Source: Williamsia limnetica
GTDB lineage: Bacteria; Actinomycetota; Actinomycetes; Mycobacteriales; Mycobacteriaceae
Assembly (NCBI RefSeq): GCF_003217475.1
Contig: NZ_QJSP01000029.1
Location: 1-43,061 of the forward strand
Direction of reading: 5' to 3'
DNA length: 43,061 nt
Shown here one piece after another: positions 1 through 43,061 of this stretch. The notes below the pieces were generated by a model, which made no database searches, was not told where the DNA came from, and saw nothing but the letters and a program-made list of their open reading frames with translations. The first letter of the stretch is position 1, and every line of letters starts with the position of its first letter. A program made the translations under genes and the position numbers.

Positions 1-134
1 CAAAGGTCAGGCACGATGGATCACACGGTGGAAACCCGCTCTCAATGCCTTCGCGATCACGTTCGCGGATCGTTGGCCCGGATCAGAAACCTACTAATGG
101 AAAACGGCCGAAACACCGTTAACGAGATAGTCCC
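1..134 (+). mobile_element. Right end of an IS256-family insertion sequence
   Basis: After the transposase stop at 97 there are about 37 bases ending in CGTTAACGAGATAGTCCC (117-134). Read from the outside this gives GGGACTATCTCGTTAACG, the kind of terminal inverted repeat expected for IS256-type elements. The left end is outside the window, so the target-site duplication cannot be checked. The exact outer base is an inference. Confidence 0.6.
2..97 (+). CDS. IS256-family transposase, C-terminal fragment (runs off the left edge)
   Basis: Only the last 31 codons are in the window, ending at TAA 95-97. The tail reads WKPALNAFAITFADRWP, which I recognise as the conserved C-terminal end of actinobacterial IS256 (mutator-type) transposases. 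The catalytic DDE residues lie upstream of the window, so intactness cannot be judged. The gene points towards the truncated pntB and ends just before an inverted-repeat-like element terminus. Confidence 0.8.
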   Translation, partial: KGQARWITRWKPALNAFAITFADRWPGSETY

Positions 135-254
135 CAACTTTCACAATATTCTCCTGTTAGTTAATGCTGAAGCTTCAATCGCGTGCGAGTGAAAGCATTT
201 GCCCGAAATGAGCGGTTGTCGGAATAAGTCAAGTCACCCCAGAGTCTTGCCTGT

Positions 255-1316
255 TTAGAGGGCATTGAGTTCTTCGATGACCAGGCCGACGGATTTCTTG
301 GCGTCGCCGAAGAGCATCGAGGTGCCCGGTGCGGTGAACAGTGGGTTGTCGATGCCGGCGTAGCCCGAGGCCATACCGCGTTTGAGGACGATGACCGAGC
401 GGGATTGGTCGACGTTCAAGATCGGCATCCCATGGATCGGGCTGCTGGGATCGTTGCGGGCGGCGGGGTTGGTGACGTCGTTGGCGCCGATGACCAGGGT
501 GACATCGGTGCGGGAGAACTCCCCGTTGATGTCGTCCATCTCCTTCATCGCGTCGTACTCGACATCGGCCTCGGCCAGCAGCACATTCATGTGTCCGGGC
601 ATCCGGCCGGCAACGGGGTGAATGGCGTACTTCACCTCGACGCCCTTCTCCTCCAGAATGCTCGCCATGTCTTTGACCGCATGCTGAGCCTGCGCCACCG
701 CCAAGCCGTATCCGGGGACGACGATGACCTGGGAGGCGTACGCCATTTGGATCGCCGCATCCGCTGCAGAGGTGGCCTTGACGGTGCCCTGCTCGCCGGC
801 CGGACCGGCCGCAGCAGCCCCACCGCCGCCACCGAACGACCCGAACACGATGGCCGGGATGGACCGGTTCATCGCCGTGGCCATCAGGTTCGTCAAGATC
901 GAACCCGAGGCGCCGACGATCATGCCCGCCACGATCATCGCGGTGTTGCCCAGCGCCAAACCCGCAGCCGCAGCTGACAAACCGGTCAACGCGTTCAGCA
1001 GCGAGATGACCACCGGCATGTCGGCGGCGCCGATCGGCAGCACCACGAACAGACCCATGATCGCGGCGGCGACGAGCACCAGCACGATCCACCACTGCGA
1101 CGACCCCTCGCCCGGGGTGGCGTTGACACCGATGAACACGCACGCCGCGAGCGCGATGATCAGCAGGACGATGTTGGCGACCTGGAAGATCTTGGCGTTC
1201 TTCACGAATGCCTTCTCGACGTTCTTGTTCAGCAACTCCTGCAGCTTTAGGAACGCGATCAGCGAGCCCCAGAACGACACCGAACCGATGATCGCCGCGA
1301 ACAGCGACCCGATCAC
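255..1316 (-). pseudogene. pntB: NAD(P) transhydrogenase beta subunit, 5'-truncated
   Basis: The reading frame encodes the C-terminal roughly 350 residues of PntB, the membrane and NADP(H)-binding subunit of proton-translocating transhydrogenase. Visible parts are hydrophobic segments from SLFAAIIGSVSFWGS onward, a Gly/Ala-rich linker, then the NADP-binding domain III with VPGYGLAVAQAQ, HPVAGRMPGHMNVLLAEA and IGANDVTNPAA. It ends normally at KKSVGLVIEELNAL. The family is usually about 460-475 residues, and roughly the first 110-130 residues with the early membrane helices are absent. The frame continues upstream of 1316, but the residues (RWSTLLSYGTATQTYR) do not look like PntB, so homology breaks near 1318. 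No pntA subunit is seen. The GTG at 1316 is only the first in-frame start-like codon, and a working protein is unlikely. Confidence 0.8.
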
Positions 1317-1776
1317 GCGGTAGGTCTGGGTCGCCGTGCCATAGGACAGAAGGGTGGACCATCGACGCCGTCTTTCGCGCCCTCAAACGCGCCGTCGCCC
1401 GGCAAACCCTTCATGCCCCTGACCGGCGAGTGCGCCGTGCGGCCGACGCGACGCGCGAAGAATCTCACCCTGACCGCTGCCGCGCGGCATCTGGGCGGCT
1501 GACCATCACGCGTCGGCGAACTCGAACTCGGTTAGCGCCCAACGACGAATCCGCCCATCACTATCGCGAATGGCTAAACGCCGCCGCACACCCAAAGGGA
1601 GCATCAGGCCCCTGTCGGGCCGAAACGCGGAGTTTGAAAGGCTCCCTGCGGGCGGTTGGTTGCAGATCGCGGTGCGGGTCATCTCACTGCACTGCGGAGG
1701 CGAGTGTGAGTGTCTTAGGTCATGTTTGTAACGCCGGGGTGATCCGCCGACGACATTTGGGAGCGATGGTGTACCA
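1317..1776. other. Intergenic DNA beyond the pntB break; no supported gene
   Basis: The 460 bp between the pntB break and the AraC gene hold open frames on both strands, none with recognisable protein features. Translation on the plus strand near 1360-1600 gives Arg-rich stretches with in-frame stops in the neighbouring frame, compatible with a decayed mobile-element relic. I cannot assign a family. The stretch marks a rearrangement junction. Confidence 0.5.
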
Positions 1777-2811
1777 ATGCTGCGTGTTGCGGACGCCGAG
1801 CCGCTTGGAGGTCAGGAACGGTTCTGGGCACTGGACGATTTGCCAGCAGCCGAGCGGTTCGACTACTGGCGAAGCGTGATCTGTGAGGCGTACACACCCC
1901 TGACTCCGCGGCGGCGGTTGACTGCTCCGCCGGCGGGAGTAGCCGCGGGGTTCGCTGATTGGGTGCGCAGTGTGCCCTTGGCTTCCACGCAATTGACGGA
2001 GATCGCATCCCTCGCGCAACAAAATATCCATGGTGCCCGCGAGGTCAGCCGCACGTCGGTGGACGCTGTCTTCGTGAATCTGATGCTTGAGGGTTCCTGC
2101 GTCGGAAGCCAGGACGGTCGGGACTGCGTCATCGGCCGGGGCGAGTTCGCGCTGTTCGACGCCACTCGACCCTTCACGCTCGACTACCCGGAGAGCTGGC
2201 GGGCGCTGTCCTTTCGTGTGCGTCGAAGCGAACTCGTGCATCTCATCGAACAACCCGACACGTTCACCGCGACAACGCATACAACCCGGGTGCCGGGCGG
2301 CGCCTGCGCGGCCATCACGGCGGCAACCATGACTGCGATCTGGAGCGGCGCGATGAGCTTGGAGCAGTCCGCCGCTGCATCCACCAACACCGCCTTTATG
2401 ACACTGTTGTCGTCGTGCATCGATTCTGCTGGCGTGCTCGCCGGTGCGCCCGATCACGATGCTCAAGCATTGGTTCGAGCGAGCGTCAATCGCTACCTCG
2501 CCGCACATCTGCAACACGGCGACCTATCGGTGGGGGTGGTCGCACGCCGATTCGCGATGTCGCCGCGAAAACTGCACGCCCTGTATGAAGGTCACGATCT
2601 GAGTTTTGCCCAGACCGTGATGCGACTTCGCGTCGAGGCGTGTGCACGAGATCTGGAAAATGGTTCTGGTGCAGTATCTCTGACGTCTGTGGCCTCGAAG
2701 TGGGGGTTTTGCGACCTGTCCCATCTCAATCGAGTGTTCCGGGCACACATGGGTTGTCGGCCCTCCGACTTTCGGGCCAAGGCGCAGGACGCGGCTGCCG
2801 CGGCCTTGTGA
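1777..2811 (+). CDS. AraC-family transcriptional regulator
   Basis: This is a 344-residue protein. Residues about 15-200 form a cupin-like ligand-binding region of the AraC_binding_2 type; FWALDDLPAAERFDYWRSVI near the N-terminus is typical of the group. The last about 100 residues are a double helix-turn-helix: the first HTH is around GVVARRFAMSPRKLHALYE and the second ends in the signature WGFCDLSHLNRVFRAHMGCRPSDFR (given here from the visible translation, around nt 2700-2780). Such proteins usually activate catabolic genes when bound to the substrate or an early intermediate. The broken flavoprotein gene starts 157 bp downstream on the same strand, with a perfect inverted repeat between them, so it is the likely target. 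The start is the ATG at 1777; no strong ribosome-binding site is visible. Confidence 0.88.
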   Translation: MLRVADAEPLGGQERFWALDDLPAAERFDYWRSVICEAYTPLTPRRRLTAPPAGVAAGFADWVRSVPLASTQLTEIASLAQQNIHGAREVSRTSVDAVFVNLMLEGSCVGSQDGRDCVIGRGEFALFDATRPFTLDYPESWRALSFRVRRSELVHLIEQPDTFTATTHTTRVPGGACAAITAATMTAIWSGAMSLEQSAAASTNTAFMTLLSSCIDSAGVLAGAPDHDAQALVRASVNRYLAAHLQHGDLSVGVVARRFAMSPRKLHALYEGHDLSFAQTVMRLRVEACARDLENGSGAVSLTSVASKWGFCDLSHLNRVFRAHMGCRPSDFRAKAQDAAAAAL

Positions 2812-2843
2812 TCTCTGCTACGGAGACGGCCGCAGGCGCCGCG

Positions 2844-2875
2844 ATGTGCAGGTTCGTTCTAGCGGTGCTGCACAT
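2844..2875. promoter_or_regulatory. Inverted repeat upstream of the flavoprotein gene; candidate operator
   Basis: ATGTGCAG (2844-2851) and CTGCACAT (2868-2875) are perfect 8-bp arms separated by 16 bp. They lie between the AraC stop and the flavoprotein start at 2969, about 95 bp upstream of the start codon, where an activator would bind. The link to the neighbouring AraC protein is inference. Confidence 0.45.
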
Positions 2876-2968
2876 TCGTCCAATCCGTGGCGCAGTTCTC
2901 GAAGGTTGACTGAGTGTGGGCAACGGCGCTCACCGGTAAGCACTTCTAGATTTCGGAGTACCACAACT

Positions 2969-4222
2969 ATGACCCTGAGCTTCCAACTCGACGACGACCA
3001 GTTCGCGGTGCGGGCGATGGCACGCGGCATCGCAAACACTGTTCTCACCAAAGTGGCAGCGGCAATCGCGCCCTACGGCCGACCCGAGGACCGGTTCTAC
3101 GCGTTGAAACCAATCTTCCAAGAACTCGTCGATGCTGGGTTACTCAAAGGCCTCATTCCCAACGAGTACGGCGGTGAGTACATCAACAATCTGAACTTCG
3201 CCCTCGCGGCGGAGGAGCTCGCCCGAGTCGACATCAATGTTCCTTCAGCGCTTCTGGGCACAGGCCTGGGACTTCACCCCATCATTCACTATGGGACTCA
3301 GGAACAAAAGCAGCGTTGGCTGCCGATGTTCTGTGATGGGCAACCACGCCTGGCCGCGATCGCCTACACCGAGGTCACCGGCGGCGCCAACTTCGATTCG
3401 CCTGACCCGAAGGTCGGCGTCCAGACATTTGCCCGGCGAGACGGTGACGAGTGGGTGATCAACGGCGCCAAGCACTACACCACCAATGCGTCCGGGTGGG
3501 GCGGGGAGGGTGCTGACCTGATCAGTGTCGTCTGCCGCACTGACCCTGATCTACCTCCCCAGGAGTCGTTAGCAATCATTGTGGTCGAAAGGGCACGCCC
3601 GGTGTCGAGATCACCGGGATGATCGACACCATCGGTCACCTCGCGAGTAACTCACCGCGCGTGGAGTTCACCGACGTTCGAGTGCCGGCCGCAAATATTA
3701 TCGGCACACCAGGTGACGGCATCGAGATCGTGAACCGTGCCTTTTCCTGGACGTGCTCGTCGATCGGCGCCGCATGCGTAGGCCGCATGCGGGCCGCCTT
3801 CGACTACGCCTACGAGTTCGCCATGAACGACAAGCGCTCGGGCCCAGTGCCGGTAATCGAATACCAGAACGTCGGATACATGCTGGCCGACATCAAAACC
3901 CGCATCGAGGCCGTGCGCTACTTGGCGTGGAAGGCCGCTGACCACTTCGACAAGACAGGCGGCAAAGACCGCGAACTCGCCAACGCCACAAAAATTTTCG
4001 CGTCCGAAACATCAGTGCAAGTCGTCTACGACGCGATGAGGCTAGTCGGTGTGGACGCCTACTCGAACCTGACACCCATCGCCGGCATCATGCAAGACGT
4101 CCTGTGCTTCCGTCTACGACGGCGGAAACATGGGCGTCCGGCGCCGCAACCTGCACACCATCTTGAAGTCCGACGGCTACGACTCCCTCGCACCCTCAGA
4201 AAACCGGCTGTCGGTGCCCTAG
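2969..4222 (+). pseudogene. Acyl-CoA dehydrogenase superfamily flavoprotein, nitroalkane-oxidase-like, two frameshifts
   Basis: The sequence starts at ATG 2969 (MTLSFQLDDDQFAVRAMARG) and reads as a normal ACAD N-domain to about 3588. It then shifts frame at GAAAGGG (3587-3593). The second frame resumes with GVEITGMIDTIGH through the C-terminal helices until about 4110 (TTCCGTC), where a second shift is needed. The third frame gives VYDGGNMGVRRRNLHTIL and ends at TAG 4220-4222. Each break is repaired by one extra base in a short homopolymer (A near 3590, C near 4111), giving a protein of about 417 residues. At the usual catalytic Glu position the repaired protein has Asp in DGGN (GAC 4118-4120), followed by GVRRR, as in fungal nitroalkane oxidase. 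The gene could be a true pseudogene or carry sequencing errors. It is likely controlled by the upstream AraC protein. Confidence 0.8.
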
Positions 4223-4266
4223 GCGACGAAGTAAATTCCGCGCCGTCGGCACGCCTTCTAGACTAC

Positions 4267-4304
4267 GCCCGGCGGTGACGGCACAAATGCCGTCACCGCC
4301 GGGC
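4267..4304. terminator. Strong bidirectional hairpin terminator
   Basis: A perfect 17-bp stem (4267-4283 with 4288-4304) with a CAAA loop, very GC-rich, lies between two convergent units: the flavoprotein gene on the plus strand and the hydrolase operon on the minus strand. There is no long T-run, but isolated hairpins of this strength are common factor-independent-like terminators in actinobacteria. Confidence 0.85.
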
Positions 4305-4409
4305 CTCGTGCGTCTTTGTGTCTACGGCTATGAACCCGTCATGCCTGAAATCCACGAACTAGCCGTCAATTGTCGACTGCCAGGTCACTTCTTACCTACG
4401 TGTCTGGTC

Positions 4410-5264
4410 TTATTCGGCAAGGAACGCCAGGACTGCTGCGTTGAATTCTTGGCTTTGTTCCCACTGGGGCCAGTGACCGGCACCCGTGATCAGTCTGAAT
4501 CGGCCGTTGGTGATTTGTTCAGCCATGTGCATGCCTTCGCCCGCTGGTCCGGAGGGATCGTCGGACGTCCAGATCACGAGGGCGCCGTTGGGAATGCGAG
4601 CGAACTCTTCGGGGGTCATCAGATTGCGCTGGCGGATGTTGGGATCCTGAAGACACAGGATGTGGCGCATGGATTGAGCGAAACCCGGGCGGGCATAGAT
4701 TGTTTGCCGGATAGCGACCAATTCGTCGGTGACCGTAGAGGGTTCTGCCATCAACCACTCGAGCCTCGAGCGGATCCTTTCTGGGGAGGGATCGTCGGCC
4801 GCGGCCTGAGACAGGCTACGGATTCTGTCCATAACCTCGGGATTGGCCATGGTCCCCCCGGGAGTGTTCAACACCAATTTGCCGACTCGGTCAGGATGCG
4901 CCGCAGCAAATTTCTGAGCGACCCATCCGCCGAGCGATTCGCCGCTCAGATGAGCCCACGGTAGATCCAGCGTGTCCAGAAGATCATGAAGGTGCTCGAC
5001 GTAGTCGGCCAGTTCTAGATCTTTGTCGGCGTGTGTGGTGTAACCGTGTCCGGGGAAGTCGTAAGCGACGACCGCGTAGTGCTCGGCGAGGGCGGCGATG
5101 TTGTGGCTGTAGGCCTCGAGATGACCACCAGTCCCTGAAAGGAGTACCAATGGGTCGCCTGACCCGGCGCGAAAGATTCGGGTGGTCCAGCTGCCGATCT
5201 GCCGGTATTCAACAACGTGGGGTATAGCGCCGAGGGCCACCCACACGGGGGGATGAGTTGTCAT
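4410..5264 (-). CDS. Alpha/beta hydrolase, MhpC-like C-C bond hydrolase
   Basis: This 284-residue alpha/beta-hydrolase-fold protein is likely to cleave the ring-fission product of an extradiol dioxygenase. The nucleophile elbow is GESLGG (Ser near residue 120), the acid residue is in WTSDDP (near 235), and the His is in GAGHWPQWEQSQEFN (near 263). This last stretch is very like the end of E. coli MhpC. The start ATG (5264) overlaps the stop of the isochorismatase-like gene by 4 bp, so the two are translationally coupled. With the MhpB-type dioxygenase and MhpD/F/E genes nearby it supplies the only missing step of a meta-cleavage pathway. The alternative is an amide or formyl hydrolase partnered with the isochorismatase-like enzyme, as NicD is with NicF in nicotinate breakdown. 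Confidence 0.82.
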   Translation of the reverse strand: MTTHPPVWVALGAIPHVVEYRQIGSWTTRIFRAGSGDPLVLLSGTGGHLEAYSHNIAALAEHYAVVAYDFPGHGYTTHADKDLELADYVEHLHDLLDTLDLPWAHLSGESLGGWVAQKFAAAHPDRVGKLVLNTPGGTMANPEVMDRIRSLSQAAADDPSPERIRSRLEWLMAEPSTVTDELVAIRQTIYARPGFAQSMRHILCLQDPNIRQRNLMTPEEFARIPNGALVIWTSDDPSGPAGEGMHMAEQITNGRFRLITGAGHWPQWEQSQEFNAAVLAFLAE

Positions 5265-5869
5265 GCGTGCACCTCGTCGGATAGTCCGTTGGTCAGATCG
5301 TGTGCTTGGACAATGTCGGTCAGAAGGCGAAGCGATTCAACGGAGGACGTGTGAGCGGACGGGTCTGCTGCGCTACAAGCATCCTCGACGACGAGGGTGT
5401 GGTATCCAAGGTCCGAGGCTTGGCGTGCGGTGCCCTCGACGGAGGCGTTGGTTGCCACGCCTGCAAACGCGAGGGTGGTGATACCTCTGCTGCGGAGCAC
5501 TGTGTCGAGTGTGCTGGCGGTGAACCCACCGGGCCGTGTGTGGGTGATGACGAGGTCTGCCGTGTGAGGCGATAGGTCCGACACAATGTCTGCGCCTGCG
5601 GTGCCGTCGATCAGACAACCCATGTCCTTGACCATATTCAACAGCGGCGAGTTGGCGACTAGGTCGGGGTAACCGGGTTGCCACGCGATGCGCAAATAGA
5701 CGATCGTTGCCCCTGCCGTGCGGCCGTCCGCCGCGAGTTGCTTAATCGCTGGCACGATGTCACGTTCGGTGGCTTGTTGTGCAAAGAACGCACCGAAGGC
5801 GCCCTCGGGCTCGACTATGTCGCGCTGCATATGGACGATCACGATCGCAGTGTGAGCTAAAGAGTGCAA
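5261..5869 (-). CDS. Isochorismatase-like (cysteine hydrolase superfamily) protein with altered triad
   Basis: The fold is recognisable from HTAIVIVHMQRDIVEPEGAF, then PGYPDLVANSPLL, then GVATNASVEGTARQASDLGY and VVEDACSA. The superfamily cleaves C-N bonds (maleamate, nicotinamide, N-carbamoylsarcosine) with an Asp-Lys-Cys triad, or vinyl ethers without the Cys. Here the Asp before MQ is His, the Lys before the conserved Phe is His (ITHTRPGGF), and the Cys position in TNASVEG is Ser. I believe a subfamily with this pattern exists, but I do not know its substrate. I chose the TTG start at 5869 because AAGGAA lies just upstream and the resulting 202 residues match the family length. A GTG at 6073 would add 68 residues with no recognised domain. 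No other gene is seen in 5870-6168. The gene is transcribed after the IclR gene and overlaps the hydrolase by 4 bp. Confidence 0.8.
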   Translation of the reverse strand: MHSLAHTAIVIVHMQRDIVEPEGAFGAFFAQQATERDIVPAIKQLAADGRTAGATIVYLRIAWQPGYPDLVANSPLLNMVKDMGCLIDGTAGADIVSDLSPHTADLVITHTRPGGFTASTLDTVLRSRGITTLAFAGVATNASVEGTARQASDLGYHTLVVEDACSAADPSAHTSSVESLRLLTDIVQAHDLTNGLSDEVHA

Positions 5870-6168
5870 AACGTTCCTTACGTCAAAGACCTGGTCAGTG
5901 GCACGATATGGTTTCGTGTCGCGTACTTCGGCGTGGAAGTCGGTTGCCTCGCGCCGCTCAGTCAGTGTGGGTGATCGTTCACACAATAGGTCCAGGGTGA
6001 TCCGCTCTTCGGACCATCGGTCCGTGCCGAACGTCAGTGGGCAGCGTCCGGCGGTCAGTTGTAGGGCATACACGGCGACGGCTGGCGCCGTCGGAGTGAC
6101 CGAACCGAATGTTTGGGCGTTCGCTAGTGCGGCTCGAGGCAGGATGCGCCGCAGGGGCGGGGTTGGGG

Positions 6169-6960
6169 TTAGTTCTCGGACGCGGTCGAGTCAGCACGAA
6201 GAGCCCGCATAGTAAGCGAGCGGTTGATGCCGAATGCAGCGGTTCGAACTGCGGTACTCACTTGATCTGGCCTGAAACGTTGTACACCGCCGGCTACCGA
6301 GATTGCACCGATGACTGCCCCCTCTGGTGAGGTGATAGGACAAGCTACGCAGACCAGCCCCCGAGCGGCTTCCTCGCGGTCATAAGCTGTCCCCGCATCC
6401 CGGATCTTTTGCAGTTCAGCCCTCATCGCCGATGCTGTATGAATCGTCGCCGACGTGTGGCTCACGAGGTTGGCAGCCAGCACCGTCGCCTGTGTCTCCG
6501 CGTCGGCGTTGGCAAGCAGTACTTTGCCGACCGCCGTGCAGTGCAAAGGCATGAGTCCACCGACTTTCGTCAGCGCTGTGACCTGTCGTCGGCCCACAAT
6601 TTTTTCTACGTACAGCGCGTGCGCACCGTTGCGGACGGCTAGATGCACGGTTTCGTGGGTGGCCTCGAAGAGGTCTTGCATGAACGGGAGTGCGGCCTCG
6701 CGCAGTTCGATCCTAGCTGGAACGGCGCTGACCAGCCGAAATATGCGGTCGCTGAGGGTAAAACCCCGATCTGTTCGACGGAGCCAGTCAAGGTCAGCTA
6801 GTTGGATCACGGTGCGGTACACAGTGGTTTTGGGCAGACCCGTTCGACGGGCGATGTCGGAGAAGGTCAGAGGACGGCCGTCTCCCTCGAACGCACTGAA
6901 GATCAGATCTGTTCGCTCTGTGACTGACTTCGGGGTTTTGTTCCGCTCACCGGATCGCAC
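6169..6960 (-). CDS. IclR-family transcriptional regulator
   Basis: This protein of about 263 residues has a winged HTH at its N-terminus (LTFSDIARRTGLPKTTVYRTVIQL) and an IclR effector domain after it, with the typical AVRNGAHALYVEKI, MPLHCTAVGKVLLA and ISVAGG-type elements. IclR proteins repress or activate catabolic operons, often for aromatic acids. It is divergent from the extradiol dioxygenase gene, with about 70 bp between them, and lies upstream of the isochorismatase-like/hydrolase pair on its own strand, so it probably controls both sides. I chose GTG 6960; TTG 6978 is an in-frame alternative adding six residues. Confidence 0.88.
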   Translation of the reverse strand: MRSGERNKTPKSVTERTDLIFSAFEGDGRPLTFSDIARRTGLPKTTVYRTVIQLADLDWLRRTDRGFTLSDRIFRLVSAVPARIELREAALPFMQDLFEATHETVHLAVRNGAHALYVEKIVGRRQVTALTKVGGLMPLHCTAVGKVLLANADAETQATVLAANLVSHTSATIHTASAMRAELQKIRDAGTAYDREEAARGLVCVACPITSPEGAVIGAISVAGGVQRFRPDQVSTAVRTAAFGINRSLTMRALRADSTASEN

Positions 6961-7032
6961 CCCTGCACGGTACCCCAACTCTGAGCATGCTTGTGATGCA
7001 GTTCACTGCAGAACTGCGTACACGCTACTGAT

Positions 7033-7977
7033 GTGAGGTTTCCCAAATTGGCTGACGTAGTCGGCTTCGCCGCGTTGTCCCACTCGCCGTTTCTTCAACT
7101 CACCCCGCCGACAGCCGAGGGTGATCCGGGTTATCACTTCGTCGACACCCTCGCCGAGCTGCGGCGTCGTGTCCGCGGCGCCGATGTTGATGCGGTAGTT
7201 CTGTTCGGTCCGGACCACTTCCGGGGCGCGTTTTACGACTGTCTGGCCCCGTTCACCATTGGTGCCGAGTCTGTCCAAGCGTGGGGCGATTACGGGTCGT
7301 TGGCCGGGCAGTTGCCGGTGGCGACCGCGCTCGCCCGAGACATCCATCAGGGTGTGTTGGGCGCTGGCTTTGACCCAGCTCTGAGTCTCAATCTCCATGT
7401 TGATCACGGAATCGCCCAGGCGTACGACATGCTCTACCCCGAGGGAGGTCCTCCGTGCGTGCCTGTTCTCGTCAATTGCGGAGCCCCCCCGCTCAACCAG
7501 CCGCGCCGCGCCTGGGACTTCGGCAGAGCAGTCGGCGCCGCGATCCGCGCCTCCCACACACCGGGAAATGTCTTGGTGGTCGGCAGTGGCGGGTTGTCAC
7601 ATTGGCCGCCGGCGGCCTCGCCGGATTCACTTGAGCGTGGCAATCAGATGCGCGACTACCTGATTAATGGCCGAAACCATGTCGCCGAAATGGAACCGCA
7701 GCGAACCGCAGCGGTCCTGGCCCTGGGCCGGTCCACCGATGCGCGGGTCAACGAGTCGTGGGATCGCCGCTTTCTGGAATTGCTGCACACGACCGGCGGC
7801 ATCGCCGAGATATGTGAGCTCAGCACCACTGCTATCGAAGATGCCGCGGGCAATGGGGGGCAGGAAGTACGCAACTGGATGGCTGCACTGGGGGCCTGGG
7901 GCCAACCAGTGACATGGACCGACTACGAAGCAGTACCCCCATGGATCACCGGCATGGGAGTAGCAACGACGCTGTAG
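7033..7977 (+). CDS. Type II extradiol ring-cleavage dioxygenase, MhpB-like
   Basis: This 314-residue protein of the LigB superfamily is closest in pattern to 2,3-dihydroxyphenylpropionate 1,2-dioxygenase. It would cleave a catecholic ring next to the hydroxyl pair, using Fe(II) and O2. Conserved His residues are in SHSPFLQL (near 16), GPDHFRGAFYD (near 58), NLHVDHGIAQAYDML (near 117-120, equivalent to the catalytic His of MhpB) and GGLSHWPP (near 182). The E. coli protein has the same length. The start is GTG 7033; TTG 7048 is an alternative. It leads the plus-strand part of the pathway, divergent from the IclR gene, with the flavin monooxygenase 68 bp behind it. The native substrate may differ from dihydroxyphenylpropionate. 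Confidence 0.87.
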   Translation: MRFPKLADVVGFAALSHSPFLQLTPPTAEGDPGYHFVDTLAELRRRVRGADVDAVVLFGPDHFRGAFYDCLAPFTIGAESVQAWGDYGSLAGQLPVATALARDIHQGVLGAGFDPALSLNLHVDHGIAQAYDMLYPEGGPPCVPVLVNCGAPPLNQPRRAWDFGRAVGAAIRASHTPGNVLVVGSGGLSHWPPAASPDSLERGNQMRDYLINGRNHVAEMEPQRTAAVLALGRSTDARVNESWDRRFLELLHTTGGIAEICELSTTAIEDAAGNGGQEVRNWMAALGAWGQPVTWTDYEAVPPWITGMGVATTL

Positions 7978-8045
7978 TCCCAATTTTTGACCGATCTCAA
8001 TGACACGTTCACACCGGTAACCCCACCTTTACGGAAAGAAAAACT

Positions 8046-9113
8046 ATGGACATCATCGTTGGCTCAACTGCCAAGATCACAGACATTGACATGGCGAAAG
8101 TTGCCGAAGATTGCGGCATCTCCCATCTCGGAGTGGGTCAAGGCCCGTTGATCACTAGCGATCCGTTTCAATACATGGCTCTGGCGGCCACGGTCACCAC
8201 GACGCTAAAACTCGGTCCCTACGTGATGGACCCGCTCACTCGAATCCCGCCGTCGACCGCCAACTCCTTGGCCACCTTGAGCTCTCTCGCTCCGGAGCGG
8301 GTCTTCTGCGGCATGGGTACTGCCAACAATGCAATGCACTCCATGGGACGCAAGTCGGCATCGCCGGCAGAACTCGCCGACGCGGTCCGCATCATTAAAG
8401 CGATGGTTCACGGAGAGCGAGAGATCCACGACTGGCGCAACGAGCAGAAAGCAGTCGAGCTCCTCGCTGTCACAGACGGCACCCTGCGGATTTCGCAGCA
8501 CATGCCCATGTACATAGCCGCCGGTGGACCTAAAGGGTTGAAAAATGCGGCCATGTACGCAGATGCTCTGGTGTACTGCGTGGGGCCGAACCCCAATATG
8601 ATCGGGATGGTCAGGCGAGAGCTGGATCGTCTCGTCGAAGAGGCCGGCCGGCCCGCCGGTAGTGTCAAGCTCATTGGCCTCACCTGGTTCTATGAGACCG
8701 CCGTGGGTGAAACATGGGAAGATGCCCTGACGAAGGGTTTCGGGACGACAGCCCCCATGGGCTCGACGATTACCGACATGGGTTTCCTCAAACTCCATCG
8801 AGAGGAGATCGGCGCCGACCTCGTCGACATGTCGATCAACGCCGCCTCAGCACTTGTCGGTGCGCCAAGCATTGTCGGGGCCGCCGATCACCTGGACCAG
8901 TGGAAAAACTACGCAAAAGGCTACGACCCTCGCCACGGCCGGTACATGAGCAAGGAGTTGCTGGACTTCTGGTGCCTGTACGGAAGTCGAGAAGAGATCC
9001 GCGACAACGCGCAGTTGATGATGGACTCAGGACTCGACGGACTGAGCTTTTTCCTCTACAACCCCGAAGAAACTCACCGCGACATCACCAATATCGCCAG
9101 AGCGTTGCTCTAA
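8046..9113 (+). CDS. LLM-class flavin-dependent oxidoreductase (luciferase-like)
   Basis: A 355-residue TIM-barrel protein of the bacterial luciferase-like superfamily. Typical stretches are VTTTLKLGPYVMDPLTRIPPSTANSLATL (seen around nt 8190-8280), SLAPERVFCGMGTANNAMHSMG, MPMYIAAGGPKGLKNAAMYADAL and GLDGLSFFLYNP. Members use FMN, or F420 in actinobacteria, to hydroxylate or reduce substrates. A purine-rich GGAAAG lies 8-13 bp ahead of ATG 8046. It is the only candidate oxygenase in the operon that could make the dihydroxylated substrate for the dioxygenase, but no flavin reductase is adjacent. F420-dependent reduction of another intermediate is an equal possibility. Confidence 0.82.
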   Translation: MDIIVGSTAKITDIDMAKVAEDCGISHLGVGQGPLITSDPFQYMALAATVTTTLKLGPYVMDPLTRIPPSTANSLATLSSLAPERVFCGMGTANNAMHSMGRKSASPAELADAVRIIKAMVHGEREIHDWRNEQKAVELLAVTDGTLRISQHMPMYIAAGGPKGLKNAAMYADALVYCVGPNPNMIGMVRRELDRLVEEAGRPAGSVKLIGLTWFYETAVGETWEDALTKGFGTTAPMGSTITDMGFLKLHREEIGADLVDMSINAASALVGAPSIVGAADHLDQWKNYAKGYDPRHGRYMSKELLDFWCLYGSREEIRDNAQLMMDSGLDGLSFFLYNPEETHRDITNIARALL

Positions 9114-9115
9114 CA

Positions 9116-9164
9116 AGCGATTGTGCCCAGAACTGCCGATGCATCCGTAACCGGGCAAATCGCT
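9116..9164. terminator. Hairpin between convergent genes; possible terminator
   Basis: AGCGATTGTGCCC (9116-9128) pairs with GGGCAAATCGCT (9153-9164) with one bulged base and a 24-nt loop. It starts 3 bp after the LLM stop codon and lies before the convergent IclR gene. There is no T-run, so the role is tentative. Confidence 0.4.
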
Positions 9165-9280
9165 AGCCCGGCCGAAGAAGTACGTCGCAAGTCATCATCG
9201 GGGTGCCCGCAAGGAACGTCGGGCTGGCATCTGGGCGGCAGCTCGCCCCCAGCGTGCGCGACGTCGTGCGGCCCACCGGC

Positions 9281-10072
9281 TCAAAGGAGATGCGGCGGAT
9301 GCTTCTCAAGGTGCCCAGGGGTGGTTGTTGTCGAGGGCCGCGACAGCACCCGGCCCAGCGCCAAGGCAGCGGTCCGGACTGCCGGCGCGAGAAGCTCAGG
9401 CCGGAACTGCTCGGCGGGCACCGACACCGACAAAGCCGCCACAGGTTCCCCGCCCCTTAGGACCGCCGCCGCCAGGCAGCAGCCCCCGATGGCGGCTTCT
9501 TCGCGCTCGATCGCAACTCCGCGCGCACGGGCCTCATCGAGTTCACGTGCGAGTTGCGTCTCGGTGGTGATCGAGTTGGTGGTGTAGCGACGCATAGGCC
9601 GGGACAGTACGTCGGTGCGCACGGCCGCAGTTTCGTACGCCAACAACGCCTTTCCCACTGCAGTGCATGTCAGTGGAAGTCGGCCACCGATGTGCGAGGG
9701 CAACGACAGCGCGCTGTGGCCGTGCAGTTTTTCGATGTAAACCACGTCGTAGTTGTCGCGGACCGCGAGATGGACGGTTTGTTCAGTAACGGCGAACAGA
9801 TCCTGCATGAACGGCATCGCCGCAGACCGCAGGCGGTGTTTGACCGAGACCCGCTCACCGAGCTCGAACAACGTCATACCCAGTTCAAACCGGTTGCCGG
9901 TCCTGGTGATCCACCCCAGAGCAGACAGTTCCACCAGCAGGCGATGGGTGGTCGAGCGAGGTAGGCCGGTGCGCGTGCAGGCCTGCGCCAGGGTCAGTGG
10001 TGTACCGCCGGGAAACGAGGCGAGTAATAACGCCGACTTCTCCAGTTGCGACATCTTTCCGTCCCGTGGCAT
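9281..10072 (-). CDS. IclR-family transcriptional regulator (second copy)
   Basis: A 263-residue IclR protein. The N-terminal winged HTH covers LTLAQACTRTGLPRSTTHRL. The effector domain has MQDLFAVTEQTVHLAVRD, VVYIEKLHG, LTCTAVGKALLA and EREEAAIGGCCLAAAV. It resembles the other IclR protein in this window in layout (shared AMPFMQDLF and TCTAVGK-type stretches) but differs clearly in sequence, so the pair looks like related paralogues rather than a recent duplicate. It is divergent from the mhpD-like gene with only 47 bp between start codons and most likely controls the hydratase-dehydrogenase-aldolase genes. ATG 10054 is an alternative start with a closer purine-rich GGAAAG. Confidence 0.88.
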   Translation of the reverse strand: MPRDGKMSQLEKSALLLASFPGGTPLTLAQACTRTGLPRSTTHRLLVELSALGWITRTGNRFELGMTLFELGERVSVKHRLRSAAMPFMQDLFAVTEQTVHLAVRDNYDVVYIEKLHGHSALSLPSHIGGRLPLTCTAVGKALLAYETAAVRTDVLSRPMRRYTTNSITTETQLARELDEARARGVAIEREEAAIGGCCLAAAVLRGGEPVAALSVSVPAEQFRPELLAPAVRTAALALGRVLSRPSTTTTPGHLEKHPPHLL

Positions 10073-10119
10073 GAGACAAATCCTAGGCAGGCGGACATCA
10101 GGTGTATAGCGTCACCGCC

Positions 10120-10911
10120 ATGACATCGGTAGAACTCCACGTAATCACTGACGCAGCGGACCGGTTGGCGACGGCGACCGTGACGAAAACCCCGTGTGCT
10201 CCGGTGCGCGATCTGATCGGACGCGACGACATCGATGCGGCCTACCGTATTCAGTCACTCAACATCGAGGGGCTGGTCGCCTCGGGGCAGCGGGTCGTGG
10301 GCCGCAAGATCGGGTTGACATCGCCTTCAGTACAACAGCAACTCGGTGTCGACCAGCCCGATTTCGGGGTGCTGCTGGACGATATGGACTGCACCGGCGA
10401 CGCCGAAGTCGACTCCGGACGGCTGCTGCAACCTAGGATCGAAGCCGAAGTCGCGTTCACCCTTTCGCGCGACATCACGGCACCCATCACGGTCGACGAC
10501 GCTCCCGGCTACGTGGCCGATGTCTATGCGTCATTCGAGATCGTTGACAGCCGGATCGTGAACTGGGACATCAGTTTAGCTGACACCGTCGCAGACAACG
10601 CCTCCTCCGGCCTGTACGTACTCGGCGACCGCATCGACCGAGCTGACGCCCCCGACCTTGCCGCCATCGAGATGAGCATGACCGAGAACGACACCGAAGT
10701 GTCGAAGGGCAAAGGCGCAGACTGCCTCGGCAGCCCATGGCACGCCCTGGTGTGGCTCGCCAACACCGCACTCGCCTACGGAACAGGCCTGCGCGCTGGC
10801 GACGTCGTCCTCTCCGGAGCACTGGGCCCGATGGTGCCGGTCATCCCCGGGGCCACCTACACCGCCACCATGTCCGGCCTCGGCAGCGTCACCGCCGTAT
10901 TCAGCGCCTAA
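10120..10911 (+). CDS. mhpD: 2-keto-4-pentenoate hydratase (2-hydroxypentadienoate hydratase)
   Basis: A 263-residue member of the fumarylacetoacetate hydrolase-related hydratase family. Recognisable elements are [24 protein letters not shown], found around nt 10288-10365, then [22 protein letters not shown] and [13 protein letters not shown]-type C-terminal sequence ([16 protein letters not shown]). It adds water to 2-hydroxypenta-2,4-dienoate to give 4-hydroxy-2-oxovalerate. ATG 10120 gives the normal family N-terminus; a GTG at 10102 would add six residues. It is first in the operon with the mhpF- and mhpE-like genes, 23 bp before the former. Confidence 0.92.
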
Positions 10912-10934
10912 ACCACCACCCCCGAAAGCGAACC

Positions 10935-11888
10935 ATGACAATCAAAGCTGCCATCATCGGCTCGGGCAACATCGGCACCGACCTGGTCATCAAACTCAAA
11001 CGGGTCGCCAAGAACGTCGAGATTGCCGTGCTGGTCGGCATCGACCCAGCCTCCGACGGCCTTGCCCGCGCCCGCCGCATCGGGATCAGCACCGTCGACA
11101 CCGGCGTACACGGCCTCATCGAGCACCCCGACTTCGATGACATCGACATCATCTTCGACTCCACCTCGGCTAAAGCCCACGTCGCCAACGCAGAAGCATT
11201 AGCGCCCTACGACAAACGCCTCATCGACCTGACACCGGCCGCTATCGGACCGTACGTGGTGCCCGCGGTCAACCTCCAGACGCACCTCGATGCCCCCGAT
11301 GTGAACATGGTGACCTGCGGGGGACAGGCCACCATCCCTATCGTGGCCGCGATCTCGGCGATCACCACCGTGCACTACGCCGAAATCGTCGCGTCCATCG
11401 CCTCGAAGTCGGCGGGCCCAGGGACCCGCGCCAACATCGACGAGTTCACCGAAACCACCTCCGAGGCCATCGAACAGGTCGGTGGCGCCGCCCGAGGCAA
11501 GGCCATCATCGTGCTCAACCCGGCTGAGCCGCCGTTGATCATGCGTGACACTGTCCTGGCGCTGGTGACCGATCCCGACCGGGACTCCATCGAGCAATCA
11601 ATTTTGGACATGGTCGCCAAGGTCTCGGCGTACGTCCCCGGCTATCGCCTCAAACAGCAGGTGCAGTTCACCGCCCTCGATGACGCCGAGTCGGTGACCA
11701 CCCTGACCGGCGGCGTCGACGTCGGCCCCAATCTGTGGAAAGTGTCAGTGTTCCTCGAAGTCGAGGGCGCCGCCCACTACCTACCGGCCTACGCCGGCAA
11801 CCTCGACATCATGACCTCGGCCGCCCTCCAGGTCGCCGAACACATCGCCCAAGACGCCACCGACACCCCCGTGGAGATGACCCGATGA
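10935..11888 (+). CDS. mhpF: Acetaldehyde dehydrogenase, CoA-acylating
   Basis: A 317-residue protein that oxidises acetaldehyde (or propanal) to the acyl-CoA with NAD+ and CoA. The Rossmann motif GSGNIGTDL is at the very N-terminus. The catalytic Cys is in [13 protein letters not shown] (near residue 127), and the C-terminal half has the family's [17 protein letters not shown] and [11 protein letters not shown]. The start ATG 10935 gives the expected [14 protein letters not shown]. It overlaps the aldolase start by 4 bp (ATGA at 11885-11888). The two enzymes normally form a complex that channels the toxic aldehyde from the aldolase site. Confidence 0.95.
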
Positions 11889-12928
11889 CCACAGCAACAC
11901 GAGCGTCGGCGGTCAACGGTGCCGCCCTCTACATTCAAGACGTCACCCTGCGCGATGGCATGCACGCCACCCGGCACCGCATCACCCCCGACAACGTCGC
12001 CCGGATCGCCGGCGCCCTCGACGCCGCAGGTGTCGACGCCATCGAAGTCACCCACGGCGACGGCCTGGCCGGACACAGCCTGACCTACGGCCCAGGAAGC
12101 AACACCGACTGGGAGTGGATCGAAGCCGCTGCCGCGGTAGTGCACCGCGCCAAGCTCACATCGCTGCTCCTGCCAGGAGTGGGCACCGTCACCGAACTCG
12201 AACACGCCTTCTCCCTCGGCGTCACATCGGTGAGAGTGGCTACCCACTGCACCGAAGCAGACGTCTCGGCCCAACACATCACCAAGGCCCGCGAACTCGG
12301 CATGGACGTGTCCGGATTCTTGATGATGTCGCACCTGGCCGAACCAGAACAACTCGCCCAACAAGCCAAACTGATGGAATCCTATGGTGCACACTGTGTC
12401 TACGTGACCGACTCCGGCGGCCGACTCACCATGAACGGCGTACGCCACCGCGTCCGCGCCTACCGCGACGTCCTCGACGCCGACACCCAGATCGGTATCC
12501 ACGCCCACCAAAATCTATCGCTATCGGTGGCCAACTCGATTGCTGCAGTAGAAGAAGGCGCCCTCCGCGTCGACGCCTCCCTCGCCGGACACGGCGCCGG
12601 CGCCGGCAACTGCCCCATCGAACCATTCATCGCGGTCGCAGACATCGAAGGCTGGAAACACGGCTGTGACCTCTTCGGTCTACAAGACGCCGCCGACGAC
12701 ATCGTCCGGCCCCTGCAAGACCGGCCAGTGCAGGTCGACCGCGAAACCCTGACCCTCGGTTACGCGGGGGTGTACTCAAGCTTCCTGCGCCACGCCGAAG
12801 CCGCAGCCCAACAATTCGGACTCGACACTCGAGCAATACTTCTCGCTGTTGGCGAACGCGGACTCGTCGGCGGCCAGGAAGACCTCATCACCGACATCGC
12901 TCTGGACCTCTCTGCACAACAACACTGA
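11885..12928 (+). CDS. mhpE: 4-Hydroxy-2-oxovalerate aldolase
   Basis: A 347-residue HMGL-type TIM-barrel aldolase. [15 protein letters not shown] carries the conserved Arg-Asp of the metal/active site. [18 protein letters not shown] holds the His-x-His metal ligands, and [14 protein letters not shown] is the typical C-terminal signature before the DmpG-like communication domain. It splits 4-hydroxy-2-oxovalerate into pyruvate and acetaldehyde and hands the latter to the partner dehydrogenase encoded just upstream. It is the last gene of the three-gene operon; two inverted repeats follow. Confidence 0.95.
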
Positions 12929-12967
12929 GCAATGGCGCTACGAGTAGCGCTAAGCAGATCGAGGACA

Positions 12968-12988
12968 CGGCCGACGTACCGTCGGCCG
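12968..12988. terminator. Hairpin after the meta-cleavage operon
   Basis: CGGCCGAC (12968-12975) and GTCGGCCG (12981-12988) form a perfect 8-bp stem with a GTACC loop. A second, smaller palindrome (GCGCTAC/GTAGCGC) lies near 12936-12951. They separate the aldolase gene from pyruvate carboxylase; no T-run follows. Confidence 0.6.
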
Positions 12989-13144
12989 AGTTGGATACGT
13001 GCACGCACTATCCATCCGGCCCATGGGCCGTGGCGGTGGGCAGCTTCGGTGATGCGTCCGTGTCCACCTCAACTCGAACTCGATCAATCGTCAGGCCCCC
13101 GCTCACCGCGCGGGCCAGGACTGTACCCACAACGAAGGATAGTG

Positions 13145-16100
13145 ATGTTTCGCAAGGTGTTGGTGGCCAATCGTGGTGAGATAGCGGTGCGGGCGTTTCG
13201 TGCCGCGTATGAGTTGGGTGCGGGGACGGTGGCGGTGTTTCCGTATGAGGACCGTAATTCTGTTCATCGGTTGAAGGCTGATGAGGCATATCAGATCGGG
13301 GAGCCGGGTCATCCGGTGCGGAAATATCTGTCGGTGCCTGAGATCATCGCCGCCGCTGAGCGTGCGGGCGCGGACGCGATCTATCCGGGGTACGGCTTTT
13401 TGTCGGAGAACCCTGATCTGGCGGCGGCGTGCGCGGAGGCGGGGATCGTCTTTGTGGGTCCGTCGGCGGAGATTTTGGAGTTGACGGGTAACAAGGCGCG
13501 GGCGATCGCTGCGGCGAAGGCGGCGGGTCTGCCGGTGTTGGCCTCGAGCGAGGCGTCGGCCGATGTGGATGCGTTGATGGCTGCGGCGCAGGCGATGACG
13601 TTCCCGGTGTTCGTCAAGGCGATCGCTGGTGGTGGTGGCCGTGGGATGCGGCGGGTGGAGACCATCGAGGGTTTGCGGGAGGCGATCGAGGCCGCGGCGC
13701 GGGAGGCGGATTCGGCGTTCGGTGATCCGTCGGTGTTCTTGGAGCAGGCGGTGATCGAGCCGCGGCATATCGAGGTGCAGATCCTGGCCGATCAACACGG
13801 CAACGTGATGCATCTGTTCGAGCGGGATTGTTCGGTGCAGCGTCGGCATCAGAAGGTCATCGAGTTGGCTCCGGCCCCGAATCTGCCGCCGGGGTTGCGG
13901 GAGAAGATCTGCGCTGATGCGGTCGCGTTCGCAACCAAGATCGGTTACACGTGCGCGGGGACGGTCGAGTTCCTTGTCGACCGGCAGGGCAATCATGTGT
14001 TCATCGAGATGAACCCGCGGATCCAGGTCGAGCACACCGTCACCGAAGAGATCACCGATGTGGATTTGGTGCAGTCGCAGATGCGCATTGCCTCCGGTGA
14101 GAGCTTGCCGGATCTGGGGCTCTCGCAGGACAGGGTGCAGATTCGGGGTGCGGCGTTGCAGTGCCGGATCACGACGGAGGACCCGACGAACGGGTTCCGC
14201 CCGGATACGGGTCGGATCACCGCCTACCGCACCCCCGGTGGTGCCGGGGTGCGCCTGGATGGCGGGGCCACGTTGGGTGCGGAAGTGTCAGCGCATTTTG
14301 ATTCGATGCTCGTCAAACTCACCTGCCGGGGGCGTAATTTCGAGACCGCGGTGGCGCGCGCGCGGCGGGCGGTGGCCGAGTTCCGGATCCGGGGTGTGGC
14401 CACGAATATCCCGTTCCTGCAGGCGGTCTTGGATGATCCGGACTTCCGCGCCGGGCGGGTGACGACGTCGTTCATCGAAGAGCGCCCGCAGTTGCTGACC
14501 TCACGGGTCTCGGCCGACCGCGGCACCAGAATCCTCAACTACCTCGCTGATGTCACGGTGAACAAGCCGCATGGTGAGCGCCCGGCGACGGTGTATCCCC
14601 GCGACAAGCTTCCCGATATCGACGTGTCGTCGCCGCCCGATGGTTCGCGGCAACGTTTGCTCACGCTCGGCCCTACCGGGTTTGCTGCGGATCTGCGCGC
14701 ATCAACAGCGCTCGGGGTCACCGACACCACGTTCCGTGATGCTCATCAGTCGCTGCTGGCGACCCGCGTTCGTACATCGGGTCTGGTGGCGGTGGCTCCG
14801 TATGTGGCCGCCCTGACGCCGCAGTTGTTGTCGGTGGAGTGCTGGGGCGGCGCGACCTACGACGTGGCGCTGCGGTTCCTGAAAGAGGATCCGTGGGAAC
14901 GCCTCGCCGAGCTGCGTGAGGCGATGCCGAACATCAACCTGCAGATGCTGCTCCGTGGGCGTAATACCGTCGGCTACACGCCGTATCCCGAATCGGTGAC
15001 GACCGCGTTCGTGAAGGAAGCGGCAGCGACGGGGATCGATATTTTCCGGATCTTCGACGCCCTGAACAATGTTGATCAGATGCGGCCGGCGATTGACGCG
15101 GTCCGCGAGACCGGCTCGACCATCGCCGAAGTCGCCCTGTCGTACACGGGGGATTTGTCCAATCCCGGGGAGGATCTCTACACGCTGGACTATTACTTGC
15201 GCCTGGCTGATCAGATCGTGGAGGCGGGCGCGCATATTCTGGCGATCAAGGACATGGCCGGCTTGCTGCGGCCGCAGGCGGCGTCGATCCTGGTGTCGGC
15301 GCTGCGGAGTCGGTTTGATCTGCCGGTGCATGTCCACACCCATGACACCCCCGGCGGCCAGTTGGCGACGTATCTGGCGGCGTGGCAGGCCGGCGCGGAT
15401 GCTGTCGACGGCGCCTCGGCGGCGATGGCGGGGACCACATCGCAGCCGGCGTTGTCGGCGATCGTCGCCGCGACCGCGCACACCGACTACGACACGGGTC
15501 TGGATCTGGCGGCGGTGTGCGATCTCGAGCCCTATTGGGAGGCGCTGCGCAAGGTGTATCTGCCGTTCGAGTCCGGACTTCCCGCACCGACGGGGCGGGT
15601 GTACACCCACGAGATCCCGGGCGGGCAGCTGTCGAACCTGCGCCAGCAAGCCATCGGTTTGGGGTTGGGGGACCGGTTCGAGGACGTCGAAGGCGCGTAC
15701 GCCGACGCCGACCGGATGCTGGGCCGGTTGATCAAGGTCACCCCGTCGTCGAAGGTGGTCGGGGACTTGGCGTTGACGTTGGTCGGCCGGGACATCTCGG
15801 CCGACGAGTTCGCCACCGATCCGACCGCGTACGACATCCCTGATTCGGTGATCGGGTTCCTGCGCGGGGAGTTGGGGGATCCGGCCGGCGGTTGGCCCGA
15901 ACCTCTGCGCACCCGCGCCTTGGAAGGAAGGGCTGAGCCCAAACCTGTTGTCGCGCTCACTGATGAGGACACCGCGCAGTTGGAGTCCGCGCAGGAGAAC
16001 ACTCGGCGGGCTGCGTTGAACCGTCTGTTGTTCCCCGGCCCGACGAAGGACTATGAGGAGCACCAGAAGGCCTACGGCGACACCTCGAGGTTGTCGGCCA

Positions 16101-16528
16101 ACCAGTTCTTCTACGGCCTGCGGTACGGCGATGAGCATCGCGTCGAACTCGAACCCGGCGTGGAGTTGTTGATCGGGTTGGAGGCGATCAGCGAACCGGA
16201 CAAGCGTGGAATGCGGACGGTGATGTGCATCCTCAACGGGCAGTTGCGTCCGGTGCTGGTGCGTGACCGGTCGCTCGATGTCACCGACACGGTGGCCGAG
16301 AAAGCAGTCTCGGGCAATCCCAAGCACATCGCCGCACCGTTCGGGGGCGTGGTCACGATCGTCGTCGAACCGGGCGAGACCCTGGCTGCCGGCGCCGCGA
16401 TCGGGTCCATCGAAGCGATGAAGATGGAAGCCGCGATCACCGCACCGGCCGGTGGCACCGTCACACGTATTGCCATCAACTCGGTTACCAGCGTCGAAGG
16501 CGGCGACCTCCTCGTCGAACTGAGATGA
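13145..16528 (+). CDS. pyc: Pyruvate carboxylase
   Basis: A 1127-residue biotin enzyme, the normal length of actinobacterial pyruvate carboxylase, making oxaloacetate from pyruvate, bicarbonate and ATP. Domains in order: biotin carboxylase (residues 1-460, with KVLVANRGEIAVRAFRA, YPGYGFLSENPDLA, the Gly-rich ATP loop AGGGGRGMRRV and MNPRIQVEHTVTEEITD), carboxyltransferase (from about 520, with DTTFRDAHQSLLATRVR and HTHDTPGGQLATYLAAWQAG), and a C-terminal biotinyl domain with the lysine in EAMKMEA (near 1094). ATG 13145 has GAAGGA upstream and gives the standard MFRKVLVANRGE start. It is about 215 bp downstream of the aldolase gene, on the same strand, separated by hairpins, so it may have its own promoter. 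It fits a role in converting pathway pyruvate to oxaloacetate. Confidence 0.97.
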   Translation: MFRKVLVANRGEIAVRAFRAAYELGAGTVAVFPYEDRNSVHRLKADEAYQIGEPGHPVRKYLSVPEIIAAAERAGADAIYPGYGFLSENPDLAAACAEAGIVFVGPSAEILELTGNKARAIAAAKAAGLPVLASSEASADVDALMAAAQAMTFPVFVKAIAGGGGRGMRRVETIEGLREAIEAAAREADSAFGDPSVFLEQAVIEPRHIEVQILADQHGNVMHLFERDCSVQRRHQKVIELAPAPNLPPGLREKICADAVAFATKIGYTCAGTVEFLVDRQGNHVFIEMNPRIQVEHTVTEEITDVDLVQSQMRIASGESLPDLGLSQDRVQIRGAALQCRITTEDPTNGFRPDTGRITAYRTPGGAGVRLDGGATLGAEVSAHFDSMLVKLTCRGRNFETAVARARRAVAEFRIRGVATNIPFLQAVLDDPDFRAGRVTTSFIEERPQLLTSRVSADRGTRILNYLADVTVNKPHGERPATVYPRDKLPDIDVSSPPDGSRQRLLTLGPTGFAADLRASTALGVTDTTFRDAHQSLLATRVRTSGLVAVAPYVAALTPQLLSVECWGGATYDVALRFLKEDPWERLAELREAMPNINLQMLLRGRNTVGYTPYPESVTTAFVKEAAATGIDIFRIFDALNNVDQMRPAIDAVRETGSTIAEVALSYTGDLSNPGEDLYTLDYYLRLADQIVEAGAHILAIKDMAGLLRPQAASILVSALRSRFDLPVHVHTHDTPGGQLATYLAAWQAGADAVDGASAAMAGTTSQPALSAIVAATAHTDYDTGLDLAAVCDLEPYWEALRKVYLPFESGLPAPTGRVYTHEIPGGQLSNLRQQAIGLGLGDRFEDVEGAYADADRMLGRLIKVTPSSKVVGDLALTLVGRDISADEFATDPTAYDIPDSVIGFLRGELGDPAGGWPEPLRTRALEGRAEPKPVVALTDEDTAQLESAQENTRRAALNRLLFPGPTKDYEEHQKAYGDTSRLSANQFFYGLRYGDEHRVELEPGVELLIGLEAISEPDKRGMRTVMCILNGQLRPVLVRDRSLDVTDTVAEKAVSGNPKHIAAPFGGVVTIVVEPGETLAAGAAIGSIEAMKMEAAITAPAGGTVTRIAINSVTSVEGGDLLVELR

Positions 16529-16746
16529 CATAACGTTCGTTTATCGGACGGCTGTCACAGCTTGTCTGGTGACTCAGCTGATTCTCGAGTGGTTCGGCCA
16601 GCTGCGCCTAAGCGTTGGCCTGTGTGTGCGTCACGCTCGCTGGCTAGTCTCGTGTGCATGCTGACAGCGTGGGCCGACGAGAGCGGATACGTCCCGACCT
16701 GGATTTCCGGACGTGTATCTGACGGCTGTCGCTGTCTGAAGAAGAC

Positions 16747-17565
16747 TTACCCGACAGAGGGCGTCCTCCGCATTCGGACATTGCGCAGGGAAGGGTTCAT
16801 CGAACGTGTTTGCTCGATACGTAGACCGGTCATTGTTGCTTTAATCGAACCTTCGATTTCGCCTGCGTTGGCTGTGACAACTCCCGCGGGATCGATCACC
16901 ATGCTCAACCCGCACGTGTGCGCACCGGCTTCGTCGCACACGGCTAAATAGACCGTGTTCTCGAGAGCACGAGCGCGGCTTAGCACGGTCCAGTGATCTT
17001 CTTTAAGTGGCCCATTGGCCCACGCTGCTGGTACCACAAGCACATGGGCCGACTGTTCTAGCACTAGGGCCCTTGCGAGCTCGGGAAACCGGAGGTCGTA
17101 GCACGTCATAAGACCGACCGTCATGCCTGAGCAAGTGAAGGTCACCAGTTCTACGTCTCCGGGCATAACAGTGTCAGATTCGCGGTAGGCGAACGCGTCG
17201 TACAAGTGGATCTTGCGGTATACGGCAACAAGGCTGCCGCCAGCTTCGGATGCAATCAGGGTGTTGTATACCCGCCCATCGCCGCTCGACTCAAACATCC
17301 CAGCAACTATCGCGATGCCATTCGCCGATGCTGCCTCGCGGACTGCAGTGGTGAACTGACCGTTGAGCGATTCCGAATCGGCGGCGAGATCTGGATTCCC
17401 TACTGCGGCCACCATCATTCCCTCAGGAAAAACAACCAAGTCTGCTCCTTGAGCGGCAGCCTCAGCAGCGTACTTCCGGATGATTTCGACGTTACGCGTC
17501 TTTGACTGGGACACCCCATGTTGAACCAACATAATTGTTAAAGCGGCGCTGTTGATCTCGGTCAC
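16747..17565 (-). CDS. Carbon-nitrogen hydrolase (nitrilase superfamily amidase)
   Basis: A 272-residue nitrilase-superfamily hydrolase with the full catalytic set: Glu in VVFPEGMMV (near 46), Lys in VYRKIHLYDAF (near 117) and Cys in LMTCYDLRFPELARAL (near 153). The layout is closest to omega-amidase and deaminated-glutathione-amidase types (Nit1/Nit2), which cleave amides of 2-oxo dicarboxylates. The start is GTG 17565 with AAAGGAA upstream. It is the last gene of the minus-strand unit with the SDR and the 2-oxoacid dehydrogenase genes, which fits release of ammonia from an amide before or after oxidative decarboxylation. The actual substrate is unknown. Confidence 0.87.
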   Translation of the reverse strand: MTEINSAALTIMLVQHGVSQSKTRNVEIIRKYAAEAAAQGADLVVFPEGMMVAAVGNPDLAADSESLNGQFTTAVREAASANGIAIVAGMFESSGDGRVYNTLIASEAGGSLVAVYRKIHLYDAFAYRESDTVMPGDVELVTFTCSGMTVGLMTCYDLRFPELARALVLEQSAHVLVVPAAWANGPLKEDHWTVLSRARALENTVYLAVCDEAGAHTCGLSMVIDPAGVVTANAGEIEGSIKATMTGLRIEQTRSMNPSLRNVRMRRTPSVG

Positions 17566-17657
17566 TGAGTTGAGTTCCTTTCGAAGACAACCGCGAACCC
17601 GGAATTAAACCCCAAACTGCCGGACGTTCATATGGTGAACGACTGCGCTCGTTCGGA

Positions 17658-18440
17658 TCAATGTCCATTGATGGTAAATCCGCCATCCACAATAAGGGTC
17701 TGACCTGTCACGTAGCTTGACTCTGGCGACGCAAAAAAACGCACGGCCGATGCGATTTCACTAGGGTCGGCAAGTCTCTTCTGTGGAATTCTCTCCACTA
17801 GCACATTCTCGTCCAGTAGGCCGGCTTGCAGCCCCTTCACGACCATCTCAGTTCGAGTCCACCCAGGGGCAACTGTGTTGACGCGGATACCGTCTTTGGC
17901 CCACTCAAGCGCGAGGGTTCGCGTAAATCCCGACAGTCCCGCCTTTGCGGTCGTGTACGCAAGACGGCCAGCGAGGCCCACGAATCCAGCGATGGATCCG
18001 ACATTTATAATCGACCCTCCGCCCAAATTCGACATGTGCGAAAATGCAGCCTTCGAACAGAGAAAAACACCAGTCAGGTCGGTTTCGAGCACTCGTCTCC
18101 ACTCGTCCTCACTGAGGTCCTTCGCTGGCCCGCGCGCGATGATTCCGGCGTTGTTGACCAGTACGGACACGGGGCCGAGTCTATTTCGCACCTGTTGAAA
18201 TATGTTGTCGATCGACTGAGAGTCAGTAACGTCCATCTCCATCGCAATGACGCTCGCGTTAGACGTACGTCGTCGCAAGGACTCGGCTGCGCTTTGAAGT
18301 GCTACACGATCGCGCCCACAAATGACTACATTCCAACCCATGTCTGTGAAGGCTTGTGCGGTCGCGAGGCCAATTCCTTTTGCGCCCCCGGTAATTAACA
18401 CAACCTTAGGGTCGGCGGAACCATTCTTCTCATCAGTCAT
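17658..18440 (-). CDS. SDR-family NAD(P)-dependent oxidoreductase
   Basis: A classical short-chain dehydrogenase of 260 residues. The cofactor motif TGGAKGIGLATA is near residue 17, NNAGIIARG near 90-98, the catalytic Ser in NVGSIAGF and Tyr-Lys in YTTAKAGLSGF (near 160). The C-terminus ends with YVTGQTLIVDGGF, as in FabG-type 3-oxoacyl reductases. GAGGAAG lies 9-10 bp before ATG 18440. It precedes the amidase by about 90 bp on the same strand. It probably interconverts a hydroxy and a keto group in the substrate of the neighbouring dehydrogenase complex. Confidence 0.9.
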   Translation of the reverse strand: MTDEKNGSADPKVVLITGGAKGIGLATAQAFTDMGWNVVICGRDRVALQSAAESLRRRTSNASVIAMEMDVTDSQSIDNIFQQVRNRLGPVSVLVNNAGIIARGPAKDLSEDEWRRVLETDLTGVFLCSKAAFSHMSNLGGGSIINVGSIAGFVGLAGRLAYTTAKAGLSGFTRTLALEWAKDGIRVNTVAPGWTRTEMVVKGLQAGLLDENVLVERIPQKRLADPSEIASAVRFFASPESSYVTGQTLIVDGGFTINGH

Positions 18441-18481
18441 CGTTTAATACTTCCTCGATCAGCACGGGAGCATTTACTGGT

Positions 18482-18497
18482 ATGCAACCCGTTGCAT
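18482..18497. promoter_or_regulatory. Palindrome upstream of the SDR-amidase pair; candidate operator
   Basis: ATGCAA-CCCG-TTGCAT is a perfect 6-bp inverted repeat 42 bp ahead of the SDR start codon. A TTGACA hexamer lies further upstream on the minus strand near 18527-18532, but no convincing -10 box follows at the usual distance. Confidence 0.35.
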
Positions 18498-18586
18498 TTA
18501 CGTTTGCGTGCCAATATTTTAGCTTGTTGTCAACAGTTTTCCGCGACCGAACATCCGCAGTTTGGGCTGAAGCGTGGCCTGGCTAT

Positions 18587-20002
18587 CTACTGCCGTTGCG
18601 GTATATGGATGGGTCGGGAGAGTCCGACTAGGGCGGCCTCCGGAAGAGACTCGCTCATGGTTGGGTGCGGGTGGATAGTTCCGGCGATATCTTCGAGGTG
18701 CGAACCCATCTCAATTGCTAACGCGGCCTCCCCGATCAGTTCAGTTGCGTGGGCGCCCACGATCTGAGCTCCGAGTACGACTCCAACAGACTTGTCCACG
18801 ATCCATTGCGTCATTCCAATGCTGTCGTTCAGCGTGCGCGCACGGCCAGAGGCCGACAAGGGAAATGTGGCAGTATCAACGTTGTATCCCCGGTCGGTTG
18901 CTTCAGCGGCACTTAATCCTGTGGTTGCTACTTCAGGATCGCTAAATATAACTGTCGATAAGGTTGTGGGATCGAAGATGGAAGAATGTCCACTGAGTAC
19001 TTCGGCTGCGACGTGAGCTTCCGCCGTGGCCTTGTGCGCTAAGGCTGGGCCCGGGGTAATGTCGCCGATCGCTGCTACTTGTCGGGTGATCAGGCGGTCT
19101 GGGCCAACGTCGAGTAGTCCGCTCTTATTGGGGGTGACCCGTAGAGCGTCAAGGCCGATGTCCTCTGTATTGGGAACTCTGCCGACCGCGACAATCACGG
19201 TCTCGACGCGTAAAGAGTCGGGGCCGTGTGTGGTAGTGAAATGGAGCATTGACCCATCATCGCCGGTAACAGTCGCTTCAGTAAGCACTGAGACGCCTAG
19301 TGCGCGTAGTCGTTTGGTGACCAGGTTTCCTACGGATGCATCGACAGTGGGCAGCAGTGTGGGTGCTGTTTCGATGATAGACACTGCCACGCCAAGTTTA
19401 GCCAGGGCAGTGCCTAACTCGACCCCGATGTAGCCGCCACCAATGATTGCGGCGCTTTGGGGAAGGTGGTCCAGATCCAGAACATCGGTGGAATCGAGGA
19501 TCCTGTGGCCGTCATGCGGCAGAACGTCGAGGTAGGTCGGCCTTGAACCGGTGGCAAGGATGCACGACTTAAATTGAATGTGCGTCGGCGGCCCGTCGCC
19601 ACGCTCAACTACCCCCTGATCTGGGCGGGTAAACCGAAAGTACCCGGTGCGGATCTCGACGTTCGCCGCCTTAAGGAGCGACTTCACCCCACTATTGAGG
19701 CTCGTGACAACTCCGCCCTTCCACGTCTGGAAGGCATTCATGTCTATGTCGGTGGAAGGACTGGGCACCCCACGAGCGGCCCATGAGGTCCGGTCGTGCA
19801 CTGTGCTTGCGAGTTCGATGAGTGCCTTGGAAGGTATGCATCCGACGTTGACGCAGACCCCGCCCAACCCAGCCGGGCCGGCAACGTCGACGAGAACCAC
19901 TCGACGACCCAGCTGGGCGGCGGTTAGGGCCGCAACATATCCGCCTGGGCCGCCGCCCACGACGAGTAGGTCGACGCCATCAGGCATCTCTCCGACAACC
20001 AT
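18587..20002 (-). CDS. lpdA: Dihydrolipoyl dehydrogenase (E3)
   Basis: A 471-residue FAD disulfide reductase that reoxidises the lipoyl groups of E2 with NAD+. FAD site LLVVGGGPGGYVAALTAA at residues 11-28, redox disulfide in GGVCVNVGCIPSKAL (about 46-60), NAD site IIGGGYIGVELGTALA (near 188), and the His-Glu pair in HPHPTMSE near the C-terminus. AAGGAGAG lies 7-14 bp before ATG 20002. It is the fourth subunit gene of the complex, 33 bp after the E2 gene. Confidence 0.94.
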   Translation of the reverse strand: MVVGEMPDGVDLLVVGGGPGGYVAALTAAQLGRRVVLVDVAGPAGLGGVCVNVGCIPSKALIELASTVHDRTSWAARGVPSPSTDIDMNAFQTWKGGVVTSLNSGVKSLLKAANVEIRTGYFRFTRPDQGVVERGDGPPTHIQFKSCILATGSRPTYLDVLPHDGHRILDSTDVLDLDHLPQSAAIIGGGYIGVELGTALAKLGVAVSIIETAPTLLPTVDASVGNLVTKRLRALGVSVLTEATVTGDDGSMLHFTTTHGPDSLRVETVIVAVGRVPNTEDIGLDALRVTPNKSGLLDVGPDRLITRQVAAIGDITPGPALAHKATAEAHVAAEVLSGHSSIFDPTTLSTVIFSDPEVATTGLSAAEATDRGYNVDTATFPLSASGRARTLNDSIGMTQWIVDKSVGVVLGAQIVGAHATELIGEAALAIEMGSHLEDIAGTIHPHPTMSESLPEAALVGLSRPIHIPQRQ

Positions 20003-20035
20003 GATGTCTCTCCTTGCAGTAAGTGTGGGTGATGC

Positions 20036-21301
20036 TTAGTCGAGCAGCAGAAATGGTTGCTCGAGCGACCGAGCGATCTCAGTGACGAACGAACCTAGGT
20101 CTGCGCCGTCGTTGATGCGATGGTCAGCCGCAACGACGATTGGCAACACGGGCCGTACCGCGGGAATGCCGTCGACAGGTATGACGCGTTCGGCGATCCT
20201 GCCAAATCCCGCGATACCAACTTCCGGGTGCCGGATGACCGGGGTGCCCAGCCACGTGCCGAACGACCCGAAGTTACTGATGGTGAAGCCGGCGCCGCCG
20301 AGTTCGCTGGGTTTTGCTTTGCGAGTGCGGGCGAGTTCGGCGACTCGTTCGATTTCGAGCGCGATCTGACGGATGCCGAGTTGATCGGCGTCGCGAAGGA
20401 CAGGGACGATCAGACCATCGTCGGTTGAGGTGGCGATGCCAACGTGCACGCCACCGTACTGGGTGATTTCACCGCGAACAGGGTCGAAGGTTGCGTTGAA
20501 CGATGGATGTCGCTGCAGCGCTCGAACGGTCGCCAAGACCAAGAACGGCAGCACCGATAGCCGGATGCCGTCGGCTTCGAAACGTGGTTTGAGTGCCGCC
20601 CGTGCGGCACGAACGGCACTGGCGTCGATTTCGCGGAACTCGGTGACGTGCGGGATCGTCAATGACTCTGTCATCGACTTCGCAATCTGTCGACGGAGTC
20701 CGCGTAGAGGAACGGCAGTGTCCTTGTCGGTGGTGGTGCGCCGAGGAAGGGGCACGCTGGCATTTGAAACATTTTCCGCAGAGGCGGTGTCGGTGGGTAT
20801 GGAGGTACTGACAAGCCCGGTGACGTCGGACGCTTCGATCCGGCCAAACCGGCCGGTGCCGGTGACCTGAGTAAGGTCAACGCCCATCTGGACAGCGAGC
20901 CGCCTAGTGCTAGGACTTGCGAGCGGGCGAGGGGACGCTGCGGGCATCGACGGTACCGTGGGCGCGGTCGACGGTGAGGTAGACGCGGATGCCAGCGCCG
21001 AGGCGGGATCGGCGGGGGGTGTGGCCTTGCGCGAGTCCGGCTGGCCACCGCGCGCTGCCTCACCAGTCACCGTCACGATGACCTCACCGACTGCCACCAC
21101 GTCGCCGACAGACCCGCGTAGTTCAGCAACGACGCCGGTGAAGGGTGACGGGATCTCTACCTGCGACTTATCGGTCTCTACCACGACGATAGGTTGATCC
21201 TCCTGCACTGAATCACCCACCGAGGCCAGCCATTCGATGATCTCGGCTTCAGCTATGCCTTCGCCGACGTCCGGCATACGGAACTCGTGGGGCGCTGTCA
21301 T
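20036..21301 (-). CDS. 2-Oxoacid dehydrogenase E2 component, dihydrolipoamide acyltransferase
   Basis: A 421-residue acyltransferase. An N-terminal lipoyl domain carries the lipoylated lysine in ETDKSQVEIPSP (near 45). A Pro/Ala/Ser-rich linker follows (about 85-115), then a peripheral-subunit-binding domain (PLASPSTRRLAVQMGVDL), then the catalytic domain ending in ADHRINDGADLGSF with the HxxxDG active site. One lipoyl domain is present. The start overlaps the E1-beta stop by 4 bp (ATGA). Sequence patterns fit the branched-chain/pyruvate/acetoin-type complexes and do not identify the 2-oxoacid. Confidence 0.92.
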   Translation of the reverse strand: MTAPHEFRMPDVGEGIAEAEIIEWLASVGDSVQEDQPIVVVETDKSQVEIPSPFTGVVAELRGSVGDVVAVGEVIVTVTGEAARGGQPDSRKATPPADPASALASASTSPSTAPTVPSMPAASPRPLASPSTRRLAVQMGVDLTQVTGTGRFGRIEASDVTGLVSTSIPTDTASAENVSNASVPLPRRTTTDKDTAVPLRGLRRQIAKSMTESLTIPHVTEFREIDASAVRAARAALKPRFEADGIRLSVLPFLVLATVRALQRHPSFNATFDPVRGEITQYGGVHVGIATSTDDGLIVPVLRDADQLGIRQIALEIERVAELARTRKAKPSELGGAGFTISNFGSFGTWLGTPVIRHPEVGIAGFGRIAERVIPVDGIPAVRPVLPIVVAADHRINDGADLGSFVTEIARSLEQPFLLLD

Positions 21302-22281
21302 GCGCTGACCTCCATTAGAAGCGTTATCTCGTGAACAACGCGAGCGACATCAGGGATATACATGTCTTCAATGCCGGCGAGCGGGTAGGGGGTGTCGGGT
21401 GCGCCAATTCGCAGGATCGGCGCTTCCAAGCTGTAAAAACATTCATTTTGGATAGTCGAAACCACCTCGGCGCCGAAGCCACCGGTCAACGGTGCCTCTT
21501 GCAAGACCACTACCCGGCCGGTTCGGTTGATTGCGGATGCCAATGTTTCTGTGTCGAGAGGGACCAGTGAACGCAAGTCGATAACCTGGACACTGATTCC
21601 CTGGCTCTGCAGTTCCGCTGCGGCCCGTTCAGCGAGGCCTACGGCTGCAGACCATGCAACGATAGTGACATCGTCGCCGACCCTAGCGATCCGGGCGCTG
21701 CCCAGAGGCGTGGTGAACCGGCCATCTGGGACATCGTCCTTCTGCAAGCGGTAGCCCTTGAGCGGTTCGAGGAAGAGGACTGGATCGTCATCCTGAATGG
21801 CTTGCGTTAAAAGGCCCTTGGCGTCGTTGGCGGTTGCCGGGGCGATGACTTTAAGGCCGGGAGTGTGGGTGTACAACGCTTCGAAAGCATCGGAGTGGAG
21901 CTCCGGTGTCCGGACCCCGCCGCCGAAGGGAGCGCGAATAACAAGGGGGACGGCGAAGCGGCCTTGAGAGCGGTAGCGCAATCGGGCAACTTGCTGCCCG
22001 ATCTGGTGGAACGCCTGATGGGCGAATCCAAGGAATTGGATTTCGATGACTGGGCGTAGACCGCTCAATGCCAAACCAACCCCCGATCCGATAATCACCC
22101 CTTCGGCCAAAGGCATGTCGATCACTCGATCGGGGCCGAACTTTTCAAGAAGACCCTCGGTTGCGCGAAACACTCCGCCAAGCGCACCTACGTCCTGACC
22201 GATGAGAACGATCGACTCATCGTGGGCCATTTCTTCATGTAGGCATTCGCGGATGCTTTCAATCATCGTCTTCGTTGTCAT
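21298..22281 (-). CDS. 2-Oxoacid dehydrogenase E1 component, beta subunit
   Basis: A 327-residue transketolase-like beta subunit. Typical stretches are LIGQDVGALGGVFRATEGL, DMPLAEGVIIGSGVGLAL (with the conserved Glu that contacts thiamine diphosphate), RAPFGGGVRTPELHSDAFEAL and YIPDVARVVHEI near the end. It begins 2 bp after the E1-alpha stop and overlaps E2 by 4 bp, so the subunits are made in coupled fashion. Confidence 0.93.
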   Translation of the reverse strand: MTTKTMIESIRECLHEEMAHDESIVLIGQDVGALGGVFRATEGLLEKFGPDRVIDMPLAEGVIIGSGVGLALSGLRPVIEIQFLGFAHQAFHQIGQQVARLRYRSQGRFAVPLVIRAPFGGGVRTPELHSDAFEALYTHTPGLKVIAPATANDAKGLLTQAIQDDDPVLFLEPLKGYRLQKDDVPDGRFTTPLGSARIARVGDDVTIVAWSAAVGLAERAAAELQSQGISVQVIDLRSLVPLDTETLASAINRTGRVVVLQEAPLTGGFGAEVVSTIQNECFYSLEAPILRIGAPDTPYPLAGIEDMYIPDVARVVHEITLLMEVSA

Positions 22282-22283
22282 AG

Positions 22284-23366
22284 TCAGTTGTCCTTGTACA
22301 TGGCGGCCCAGCGCGCCCGTTGATCTACCACACGTGCTGGCGGTGATGAATAGACGTGGTCGAATAGGGCGTCGGAACTAGCAGCGGGTGTCTGGCGGGC
22401 CACCGCGATCGCCCGGTCTACCTCTGATGTGCAGGCGGCCTCGATACGTTGGGCCTCGTCCTTGGTCCAGATACCCTTGGCCTCCAAGTATTTCTTGACG
22501 CGATGTATTGGATCCGTGCCCGCCCATGGAGCCTCGTCGTCGTCAGTTACGTAACGCGTCGGGTCGTCCGCCGTATTGTGCGCACCTGCTCGCCAGGTCA
22601 CCGACTCGATGAGAGTGGGGCCTTCTCCGGCCCTGGCGCGATGGACTGCCTCCTGCATCGCGGCGTTTACTGCGAACAGGTCATTACCGTCGACGATGAT
22701 CCCTTCAACTCCGTATCCAGGAGCACGTTCAGCCAGCGTGCGTGCTGCAGATTGGGCGCGCCGTGGAGTCGATATAGCCCAGCCGTTGTTCTGCAGAAAA
22801 AAAATCACCGGGGCCTTACGCACTCCCGCGAGATTGAGAGATTCGTGAAAGTCGCCCTCCGAGGATGCCCCGTCACCAAAGAAGGCGGCGACGACGCCAT
22901 CGGCTCCTTGGTGCCGCAGACCCCAGGCAAGACCCACCGCCTGCGGCAGCTGGGCAGCTAAAGAGATCTGGATTGGAAGGACGTTGACGCCCGGCGGGAT
23001 AACACCACCTGCCGGGTGCCCCATGAAGTACAGAGAGAAGCTCTCGAGCGGCAGGCCCTGCATCAACAGCGCTGGCAGCTCTCGATACTGCGGCACGACC
23101 CAATCCCGCATCGGGTCGAGAGCACACGCCGCTCCGACTATCGAGGCCTCCTGTCCGCGGACCGACGAGAAGGTCCCAAATCGCCCTTGGCGCTGTAGGC
23201 TTTTCGCCTTGTCGTCGAATGTGCGTGCGAGAATCATCCATTCAAGTGCCGCGAGGATTGCATCCTCCGGCATTAGATTTGACTCCGAGCAAACCACACC
23301 GTTTCTATCGAGGATGGTTAGTGGGACGACGCCGTCAGTGTCAGGAGAGAAGCGGTGCGGTTCCAT
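22284..23366 (-). CDS. 2-Oxoacid dehydrogenase E1 component, alpha subunit
   Basis: A 360-residue alpha subunit that binds thiamine diphosphate and decarboxylates the 2-oxoacid. The TPP motif begins at FFGDGASSEGDFHESLNLAG and ends at NN in FFLQNNGWAIS. SVRGQEASIVGAA and GAHNTADDPTRY are further family hallmarks. It is the first gene of the minus-strand unit and is divergent from the PucR-type regulator with 166 bp between starts. No strong ribosome-binding site precedes ATG 23366. Confidence 0.93.
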   Translation of the reverse strand: MEPHRFSPDTDGVVPLTILDRNGVVCSESNLMPEDAILAALEWMILARTFDDKAKSLQRQGRFGTFSSVRGQEASIVGAACALDPMRDWVVPQYRELPALLMQGLPLESFSLYFMGHPAGGVIPPGVNVLPIQISLAAQLPQAVGLAWGLRHQGADGVVAAFFGDGASSEGDFHESLNLAGVRKAPVIFFLQNNGWAISTPRRAQSAARTLAERAPGYGVEGIIVDGNDLFAVNAAMQEAVHRARAGEGPTLIESVTWRAGAHNTADDPTRYVTDDDEAPWAGTDPIHRVKKYLEAKGIWTKDEAQRIEAACTSEVDRAIAVARQTPAASSDALFDHVYSSPPARVVDQRARWAAMYKDN

Positions 23367-23532
23367 GTGCTCAATAGTGCGATTCGCCGGAGCGTTCTAA
23401 CAACGGCCGAACCCTCCACCGATCCTGACAGTTTACGGAGATTTCCCACACCCACTTCGGTGCTAACGTGAAGTCTCTGGGACATCGCATCGCAGGCTAA
23501 GGCGAAACGGGAGGGGTTCGGAGGAACAACGG

Positions 23533-25449
23533 ATGGAAATAGGTAGCGGCAAACACGCAGGCGCGGAGGGCTCGCCGGGACACGAGCCAGCGGCTTCAAC
23601 GGATTGGATGTCCCTGTTACTAAACGAGGCGCCCTCGCCTGATCTGGTGAGTCACAAAGACCGGTTAGTCAGAGCAGGGGGCGTTCCCGCAGCCGTGGCG
23701 GAACGTCAGTTCGAAGATGCGCTGACGATCCGCGAGCGACTCGATCAGCGGCGTCGACGCGCGGACGAACTCACAGCGCTCAACGCAATCGCCGGTCAGC
23801 TCGCATCGGTGACCGATATTGATCTGTTACTGACGCAGATCGTAGAGCATGCGAAGGATCTGCTGCGCGTCGATCTGGCATATCTCAGCCTTATACACGC
23901 TGAGCAGGTAACCATCGTCGTCGCAGCCGGCCAGATCTCGTCGTACCTGACTAAGTTGACGATGCCAATCAAGGAAGGCTTTTCGTCCGCTGTCGTGGCA
24001 AATGCGGCACCTCTCTGGACTAGCGACTATCGAAGAGATGAGCGTTTCCAACACCACGAGCGCGCTGATGCGGCCGCTCGACTAGAGGACATCCGCGGGC
24101 TCTTAGGAGTGCCAATGCTGTCTCAAGGCAAGATAGTAGGGGTATTGTTCGCTGCCAAAAGGCAAGAGCGTCAATTTGCAACCGACGAGATAGAATTGCT
24201 AACAGCACTAGCCGCGCATGCGGCGGTCGCCCTTGTGAACTCACGAGTTTTGGCCGAACAAAAAACTTCCGCAGAGCAGTTGCAGGCTGCGAATGCCCGT
24301 CTTGAATCGACCATCCGCTGGAATAACGCATTAACAGCATTAGTTCTCCGCGGTGGCGATGTCAGCGACTTACTATCTGAAGTGTCACGGGAAGCGGGCT
24401 ATCCGGCAATTTTTGTTCGATCTGCGTCTGACCTTCCCGACGAGTTACGCAACGACACTGAGGTTTCAAATAGGATCCTGGCGGTCAACCTCGATTCAGA
24501 CTCCTACGCTGAAATAGTTACCGAAGCCCGCTCCATCTTGGCAGTGCCGGTCGTTGCCTCTGGTGACTGGCTTGGTGTTCTGTTCCTGGATCGGCCAAGA
24601 GATGCAACAGTCACAGCAGTAGACCAGTTGATGGTTCTAGAACGGGCTGCGCTATCCGTGGCGTTGCTTCTACTGGGGCAACACGTCGCGTCCGAAGCGG
24701 CACGGAAGACGAGAGACGGCCTTCTCCTTGATCTTCTCACCCGTCAAGTCGACGATCATCGAGAGATCAATACGCAGGTCAGATTGGCGGGCTTGAATCC
24801 AGCGCTGACTTATTCGGTCGCAGTAATTTTGCCCGTCGGAGACAGGGCTGCGGTGCGACGAAGCCTTGAAGCGCTTGTTCTTCAAAGCCACAGCGCGATA
24901 TGCGACTACGGACAGCGATTCGTACTTGTAGTGCCCCGCGTTGACCCCGAAGAATTAGCGGTCACACTCTCAACCTCAACGATTGCAGCCGCGGCGACTA
25001 CCGGGATCGCCGGGCAGACCAAGGACGTATCAGAACTCACTAAGTACTTCAACGAGGCCAGCCAGACGGTTGACGTGATGCTCACCCTCGGCGCACACGG
25101 CCAGACGGCGACCGCCGAACGCCTTGGCCTCTATCGAATTCTTTTAAGCCACGCTGGAACTCGTGAAGTGAGTCGACTTTTCGAAATTTACCTGGGGCCG
25201 GTCAAGACAGAAGAAGATCGCTCTGGGGTGCCATTGCTTGAAACTCTGGACTGCTTTTTACGCAACAACCAGCGTCATGCAGTAACTGCCGGTGAGCTGA
25301 ATATTCATTCGAACACCTTGTATCAGAGGTTGGAGAAACTTACTAAGGTCCTCGGCACGCGGTGGAAGCACCCTGACCACGCCCTCGATCTGCAACTTGT
25401 TCTTCGCTTGGAGAAAAGCGCCAAGAAGCTTGGCGCGCGAACGAAGTAG
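23533..25449 (+). CDS. GAF-domain, PucR/CdaR-type transcriptional regulator
   Basis: A 638-residue cytoplasmic regulator. Residues about 70-250 form a GAF sensor domain (ELTALNAIAGQLASVTDIDL, then MLSQGKIVGVLFAAKRQE, then LTALAAHAAVALVNSRVLAE). The middle is a second, weakly recognisable sensory stretch (about 260-385). The last 60 residues are the PucR-type helix-turn-helix with HSNTLYQRLEKLTKVLGTRW. Proteins of this build activate adjacent degradative operons, such as acetoin or alcohol dehydrogenase genes. GGAGG sits about 7 bp before ATG 23533. It is divergent from the 2-oxoacid dehydrogenase genes and is the obvious candidate for their control. The mobile island begins 35 bp after its stop codon. 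Confidence 0.87.
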   Translation: MEIGSGKHAGAEGSPGHEPAASTDWMSLLLNEAPSPDLVSHKDRLVRAGGVPAAVAERQFEDALTIRERLDQRRRRADELTALNAIAGQLASVTDIDLLLTQIVEHAKDLLRVDLAYLSLIHAEQVTIVVAAGQISSYLTKLTMPIKEGFSSAVVANAAPLWTSDYRRDERFQHHERADAAARLEDIRGLLGVPMLSQGKIVGVLFAAKRQERQFATDEIELLTALAAHAAVALVNSRVLAEQKTSAEQLQAANARLESTIRWNNALTALVLRGGDVSDLLSEVSREAGYPAIFVRSASDLPDELRNDTEVSNRILAVNLDSDSYAEIVTEARSILAVPVVASGDWLGVLFLDRPRDATVTAVDQLMVLERAALSVALLLLGQHVASEAARKTRDGLLLDLLTRQVDDHREINTQVRLAGLNPALTYSVAVILPVGDRAAVRRSLEALVLQSHSAICDYGQRFVLVVPRVDPEELAVTLSTSTIAAAATTGIAGQTKDVSELTKYFNEASQTVDVMLTLGAHGQTATAERLGLYRILLSHAGTREVSRLFEIYLGPVKTEEDRSGVPLLETLDCFLRNNQRHAVTAGELNIHSNTLYQRLEKLTKVLGTRWKHPDHALDLQLVLRLEKSAKKLGARTK

Positions 25450-25496
25450 CAGCTGTCGGCCCTTTAAATCCTACGTAACAAGGATGAACCACCCCG

Positions 25497-25504
25497 GGTT
25501 TGAT
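25497..25504. repeat. 8-bp target-site duplication, left copy (GGTTTGAT)
   Basis: Identical to 29567-29574 on the far side of the composite. It is at the same time part of the IS3 terminal repeat, which proves the order of insertion. Confidence 0.85.
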
Positions 25505-25668
25505 GGCTCTTCCCAAATGAGGGTGTAGGTCGGCCGGGCGCGTCGGTCCGCAGATAGACGTCGAGGTCTCCCGACGACGGAGGTTCCTACGCCATCCATC
25601 CGAAAGACCTCGACGTGTCCGACGCTACCCGCGGGCCGGCTTCGGCCGCCCTGACCTGACCGCCTTCG
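25505..25668 (+). repeat. Truncated ISL3 left-end copy, direct repeat of 28138-28303
   Basis: These 164 bp match 28138-28303 almost base for base, including the ATCCATCCGAAAGACCTCGA stretch and the transposase GTG start region. Identity stops after ACCGCCTTCG in both. The rest of the transposase is missing here. Two direct copies like this could recombine and delete the cargo. Confidence 0.88.
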
Positions 25669-25897
25669 TGTGTCATCCCAATCGACCCTGATCGGGTCTG
25701 CTGACCCCCTCGACGAGAACGCAGCGACATCACAGCCACCCAACCCCGACCGTCCGGGAAGACGGGGCACGTCACATGGCCTGTGCTGCGGGCGTGTCGA
25801 GTGGGTCGTCCAGGGGCGACGCAGGAGCGTCGACGCGACGTGCTGAGAGGTGGTTCCAACCGAGCGCTAGGACACCGGCTACAGGCATGGCGATAGG

Positions 25898-26839
25898 TCA
25901 GGAACGGCGTCGCTCCCTGCGCAGGAGGGAGCGCAGAGTCTCGGCGTTCGCGTAGCCGACCCGTAGCGCGATCTCGGCGGAGGTGAGGTCCGTGGTTGCT
26001 GAGAGGTGCCGAGCTCGTTCGATGCGAAGCCGTTGGACGAAGCCGAGCGGAGTGAGGTTGAGCGCCGCACGGACTCGTCGTTCGAGGGTGCGCCGGCTGG
26101 TGGCGAGCGACTGCGCGACGAAGGCGACGTTGAACGGTTCGTCCAGGCGGGCGCGCACGAAGCGTTCGAACTCGACGACGATCGGGTCCTCGTGCCGGAG
26201 ATGTTCGTAGGCGACGAAGGCCGCCTGCGACGGACGCTCGTCGATGATGAGGAGCTTGGCGACATGTTGGGCCAGGTCGGGGCTGATCGATCGCACGAGT
26301 GAGAGCGCGAGGTCGATGTGGGCGAACGCGGCGCCGGCGGTGACGAGGTTCCCGTCGACCACGACCATGGTGTCGAGATCGAGGGCGACGGTCGGATAGC
26401 GCTTCAGGAACTCCGGCCCCAGGAACCAGCTGGTCGTCGCCCGCCGATGATGCATCCGTCCGGTCTCGGCGACGGCGAACACGCCGGTGCACGCCGCGGC
26501 GATCCGGGTGGTCGCGTCGTCGAGGCGCCCGAGTGAGGCGATGACCGAACGTGCATCTCGGCTCTGGAGGGCGTCGTGGGTCGCGGCGGCCGTGAGGGTT
26601 CCAAGCGCAGGGACGACGACCACGTCGAACTCTCCGGACTCCGACAGCGGGTGGTCCACCGACAGGGTCATCGATGCCGTCGTGGTCACTCGCCGTTTCG
26701 GTCCGAGGATGGCGAGTTCGATCGGGTCGATCCGCGGGTCGACATCGCCGCGGGCTCCGTCGGCCACCCGCACGATGTCGATGACCGACGCGACCGCCGA
26801 ACCGAAGCAGCCGTCGATCGCGATCAGTCCGATACGCAT
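25898..26839 (-). CDS. GlxA-type transcriptional regulator (DJ-1/PfpI domain plus AraC HTH)
   Basis: A 313-residue protein. The N-terminal DJ-1/PfpI-like amidotransferase domain spans residues 1-180, starting MRIGLIAIDGCFGSAVASVID, with a Cys in AAACTGVFAVAE at the usual nucleophile-elbow position. The C-terminal AraC double HTH has VAQSLATSRRTLERRVRAAL and IALRVGYANAETLRSLLRRE. I placed the start at ATG 26839, where the domain begins; a longer frame to 26932 adds 31 residues without features. It is divergent from the ABM-domain gene 108 bp away, which it probably regulates. Its Arg-rich, GC-rich codon use differs from the 2-oxoacid dehydrogenase genes next door, in line with arrival on the composite element. 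Confidence 0.88.
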   Translation of the reverse strand: MRIGLIAIDGCFGSAVASVIDIVRVADGARGDVDPRIDPIELAILGPKRRVTTTASMTLSVDHPLSESGEFDVVVVPALGTLTAAATHDALQSRDARSVIASLGRLDDATTRIAAACTGVFAVAETGRMHHRRATTSWFLGPEFLKRYPTVALDLDTMVVVDGNLVTAGAAFAHIDLALSLVRSISPDLAQHVAKLLIIDERPSQAAFVAYEHLRHEDPIVVEFERFVRARLDEPFNVAFVAQSLATSRRTLERRVRAALNLTPLGFVQRLRIERARHLSATTDLTSAEIALRVGYANAETLRSLLRRERRRS

Positions 26840-26947
26840 GGCGCGAACAATAGCAATACTGTCGTATACGCCACTCCCCACCGGCCCTCGCTCGTCATAC
26901 GCTGAACTCGCTTCACCAAGGAACCTCGACACCTAGGAGAACCCCTC

Positions 26948-27259
26948 ATGTCCGCACCCGCATCACTTCCGTATGCCTTCGTCGCCAAGATCGTCGCGGC
27001 CGATGGACAGCACGACGCGCTCGCCGATCTGCTCGCCGGCGCTGTCGCACTCGCCAACGAAGAAGTAGGAACGATTGTCTGGTTCGCGGTCAGGACCCAC
27101 GCCGACACCTTCTGGATCTTCGATGCATTCCCCGACGAGGCCACTCGCGACGCCCACGCCAACGGCGCCATCGTCGCAGCCCTGATGGCCAACCAGCACC
27201 TCCTCGGCGCAGCACCCGAGATCCTGGCGGCCGACGTCCTCGCGTCCAAGCTCCCGTAG
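26948..27259 (+). CDS. Small ABM-domain monooxygenase (quinol monooxygenase type)
   Basis: A 103-residue single-domain protein of the antibiotic-biosynthesis-monooxygenase (dimeric alpha-beta barrel) fold. Features are VAKIVAADGQHDALADLLAG, then EVGTIVWFAVRTHADTFWIF, and the FDAFPDEATRDAHANGAIVA segment, which carries the conserved core. Such proteins (YgiN-like) oxidise quinols or act in aldehyde and peroxide stress, and often sit beside GlxA-type regulators. CTAGGAGAACCCCT lies just before ATG 26948, a good ribosome-binding site. It is the only enzyme cargo of the composite unit. Confidence 0.82.
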   Translation: MSAPASLPYAFVAKIVAADGQHDALADLLAGAVALANEEVGTIVWFAVRTHADTFWIFDAFPDEATRDAHANGAIVAALMANQHLLGAAPEILAADVLASKLP

Positions 27260-28137
27260 TCCGCCAACGCACGAGACGATCGCGCCCCGCCGAGCCGTCG
27301 GACCCGACCGCCTCGACACCCGCACCACGTTGACGATCCCCGACGGGCCGATCACGAGGAGGCCAGGCAACACCAGGCGCAAGCCTGGAGCGGCACTGTT
27401 TCACCGGTGGTCATCGAGAGAGCCAGCGCGGTTCCATGGCAGCGCAACTGTGTCAACTTGCCCTCCGTCCCGCGAGGCGCCGTGGGCGGGTCGTGGTTGC
27501 GATCCGTTGCCGTGACGGGAGACGCGTTGCGCGTCGCAGCGATGACGGGTCGTTGGCGTTCCGGGGCGTTGCGTTCGTGCGCGCCGCGTGCGGCATGGAG
27601 CATCTCGCTGCGCACACAACGATCGCTGCGCCGACGCACCGTTGACACCTCGCACGTCCAGGTCGCGACACAACGCCACGCTGCGTTGCCGAGCGGAGCG
27701 AGGCCTATCGGCACACGGACAGGTGCCGGCCGCGAGCGCTCAGCAGGCGAGGGGTCCGTCGCAGAGGAGAGCGACGTCGGTGTCGGGCAGAGCCGTGAGG
27801 CCAGCGCATCGCGCGACCACCAGAACCGAACCGCCCCTGCCCTGCGTTTGCGCAGGTCAGGGGCTGTTCGCCGGAGCCGCCTGTCGGAATCGAACCGACG
27901 ACCTAATCACGTCGGCTTTGCGTCTATCGCTTGATTGCGCCCACTGGGCGAACGAGCCGCTGACCTGCGCAAACGCCGAGCGTGGGGGACGCCGCCATCC
28001 GGTGGTGACCGACGACGACCGACCAGTACCGACCGTTTCACCGGAGCTTGCGGCGGCGTCGAAGCCGAGCAAGCTCCATTCTTTTAGCTCACCGCGCCCT
28101 CCTCCTCGCCGGTCCCGTCGTCGTCGAAGACGTTTCA
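27260..28137. other. Non-coding DNA inside the composite unit
   Basis: Nearly 880 bp without a supportable gene. Open frames are present in several phases because GC is high, but none shows a domain, a ribosome-binding site or plausible residues. The one clear structure is the inverted repeat at 27844-27976. Repeated short words (CGTTGCG, GCGATG, CGTTGC) are frequent around 27500-27620. Confidence 0.6.
27844..27976. repeat. 133-bp inverted repeat with a tRNA T-arm-like hairpin in the centre
   Basis: The left arm 27844-27872 and right arm 27947-27976 pair over about 28 of 30 positions, beginning with 17 perfect bases (GCGTTTGCGCAGGTCAG). The 74-nt centre, read on the minus strand, has a T-arm-like hairpin GTCGG-TTCGATT-CCGAC preceded by AGGTC, exactly as in tRNAs. 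It also has a possible AATCA/TGATT stem upstream of that. No matching acceptor stem or normal anticodon arm is present. It could be a tRNA relic, a structured RNA, or DNA that forms a cruciform. I do not recognise the family. Confidence 0.7.
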
Positions 28138-29566
28138 GGGGTCTTCCCAGATGCCGGTGTAGGTCGGCCGGGCGCGTCGGTCCGCAGATAGACGTCGAGG
28201 TCTCCTGACGACGGAGGTTCCTACGCCATCCATCCGAAAGACCTCGACGTGTCCGACGCTACCCCGCCGGCCGGCTTCGGCCGCCCTGACCTGACCGCCT
28301 TCGCTCGACTCGACGGCCTCGGTCTGAGCGTGACCGGGCAACGACTTGAACCGGATCGTGCGGTCCTCGCGTGCCGCGTGGTGGAACCAGATCAGTGGTG
28401 CCGACGGTGCGGCAGCGAAGGCGCTGCTCGTGACACCGTGATCCGGCGGTTGGCCCACGAGCCGCTGGGCTGGCGACCGACCGTGCTGGAAGTTGTAGTG
28501 CGCCGCTACCGCTGTGCCGACTGCGGACACGTGTGGCGCCAAGACACCAGCGCCGCGGCGGAGCAACGCGCGGAGCTCTCGCGCACCGGGCTGCGGTGGG
28601 CGCTGGAAGGGATCGTGGTCGCACACCTCACCGTCGCCCGTGTCGCCGAGGGACTCGGGGTCGCGTAGGACACCGCCAACAACGCGGTCCTGGCCGAAGG
28701 CAAGCGGCTGCTGATCAACGACCCCACGCGGTTCGAGGGCGTGAAGGTCATTGGCGTCGATGAGCACGTCTGGCGCCACACCAGGCGTGGCGACAAGTAC
28801 ATCACCGTGATCATCGACCTCACCCCGGTCCGCGATGGCGCCGGCCCAGCAAGGCTGCTGGACATGGTCGAAGGCGGCGTTCAAGACCTGGCTCGCCGAC
28901 CGCGACGACGCCTTCCGTGACGCGGTCGAGGTGGTCGCGATGGACGGCTTCACCGGGTTCAAGACCGCCGCTGCAGAGGAGATCCCGGACGCGGTCACGG
29001 TGATGGATCCCTTCCACGTCGTGCGCCTGGCCGGTGACGCCCTCGACAGGTGCCGGCGCCGGGTCCAACTCGCGATCCACGGGCACCGTGGGTTCAGGGA
29101 CGACCCGCTCTACAAGTCACGGCGCACGCTGCACACCGGCGCGGACCTGCTCACCGACAAGCAGAGCGACAGGCTACGCGCGCTGTTCGTTGATGACGCT
29201 CACGTCGAGGTCGAGGCGACCTGGGGTGTCTACCAGCGCATGATCGCCGCCTATCGCCACGAGGACCGGCAACGTGGCCGCGAGCTCATGGAGAAGCTGA
29301 TCACCGACCTCAGCGCCGGCGTCCCCAAGGTGCTCACCGAGCTCACCACCCTGGGCCGGACCCTGAAGAAGCGAGCCGCCGACGTGCTCGCCTACTTCGA
29401 ACGACCCGGCACCGGCAACGGGCCGACCGAGGCGCTCAACGGACGGCTCGAACACCTGCGCGGCTCCGCACTCGGGTTCCGCAACCTGACCAACTACATC
29501 GCCCAAAGCCTGCTCGAGACCGGCGGCTTCAGACCCCAACTCCTACACCCCCGATTGGGATGAGCC
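28138..29566 (+). mobile_element. ISL3-family insertion sequence, nearly full length
   Basis: Left end GGGTCTTCCCAGATGCCGG (28138) and right end at 29566 are imperfect inverted repeats; the transposase fills the element. Its left terminus has drifted at the third base (GGG instead of GGC), while the outer copy at 25505 matches the right end better. So the functional pair of ends is likely 25505 with 29566. Confidence 0.82.
28249..29563 (+). pseudogene. ISL3-family transposase, broken by a stop and a frameshift
   Basis: From GTG 28249 it reads as an ISL3 transposase with the N-terminal zinc-finger-like Cys pairs (WCRRCGSE and YRCADCGHVW). The first break is TAG at 28666-28668 in GLGVA*DTANN, where TGG (Trp) is expected. 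The frame continues with VKVIGVDEHVWRH, carrying the first catalytic Asp. It shifts near 28872 (GTCGAAGGCGGCG); the downstream phase fits loss of about 11 bp between short AAGGC repeats. The third frame runs from KAAFKTWLADRDDAF with VVAMDGFTGF, MDPFHVVRL (Asp) and NGPTEALNGRLEHLRG (Glu) to the TGA at 29563. It cannot give active transposase from one frame. Confidence 0.87.
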
Positions 29567-29574
29567 GGTTTGAT
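29567..29574. repeat. 8-bp target-site duplication, right copy (GGTTTGAT)
   Basis: Identical to 25497-25504. It directly follows the ISL3 right end and is continued by GCACACC, the rest of the IS3 terminal repeat. Confidence 0.85.
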
Positions 29575-29584
29575 GCACACCTGG

Positions 29585-29909
29585 TTACTGGTGCGCCTCC
29601 ACGAGCGTGGGGACGTGTTGAGTGTAGTAGTTCTGTTCGGCCTCGACCGGTGGGATCCGGCCCAGGCGGTGCATGAGCCTGCTGGTGTTGTACCAGTGGA
29701 CCCATCTCGATGTCAGGTATTCCACATCACCGAGCCGGGTCAGCGGGCCGATACGAAATGGCGAATCCTCCCGAACCGCTTCGGTTTTGTAGAGCCCGAT
29801 GGTCGTTTCGGCAAGAGCATTGTCATATGCATCGCCCACTGTGCCGATCGAGGACGTCAGGCCCGAAAGCCCCAACGTCTCCCCACATCGCACCGACGTG
29901 TACAGGGCG
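29585..29909 (-). pseudogene. IS3-family orfB, C-terminal part (severed by the IS30 insertion)
   Basis: Reads YTSVRCGETLGLSGLTSSIG, then GDAYDNALAETTIGLYKTE with the catalytic Glu, and the usual IS3 tail around LGRIPPVEAEQNYY. It continues directly from the HHSDAGSQ end of the other part at about 31358. Residues before Tyr-Thr-Ser-Val belong to the IS30 end. Confidence 0.87.
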
Positions 29910-31357
29910 GATTCAATCTGTCTTCGCAACACCATGCTGTGATTGCGAGTGTAGTTGATCGGCAAACACTTCCGCTGGCGTTCTCCACTTCAATGCCTTT
30001 CGCGGTCGGTTGTTGAGCGCATCTGCCACCGCTTCTAGTTCTCGTCGGTCATATCGCGCGAGGTCTGTTCCATTCGGAAAGTATTGGCGCAGTAGACCAT
30101 TGGTGTTCTCGTTTGTGCCGCGTTGCCACGGGCTGTACGGATCGCAGAAGTAGACGCTGATGCCGGTCGCGGCAGTCAGCTCGGCGTGCCGCGCCAGTTC
30201 CTTCCCTCTGTCCCAGGTCACTGACCTGCGCAGATGCTCAGGAAACGGCGTCAGCGCTGCAGCAAGGGCATCGCGCACCGACTCTAACCCGTACCCAGAT
30301 AATGCTGGCCCGTTCTTCACCGGTGGCGCCGCCCCGTATCCGTCCTTGCGTGGCAGATGCAGCAAGGTGGTGAAGCGACTCGTGCGCTCAACCAGTGTGC
30401 CGATGGCGGACCGACCAAGCCCGATGATGAGGTCGCCTTCCCAGTGGCCTGGATCTTTCCGTTTGTCGACTTCTGCAGGGCGGGCGCCGATGGTCACGTC
30501 GTCGGTGATGAACCCGGTGCTCAACTTCTTGGCCCGAGCACGGGGCTTACGTAACGCGCGTCCGGTTCGCAGGCACGCCACCAATTCCCGCGTTAACCCG
30601 CCGCGGCCTTCAACGTAGAGCGATTGATAAATCGCCTCGTGCGAGATCCGCATCGACGGGTCATCGGGGAACTCCAAGGGCAACCGGTGCGCGATCTGTT
30701 CTGGGCTCCACGCGGTCGCCCACCGGCGGTCCGCTCGCCGTGGTTTGTTCCGCCCTTTCCACGACGCGGACGGTCCCACAACATTCCCGTCACCATCGCG
30801 TATCACCCCGGAAAGTCTGTCCTGCACAAACTCTTGAAGCTTTGGATGCTCAGCGAGCTTCGCCGGCTTCGGTCGCCGAGCAGCAAGATCGGCTTTCCAC
30901 TGCGCGGTCGATGCCCGATACTCCAGCTTCCCGTTTCGGGTGGCGGCGTTTCGCCTCAACTCCCTCGAGATCGTTGACGGTGATCGCCCAATCCGGCCGG
31001 CCATCGTGCGAATACTCAACCCCTCCGCGCGCATCACCGCGATGTCTTCCCGCTCGGCGAAGGACAGATAACGCCCCGAAGTCGGGGCCAGATCGATTGG
31101 TGGCATACCGCCAGCGTGACGGAACCAGCGCGAGCCCACCGGCCCCGACACGCCGCACGATACCGCTGCATCCTCGCTCGTAAGGCCCTCGGCGATCTTT
31201 CCCCAGAACGCACGCTCAAGATCTCGTCGAACCGGCGGCCGACCCGGAGACCGCATCACCGCCCGCCCCGTCAATGCCGCTGCCCATCCCGGTGGTCGTC
31301 CCATTCCACACCTCTCTCGTCGAGGTGTTGCGTCCACCGGTTGAACCCGGTCTGCGA
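29910..31357 (-). mobile_element. IS30-family insertion sequence inside IS3 orfB
   Basis: About 1.45 kb. The left end (29910, GGCGGATTCAATCTGTC) and right end (opposite strand from 31357, ACCGGGTTCAACCGGTGG) are imperfect inverted repeats sharing a TTCAA core and a CGCAACACC inner part. The flanking IS3 reading frame joins cleanly from Gln to Tyr when it is removed. Junctions are good to within 2-3 bp; a 2-3 bp target duplication cannot be resolved. Confidence 0.82.
29913..31304 (-). CDS. IS30-family transposase, intact
   Basis: A 463-residue DDE transposase. An N-terminal HTH region has YLSFAEREDIAVMRAEGLSI and MAGRIGRSPSTISRELRRN, typical of IS30. The catalytic residues are Asp in HWEGDLIIGLG, Asp in VTWDRGKELARH and Glu in NENTNGLLRQYFPNGTDL. 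It ends VFADQLHSQSQHG, within the left terminal repeat region. I chose ATG 31304 (MGRPPGWAAALTG); ATG-type starts up to 31337 add 11 residues reaching into the terminus. No frameshift or stop is seen, so it is the only complete transposase in the island and the element may still move. Confidence 0.9.
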   Translation of the reverse strand: MGRPPGWAAALTGRAVMRSPGRPPVRRDLERAFWGKIAEGLTSEDAAVSCGVSGPVGSRWFRHAGGMPPIDLAPTSGRYLSFAEREDIAVMRAEGLSIRTMAGRIGRSPSTISRELRRNAATRNGKLEYRASTAQWKADLAARRPKPAKLAEHPKLQEFVQDRLSGVIRDGDGNVVGPSASWKGRNKPRRADRRWATAWSPEQIAHRLPLEFPDDPSMRISHEAIYQSLYVEGRGGLTRELVACLRTGRALRKPRARAKKLSTGFITDDVTIGARPAEVDKRKDPGHWEGDLIIGLGRSAIGTLVERTSRFTTLLHLPRKDGYGAAPPVKNGPALSGYGLESVRDALAAALTPFPEHLRRSVTWDRGKELARHAELTAATGISVYFCDPYSPWQRGTNENTNGLLRQYFPNGTDLARYDRRELEAVADALNNRPRKALKWRTPAEVFADQLHSQSQHGVAKTD

Positions 31358-31990
31358 ACCGGCATCGGAGTGATGAATAGTGTTGCCCAAGAACGGTTTG
31401 CCTTCAAATCTGCGGAGCTCTGCAGCGTGGCGAACCGCGGTGCGAACGAACTTGTCGGTCTTGGTAGATGAGCATTCCCAGCCCACGATTCGGCCAGCGT
31501 AGGCATCGATAGCGAACGCGGTGTACATGTGCGACCCACCGGCCATCGGCACGTACGTGAAGTCCGCGACGATCAACTGGTTCGGTGCTGGGACCTTGAA
31601 CTGCCGATCAACGAGGTCCGGTGCCCGCTCATCGGAGGGGTTGGCGATGGTTGTCCGTACCCGTTTGCGGCGAGTGACTCCCTGCCAGCCGCTGCGCATC
31701 AGCCGTTCCACCGTGCACCTGGCCACCGGTATGCCTTGTCGCTGCAGGTAGGCCCACATCTTCACGGCCCCGTACAGCGATTCTGGTGGCCGTCTGCCCT
31801 CGGCGTCGGCTTCGTAGTAGCCGACCATGATTTCGGTGATCGTGGTGTCCCATAGGGCCCGTGTGGACAGCGGTCGCGCCGCCCAGGCGTAGAACGTTCT
31901 CGGGGAGATCTTCGCGCCGTGTGCAGTCAGCACGCGGCAGATCTGAGCGACCCCGAACCGAGCACGATGCTCGGCAATGAACGCGCACAC
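31358..31990 (-). pseudogene. IS3-family orfB, N-terminal part (severed by the IS30 insertion)
   Basis: Starts at GTG 31990, one base overlapping the orfA stop (TAGTG). It carries the HTH_21-like N-terminus (MCAFIAEHRARFGVAQICRV), the first catalytic Asp in LIVADFTYVPMAGG and the second in NTIHHSDAGSQ. After this the sequence changes to IS30-derived codons and stops near 31271. The catalytic Glu is in the severed part at 29585-29909. Confidence 0.88.
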
Positions 31991-32301
31991 TATTGCTGTC
32001 GCGGGTCGCTCTCCCGCGCGAAGAAAGTCGTTGCCGCCTTGAGGATTTCGACTGTCTCCTCCAACTCCAGGACTTTACGTTTGAGGACGCGGACCTCAGC
32101 CGCTTCCTCCCGCGTGACCCCAGGCTTGCCGCCCTGATCGACCTCCTGCTGGCGAACCCACTTGCGCAGCGTTTCCGGCGTCAGTTTCAACCGCTTGGCC
32201 GTCGCGGTGATCGCCGCGTACTCGCTCGGATACTCATCACGATGCTCGACCACCAACCGCACAGCCTTCGCCCGGGTCGCCTCGTCGTACTTCTTCGGCA
32301 T
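31990..32301 (-). CDS. IS3-family orfA (HTH protein of the transposase)
   Basis: A 103-residue protein with a transposase_8-type HTH (AAITATAKRLKLTPETLRKW) and a C-terminal leucine-zipper-like helix (VLKRKVLELEETVEILKAA). It is intact. In IS3 elements orfA joins orfB by a -1 ribosomal frameshift; here orfB starts at the orfA stop, so fusion would have to occur earlier, and I see no clear slippery run. With orfB split the protein can at most act as an inhibitor. Confidence 0.88.
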   Translation of the reverse strand: MPKKYDEATRAKAVRLVVEHRDEYPSEYAAITATAKRLKLTPETLRKWVRQQEVDQGGKPGVTREEAAEVRVLKRKVLELEETVEILKAATTFFARESDPRQQ

Positions 32302-32352
32302 GATGCCAACCTTCCCTCACATGAAGGAGTGCATCAAACCCGGGGAGATTCA

Positions 32353-32725
32353 GGAAGGGGTTTCGTTTTGTGCCTGTCAGGGCGGTTACTTGCGTGGCAC
32401 GTGCGCTTTGGACCAGGCTCGCCTTGTCTGAATGGGCCGGACGTTGGATGGTAACTAGTTCAGGGGGGTCACCGGTAAGTAGGATAAGGCATTGGCTCGT
32501 CGATCTGAACATTCATCACGCCACGCACTGCGCGTTTCCGGCACCATGTTGGGTTCGGTGTACGTTCCTCCCACCGAGACTTGAGTGTACTAGACACTTT
32601 AACTATTGACTGCGGCGGCGACCGATTGATTAAGATTGTGATGTAGGAGATGGCGGTCACTTTTAACCATCAAAAGTGAGGTTCATCATGTGCAACGCGG
32701 TACATTCCACGCTTAAGGAGTAGCC
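32353..32725. other. Intergenic DNA between the IS3 end and the cupin gene
   Basis: No gene. It contains AGTGT-ACTAG-ACACT at 32584-32598, an inverted repeat just upstream of a promoter-like sequence. GC falls in the last 150 bp, typical of a promoter region. Confidence 0.5.
32606..32636 (+). promoter_or_regulatory. Promoter-like sequence for the cupin gene
   Basis: TTGACT (32606-32611) and TAAGAT (32631-32636) with 19-bp spacing resemble a sigma-70-type promoter, though the spacing is slightly long. The leader is about 80 nt. AAGGAG lies 7 bp before the ATG at 32726. Confidence 0.4.
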
Positions 32726-33070
32726 ATGACAAACGCGGCAAATGTAGGGTCAGAGCTGATTTACGAGAACGACACGGTGGCCATTTGGAATTTCGTGCTC
32801 GAGGTCGGCGAAGAAACGGCTATCCACACTCATGATCGTAACTATGTGTGGTATGCGGTTCAGGGGTCATCGTTACAGGTGTTTGATAGTGAGAACAATG
32901 ATGTGGGGACTCTGGAGGTTCCGACCAATTGTGTTTATGTTTTGAAAATTGAAGACGGATTTCTTGAAGTGGTGTCCGAAGTGAGTAAGGGTGCCAGGGT
33001 TCCTGTAACCCATAAGGCAAAAAATGTCGGGGCTTCGCCTTACCGCGAGATACTCGTTGAGTTCAAGTAG
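32726..33070 (+). CDS. Small cupin-domain protein
   Basis: A 114-residue single-domain beta-barrel protein. LEVGEETAIHTHDRNYVWYA carries the first cupin motif with two His residues (His-Thr-His) suitable for metal binding, and the Tyr/Trp-rich strand follows. The second motif is poorly conserved. CTTAAGGAGTAGCC before the ATG is a strong ribosome-binding site. Its function is not clear from sequence. Small cupins near catabolic genes can be decarboxylases, isomerases or sensors. Codon use is less GC-rich than the neighbours (GTTTATGTTTTGAAAATTG), which suggests a separate origin. Confidence 0.72.
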   Translation: MTNAANVGSELIYENDTVAIWNFVLEVGEETAIHTHDRNYVWYAVQGSSLQVFDSENNDVGTLEVPTNCVYVLKIEDGFLEVVSEVSKGARVPVTHKAKNVGASPYREILVEFK

Positions 33071-33192
33071 TTGTTAACCATCTAAAAATGGAGACCATGT
33101 GCCGCAGTTTACGTGCCCTGTTTAACGAGTCTCGATGATTTGAATAGCGAGCGCATCACTCAATAATTGCGCAGGATTGGCTTCGACTCGCA

Positions 33193-33228
33193 GTGTGGAC
33201 GGCACCGTCTTCTCGGTGTCGTCCACAC
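33193..33228. terminator. Hairpin terminator downstream of the cupin gene
   Basis: GTGTGGACGGCACCG (33193-33207) pairs with CGGTGTCGTCCACAC (33214-33228), a 15-bp stem with one imperfect pair and a TCTTCT loop. Confidence 0.7.
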
Positions 33229-34231
33229 TCTCTACGCCTCAGTGTTGGCTGGCGACGGCTTGTACGCAGGAGCGCTTATGTCACTCCGTGCCCGTGCGGG
33301 GTTTACGGCTGCCGCCAGGCCCCACACACGTATCGCCCACCGGTGACGGTGATCGCACGCCAGGATCGTCTAGTCGCAACCGCCCGAGGCGCCCGGCTGC
33401 TTCCTCGCGTTTGCAGGCCACGAGTTGCGCTGGTTTGTCCGGCATGACAACACCGGCGGCCCTGTCGATGTATGGCGAGTCGACGGCATCGATCACTCGG
33501 AGATGGCCAAGTCGAAAGATGGGTATCGGTTCCATCCCGGCCTCATTGATCGTGATCGGCGCACCCTTACCAGACGGACATACCACCCCGAGGATGGTCA
33601 GGGCCGTAGTAACCCGGTCCAAAGCTTGTAGTCGGACCCCTCCCATCGGAAGTACCGGCGGTGATCCGCAGTGCGTATAGCCACCGGTGACGAAACGCTT
33701 TGTGGCACAAAACGCTACAGCGGGGGTTTTGGCGGTGAGCGCGGGATTAGCAAGTTCACGCGTAGCGTGGTCGCTGTCCGCCGCTGGGGAGAGCGACCCA
33801 CCGGGCGCAAGCCTGTGGCGAAACGCCGGCTGGGGACAGCGGTGGTCTAAGGTCCTGCGCAGCTGGTTCCATGTGGGGACTGATGGGATGTCGCCGGCGG
33901 GTATTGCTGCGGCCCTGGGCGTGGGTTGCCGCACGATCGGCACCGATCAGATCAGGGGATATGTGCTGTCGGTGGTGATGCAGCGGCGGGCGGGGGTTCT
34001 GCGTGCTCTGGCTCGGACAAGTCGAGACTCGGAGTGCACAGCTACGAGATAGGTACCGAAGGTGCGGCGGGGAGCCGCAAGCTATGTGGGGCAGGCCTTT
34101 ATCTGCTGCTGTCCCGGAAGTGCTTCTTGGTCATGTTGACGGGGGATGCTGTGTTTGCGACGACTTTGGCGATGGATTGCCCTACCGGAAGTGGCGTGAC
34201 GCCGTGTCGCTCCGCTGACGGTCAGGCTCTC
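33229..34231. other. About 1 kb with no assignable gene
   Basis: Open frames exist on both strands, the longest on the minus strand at 33281-33943 (220 codons), but none shows a ribosome-binding site, domain or motif I know. A plus-strand stretch (33687-34052) gives AGWGQRWSKVLRSWF and MSPAGIAAALGVGCRTIG, which reads a little like an HTH but not convincingly. Decayed mobile DNA is likely. Confidence 0.5.
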
Positions 34232-35872
34232 TCAGTCAGTCGGAAGCTCTCGCACGGCGGCGCGGCGTAGCTTGCCGACCTCGGTCCGGGGGAGCTCGGT
34301 GCGGAAGTCGATCACACGTGGAGCTGCGTAGGGTCCGACGCGTCGGGCGACGAGATGCTTCAGATCCGCGGCGAGTTCGCGATCGGAGTAGGTGTTCTCG
34401 TTGCGGACGACAACGGCCCGCACCACGCCTCCCCGCGCCGGGTCGTTGTAAGCGACGGCCGCAGCCTCGGCCACGGCGGAGTGCTGCAGAAGTGCGTTTT
34501 CGACCTCTACCGGGCTGATGTTGTGTCCGGACGCGATGATCATGTCGTCGTCCCGTCCGAGGATCTGCCACCGTCCGTCGGCGTCGATGACGGCCCGGTC
34601 TTCGGTAAGGAATACGTCGCCGCGCCATCTTTCGGCCCACAGACTTGGGGTGTTCTCGTACCCGCTGCACATCTGGTGCCGTGGTCGTCGCACTGCGACT
34701 AATCCGGGCTCGCCGGCCTCGACCGGTGTTCCGTTCCTGTCGGCGAGAAATGTATCGAAGCCAGGGATGGTCGACGACAGGCATCCAGGTTCGGCACGTG
34801 ACTCAGTGCCGTGAGTGTCACCCAGGAGCATGCCGATTTCGGTCAATCCGTACCCGTTGCGGACGTTGGGTGCACCTACCTGCGACCAGTCGGCCGCGAC
34901 TGACGCGGTTAAGGGTTCCCCGGCGGCGGCGACGGTGCGCAGCGACGGTGGAACTCCGAAGTCTGCGAAGGTTGTCGTCAACCTCCGCAAGGCCGCGGGT
35001 GCGGTGGTGAGGATGGTGGCCTTTTCTTCCTCGATGACGCGATGCCACGCCCCAGGCGCGAACTTTCCGGAGTACATCACCCGCTGCACGCCGAGGGCCA
35101 TCACAGCCGCACCCGTGGTGTAGAGCCCAAATGCCCATGCCGGGTCTGATGTAGAGAACAGCACGCTTTCCCTCGTGGCTCCGAGCACGCTCTTCGCGTA
35201 TGGCATGACGGAAACGAATGCGGCGTGCGTGATCTTGCACGCTTTCGGGGTCCCAGAGGTCCCGCTGGTAAACATCAGGGTCGCGATATCGTCTCGAGTG
35301 GTAGCCGCGAGTGGGCCGTCGGAGTCGGCGGTCGTTATCTCTGCCCAGAAGGACTTGTCCCCGGACTCCACGATGTCAGGGCCGACGACGAAGACGGCGG
35401 GATCGAGTCCATATGTGGATTGTGCCTCTGCAAGAGCAGCACGGTAACCATGGTCGACGACCACGGCTCGGACCCTGGCGGCGCTCAGCCGCATACCGAT
35501 TGCGTCCGCGGCAAATCCACCGAACAGCGGCACGTAGACGATCCCGGAACGCCACGCCGCGAGGGCAGTGATCCAGCTCTCGACCTGGCGAGAGAGTAAG
35601 CCGCCCACTCGGTCGCCGCGTGTTAGTCCGGCATTTGCGAACACTCGGGCTGCTTTGGAAGCCAGGCGGTCGAGTTCGTGGTAGGTCCAGCGATCGGCGG
35701 TTCCGTCCTCGTGCCGGACGGTCAGTGCGATCCGTTCTGGCTCCGATGCGTACCGGCTGCAGATCTCATGAGCGGTGTTGAAGTCGTCACCGAATGGGTC
35801 GTGATCGAGCATGGATTCGATGTCTTTCCATGCACTGACCAGCGAGGACGCAGGAACGTCGTTCAGGGACAT
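34232..35872 (-). CDS. AMP-forming acyl-CoA synthetase
   Basis: A 546-residue ANL-superfamily enzyme that activates a carboxylic acid with ATP and CoA. The P-loop is LMFTSGTSGTPKACKITH (near 200), with GYGLTEIGMLLGD (near 340), the adenylate-binding/hinge part DGRWQILGRDDDMIIASGHN (near 435) and the C-terminal lysine in PRTEVGKLRRAAV (near 530). Pattern and length fit the medium-chain/ACSM-like group, so a short or medium-chain or branched acid is likely. I chose ATG 35872 because AAAGGTGG lies 6-13 bp before it; GTG 35881 is upstream. It is divergent from the SDR gene with 281 bp between starts, and starts the beta-oxidation-like module. Confidence 0.92.
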   Translation of the reverse strand: MSLNDVPASSLVSAWKDIESMLDHDPFGDDFNTAHEICSRYASEPERIALTVRHEDGTADRWTYHELDRLASKAARVFANAGLTRGDRVGGLLSRQVESWITALAAWRSGIVYVPLFGGFAADAIGMRLSAARVRAVVVDHGYRAALAEAQSTYGLDPAVFVVGPDIVESGDKSFWAEITTADSDGPLAATTRDDIATLMFTSGTSGTPKACKITHAAFVSVMPYAKSVLGATRESVLFSTSDPAWAFGLYTTGAAVMALGVQRVMYSGKFAPGAWHRVIEEEKATILTTAPAALRRLTTTFADFGVPPSLRTVAAAGEPLTASVAADWSQVGAPNVRNGYGLTEIGMLLGDTHGTESRAEPGCLSSTIPGFDTFLADRNGTPVEAGEPGLVAVRRPRHQMCSGYENTPSLWAERWRGDVFLTEDRAVIDADGRWQILGRDDDMIIASGHNISPVEVENALLQHSAVAEAAAVAYNDPARGGVVRAVVVRNENTYSDRELAADLKHLVARRVGPYAAPRVIDFRTELPRTEVGKLRRAAVRELPTD

Positions 35873-36153
35873 AGTAGCCACCTTTGCAGTTTCGTCGAGT
35901 CGGTACGAGGCCGTTCACAGCAGGTGCACGCGAGTTGCGCAGGCAGCCCATTGCCGCGTCCCTCATGCGAGTACCGGCAGTTCTGATGTGCTGCCTATCA
36001 CAGGAGTAGCACGCCGGGCAGCGCGGCGCAAATAATATTGGACTGCCCATTACAACAATCCGGTTAAGCACATAAGGCCAGATACAGACCATTACCTAAG
36101 GAGCTAAAGACGTCGTATGGACTCTTCTTGGACTGATTGGTACAGTGCGAGTC

Positions 36154-36891
36154 ATGGATGGGAACAACTACGACCGGGTTGCTTTGGTCTCCGGAGGGTC
36201 CCGCGGAATCGGCGCTGCGGTTACCTCAGCTCTCGCAGAGCGTGGATGCCGGGTGGGATGCACTTACCGCACCGGCCTCGAGGAAGCTGAGAAACTGGCC
36301 GCCGGGCACCCCGGGCAGGTACTCCCGGTGCAATTCGACTTGAGTGACCCAGCAACCGCGACAGCAGCTGTGAATCGTGTTGTTGACCACTGGGGCCGCA
36401 TGGACTCGCTGATTTTGAACGCGGGTCAGTGGGCTGGAGGGCGCCTGGCCGAGACGGCAGCTGACAGCTGGTGGAGGGTAATCGACAGCAATTTGCGCGG
36501 CACTGTCGATCTCACCCGGGCGGCCCTGCCCTACCTTGCAACGAGTCCGTCGCCGAGCATCGTCTTGGTTTCGTCGGTTGTTGGCCTGATCGGTCACGCC
36601 GGCGACACCGCCTACGCGGCAGCGAAGTCGGCGATGGTGGGGTTCGGGCGATCCCTGGCCAAAGAGGTCGCACGCGACGGCATCCGGGTCAACATTCTTG
36701 CTCCGGGCTTCGTCGCTACCGACATGACCGACGCGGTGCCGCTGTCCTCGCGAAAGCGCATCGAAGACGCGACGATCCTAGGAAGGTTCGGCACCGTCGA
36801 CGAAATCGCCAGAGCTGCAATCTTTCTCAGTGAAGAGGCCACCTTCTGCACTGGCTCAGTCCTCACCGCCGACGGCGGCTGGGCGCTTTGA
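36154..36891 (+). CDS. SDR-family oxidoreductase (3-hydroxyacyl-CoA dehydrogenase-like)
   Basis: A 245-residue classical SDR. VSGGSRGIGAAVTSA binds the cofactor at residues 13-27, LILNAGQWAGG is near 87, Ser in LVSSVVGLIG, and Tyr-Lys in YAAAKSAMVGFG (near 155-159). The end FCTGSVLTADGGWAL is FabG-like. It lies just before an acyl-CoA dehydrogenase and a thiolase and probably oxidises the 3-hydroxyacyl-CoA. Start ATG 36154; GTG 36145 is possible and neither has a good ribosome-binding site. TTGGACTG occurs upstream at 36038 and 36128. Confidence 0.9.
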   Translation: MDGNNYDRVALVSGGSRGIGAAVTSALAERGCRVGCTYRTGLEEAEKLAAGHPGQVLPVQFDLSDPATATAAVNRVVDHWGRMDSLILNAGQWAGGRLAETAADSWWRVIDSNLRGTVDLTRAALPYLATSPSPSIVLVSSVVGLIGHAGDTAYAAAKSAMVGFGRSLAKEVARDGIRVNILAPGFVATDMTDAVPLSSRKRIEDATILGRFGTVDEIARAAIFLSEEATFCTGSVLTADGGWAL

Positions 36892-36920
36892 CAACCCAAA
36901 CGACAAAGGGAGTGAACACC

Positions 36921-38102
36921 ATGACTGCAACCCTCGCGACCGGCCTACCGGAGTCGGAGTACCAGGCGCTGCGCGACAGTATCTTTGACGCGATTTGGTC
37001 CGAACTGGATCCGCTCGAGACGCGGATTGAAGACGAGGAGCGGGTTCCCTACGACATTGTTCTGCCTGTTCTCGAGCGAATCGGCGCGTTCGGACTGCTT
37101 GTGCCTCGCGAGTACGGCGGCAGCGGACTGTCCATCACTCAATATCTGCCGATCATCGCTGAGTTCGCAAAGGTGCAGGGTGGATTACGCACAATCGTGC
37201 ACGTCCACAACTCTTTTGCCCACGCCCTCTTCGAGATCGGCAACGACCAGCAACGCATGGACATCTTGCCCGGGGCAGCCACCGGCAAGAACTCGCTTGC
37301 ATTCGCGCTCACCGAGCCGGGGCACGGGACCGGTTCAGATCTTGGTTCCATGGCTGTGAGAGACGGGGGCGGTTACGTCCTAAGCGGAGAGAAATGGCTG
37401 ATCACCAACTCGGACATTGCTTCTCATTTCATCGTCTTCGCAAAGACAACCGAGACCGAGGTTTCTGCCTTTATAGTACCCCGTGATGCTGCGGGCCTGT
37501 CCATCGCGCCGCTGCCGGAAACCATGGGATGCAAGGGAACCGAACATGGTCGCCTGACCTTTGACTCCGTGCGGGTACCTGCCGAGGCCCTTGTCGGCGC
37601 GGAAGGGCAAGGTAACGAGCATCTCGAGCGCGCCCTCGAGATCAGCCGTGTCTTCATCGCGGCGAGTTCACTGGGCACTTCCGAGCGCGCGCTCGAACTA
37701 TCGATCGCCCACGCCAAGGATCGGGTGACGTTCGGTAAGCCAATCGGAGCTCGTCAGGGCATCCAGCGGTACCTCGCAGAGATGGCCACCGACATCTATG
37801 CCCTGCGTGGGATTCTCGCCGACGCGGCACAGAAGTGGGACGCAGGCCAACGAATCCCCGCCGAGGCCAGCATGTGCAAGTTGTTCGGTCTGGAGGCCGT
37901 CGGAAGGGTCACCGACCGGGCGCTGCTCATTCACGGCGGTATCGGTTACACCCGGACCCATCCGATCGAACGCCTATACCGCGACGCCCGGCTTAACTGG
38001 CTCGAGGAGGGCACTCCGACCATCCAGTACCACGTCACAGCAGGCCAGCTGCTCAACGATTACGCCTTCGCCGACGCATTTGGAACGGCGAGTCGAAACT
38101 AG
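36921..38102 (+). CDS. Acyl-CoA dehydrogenase
   Basis: A 393-residue FAD enzyme introducing the alpha-beta double bond into an acyl-CoA. FALTEPGHGTGSDLGSMAV is the FAD/substrate-binding stretch (near 125), SGEKWLITNSD follows, and RVTFGKPIGARQGIQRYLAEM is typical of the C-domain. The catalytic base is Glu in NWLEEGTPTIQYH (near 366), with IHGGIGYTRTHPIERLYRDA before it. ATG 36921 has AAAGGGAG 9-16 bp upstream. It is 29 bp behind the SDR stop. Unlike the broken flavoprotein at 2969-4222, this gene is intact and has the normal Glu. Confidence 0.93.
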   Translation: MTATLATGLPESEYQALRDSIFDAIWSELDPLETRIEDEERVPYDIVLPVLERIGAFGLLVPREYGGSGLSITQYLPIIAEFAKVQGGLRTIVHVHNSFAHALFEIGNDQQRMDILPGAATGKNSLAFALTEPGHGTGSDLGSMAVRDGGGYVLSGEKWLITNSDIASHFIVFAKTTETEVSAFIVPRDAAGLSIAPLPETMGCKGTEHGRLTFDSVRVPAEALVGAEGQGNEHLERALEISRVFIAASSLGTSERALELSIAHAKDRVTFGKPIGARQGIQRYLAEMATDIYALRGILADAAQKWDAGQRIPAEASMCKLFGLEAVGRVTDRALLIHGGIGYTRTHPIERLYRDARLNWLEEGTPTIQYHVTAGQLLNDYAFADAFGTASRN

Positions 38103-38109
38103 ACACACT

Positions 38110-38158
38110 TACCGAGCTCTGCCGACATGGCTGTTTCGAACGTCGGTAGGGCTCGGTA
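38110..38158. other. Intercistronic hairpin between acyl-CoA dehydrogenase and thiolase genes
   Basis: TACCGAGC (38110-38117) pairs with GCTCGGTA (38151-38158), and GCCGAC (38121-38126) with GTCGGT (38142-38147), forming a bent stem. It could attenuate transcription or protect the upstream mRNA; no T-run follows. Confidence 0.55.
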
Positions 38159-38182
38159 GCCGTTTCCGAGAAGGACGAAACA

Positions 38183-39370
38183 ATGACGAACGACCCCACT
38201 GTTCTGGTGGCGGGGGCACGAACCCCGTTCGGCCGCTTCATGGGAAGCCTGTCAAGCGTCGTCGCCCAAGAACTGGGTAGCCATGCGATCCGGGGCGCCT
38301 TAATGGCCGCCGGGATACATCCAACCCGCGTCGACCACGTCGTGATGGGGCAAGTCCTCGCTGCCGGCTGCGGCCAGTTACCAGCGCGCAGTGCTGCCGC
38401 CGCAGTCGGGATACCGATGACGACTCCTGCGCTGAACATCAACCGCATGTGTTTGTCTGGCGTCGATGCAATCACGCTGGCGCACCAAATGATCGCAGCC
38501 GGCGACGCAGACATCGTGGTAGCGGGTGGACAGGAGTCCATGAGCAATACGCCGCATCTGCTGAACAACCGTCGGGGACACAAGTACGGTGACGCACCCT
38601 TGATCGATCACCTCGCGTTTGACGGATTGCAGGACACCTTCTCTGGACTTTCGATGGGGGAGCTGACCGAGTCGAGAAATCCCGACTACGGGATCACCCG
38701 CGACAGCCAGGACGAGTGGGCAAGCCGCTCACATCGTGAAGCGGCCCGCGCATGGAAGGACGGGCTCTTCGAGCGCGAAGTCATCCCCGTCCCGTTGACG
38801 GATATTCGGGGCGGAGTGACCGCCATACATCGCGACGAGGGGATTCGAGCTGGCACCTCGGTGGCTGATCTGGCCCTCCTGGCGCCGGCATTCGACCCCG
38901 CTGGCTCGTTGACAGCGGGCAACTCCTCGCCGATCTCAGACGGCGCCTGCGCCGTTGTCGTCACGCGCAAATCGACCGCGGTCGGCCTCGGTGTGCCCTG
39001 GCTGGCGGAGATCGGATCGCGGGCGGTAGTCGCGGGGCCCGACTCGGGCCTGCACGAGCAGCCGGCGAATGCGATCCTGGTGGTCTGCCAACGCGAGGGC
39101 ATCGATCCCCGCGACCTCGATTTGGTCGAGATCAACGAAGCGTTCGCAGCGGTGGCTCTTGTCTCGACCGAGCGCCTTGGTATCAGCGCGGACCGCGTAA
39201 ACGTCAACGGCGGCGCTATTGCCCTGGGTCATCCCGTTGGCGCCTCGGGTGCCCGCATAGTTCTACATCTCGCCCTGGAGCTTCAACGCCGGGGGGGTGG
39301 AGTCGGAGCTGCAGCGTTGTGCGGGGCCGGAGGCCAAGGGCAGGCCCTGATCATCCGCGCAGGAACTTGA
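38183..39370 (+). CDS. Thiolase (acetyl-CoA C-acyltransferase)
   Basis: A 395-residue thiolase that releases acetyl-CoA or propionyl-CoA from a 3-oxoacyl-CoA. The nucleophilic Cys is in [11 protein letters not shown] (near 92), the His in [17 protein letters not shown] (near 350) and the second Cys in [13 protein letters not shown] (near 383). [12 protein letters not shown] at the N-terminus and [12 protein letters not shown] are further marks. GAGAAGGACG precedes ATG 38183. It completes the operon-like set SDR-ACAD-thiolase on the plus strand. Confidence 0.94.
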
Positions 39371-39512
39371 TCTCGGCTCTCCGTGGTTGCCGACGCCTGC
39401 ATCGACACAAGGGCACCGCGGCGAAGGGCTGTTGCCGCAACGTGGGCCGCGAATCAACTCGCCTGGCCCGACTAAACTCAGCAACACTGACAGCGGGAGA
39501 TAGAGGCATTCG

Positions 39513-40094
39513 ATGAGCGACAAGTACGACGCCAACCGGGACCGCGTCCTGCGAGTGGCCGCGGAGCTATTCGCGAAGTCGGGATACCACGGTACCGGCA
39601 TAACCGACTTGGGCACGGCTGTCGGACTGGGCCGCGGAGCGTTGTACCACTACATAGGTAGCAAGGAGACGATCCTCTACGAGATCAGTAGTCGACAACT
39701 TGCACAAATGAACACTGTCGCGGATGAACTCGCTTTGACTGAAGCCGATGCCGAAAAACGTTTACGTGGATTAGCCCGTGCGCTCATGCGAAACATCGCC
39801 ACTCATCGAGCGGAGTGGACTGTGTTCTTCCGCGAGTACCACGCCCTCACCGACGAGCGCCGTGACCGGATCATCGCCGGACGCGAACGCTACGAGTCGC
39901 ACTGGCGTAATGCCCTCGACCAGGGGGTCCGCGACGGCCAGTTCCGATCGCTGCCACGGCTGATGGTCAAGGGCGTACTCGGCATGTTCAACTACAGCTA
40001 CCTCTGGATCACCCTCGACGGCGCCGAGAGCCCCGAAGAGATCGCAGACGACTTCTTGGACTCGATCATCATCGGAATGCGTCTCCGCGAATGA
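39513..40094 (+). CDS. TetR-family transcriptional regulator, KstR2-like
   Basis: A 193-residue repressor. The HTH is at residues about 10-55 (RVLRVAAELFAKSGYHGTGI, then GLGRGALYHYIGSKETIL). The C-terminal ligand domain has FFREYHALTDERRDRIIAGR, as in KstR2-type repressors that respond to CoA thioesters. CGGGAGATAGAGGC before ATG 39513 serves as ribosome-binding site. It lies between the thiolase and the SCP2-like/hydrolase operon, whose promoter is covered by palindromes at 40399-40454. Control by an acyl-CoA intermediate is the reasonable guess. Confidence 0.9.
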   Translation: MSDKYDANRDRVLRVAAELFAKSGYHGTGITDLGTAVGLGRGALYHYIGSKETILYEISSRQLAQMNTVADELALTEADAEKRLRGLARALMRNIATHRAEWTVFFREYHALTDERRDRIIAGRERYESHWRNALDQGVRDGQFRSLPRLMVKGVLGMFNYSYLWITLDGAESPEEIADDFLDSIIIGMRLRE

Positions 40095-40398
40095 TGATGT
40101 CGTATTCTGCCTCGGACAGCTGCTTCTGTTGAATTGCGTTGCCTGACACTGCCTGACGCCAATTTGCGTTGGCGCCCAATCAACTAGGGCGGACTTGCAA
40201 GGTCGGCGAACATCGATCGCTGGTGCGCGCCTACGCGGGCAACCCATCCATCTGCGGCGCAACGCACACTCCCGCAGATGCTTACAGACCCGACATCCAA
40301 CGGTGGTCCACCCATGCTGGAACTTAAGGTCTACCAAACATGCGCCCGGCTGGACTGTAAGTTTGGCCCGCGTGGTGGTGGTGTGATATGTGTACCGG

Positions 40399-40465
40399 TT
40401 TGTACAAACAAACGCCAAATAAGCTGTCAAATGTCTTGTACTAGTCGTTACAAGAGTTGTATGCT
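40399..40465 (+). promoter_or_regulatory. Promoter with overlapping palindromic operators
   Basis: TTTGTACAAA (40399-40408) is a perfect 10-bp palindrome. CTTGTA (40435-40440) and TACAAG (40449-40454) are perfect 6-bp arms with 8 bp between. The -35 TTGTAC (40436-40441) and -10 TATGCT (40460-40465) have an 18-bp spacer, so the second palindrome would block RNA polymerase. The TTGTAC word is shared by both sites. Binding by the adjacent TetR protein is inferred. About 175 nt of untranslated leader would precede the gene at 40642; the 40095-40641 stretch has no gene. Confidence 0.6.
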
Positions 40466-40641
40466 GAAGTGGCACGCCTCACAGCGGTGACAGGTTGCCT
40501 CACAACGCATCTCATCGCCAAGGCGTGATTGGCGGCCCTCGAAGAATCGTTCTGATTCGTATATCAAAGCCGGTGTTTCGTGGTGGTCGCGATCTGGCCG
40601 TGGAAGTCCCTCGGTCTATCAAAAAGAAAGGGCAACGACGT

Positions 40642-41049
40642 ATGTCGCTCTCAGACCCGGGGTGGGTTGAAAAGACCTCCCGGACAATTCAGACAGATCC
40701 AGAATTCTCGCTCGAAGCTCGGCAGGCGGTGTTCAACTTTCTCCTCGAGTCTGGGGATCATCGCTATGTTGTCTCCTTCGACAGGGGGCAGATCGCTGTC
40801 CGTCCGAACCCCACCGCGGCGGACGCGTGGGATTTCGCTGTGCGCGGCACCGCTGACTCTTGGAACCGTTACCTCGACAAGTCAGATCCAGATGCGGAAT
40901 ACCGCGATGTGTTCGGAATGTGGTTGCAGGGGCCAATGAGTGTCACCGGTGACATCAAGTCGCGGATCGTCCTGGAAGGCGACTACCGCAAACTGTTCGC
41001 CAATCTTCAGCCTCTGTACGTGTACCTGTCGAAGCTTCAAACGGTTTAG
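40642..41049 (+). CDS. Small SCP2-like (sterol-carrier-type) lipid-binding protein
   Basis: A 135-residue soluble protein. The pattern, with VSFDRGQIAVRPNPTAADAWDFAVRGTADSW in the middle (nt 40774-40866) and GPMSVTGDIKSRIVLEGDYRKL towards the end, resembles the SCP2 sterol-transfer fold, in which a small alpha-beta domain encloses a hydrophobic ligand. No catalytic motif is seen. AAAGAAAGGG precedes ATG 40642. It stops 8 bp before the alpha/beta hydrolase gene and is clearly co-transcribed with it, so it may carry or present that enzyme's hydrophobic substrate. The family assignment is moderate. Confidence 0.7.
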   Translation: MSLSDPGWVEKTSRTIQTDPEFSLEARQAVFNFLLESGDHRYVVSFDRGQIAVRPNPTAADAWDFAVRGTADSWNRYLDKSDPDAEYRDVFGMWLQGPMSVTGDIKSRIVLEGDYRKLFANLQPLYVYLSKLQTV

Positions 41050-41057
41050 GAGAAATG

Positions 41058-41924
41058 ATGGCCCACATCGAACCCCTGACGGGGCAATATGTCCATGTCG
41101 AAGTAGACGGAACAATCTACCGAACCTATTTCGAGTCCAACGGAACCGGTATCCCACTGGTCTGTCTTCACACTGCAGGCGCCGACTCCATCGAGTACCG
41201 CCATCTGCTCAATGATGAAGACATTACTCGTGACTTCCGGGTCATTGCCTTCGATATGCCGTACCACGGTCGCTCGCTACCTCCGGAAGGATGGTGGGAA
41301 CAGGAGTACCGTTTGACGCAGAAGTTCTACATGGACTTCATCATCGCGTTCAGCCAAGCGCTCGACCTCGACAAGCCGATCCTCATGGGTTGTTCGATGG
41401 GTGGATATGTGATGCTCGACATCGCGCACGTGCACCCCAATAAGTTCAGCGGTCTGATTGCCCTGCAGCCTCGCGCATATGAGCCCAACTGGGCGACGAT
41501 GTCAGACTGGTTGGTGCACCCCGAAGTCAACACGAACAACGCTGTGCGGCCGCTTATCCGGAGTCTCTCCTCGTCCGAAGCGCCGGAAGAGTGCCGGCGA
41601 GAAGTCGAGTGGATCTACTCGAAGTGTGCTCCCGGAGTCCTCGGTGGTGACTTCTATTATGCGTCGACCGACCATGACGCGAGACCCTTCCTCGGTGAGA
41701 TCGACGCAGAGAAACAGGGCCTGTATGTCGTTGGTGGCGACCATGACTGGAGCTGCTACCCCGAACATACGGCGGAGCTACGGGATGCCGTTGTTGGCTT
41801 GAAGAACCAGGAAGTGCGGATTCCTCACGTCGGACACTTCCCGCCCTCGGAACATCCGTCGGCGTTCAAGGCCGCCATCGTTCCGGTACTGAACGAACTC
41901 AAGGCCCGGTACGAAGAGGCATGA
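41058..41924 (+). CDS. Alpha/beta hydrolase
   Basis: A 288-residue alpha/beta-hydrolase-fold enzyme. Oxyanion region VCLHTAGADS, nucleophile elbow GCSMGGYVML (Ser near 117), Asp in VVGGDHDWSCYPE (near 229) and His in HVGHFPPSEHP (near 258). The elbow fits esterases and C-C or lactone hydrolases; the substrate is unknown. AGGAG lies 5 bp before ATG 41058; the ATG at 41055 is too close. It forms an operon with the SCP2-like gene, followed by a strong terminator. Confidence 0.88.
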   Translation: MAHIEPLTGQYVHVEVDGTIYRTYFESNGTGIPLVCLHTAGADSIEYRHLLNDEDITRDFRVIAFDMPYHGRSLPPEGWWEQEYRLTQKFYMDFIIAFSQALDLDKPILMGCSMGGYVMLDIAHVHPNKFSGLIALQPRAYEPNWATMSDWLVHPEVNTNNAVRPLIRSLSSSEAPEECRREVEWIYSKCAPGVLGGDFYYASTDHDARPFLGEIDAEKQGLYVVGGDHDWSCYPEHTAELRDAVVGLKNQEVRIPHVGHFPPSEHPSAFKAAIVPVLNELKARYEEA

Positions 41925-41951
41925 CCGTCACGCATTTCCCGTAAGTAACCC

Positions 41952-41985
41952 GGCCGGGGACGCTCAGCTGCTAGCGTCCCCGGCC
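41952..41985. terminator. Hairpin terminator after the SCP2-like/hydrolase operon
   Basis: GGCCGGGGACGCT (41952-41964) and AGCGTCCCCGGCC (41973-41985) form a perfect 13-bp stem with an 8-nt loop. Confidence 0.85.
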
Positions 41986-42059
41986 AGGTGCGAGGAGAGC
42001 CTCGTTCTCAGTCGCATTTCGCAGGTCGAGGAGGCGCGCGATCGCGGACCTCCGTGGTC

Positions 42060-42362
42060 ATGATTCGAGGTCTAAGCCTGGTGAGTTCGAGTGACTACTA
42101 TCGCCGGTGCGCTCGCTGGAACGAAGGCAGCAGCAAGCGCCATCATCGCGACATCGACGCGGATCACCTCATCGGCTTCGCACGCATCTGGGCGCCGTAC
42201 GGAGGAGCGACCGAAGCTGAGATTTTTGGGCTGTTTGGTATGACTCGGCGCCGATTCGTCGAACGATTGTGGCAGATAATCTCGGAGTCCAACTGCGACC
42301 AAGACGAGGTGCGCATTCTGGCGGATGCATACCCACCGCTAGGGGACGCTACTAGCGAATAG
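42060..42362 (+). CDS. Small DUF3263-like HTH protein
   Basis: About 100 residues. DADHLIGFARIWAPYGGATE followed by EIFGLFGMTRRRFVERLWQI has the spacing of the actinobacterial DUF3263 pattern, in which a short helix-turn-helix is preceded by an aromatic-rich helix with a Gly turn. I believe the family is right but the match is moderate. The start is uncertain: ATG 42060, or GTG 42081 with AGGTC upstream. It lies alone after a terminator. Confidence 0.55.
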   Translation: MIRGLSLVSSSDYYRRCARWNEGSSKRHHRDIDADHLIGFARIWAPYGGATEAEIFGLFGMTRRRFVERLWQIISESNCDQDEVRILADAYPPLGDATSE

Positions 42363-43061
42363 CCCGTTCTTCACCCGTGAGACGTCTTGGCGATAAGTCC
42401 AGGATCGAAGCGATTCACGGGGCCTGGGCCCGAGATATATCCTGTGAGTAATAGCGTTGATGATCCCTCCGACATATCCGACGGAATACCCGTCTAGATG
42501 TGGGTGCAAACACAACGTTCCTGTACCAGTGGTGCAGGCCCGCGAAGCCCGGTGCCCCAGTCTGTCGCGGTAACACCGCGAACTAGCTGTTCTTCCCGGG
42601 GAGGTTCTCTGGATCCATGCGGCGCGGGCAACCTAGCGCATCCCGGCCAAGGGTGAACCGCAGAAACTGTCGAGCAACAGGCAGTGTTCGTCCTCTGCTT
42701 GCTTGGCTCAAGCTCGATTTCGTCACTGATGACGAAACACATTTCGCCACAATCTAAATGTGGCGCGAAGATACCTTACGTCGGCTAAAGGCTCCGGCCT
42801 TGATGGGTCAATGTCACTGATGAACCGGGGGCGCCGTTCACTGAAAACTCTCGACGACGGGTGGCGGCGCCCCGCACGGCCGGGCAGATGCAGCGCGTCA
42901 ACTGCGTTATCCAGCTATCCGCGGCAAGGGGTCGGCCGTTCGGGAGTCGGTCGGAGCAACCCAAAATGTCGACGGTCACGTAATTCCTCAGGGGTTTCCG
43001 TCAGGTAATTCCCCATGTCCGAGCGTGCTGGGGTCAGCGTAGCTGAGCAGGTCGGGTGGGG
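42363..43061. other. Right-edge stretch with no gene recognised
   Basis: About 700 bp without a supportable gene. Near the end GTAATTCC occurs at 42980-42987 and 43005-43012 (period 25 bp) around TCAGGGGTTTCCGTCAGG. The pattern could be the beginning of a repeat array, the end of a mobile element or a regulator site, but the window stops before this can be decided. Confidence 0.5.

Follow-up and report, generated by a model that had tools for sequence, protein, structure and literature searches.

The 43,061-nucleotide window analysed here, the whole stretch from position 1 to 43,061 of contig NZ_QJSP01000029.1 from Williamsia limnetica, contains an insertion sequence (IS) of the ISL3 type lying beside two passenger genes, with a second IS left end on their far side. 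Does this arrangement represent a unit that travels as a whole, or do ordinary chromosomal genes simply lie between a stray left-end fragment and an old IS with which they have never moved? An initial annotation favoured the former and described a composite transposon of 4,062 bp, a length that our analysis reproduces (25505-29566, bounded by the outer ISL3 left end and the right end). The features that define its ends are as follows.

25497-25504, no strand: left target duplication, GGTTTGAT (direct reading)
25505-25668, plus strand: outer ISL3 left end, a 164-bp remnant of the left part of the IS (direct repeat of the inner left end; duplications lie outside this end and the right end)
25670-25684, minus strand: buried, inverted 15-nt right-end tip (position counted by eye; 13 of 15 positions match by eye in the window)
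28139-28303, plus strand: inner ISL3 left end with a degenerate tip, GGGTCTTC instead of GGCTCTTC (repeat comparison)
28249-29563, plus strand: broken ISL3 transposase, two ORFs at 28249-28668 and 28835-29563 (ORF list, domain search)
29542-29566, plus strand: right terminal inverted repeat (computed repeats)
29567-29574, no strand: right target duplication, GGTTTGAT (direct reading)

Computation of repeats bore out the two directly repeated left ends and the single right end noted initially. The outer and inner left ends match in direct repeat over 133 nt at 95% in register and a further 41 nt at 98%, with a start-to-start spacing of 2,634-2,635, and the outer left end forms a 25-bp inverted repeat with the right end (84% complementary). 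The two copies of GGTTTGAT immediately outside these ends are perfect, and it is the outer left end that serves the unit as its working left terminus. The proposal that this end pairs better with the right end than the inner one does holds in the window, where 21 rather than 18 of the first 25 positions match, but not in every copy examined: the two are tied in L002, L015, L028 and L039, and the inner left end is better by one in L018.

Whether the unit has moved can be judged from its other copies. The sample consisted of 95 sequences, namely 14 plasmid loci, 80 genome loci and the window; because the plasmid loci are 14 of 26 plasmid matches and the genome loci the best 80 of 192 relatives, the counts apply to a set selected for high glxA similarity, in which some plasmid and genome loci are perhaps near relatives of one another. 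Both outer ends are kept in 46 of the 95 sequences, with GGCTCTTC at the outer left end in 43 and GGCTCATCCC at the right end in 45; the buried right-end tip is matched at 15/15 positions in 21 of the 46, and none of 478 control stretches exceeded 9/15. Forty-five of these copies could be tested for a target duplication. Perfect 8-bp duplications flank 34 of them and comprise 33 distinct sequences, the chance of an exact match between random octamers being 1 in 65,536, and the two central positions of the target are almost always A or T. When, as a control, the inner left end was paired with the right end instead, duplications were seen in 0 of 31 copies, while all 11 complete copies from which the inner left end has been cut away possess them. 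Chance octamers are ruled out by this comparison, as is the idea that the inner IS was what jumped into the present sites.

A pre-insertion site was also found. Pseudonocardia alni plasmid pPaSha1 carries a single octamer, GGTAATCC, at the position where P. autotrophica plasmid pPA12743CP carries the unit between two copies of GGCAATCC; the left flanks are 95.6% identical over 250 bp up to the octamer and the right flanks 94% over 67 bp. One Tsukamurella strain bears identical 3,713-bp copies on two plasmids, at different sites and with different duplications. Among the complete copies, flanks are unrelated with few sites in common, and the G+C content of the unit stays at 66-68% while that of the 2-kb flanks ranges from 54 to 75%. 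It is confirmed that the unit, and not the inner IS, is what moved. No further empty site emerged for L056 in 196 Nocardioides genomes, in which the sole full-identity match was the occupied site (flanks about 4 kb apart); the left flank of L011 matched only itself among other plasmids; and a search of 61 genomes with the left flank of the window gave, apart from its own genome, a single 43-bp match.

These observations bear directly on the view that the cargo never moved with the IS. That view could appeal to the outer left end, a mere 164-bp remnant, and to native relatives of the cargo pair, which occur at about 41-44% identity in other actinobacteria. The variety of duplications and the empty site nevertheless refute it, the identical Tsukamurella copies and the near-constant G+C of the unit also speak against it, and we regard it as having virtually no chance of being correct. 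The initial claim that the cargo arrived with the element therefore stands on many copies with different duplications together with an empty site, and its suggested check, a search for the 4-kb unit at other sites, was positive many times. Cargo in place without ISL3 ends in close relatives was not seen: flanks are mostly unrelated, and the eight further genomes examined from the same genus as the window lack the cargo.

The remaining 11 of the 45 testable copies have no perfect duplication. Several are on Rhodococcus plasmids, where L006 and L007 share a left flank, L004, L005 and L007 share a right flank, and L001 and L006 have an identical right octamer with an IS256-type gene at most about 55 bp from the right end; missing duplications in these plasmids partly fit exchange or neighbouring rearrangement. 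L017, L057, L068, L085 and L087 are likewise among the 11 copies, and L069 shows one mismatch. The presence of several copies on large Rhodococcus plasmids, together with mixed flanks in R. qingshengii, could indicate that homologous recombination or conjugative plasmids were the main means by which the cargo spread, with ISL3 transposition as a side effect. Most complete copies, however, have unrelated flanks and a duplication of their own, which makes this very unlikely as the principal account; both routes were likely used, plasmids between cells and transposition within them.

The best explanation, which we hold with high confidence, is that an ISL3 transposon resembling a transporter IS moved the GlxA-ABM cargo as one unit. 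Membership of the ISL3 family is indicated by the transposase domains, the 8-bp duplications (in the 34 copies and in a solitary IS, L012) and terminal inverted repeats whose beginnings resemble GGCTCTTC. The window transposase matches NF033550 (E 2.3e-59), and PF01610 (DDE_Tnp_ISL3, E 1.3e-45) and PF14690 (Zn-ribbon ISL3, E 1.1e-5) fall on separate ORFs of the broken gene, a break that the initial annotation does not mention; the frame is intact in 31 of 48 full-length copies, the window copy not among them. IS elements that carry passenger genes are known as transporter IS. The unit has one transposase, unrelated genes, a single pair of ends and joint movement, and a classical composite has two complete copies of the same IS, where here the left side is the 164-bp remnant alone. 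Thus, 'transporter IS' fits better than the composite transposon first proposed, of which the movement of the cargo as a unit stands. Within the ISL3 family, Table 3 of PMC6305408 includes an element with an 8-bp DR, and ISArsp7 is given there with GGCTCTTC ends.

ISL3 elements with passenger genes are a known kind. The available parts of the sources describe ISPst2a/b (2,985 bp, with an ArsR regulator and a putative permease; PMC6305408) and ISPpu12a (3,372 bp, with a predicted CzcD; PMC4447125), which, like the window unit, combine an ISL3 transposase and passenger genes inside one element. Their cargo differs and those parts describe no duplicated left end, whereas the window unit still bears, in its inner left end, a trace of its assembly. 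The ISAar39-ISAar42 region of Brevibacterium aurantiacum, in which ISL3-type IS surround iron uptake genes common to cheese actinobacteria, differs in spanning 11.8 kb between two different IS, and its authors state in the portion available that it could be a composite transposon (PMC6579920). ISApl1-mcr-1 Tn6330, according to the accessible text of PMC5821093, similarly sheds IS copies later to leave cargo without IS, but involves another IS, copy-out-paste-in transposition, 2-bp duplications and two full IS copies. Most intact transposases in the plasmid units examined are annotated as 'ISL3-like element ISPfr2 family', after an ISL3 element of Propionibacterium freudenreichii; the name ISPfr2 is applied here by annotation alone, and the available parts of PMC2909200 and PMC6579920 make no mention of these cargo genes. 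Two records of Propionibacterium phage PFR2, the only phage matches, contain about 1.44 kb of DNA resembling the IS (98%), without the cargo. Among titles and the beginnings of abstracts in the open-licence literature, we found no description of this cargo and architecture.

How might such a unit have been assembled? Natural variants suggest a sequence of stages. The IS alone occurs as a 1,439-bp element with its own 8-bp duplication (L012). Four copies have lost the inner IS, and their stranded cargos end at the boundary of the inner left end; beside them lie duplication remnants of 4, 2, 5 and 3 nt (scored by eye, without a control), of which the 2-nt and 5-nt cases are weak, the latter being also microhomology. 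A cargo tree was not decisive on whether stranded copies arise solely where the inner end is intact. The 2,452-bp derivatives L019 and L025 have lost much of the transposase and have perfect duplications at one common site, and L003 has an inverted IS piece on its left and no outer left terminus. One or both outer ends are missing in 47 of 93 cargo copies; once L132 is included there are 48 incomplete copies, of which just 6 break off close to where the available sequence ends, so that most are decayed or rearranged. Flanks are common among these 48 only to L022/L027, L038/L052, L060/L089 and L063/L064/L093, apart from two short weak matches.

In the window an ISL3 element adjoins glxA-abm, and the 164-bp remnant beyond the pair derives from another left end of this IS, oriented alike. 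We propose that the transposase pairs the outer left end with the right end and moves all that lies between, each insertion duplicating 8 bp of target as the duplications and empty site show. If it used the inner left end instead, it could excise just the IS, which would account for the four immobile, stranded cargos. In later lineages the inner left end appears to have been lost by point change or deletion, the pattern being visible and the order presumed; with that end lost, cargo and transposase can travel solely together. The window copy probably arrived as one unit, with transposase decay afterwards. A compatible variant, which we consider rather unlikely, is that its transposase was already broken and another ISL3 transposase mobilised it in trans, as the perfect duplications of L019 and L025 despite transposase loss might suggest; set against this, a search of its own genome, in which 40 of 173 first-look candidates were scored, recovered the unit alone, and the breakage may postdate insertion.

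The remaining features lie between the ends of the transposon.

25898-26839, minus strand: cargo gene 1, GlxA-type regulator, 313 aa (DJ-1/PfpI domain and AraC-type HTH)
26856-26867, no strand: candidate operator ATAC-N4-GTAT, glxA/abm intergenic region (inferred by eye from a conserved block in 93 aligned copies)
26948-27259, plus strand: cargo gene 2, ABM-fold protein, 103 aa (2pd1 by sequence and fold)
27844-27976, no strand: 29-30 bp inverted repeat around a tRNA-like stretch (computed repeats; nearly complete in 50 of 94 cargo copies)
27873-27904, minus strand: 32-nt perfect match to the 3' portion of tRNA-Thr(CGT) genes in other actinobacteria (genome comparison)

A tRNA gene in the spacer was rejected, ARAGORN finding none and Rfam giving a sub-threshold tRNA-Sec match alone; the stretch is a 32-nt tRNA-Thr-like piece, and at five places with this match tRNA-Thr(CGT) was called in three, tRNA-Thr(TGT) in one and no tRNA in one.

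The two cargo genes are divergently transcribed. GlxA has the domain fusion of its type, PF01965 (39.9 bits) and PF12833 (53.8 bits) both scoring above cut-off, and no NCBIfam equivalog did so. The second protein matches 2pd1 in sequence (E 6.1e-23) and in fold (E 3e-5; single-sequence model, mean pLDDT 75), and its model matches proteins titled ABM more weakly; the Pfam ABM score is 15.9 bits against a cut-off of 23.1. Frames are intact in 94/94 full-length copies of glxA, a figure biased because loci were chosen by their glxA match, and in 91/91 of abm, and dN/dS for the cargo is about 0.20. The cargo stays intact while the transposase decays, and hosts therefore appear to benefit from the gene pair, which selection on hosts would maintain. 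GlxA probably senses a small reactive compound and may control the ABM protein from the intergenic region; our statements on cargo function derive from protein families and conservation, and the stress or quinol-oxidation role given to the pair in the initial annotation is a putative one.

Packaged together, the same GlxA regulator and ABM gene have been carried by the unit into a wide range of actinobacteria. Across 345 genomes drawn from the class, ABM occurs at 97-100% identity in nine, and the same nine have GlxA at 98-100%; the next best matches are 59% and 58%, respectively. A close native donor was not found, the nearest relatives (57-59%) residing in two genomes where their neighbourhoods gave no clear indication of function. 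Transfer beyond Actinomycetota was not accepted for loci titled Vibrio cholerae (L076) and Sporosarcina (L085): judged by the usual G+C of these genera, flanks of 57-70% suggest contaminated assemblies. Both were kept in the counts, L085 among the 45 testable copies and L076 among those retaining just the outer left end.

Tentatively, and with somewhat less than even confidence, we suggest that the cargo is a stress or resistance determinant, in which a sensor-regulator and a small ABM-fold enzyme remove or confer tolerance to a common reactive compound. Its vehicle would be an ISL3 element that inner-end loss turned from a loose composite into a coherent transposon, and the whole would be present, unrecognised, in at least two dozen genera of Actinomycetota. 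This cargo-carrying transposon is widely spread, and the stages by which it was assembled can still be seen: the inner end intact, mutated or deleted, the IS lost, the transposase lost. How a loose IS-cargo association becomes a coherent transposon is therefore a question testable by comparing natural variants. Finding the substrate of the GlxA-ABM pair would point to a pressure common to actinobacteria from soil, oil-contaminated water, sea ice and sputum.

The 4,062-bp stretch bounded by two copies of GGTTTGAT, in which a GlxA-type regulator gene (glxA) and a divergent gene for a putative ABM-fold protein (abm) lie beside an ISL3 element, travels as one unit.

Layout of the unit in the window
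25505-29566: unit, with GGTTTGAT at either side (target duplication)
leftmost 164 bp of the unit: outer left end, ISL3, a copy of the IS left end
minus strand: regulator gene (glxA), 313 aa, DJ-1/PfpI domain and AraC-type HTH
divergent from the regulator gene: 103-aa gene (abm)
between the 103-aa gene and the ISL3 element: spacer containing a large inverted repeat
from 28139: ISL3 element, with its own left end, then a broken transposase gene, then the right end

The transposase gene in the window is split into two ORFs, the first encoding the zinc ribbon and the second the DDE domain, and a search of its own assembly, with 40 of 173 first-look candidates scored, gave one match to the unit, the unit itself. 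A plasmid search with window positions 25300-29800 returned 26 records, 13 with at least 80% query coverage, and 14 of the 26 were taken into the comparison together with the best 80 of the 192 relatives that the GlxA protein detected in a scan of genomes. Among these 94 loci (L-numbers) and the window, 46 retain both outer ends (complete copies). A further 25 lack just the right end and 7 just the outer left end, 15 lack both, and two consist of the IS alone.

The initial annotation proposed that the cargo had arrived with the element, and that copies at other sites would be flanked by different 8-bp duplications. Such copies were found: duplications are perfect in 34 of the 45 complete copies that could be tested (L029 meets a contig end), and they comprise 33 different octamers, the only repeated one belonging to L019 and L025, which occupy one common site. 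When the inner left end was taken instead, as a control, the octamer outside it matched the one following the right end in 0 of 31 cases. Octamers carry A/T at position 4 in 32 of 33 cases and at position 5 in 31. Nine further genome stretches yielded an additional perfect duplication, CCCAACGC in L191; in L184 the outer end is truncated and the octamers do not match, L190 meets a contig end, and six of the nine are without an end in the sequence available. Tsukamurella tyrosinosolvens NCTC13231 carries base-identical 3,713-bp units on two plasmids, with duplications TTCAAGCC and AGTAACGA.

An empty site is present in Pseudonocardia. In P. autotrophica pPA12743CP (L002), 79% of the length of the unit's left flank aligns at 96% identity with P. 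alni pPaSha1 (L199). Matches to the final 250 bp of this flank (95.6%) and to 67 bp of the right flank (94%) meet on one octamer of pPaSha1, at 3500-3507 of L199; pPaSha1 thus has a single GGTAATCC, whereas two GGCAATCC bracket the unit in L002. Beyond this short 67-bp match, no similarity between the right flank of L002 and pPaSha1 was found.

By the record names, perfect duplications occur in 24 genera in addition to that of the window: Pseudonocardia, Tsukamurella, Cryobacterium, Mycobacterium, Brevibacterium, Rhodococcus, Rhodococcoides, Kineosporia, Nostocoides, Gordonia, Phycicoccus, Pseudoclavibacter, Serinicoccus, Agrococcus, Arthrobacter, Nocardiopsis, Nocardioides, Nesterenkonia, Ornithinimicrobium, Microbacterium, Brachybacterium, Pseudarthrobacter, Mycetocola and Leucobacter. 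The window's genus is represented by eight other genomes; all eight lack the unit, and two show only a 29-bp and a 54-bp match. Two loci titled Vibrio cholerae (L076) and Sporosarcina (L085) have the unit inside DNA of 57-70% G+C, and these assemblies are probably contaminated.

Octamers do not match in 11 of the 45 copies (L001, L004, L005, L006, L007, L017, L057, L068, L069, L085 and L087), those of L069 differing at one position. The left flank of L007 recurs in L006 and its right flank in L004 and L005, a combination to be expected if units at different sites had exchanged parts; the right flanks of L004, L005 and L007 are the same from base 2 or 3, the first one or two bases differing. 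L001 and L006 have the same right octamer, with an IS256-type gene near the right end in both. Flank comparison accounts for only part of the missing duplications. Of the 48 incomplete copies, counting L132, six break off no more than 50 bp from the end of the available sequence. With 46 left and 43 right flanks comparable, common flanks were confined to L022/L027, L038/L052, L060/L089 and L063/L064/L093, plus short weak matches in L032/L083 and L043/L044; a native context common to these copies was thus not seen.

Of the 46 complete copies, 43 have an outer left end beginning GGCTCTTC. Among the 32 that keep the inner left end, it begins GGCTCTTCCC in 7, GGGTCTTCCC in 5 and GGGTCTTCTC in 20. 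Perfect duplications flank all 11 complete copies in which 26-86 nt of the inner left end have been lost; movement of the unit therefore needs no inner left end. In three 2.45-kb copies (L017, L019, L025) a large part of the transposase is gone. The cargo tree, in which weak branches are numerous because the copies are so similar, roughly splits long-spacer units, units with a 357-bp-shorter spacer, and 3.19-kb units without the inner tip.

Four copies (L020, L021, L040 and L132) stop at the expected inner left-end start, exactly or within one base, and continue into differing DNA whose first 4, 2, 5 and 3 bases, respectively, fit what would remain of the duplication predicted by the left flank (judged by eye, without a control; for L040 the agreement is also microhomology). 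On the simplest reading, the inner IS departed by itself once the unit had inserted, leaving the cargo stranded. Three of these copies fall among long-spacer units and one among short-spacer units, and thus they mark no single lineage. In L002 (5401-5408) and L079 the inner left end is preceded by CCTAATCA rather than CGTTTCAG, a junction at a point within the inverted repeat of the spacer, the product of a separate IS insertion or else of a deletion next to it.

Several further features of the unit and its surroundings were observed. At 25670-25684, immediately inside the outer left-end remnant, there is an inverted copy of the 15-nt right-end tip of the IS, matching at 15 of 15 positions in 21 of 46 copies, at 14 in 22, at 13 in two and at 8 in one (maximum of 9 in 478 control stretches); it is perhaps a scar of the founding IS inserting into itself, and no copy was seen to use it as an end. 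In the spacer, a 29-30 bp inverted repeat (27844-27976) surrounds 32 nt that occur unchanged in the 3' part of tRNA-Thr genes, and may be an attachment-site relic from the cargo's DNA of origin. Rhodococcus qingshengii TG-1 (L003, 1752-3010) has a large inverted IS piece, its right end included, joined to the truncated outer left end, and therefore inverted IS copies on both sides of the cargo. To the right of the unit in the window (29585-32301), an IS3-type transposase gene (rve_3, 29585-29965; HTH_21/rve, 31274-31990) is seemingly split by an IS30-like transposase (29916-31337). In the left part of the contig (10188-16528), genes are about 75-78% similar to plasmid genes of Rhodococcus and relatives that bear the names dmpG, acetaldehyde dehydrogenase, fumarylacetoacetate hydrolase and pyruvate carboxylase.

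In the cargo, all 94 full-length glxA copies are intact, a count biased by the choice of loci on a glxA match, as are all 91 full-length abm copies, three more being below full length; the transposase is intact in 31 of 48. Pooled dN/dS, from 400 random pairs per gene with the kinship of copies ignored, is 0.20 in each cargo gene versus 0.29 in intact transposases. At 0.034-0.037, the mean synonymous distance within the cargo points to a family that is not of very recent origin. A conserved block between the two genes, with ATAC-N4-GTAT, is a candidate operator, and the ABM protein matches NE2512 (2pd1) in both sequence and fold comparison. ABM at 97-100% and GlxA at 98-100% occur in the same nine of 345 sampled genomes of the class; past these, the next-best matches are 59% and 58%. 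Five (L145, L154, L156, L157, L162) of 21 loci with a more distant ABM relative, inspected up to about 1.5 kb per side, have a divergently oriented glxA relative beside it (41-44% identity where listed); the pairing is therefore probably old and was later acquired by the transposon.

ISPst2 (PMC6305408) and ISPpu12a (PMC4447125) are ISL3 elements with passenger genes, and in Brevibacterium iron uptake genes are described within what may be an ISL3 composite (PMC6579920). The passenger-gene type is thus already known, but no paper on the GlxA-ABM unit was found in the literature searched (ISfinder lay outside that search), and as far as that literature goes the unit itself is a new variant of the type.
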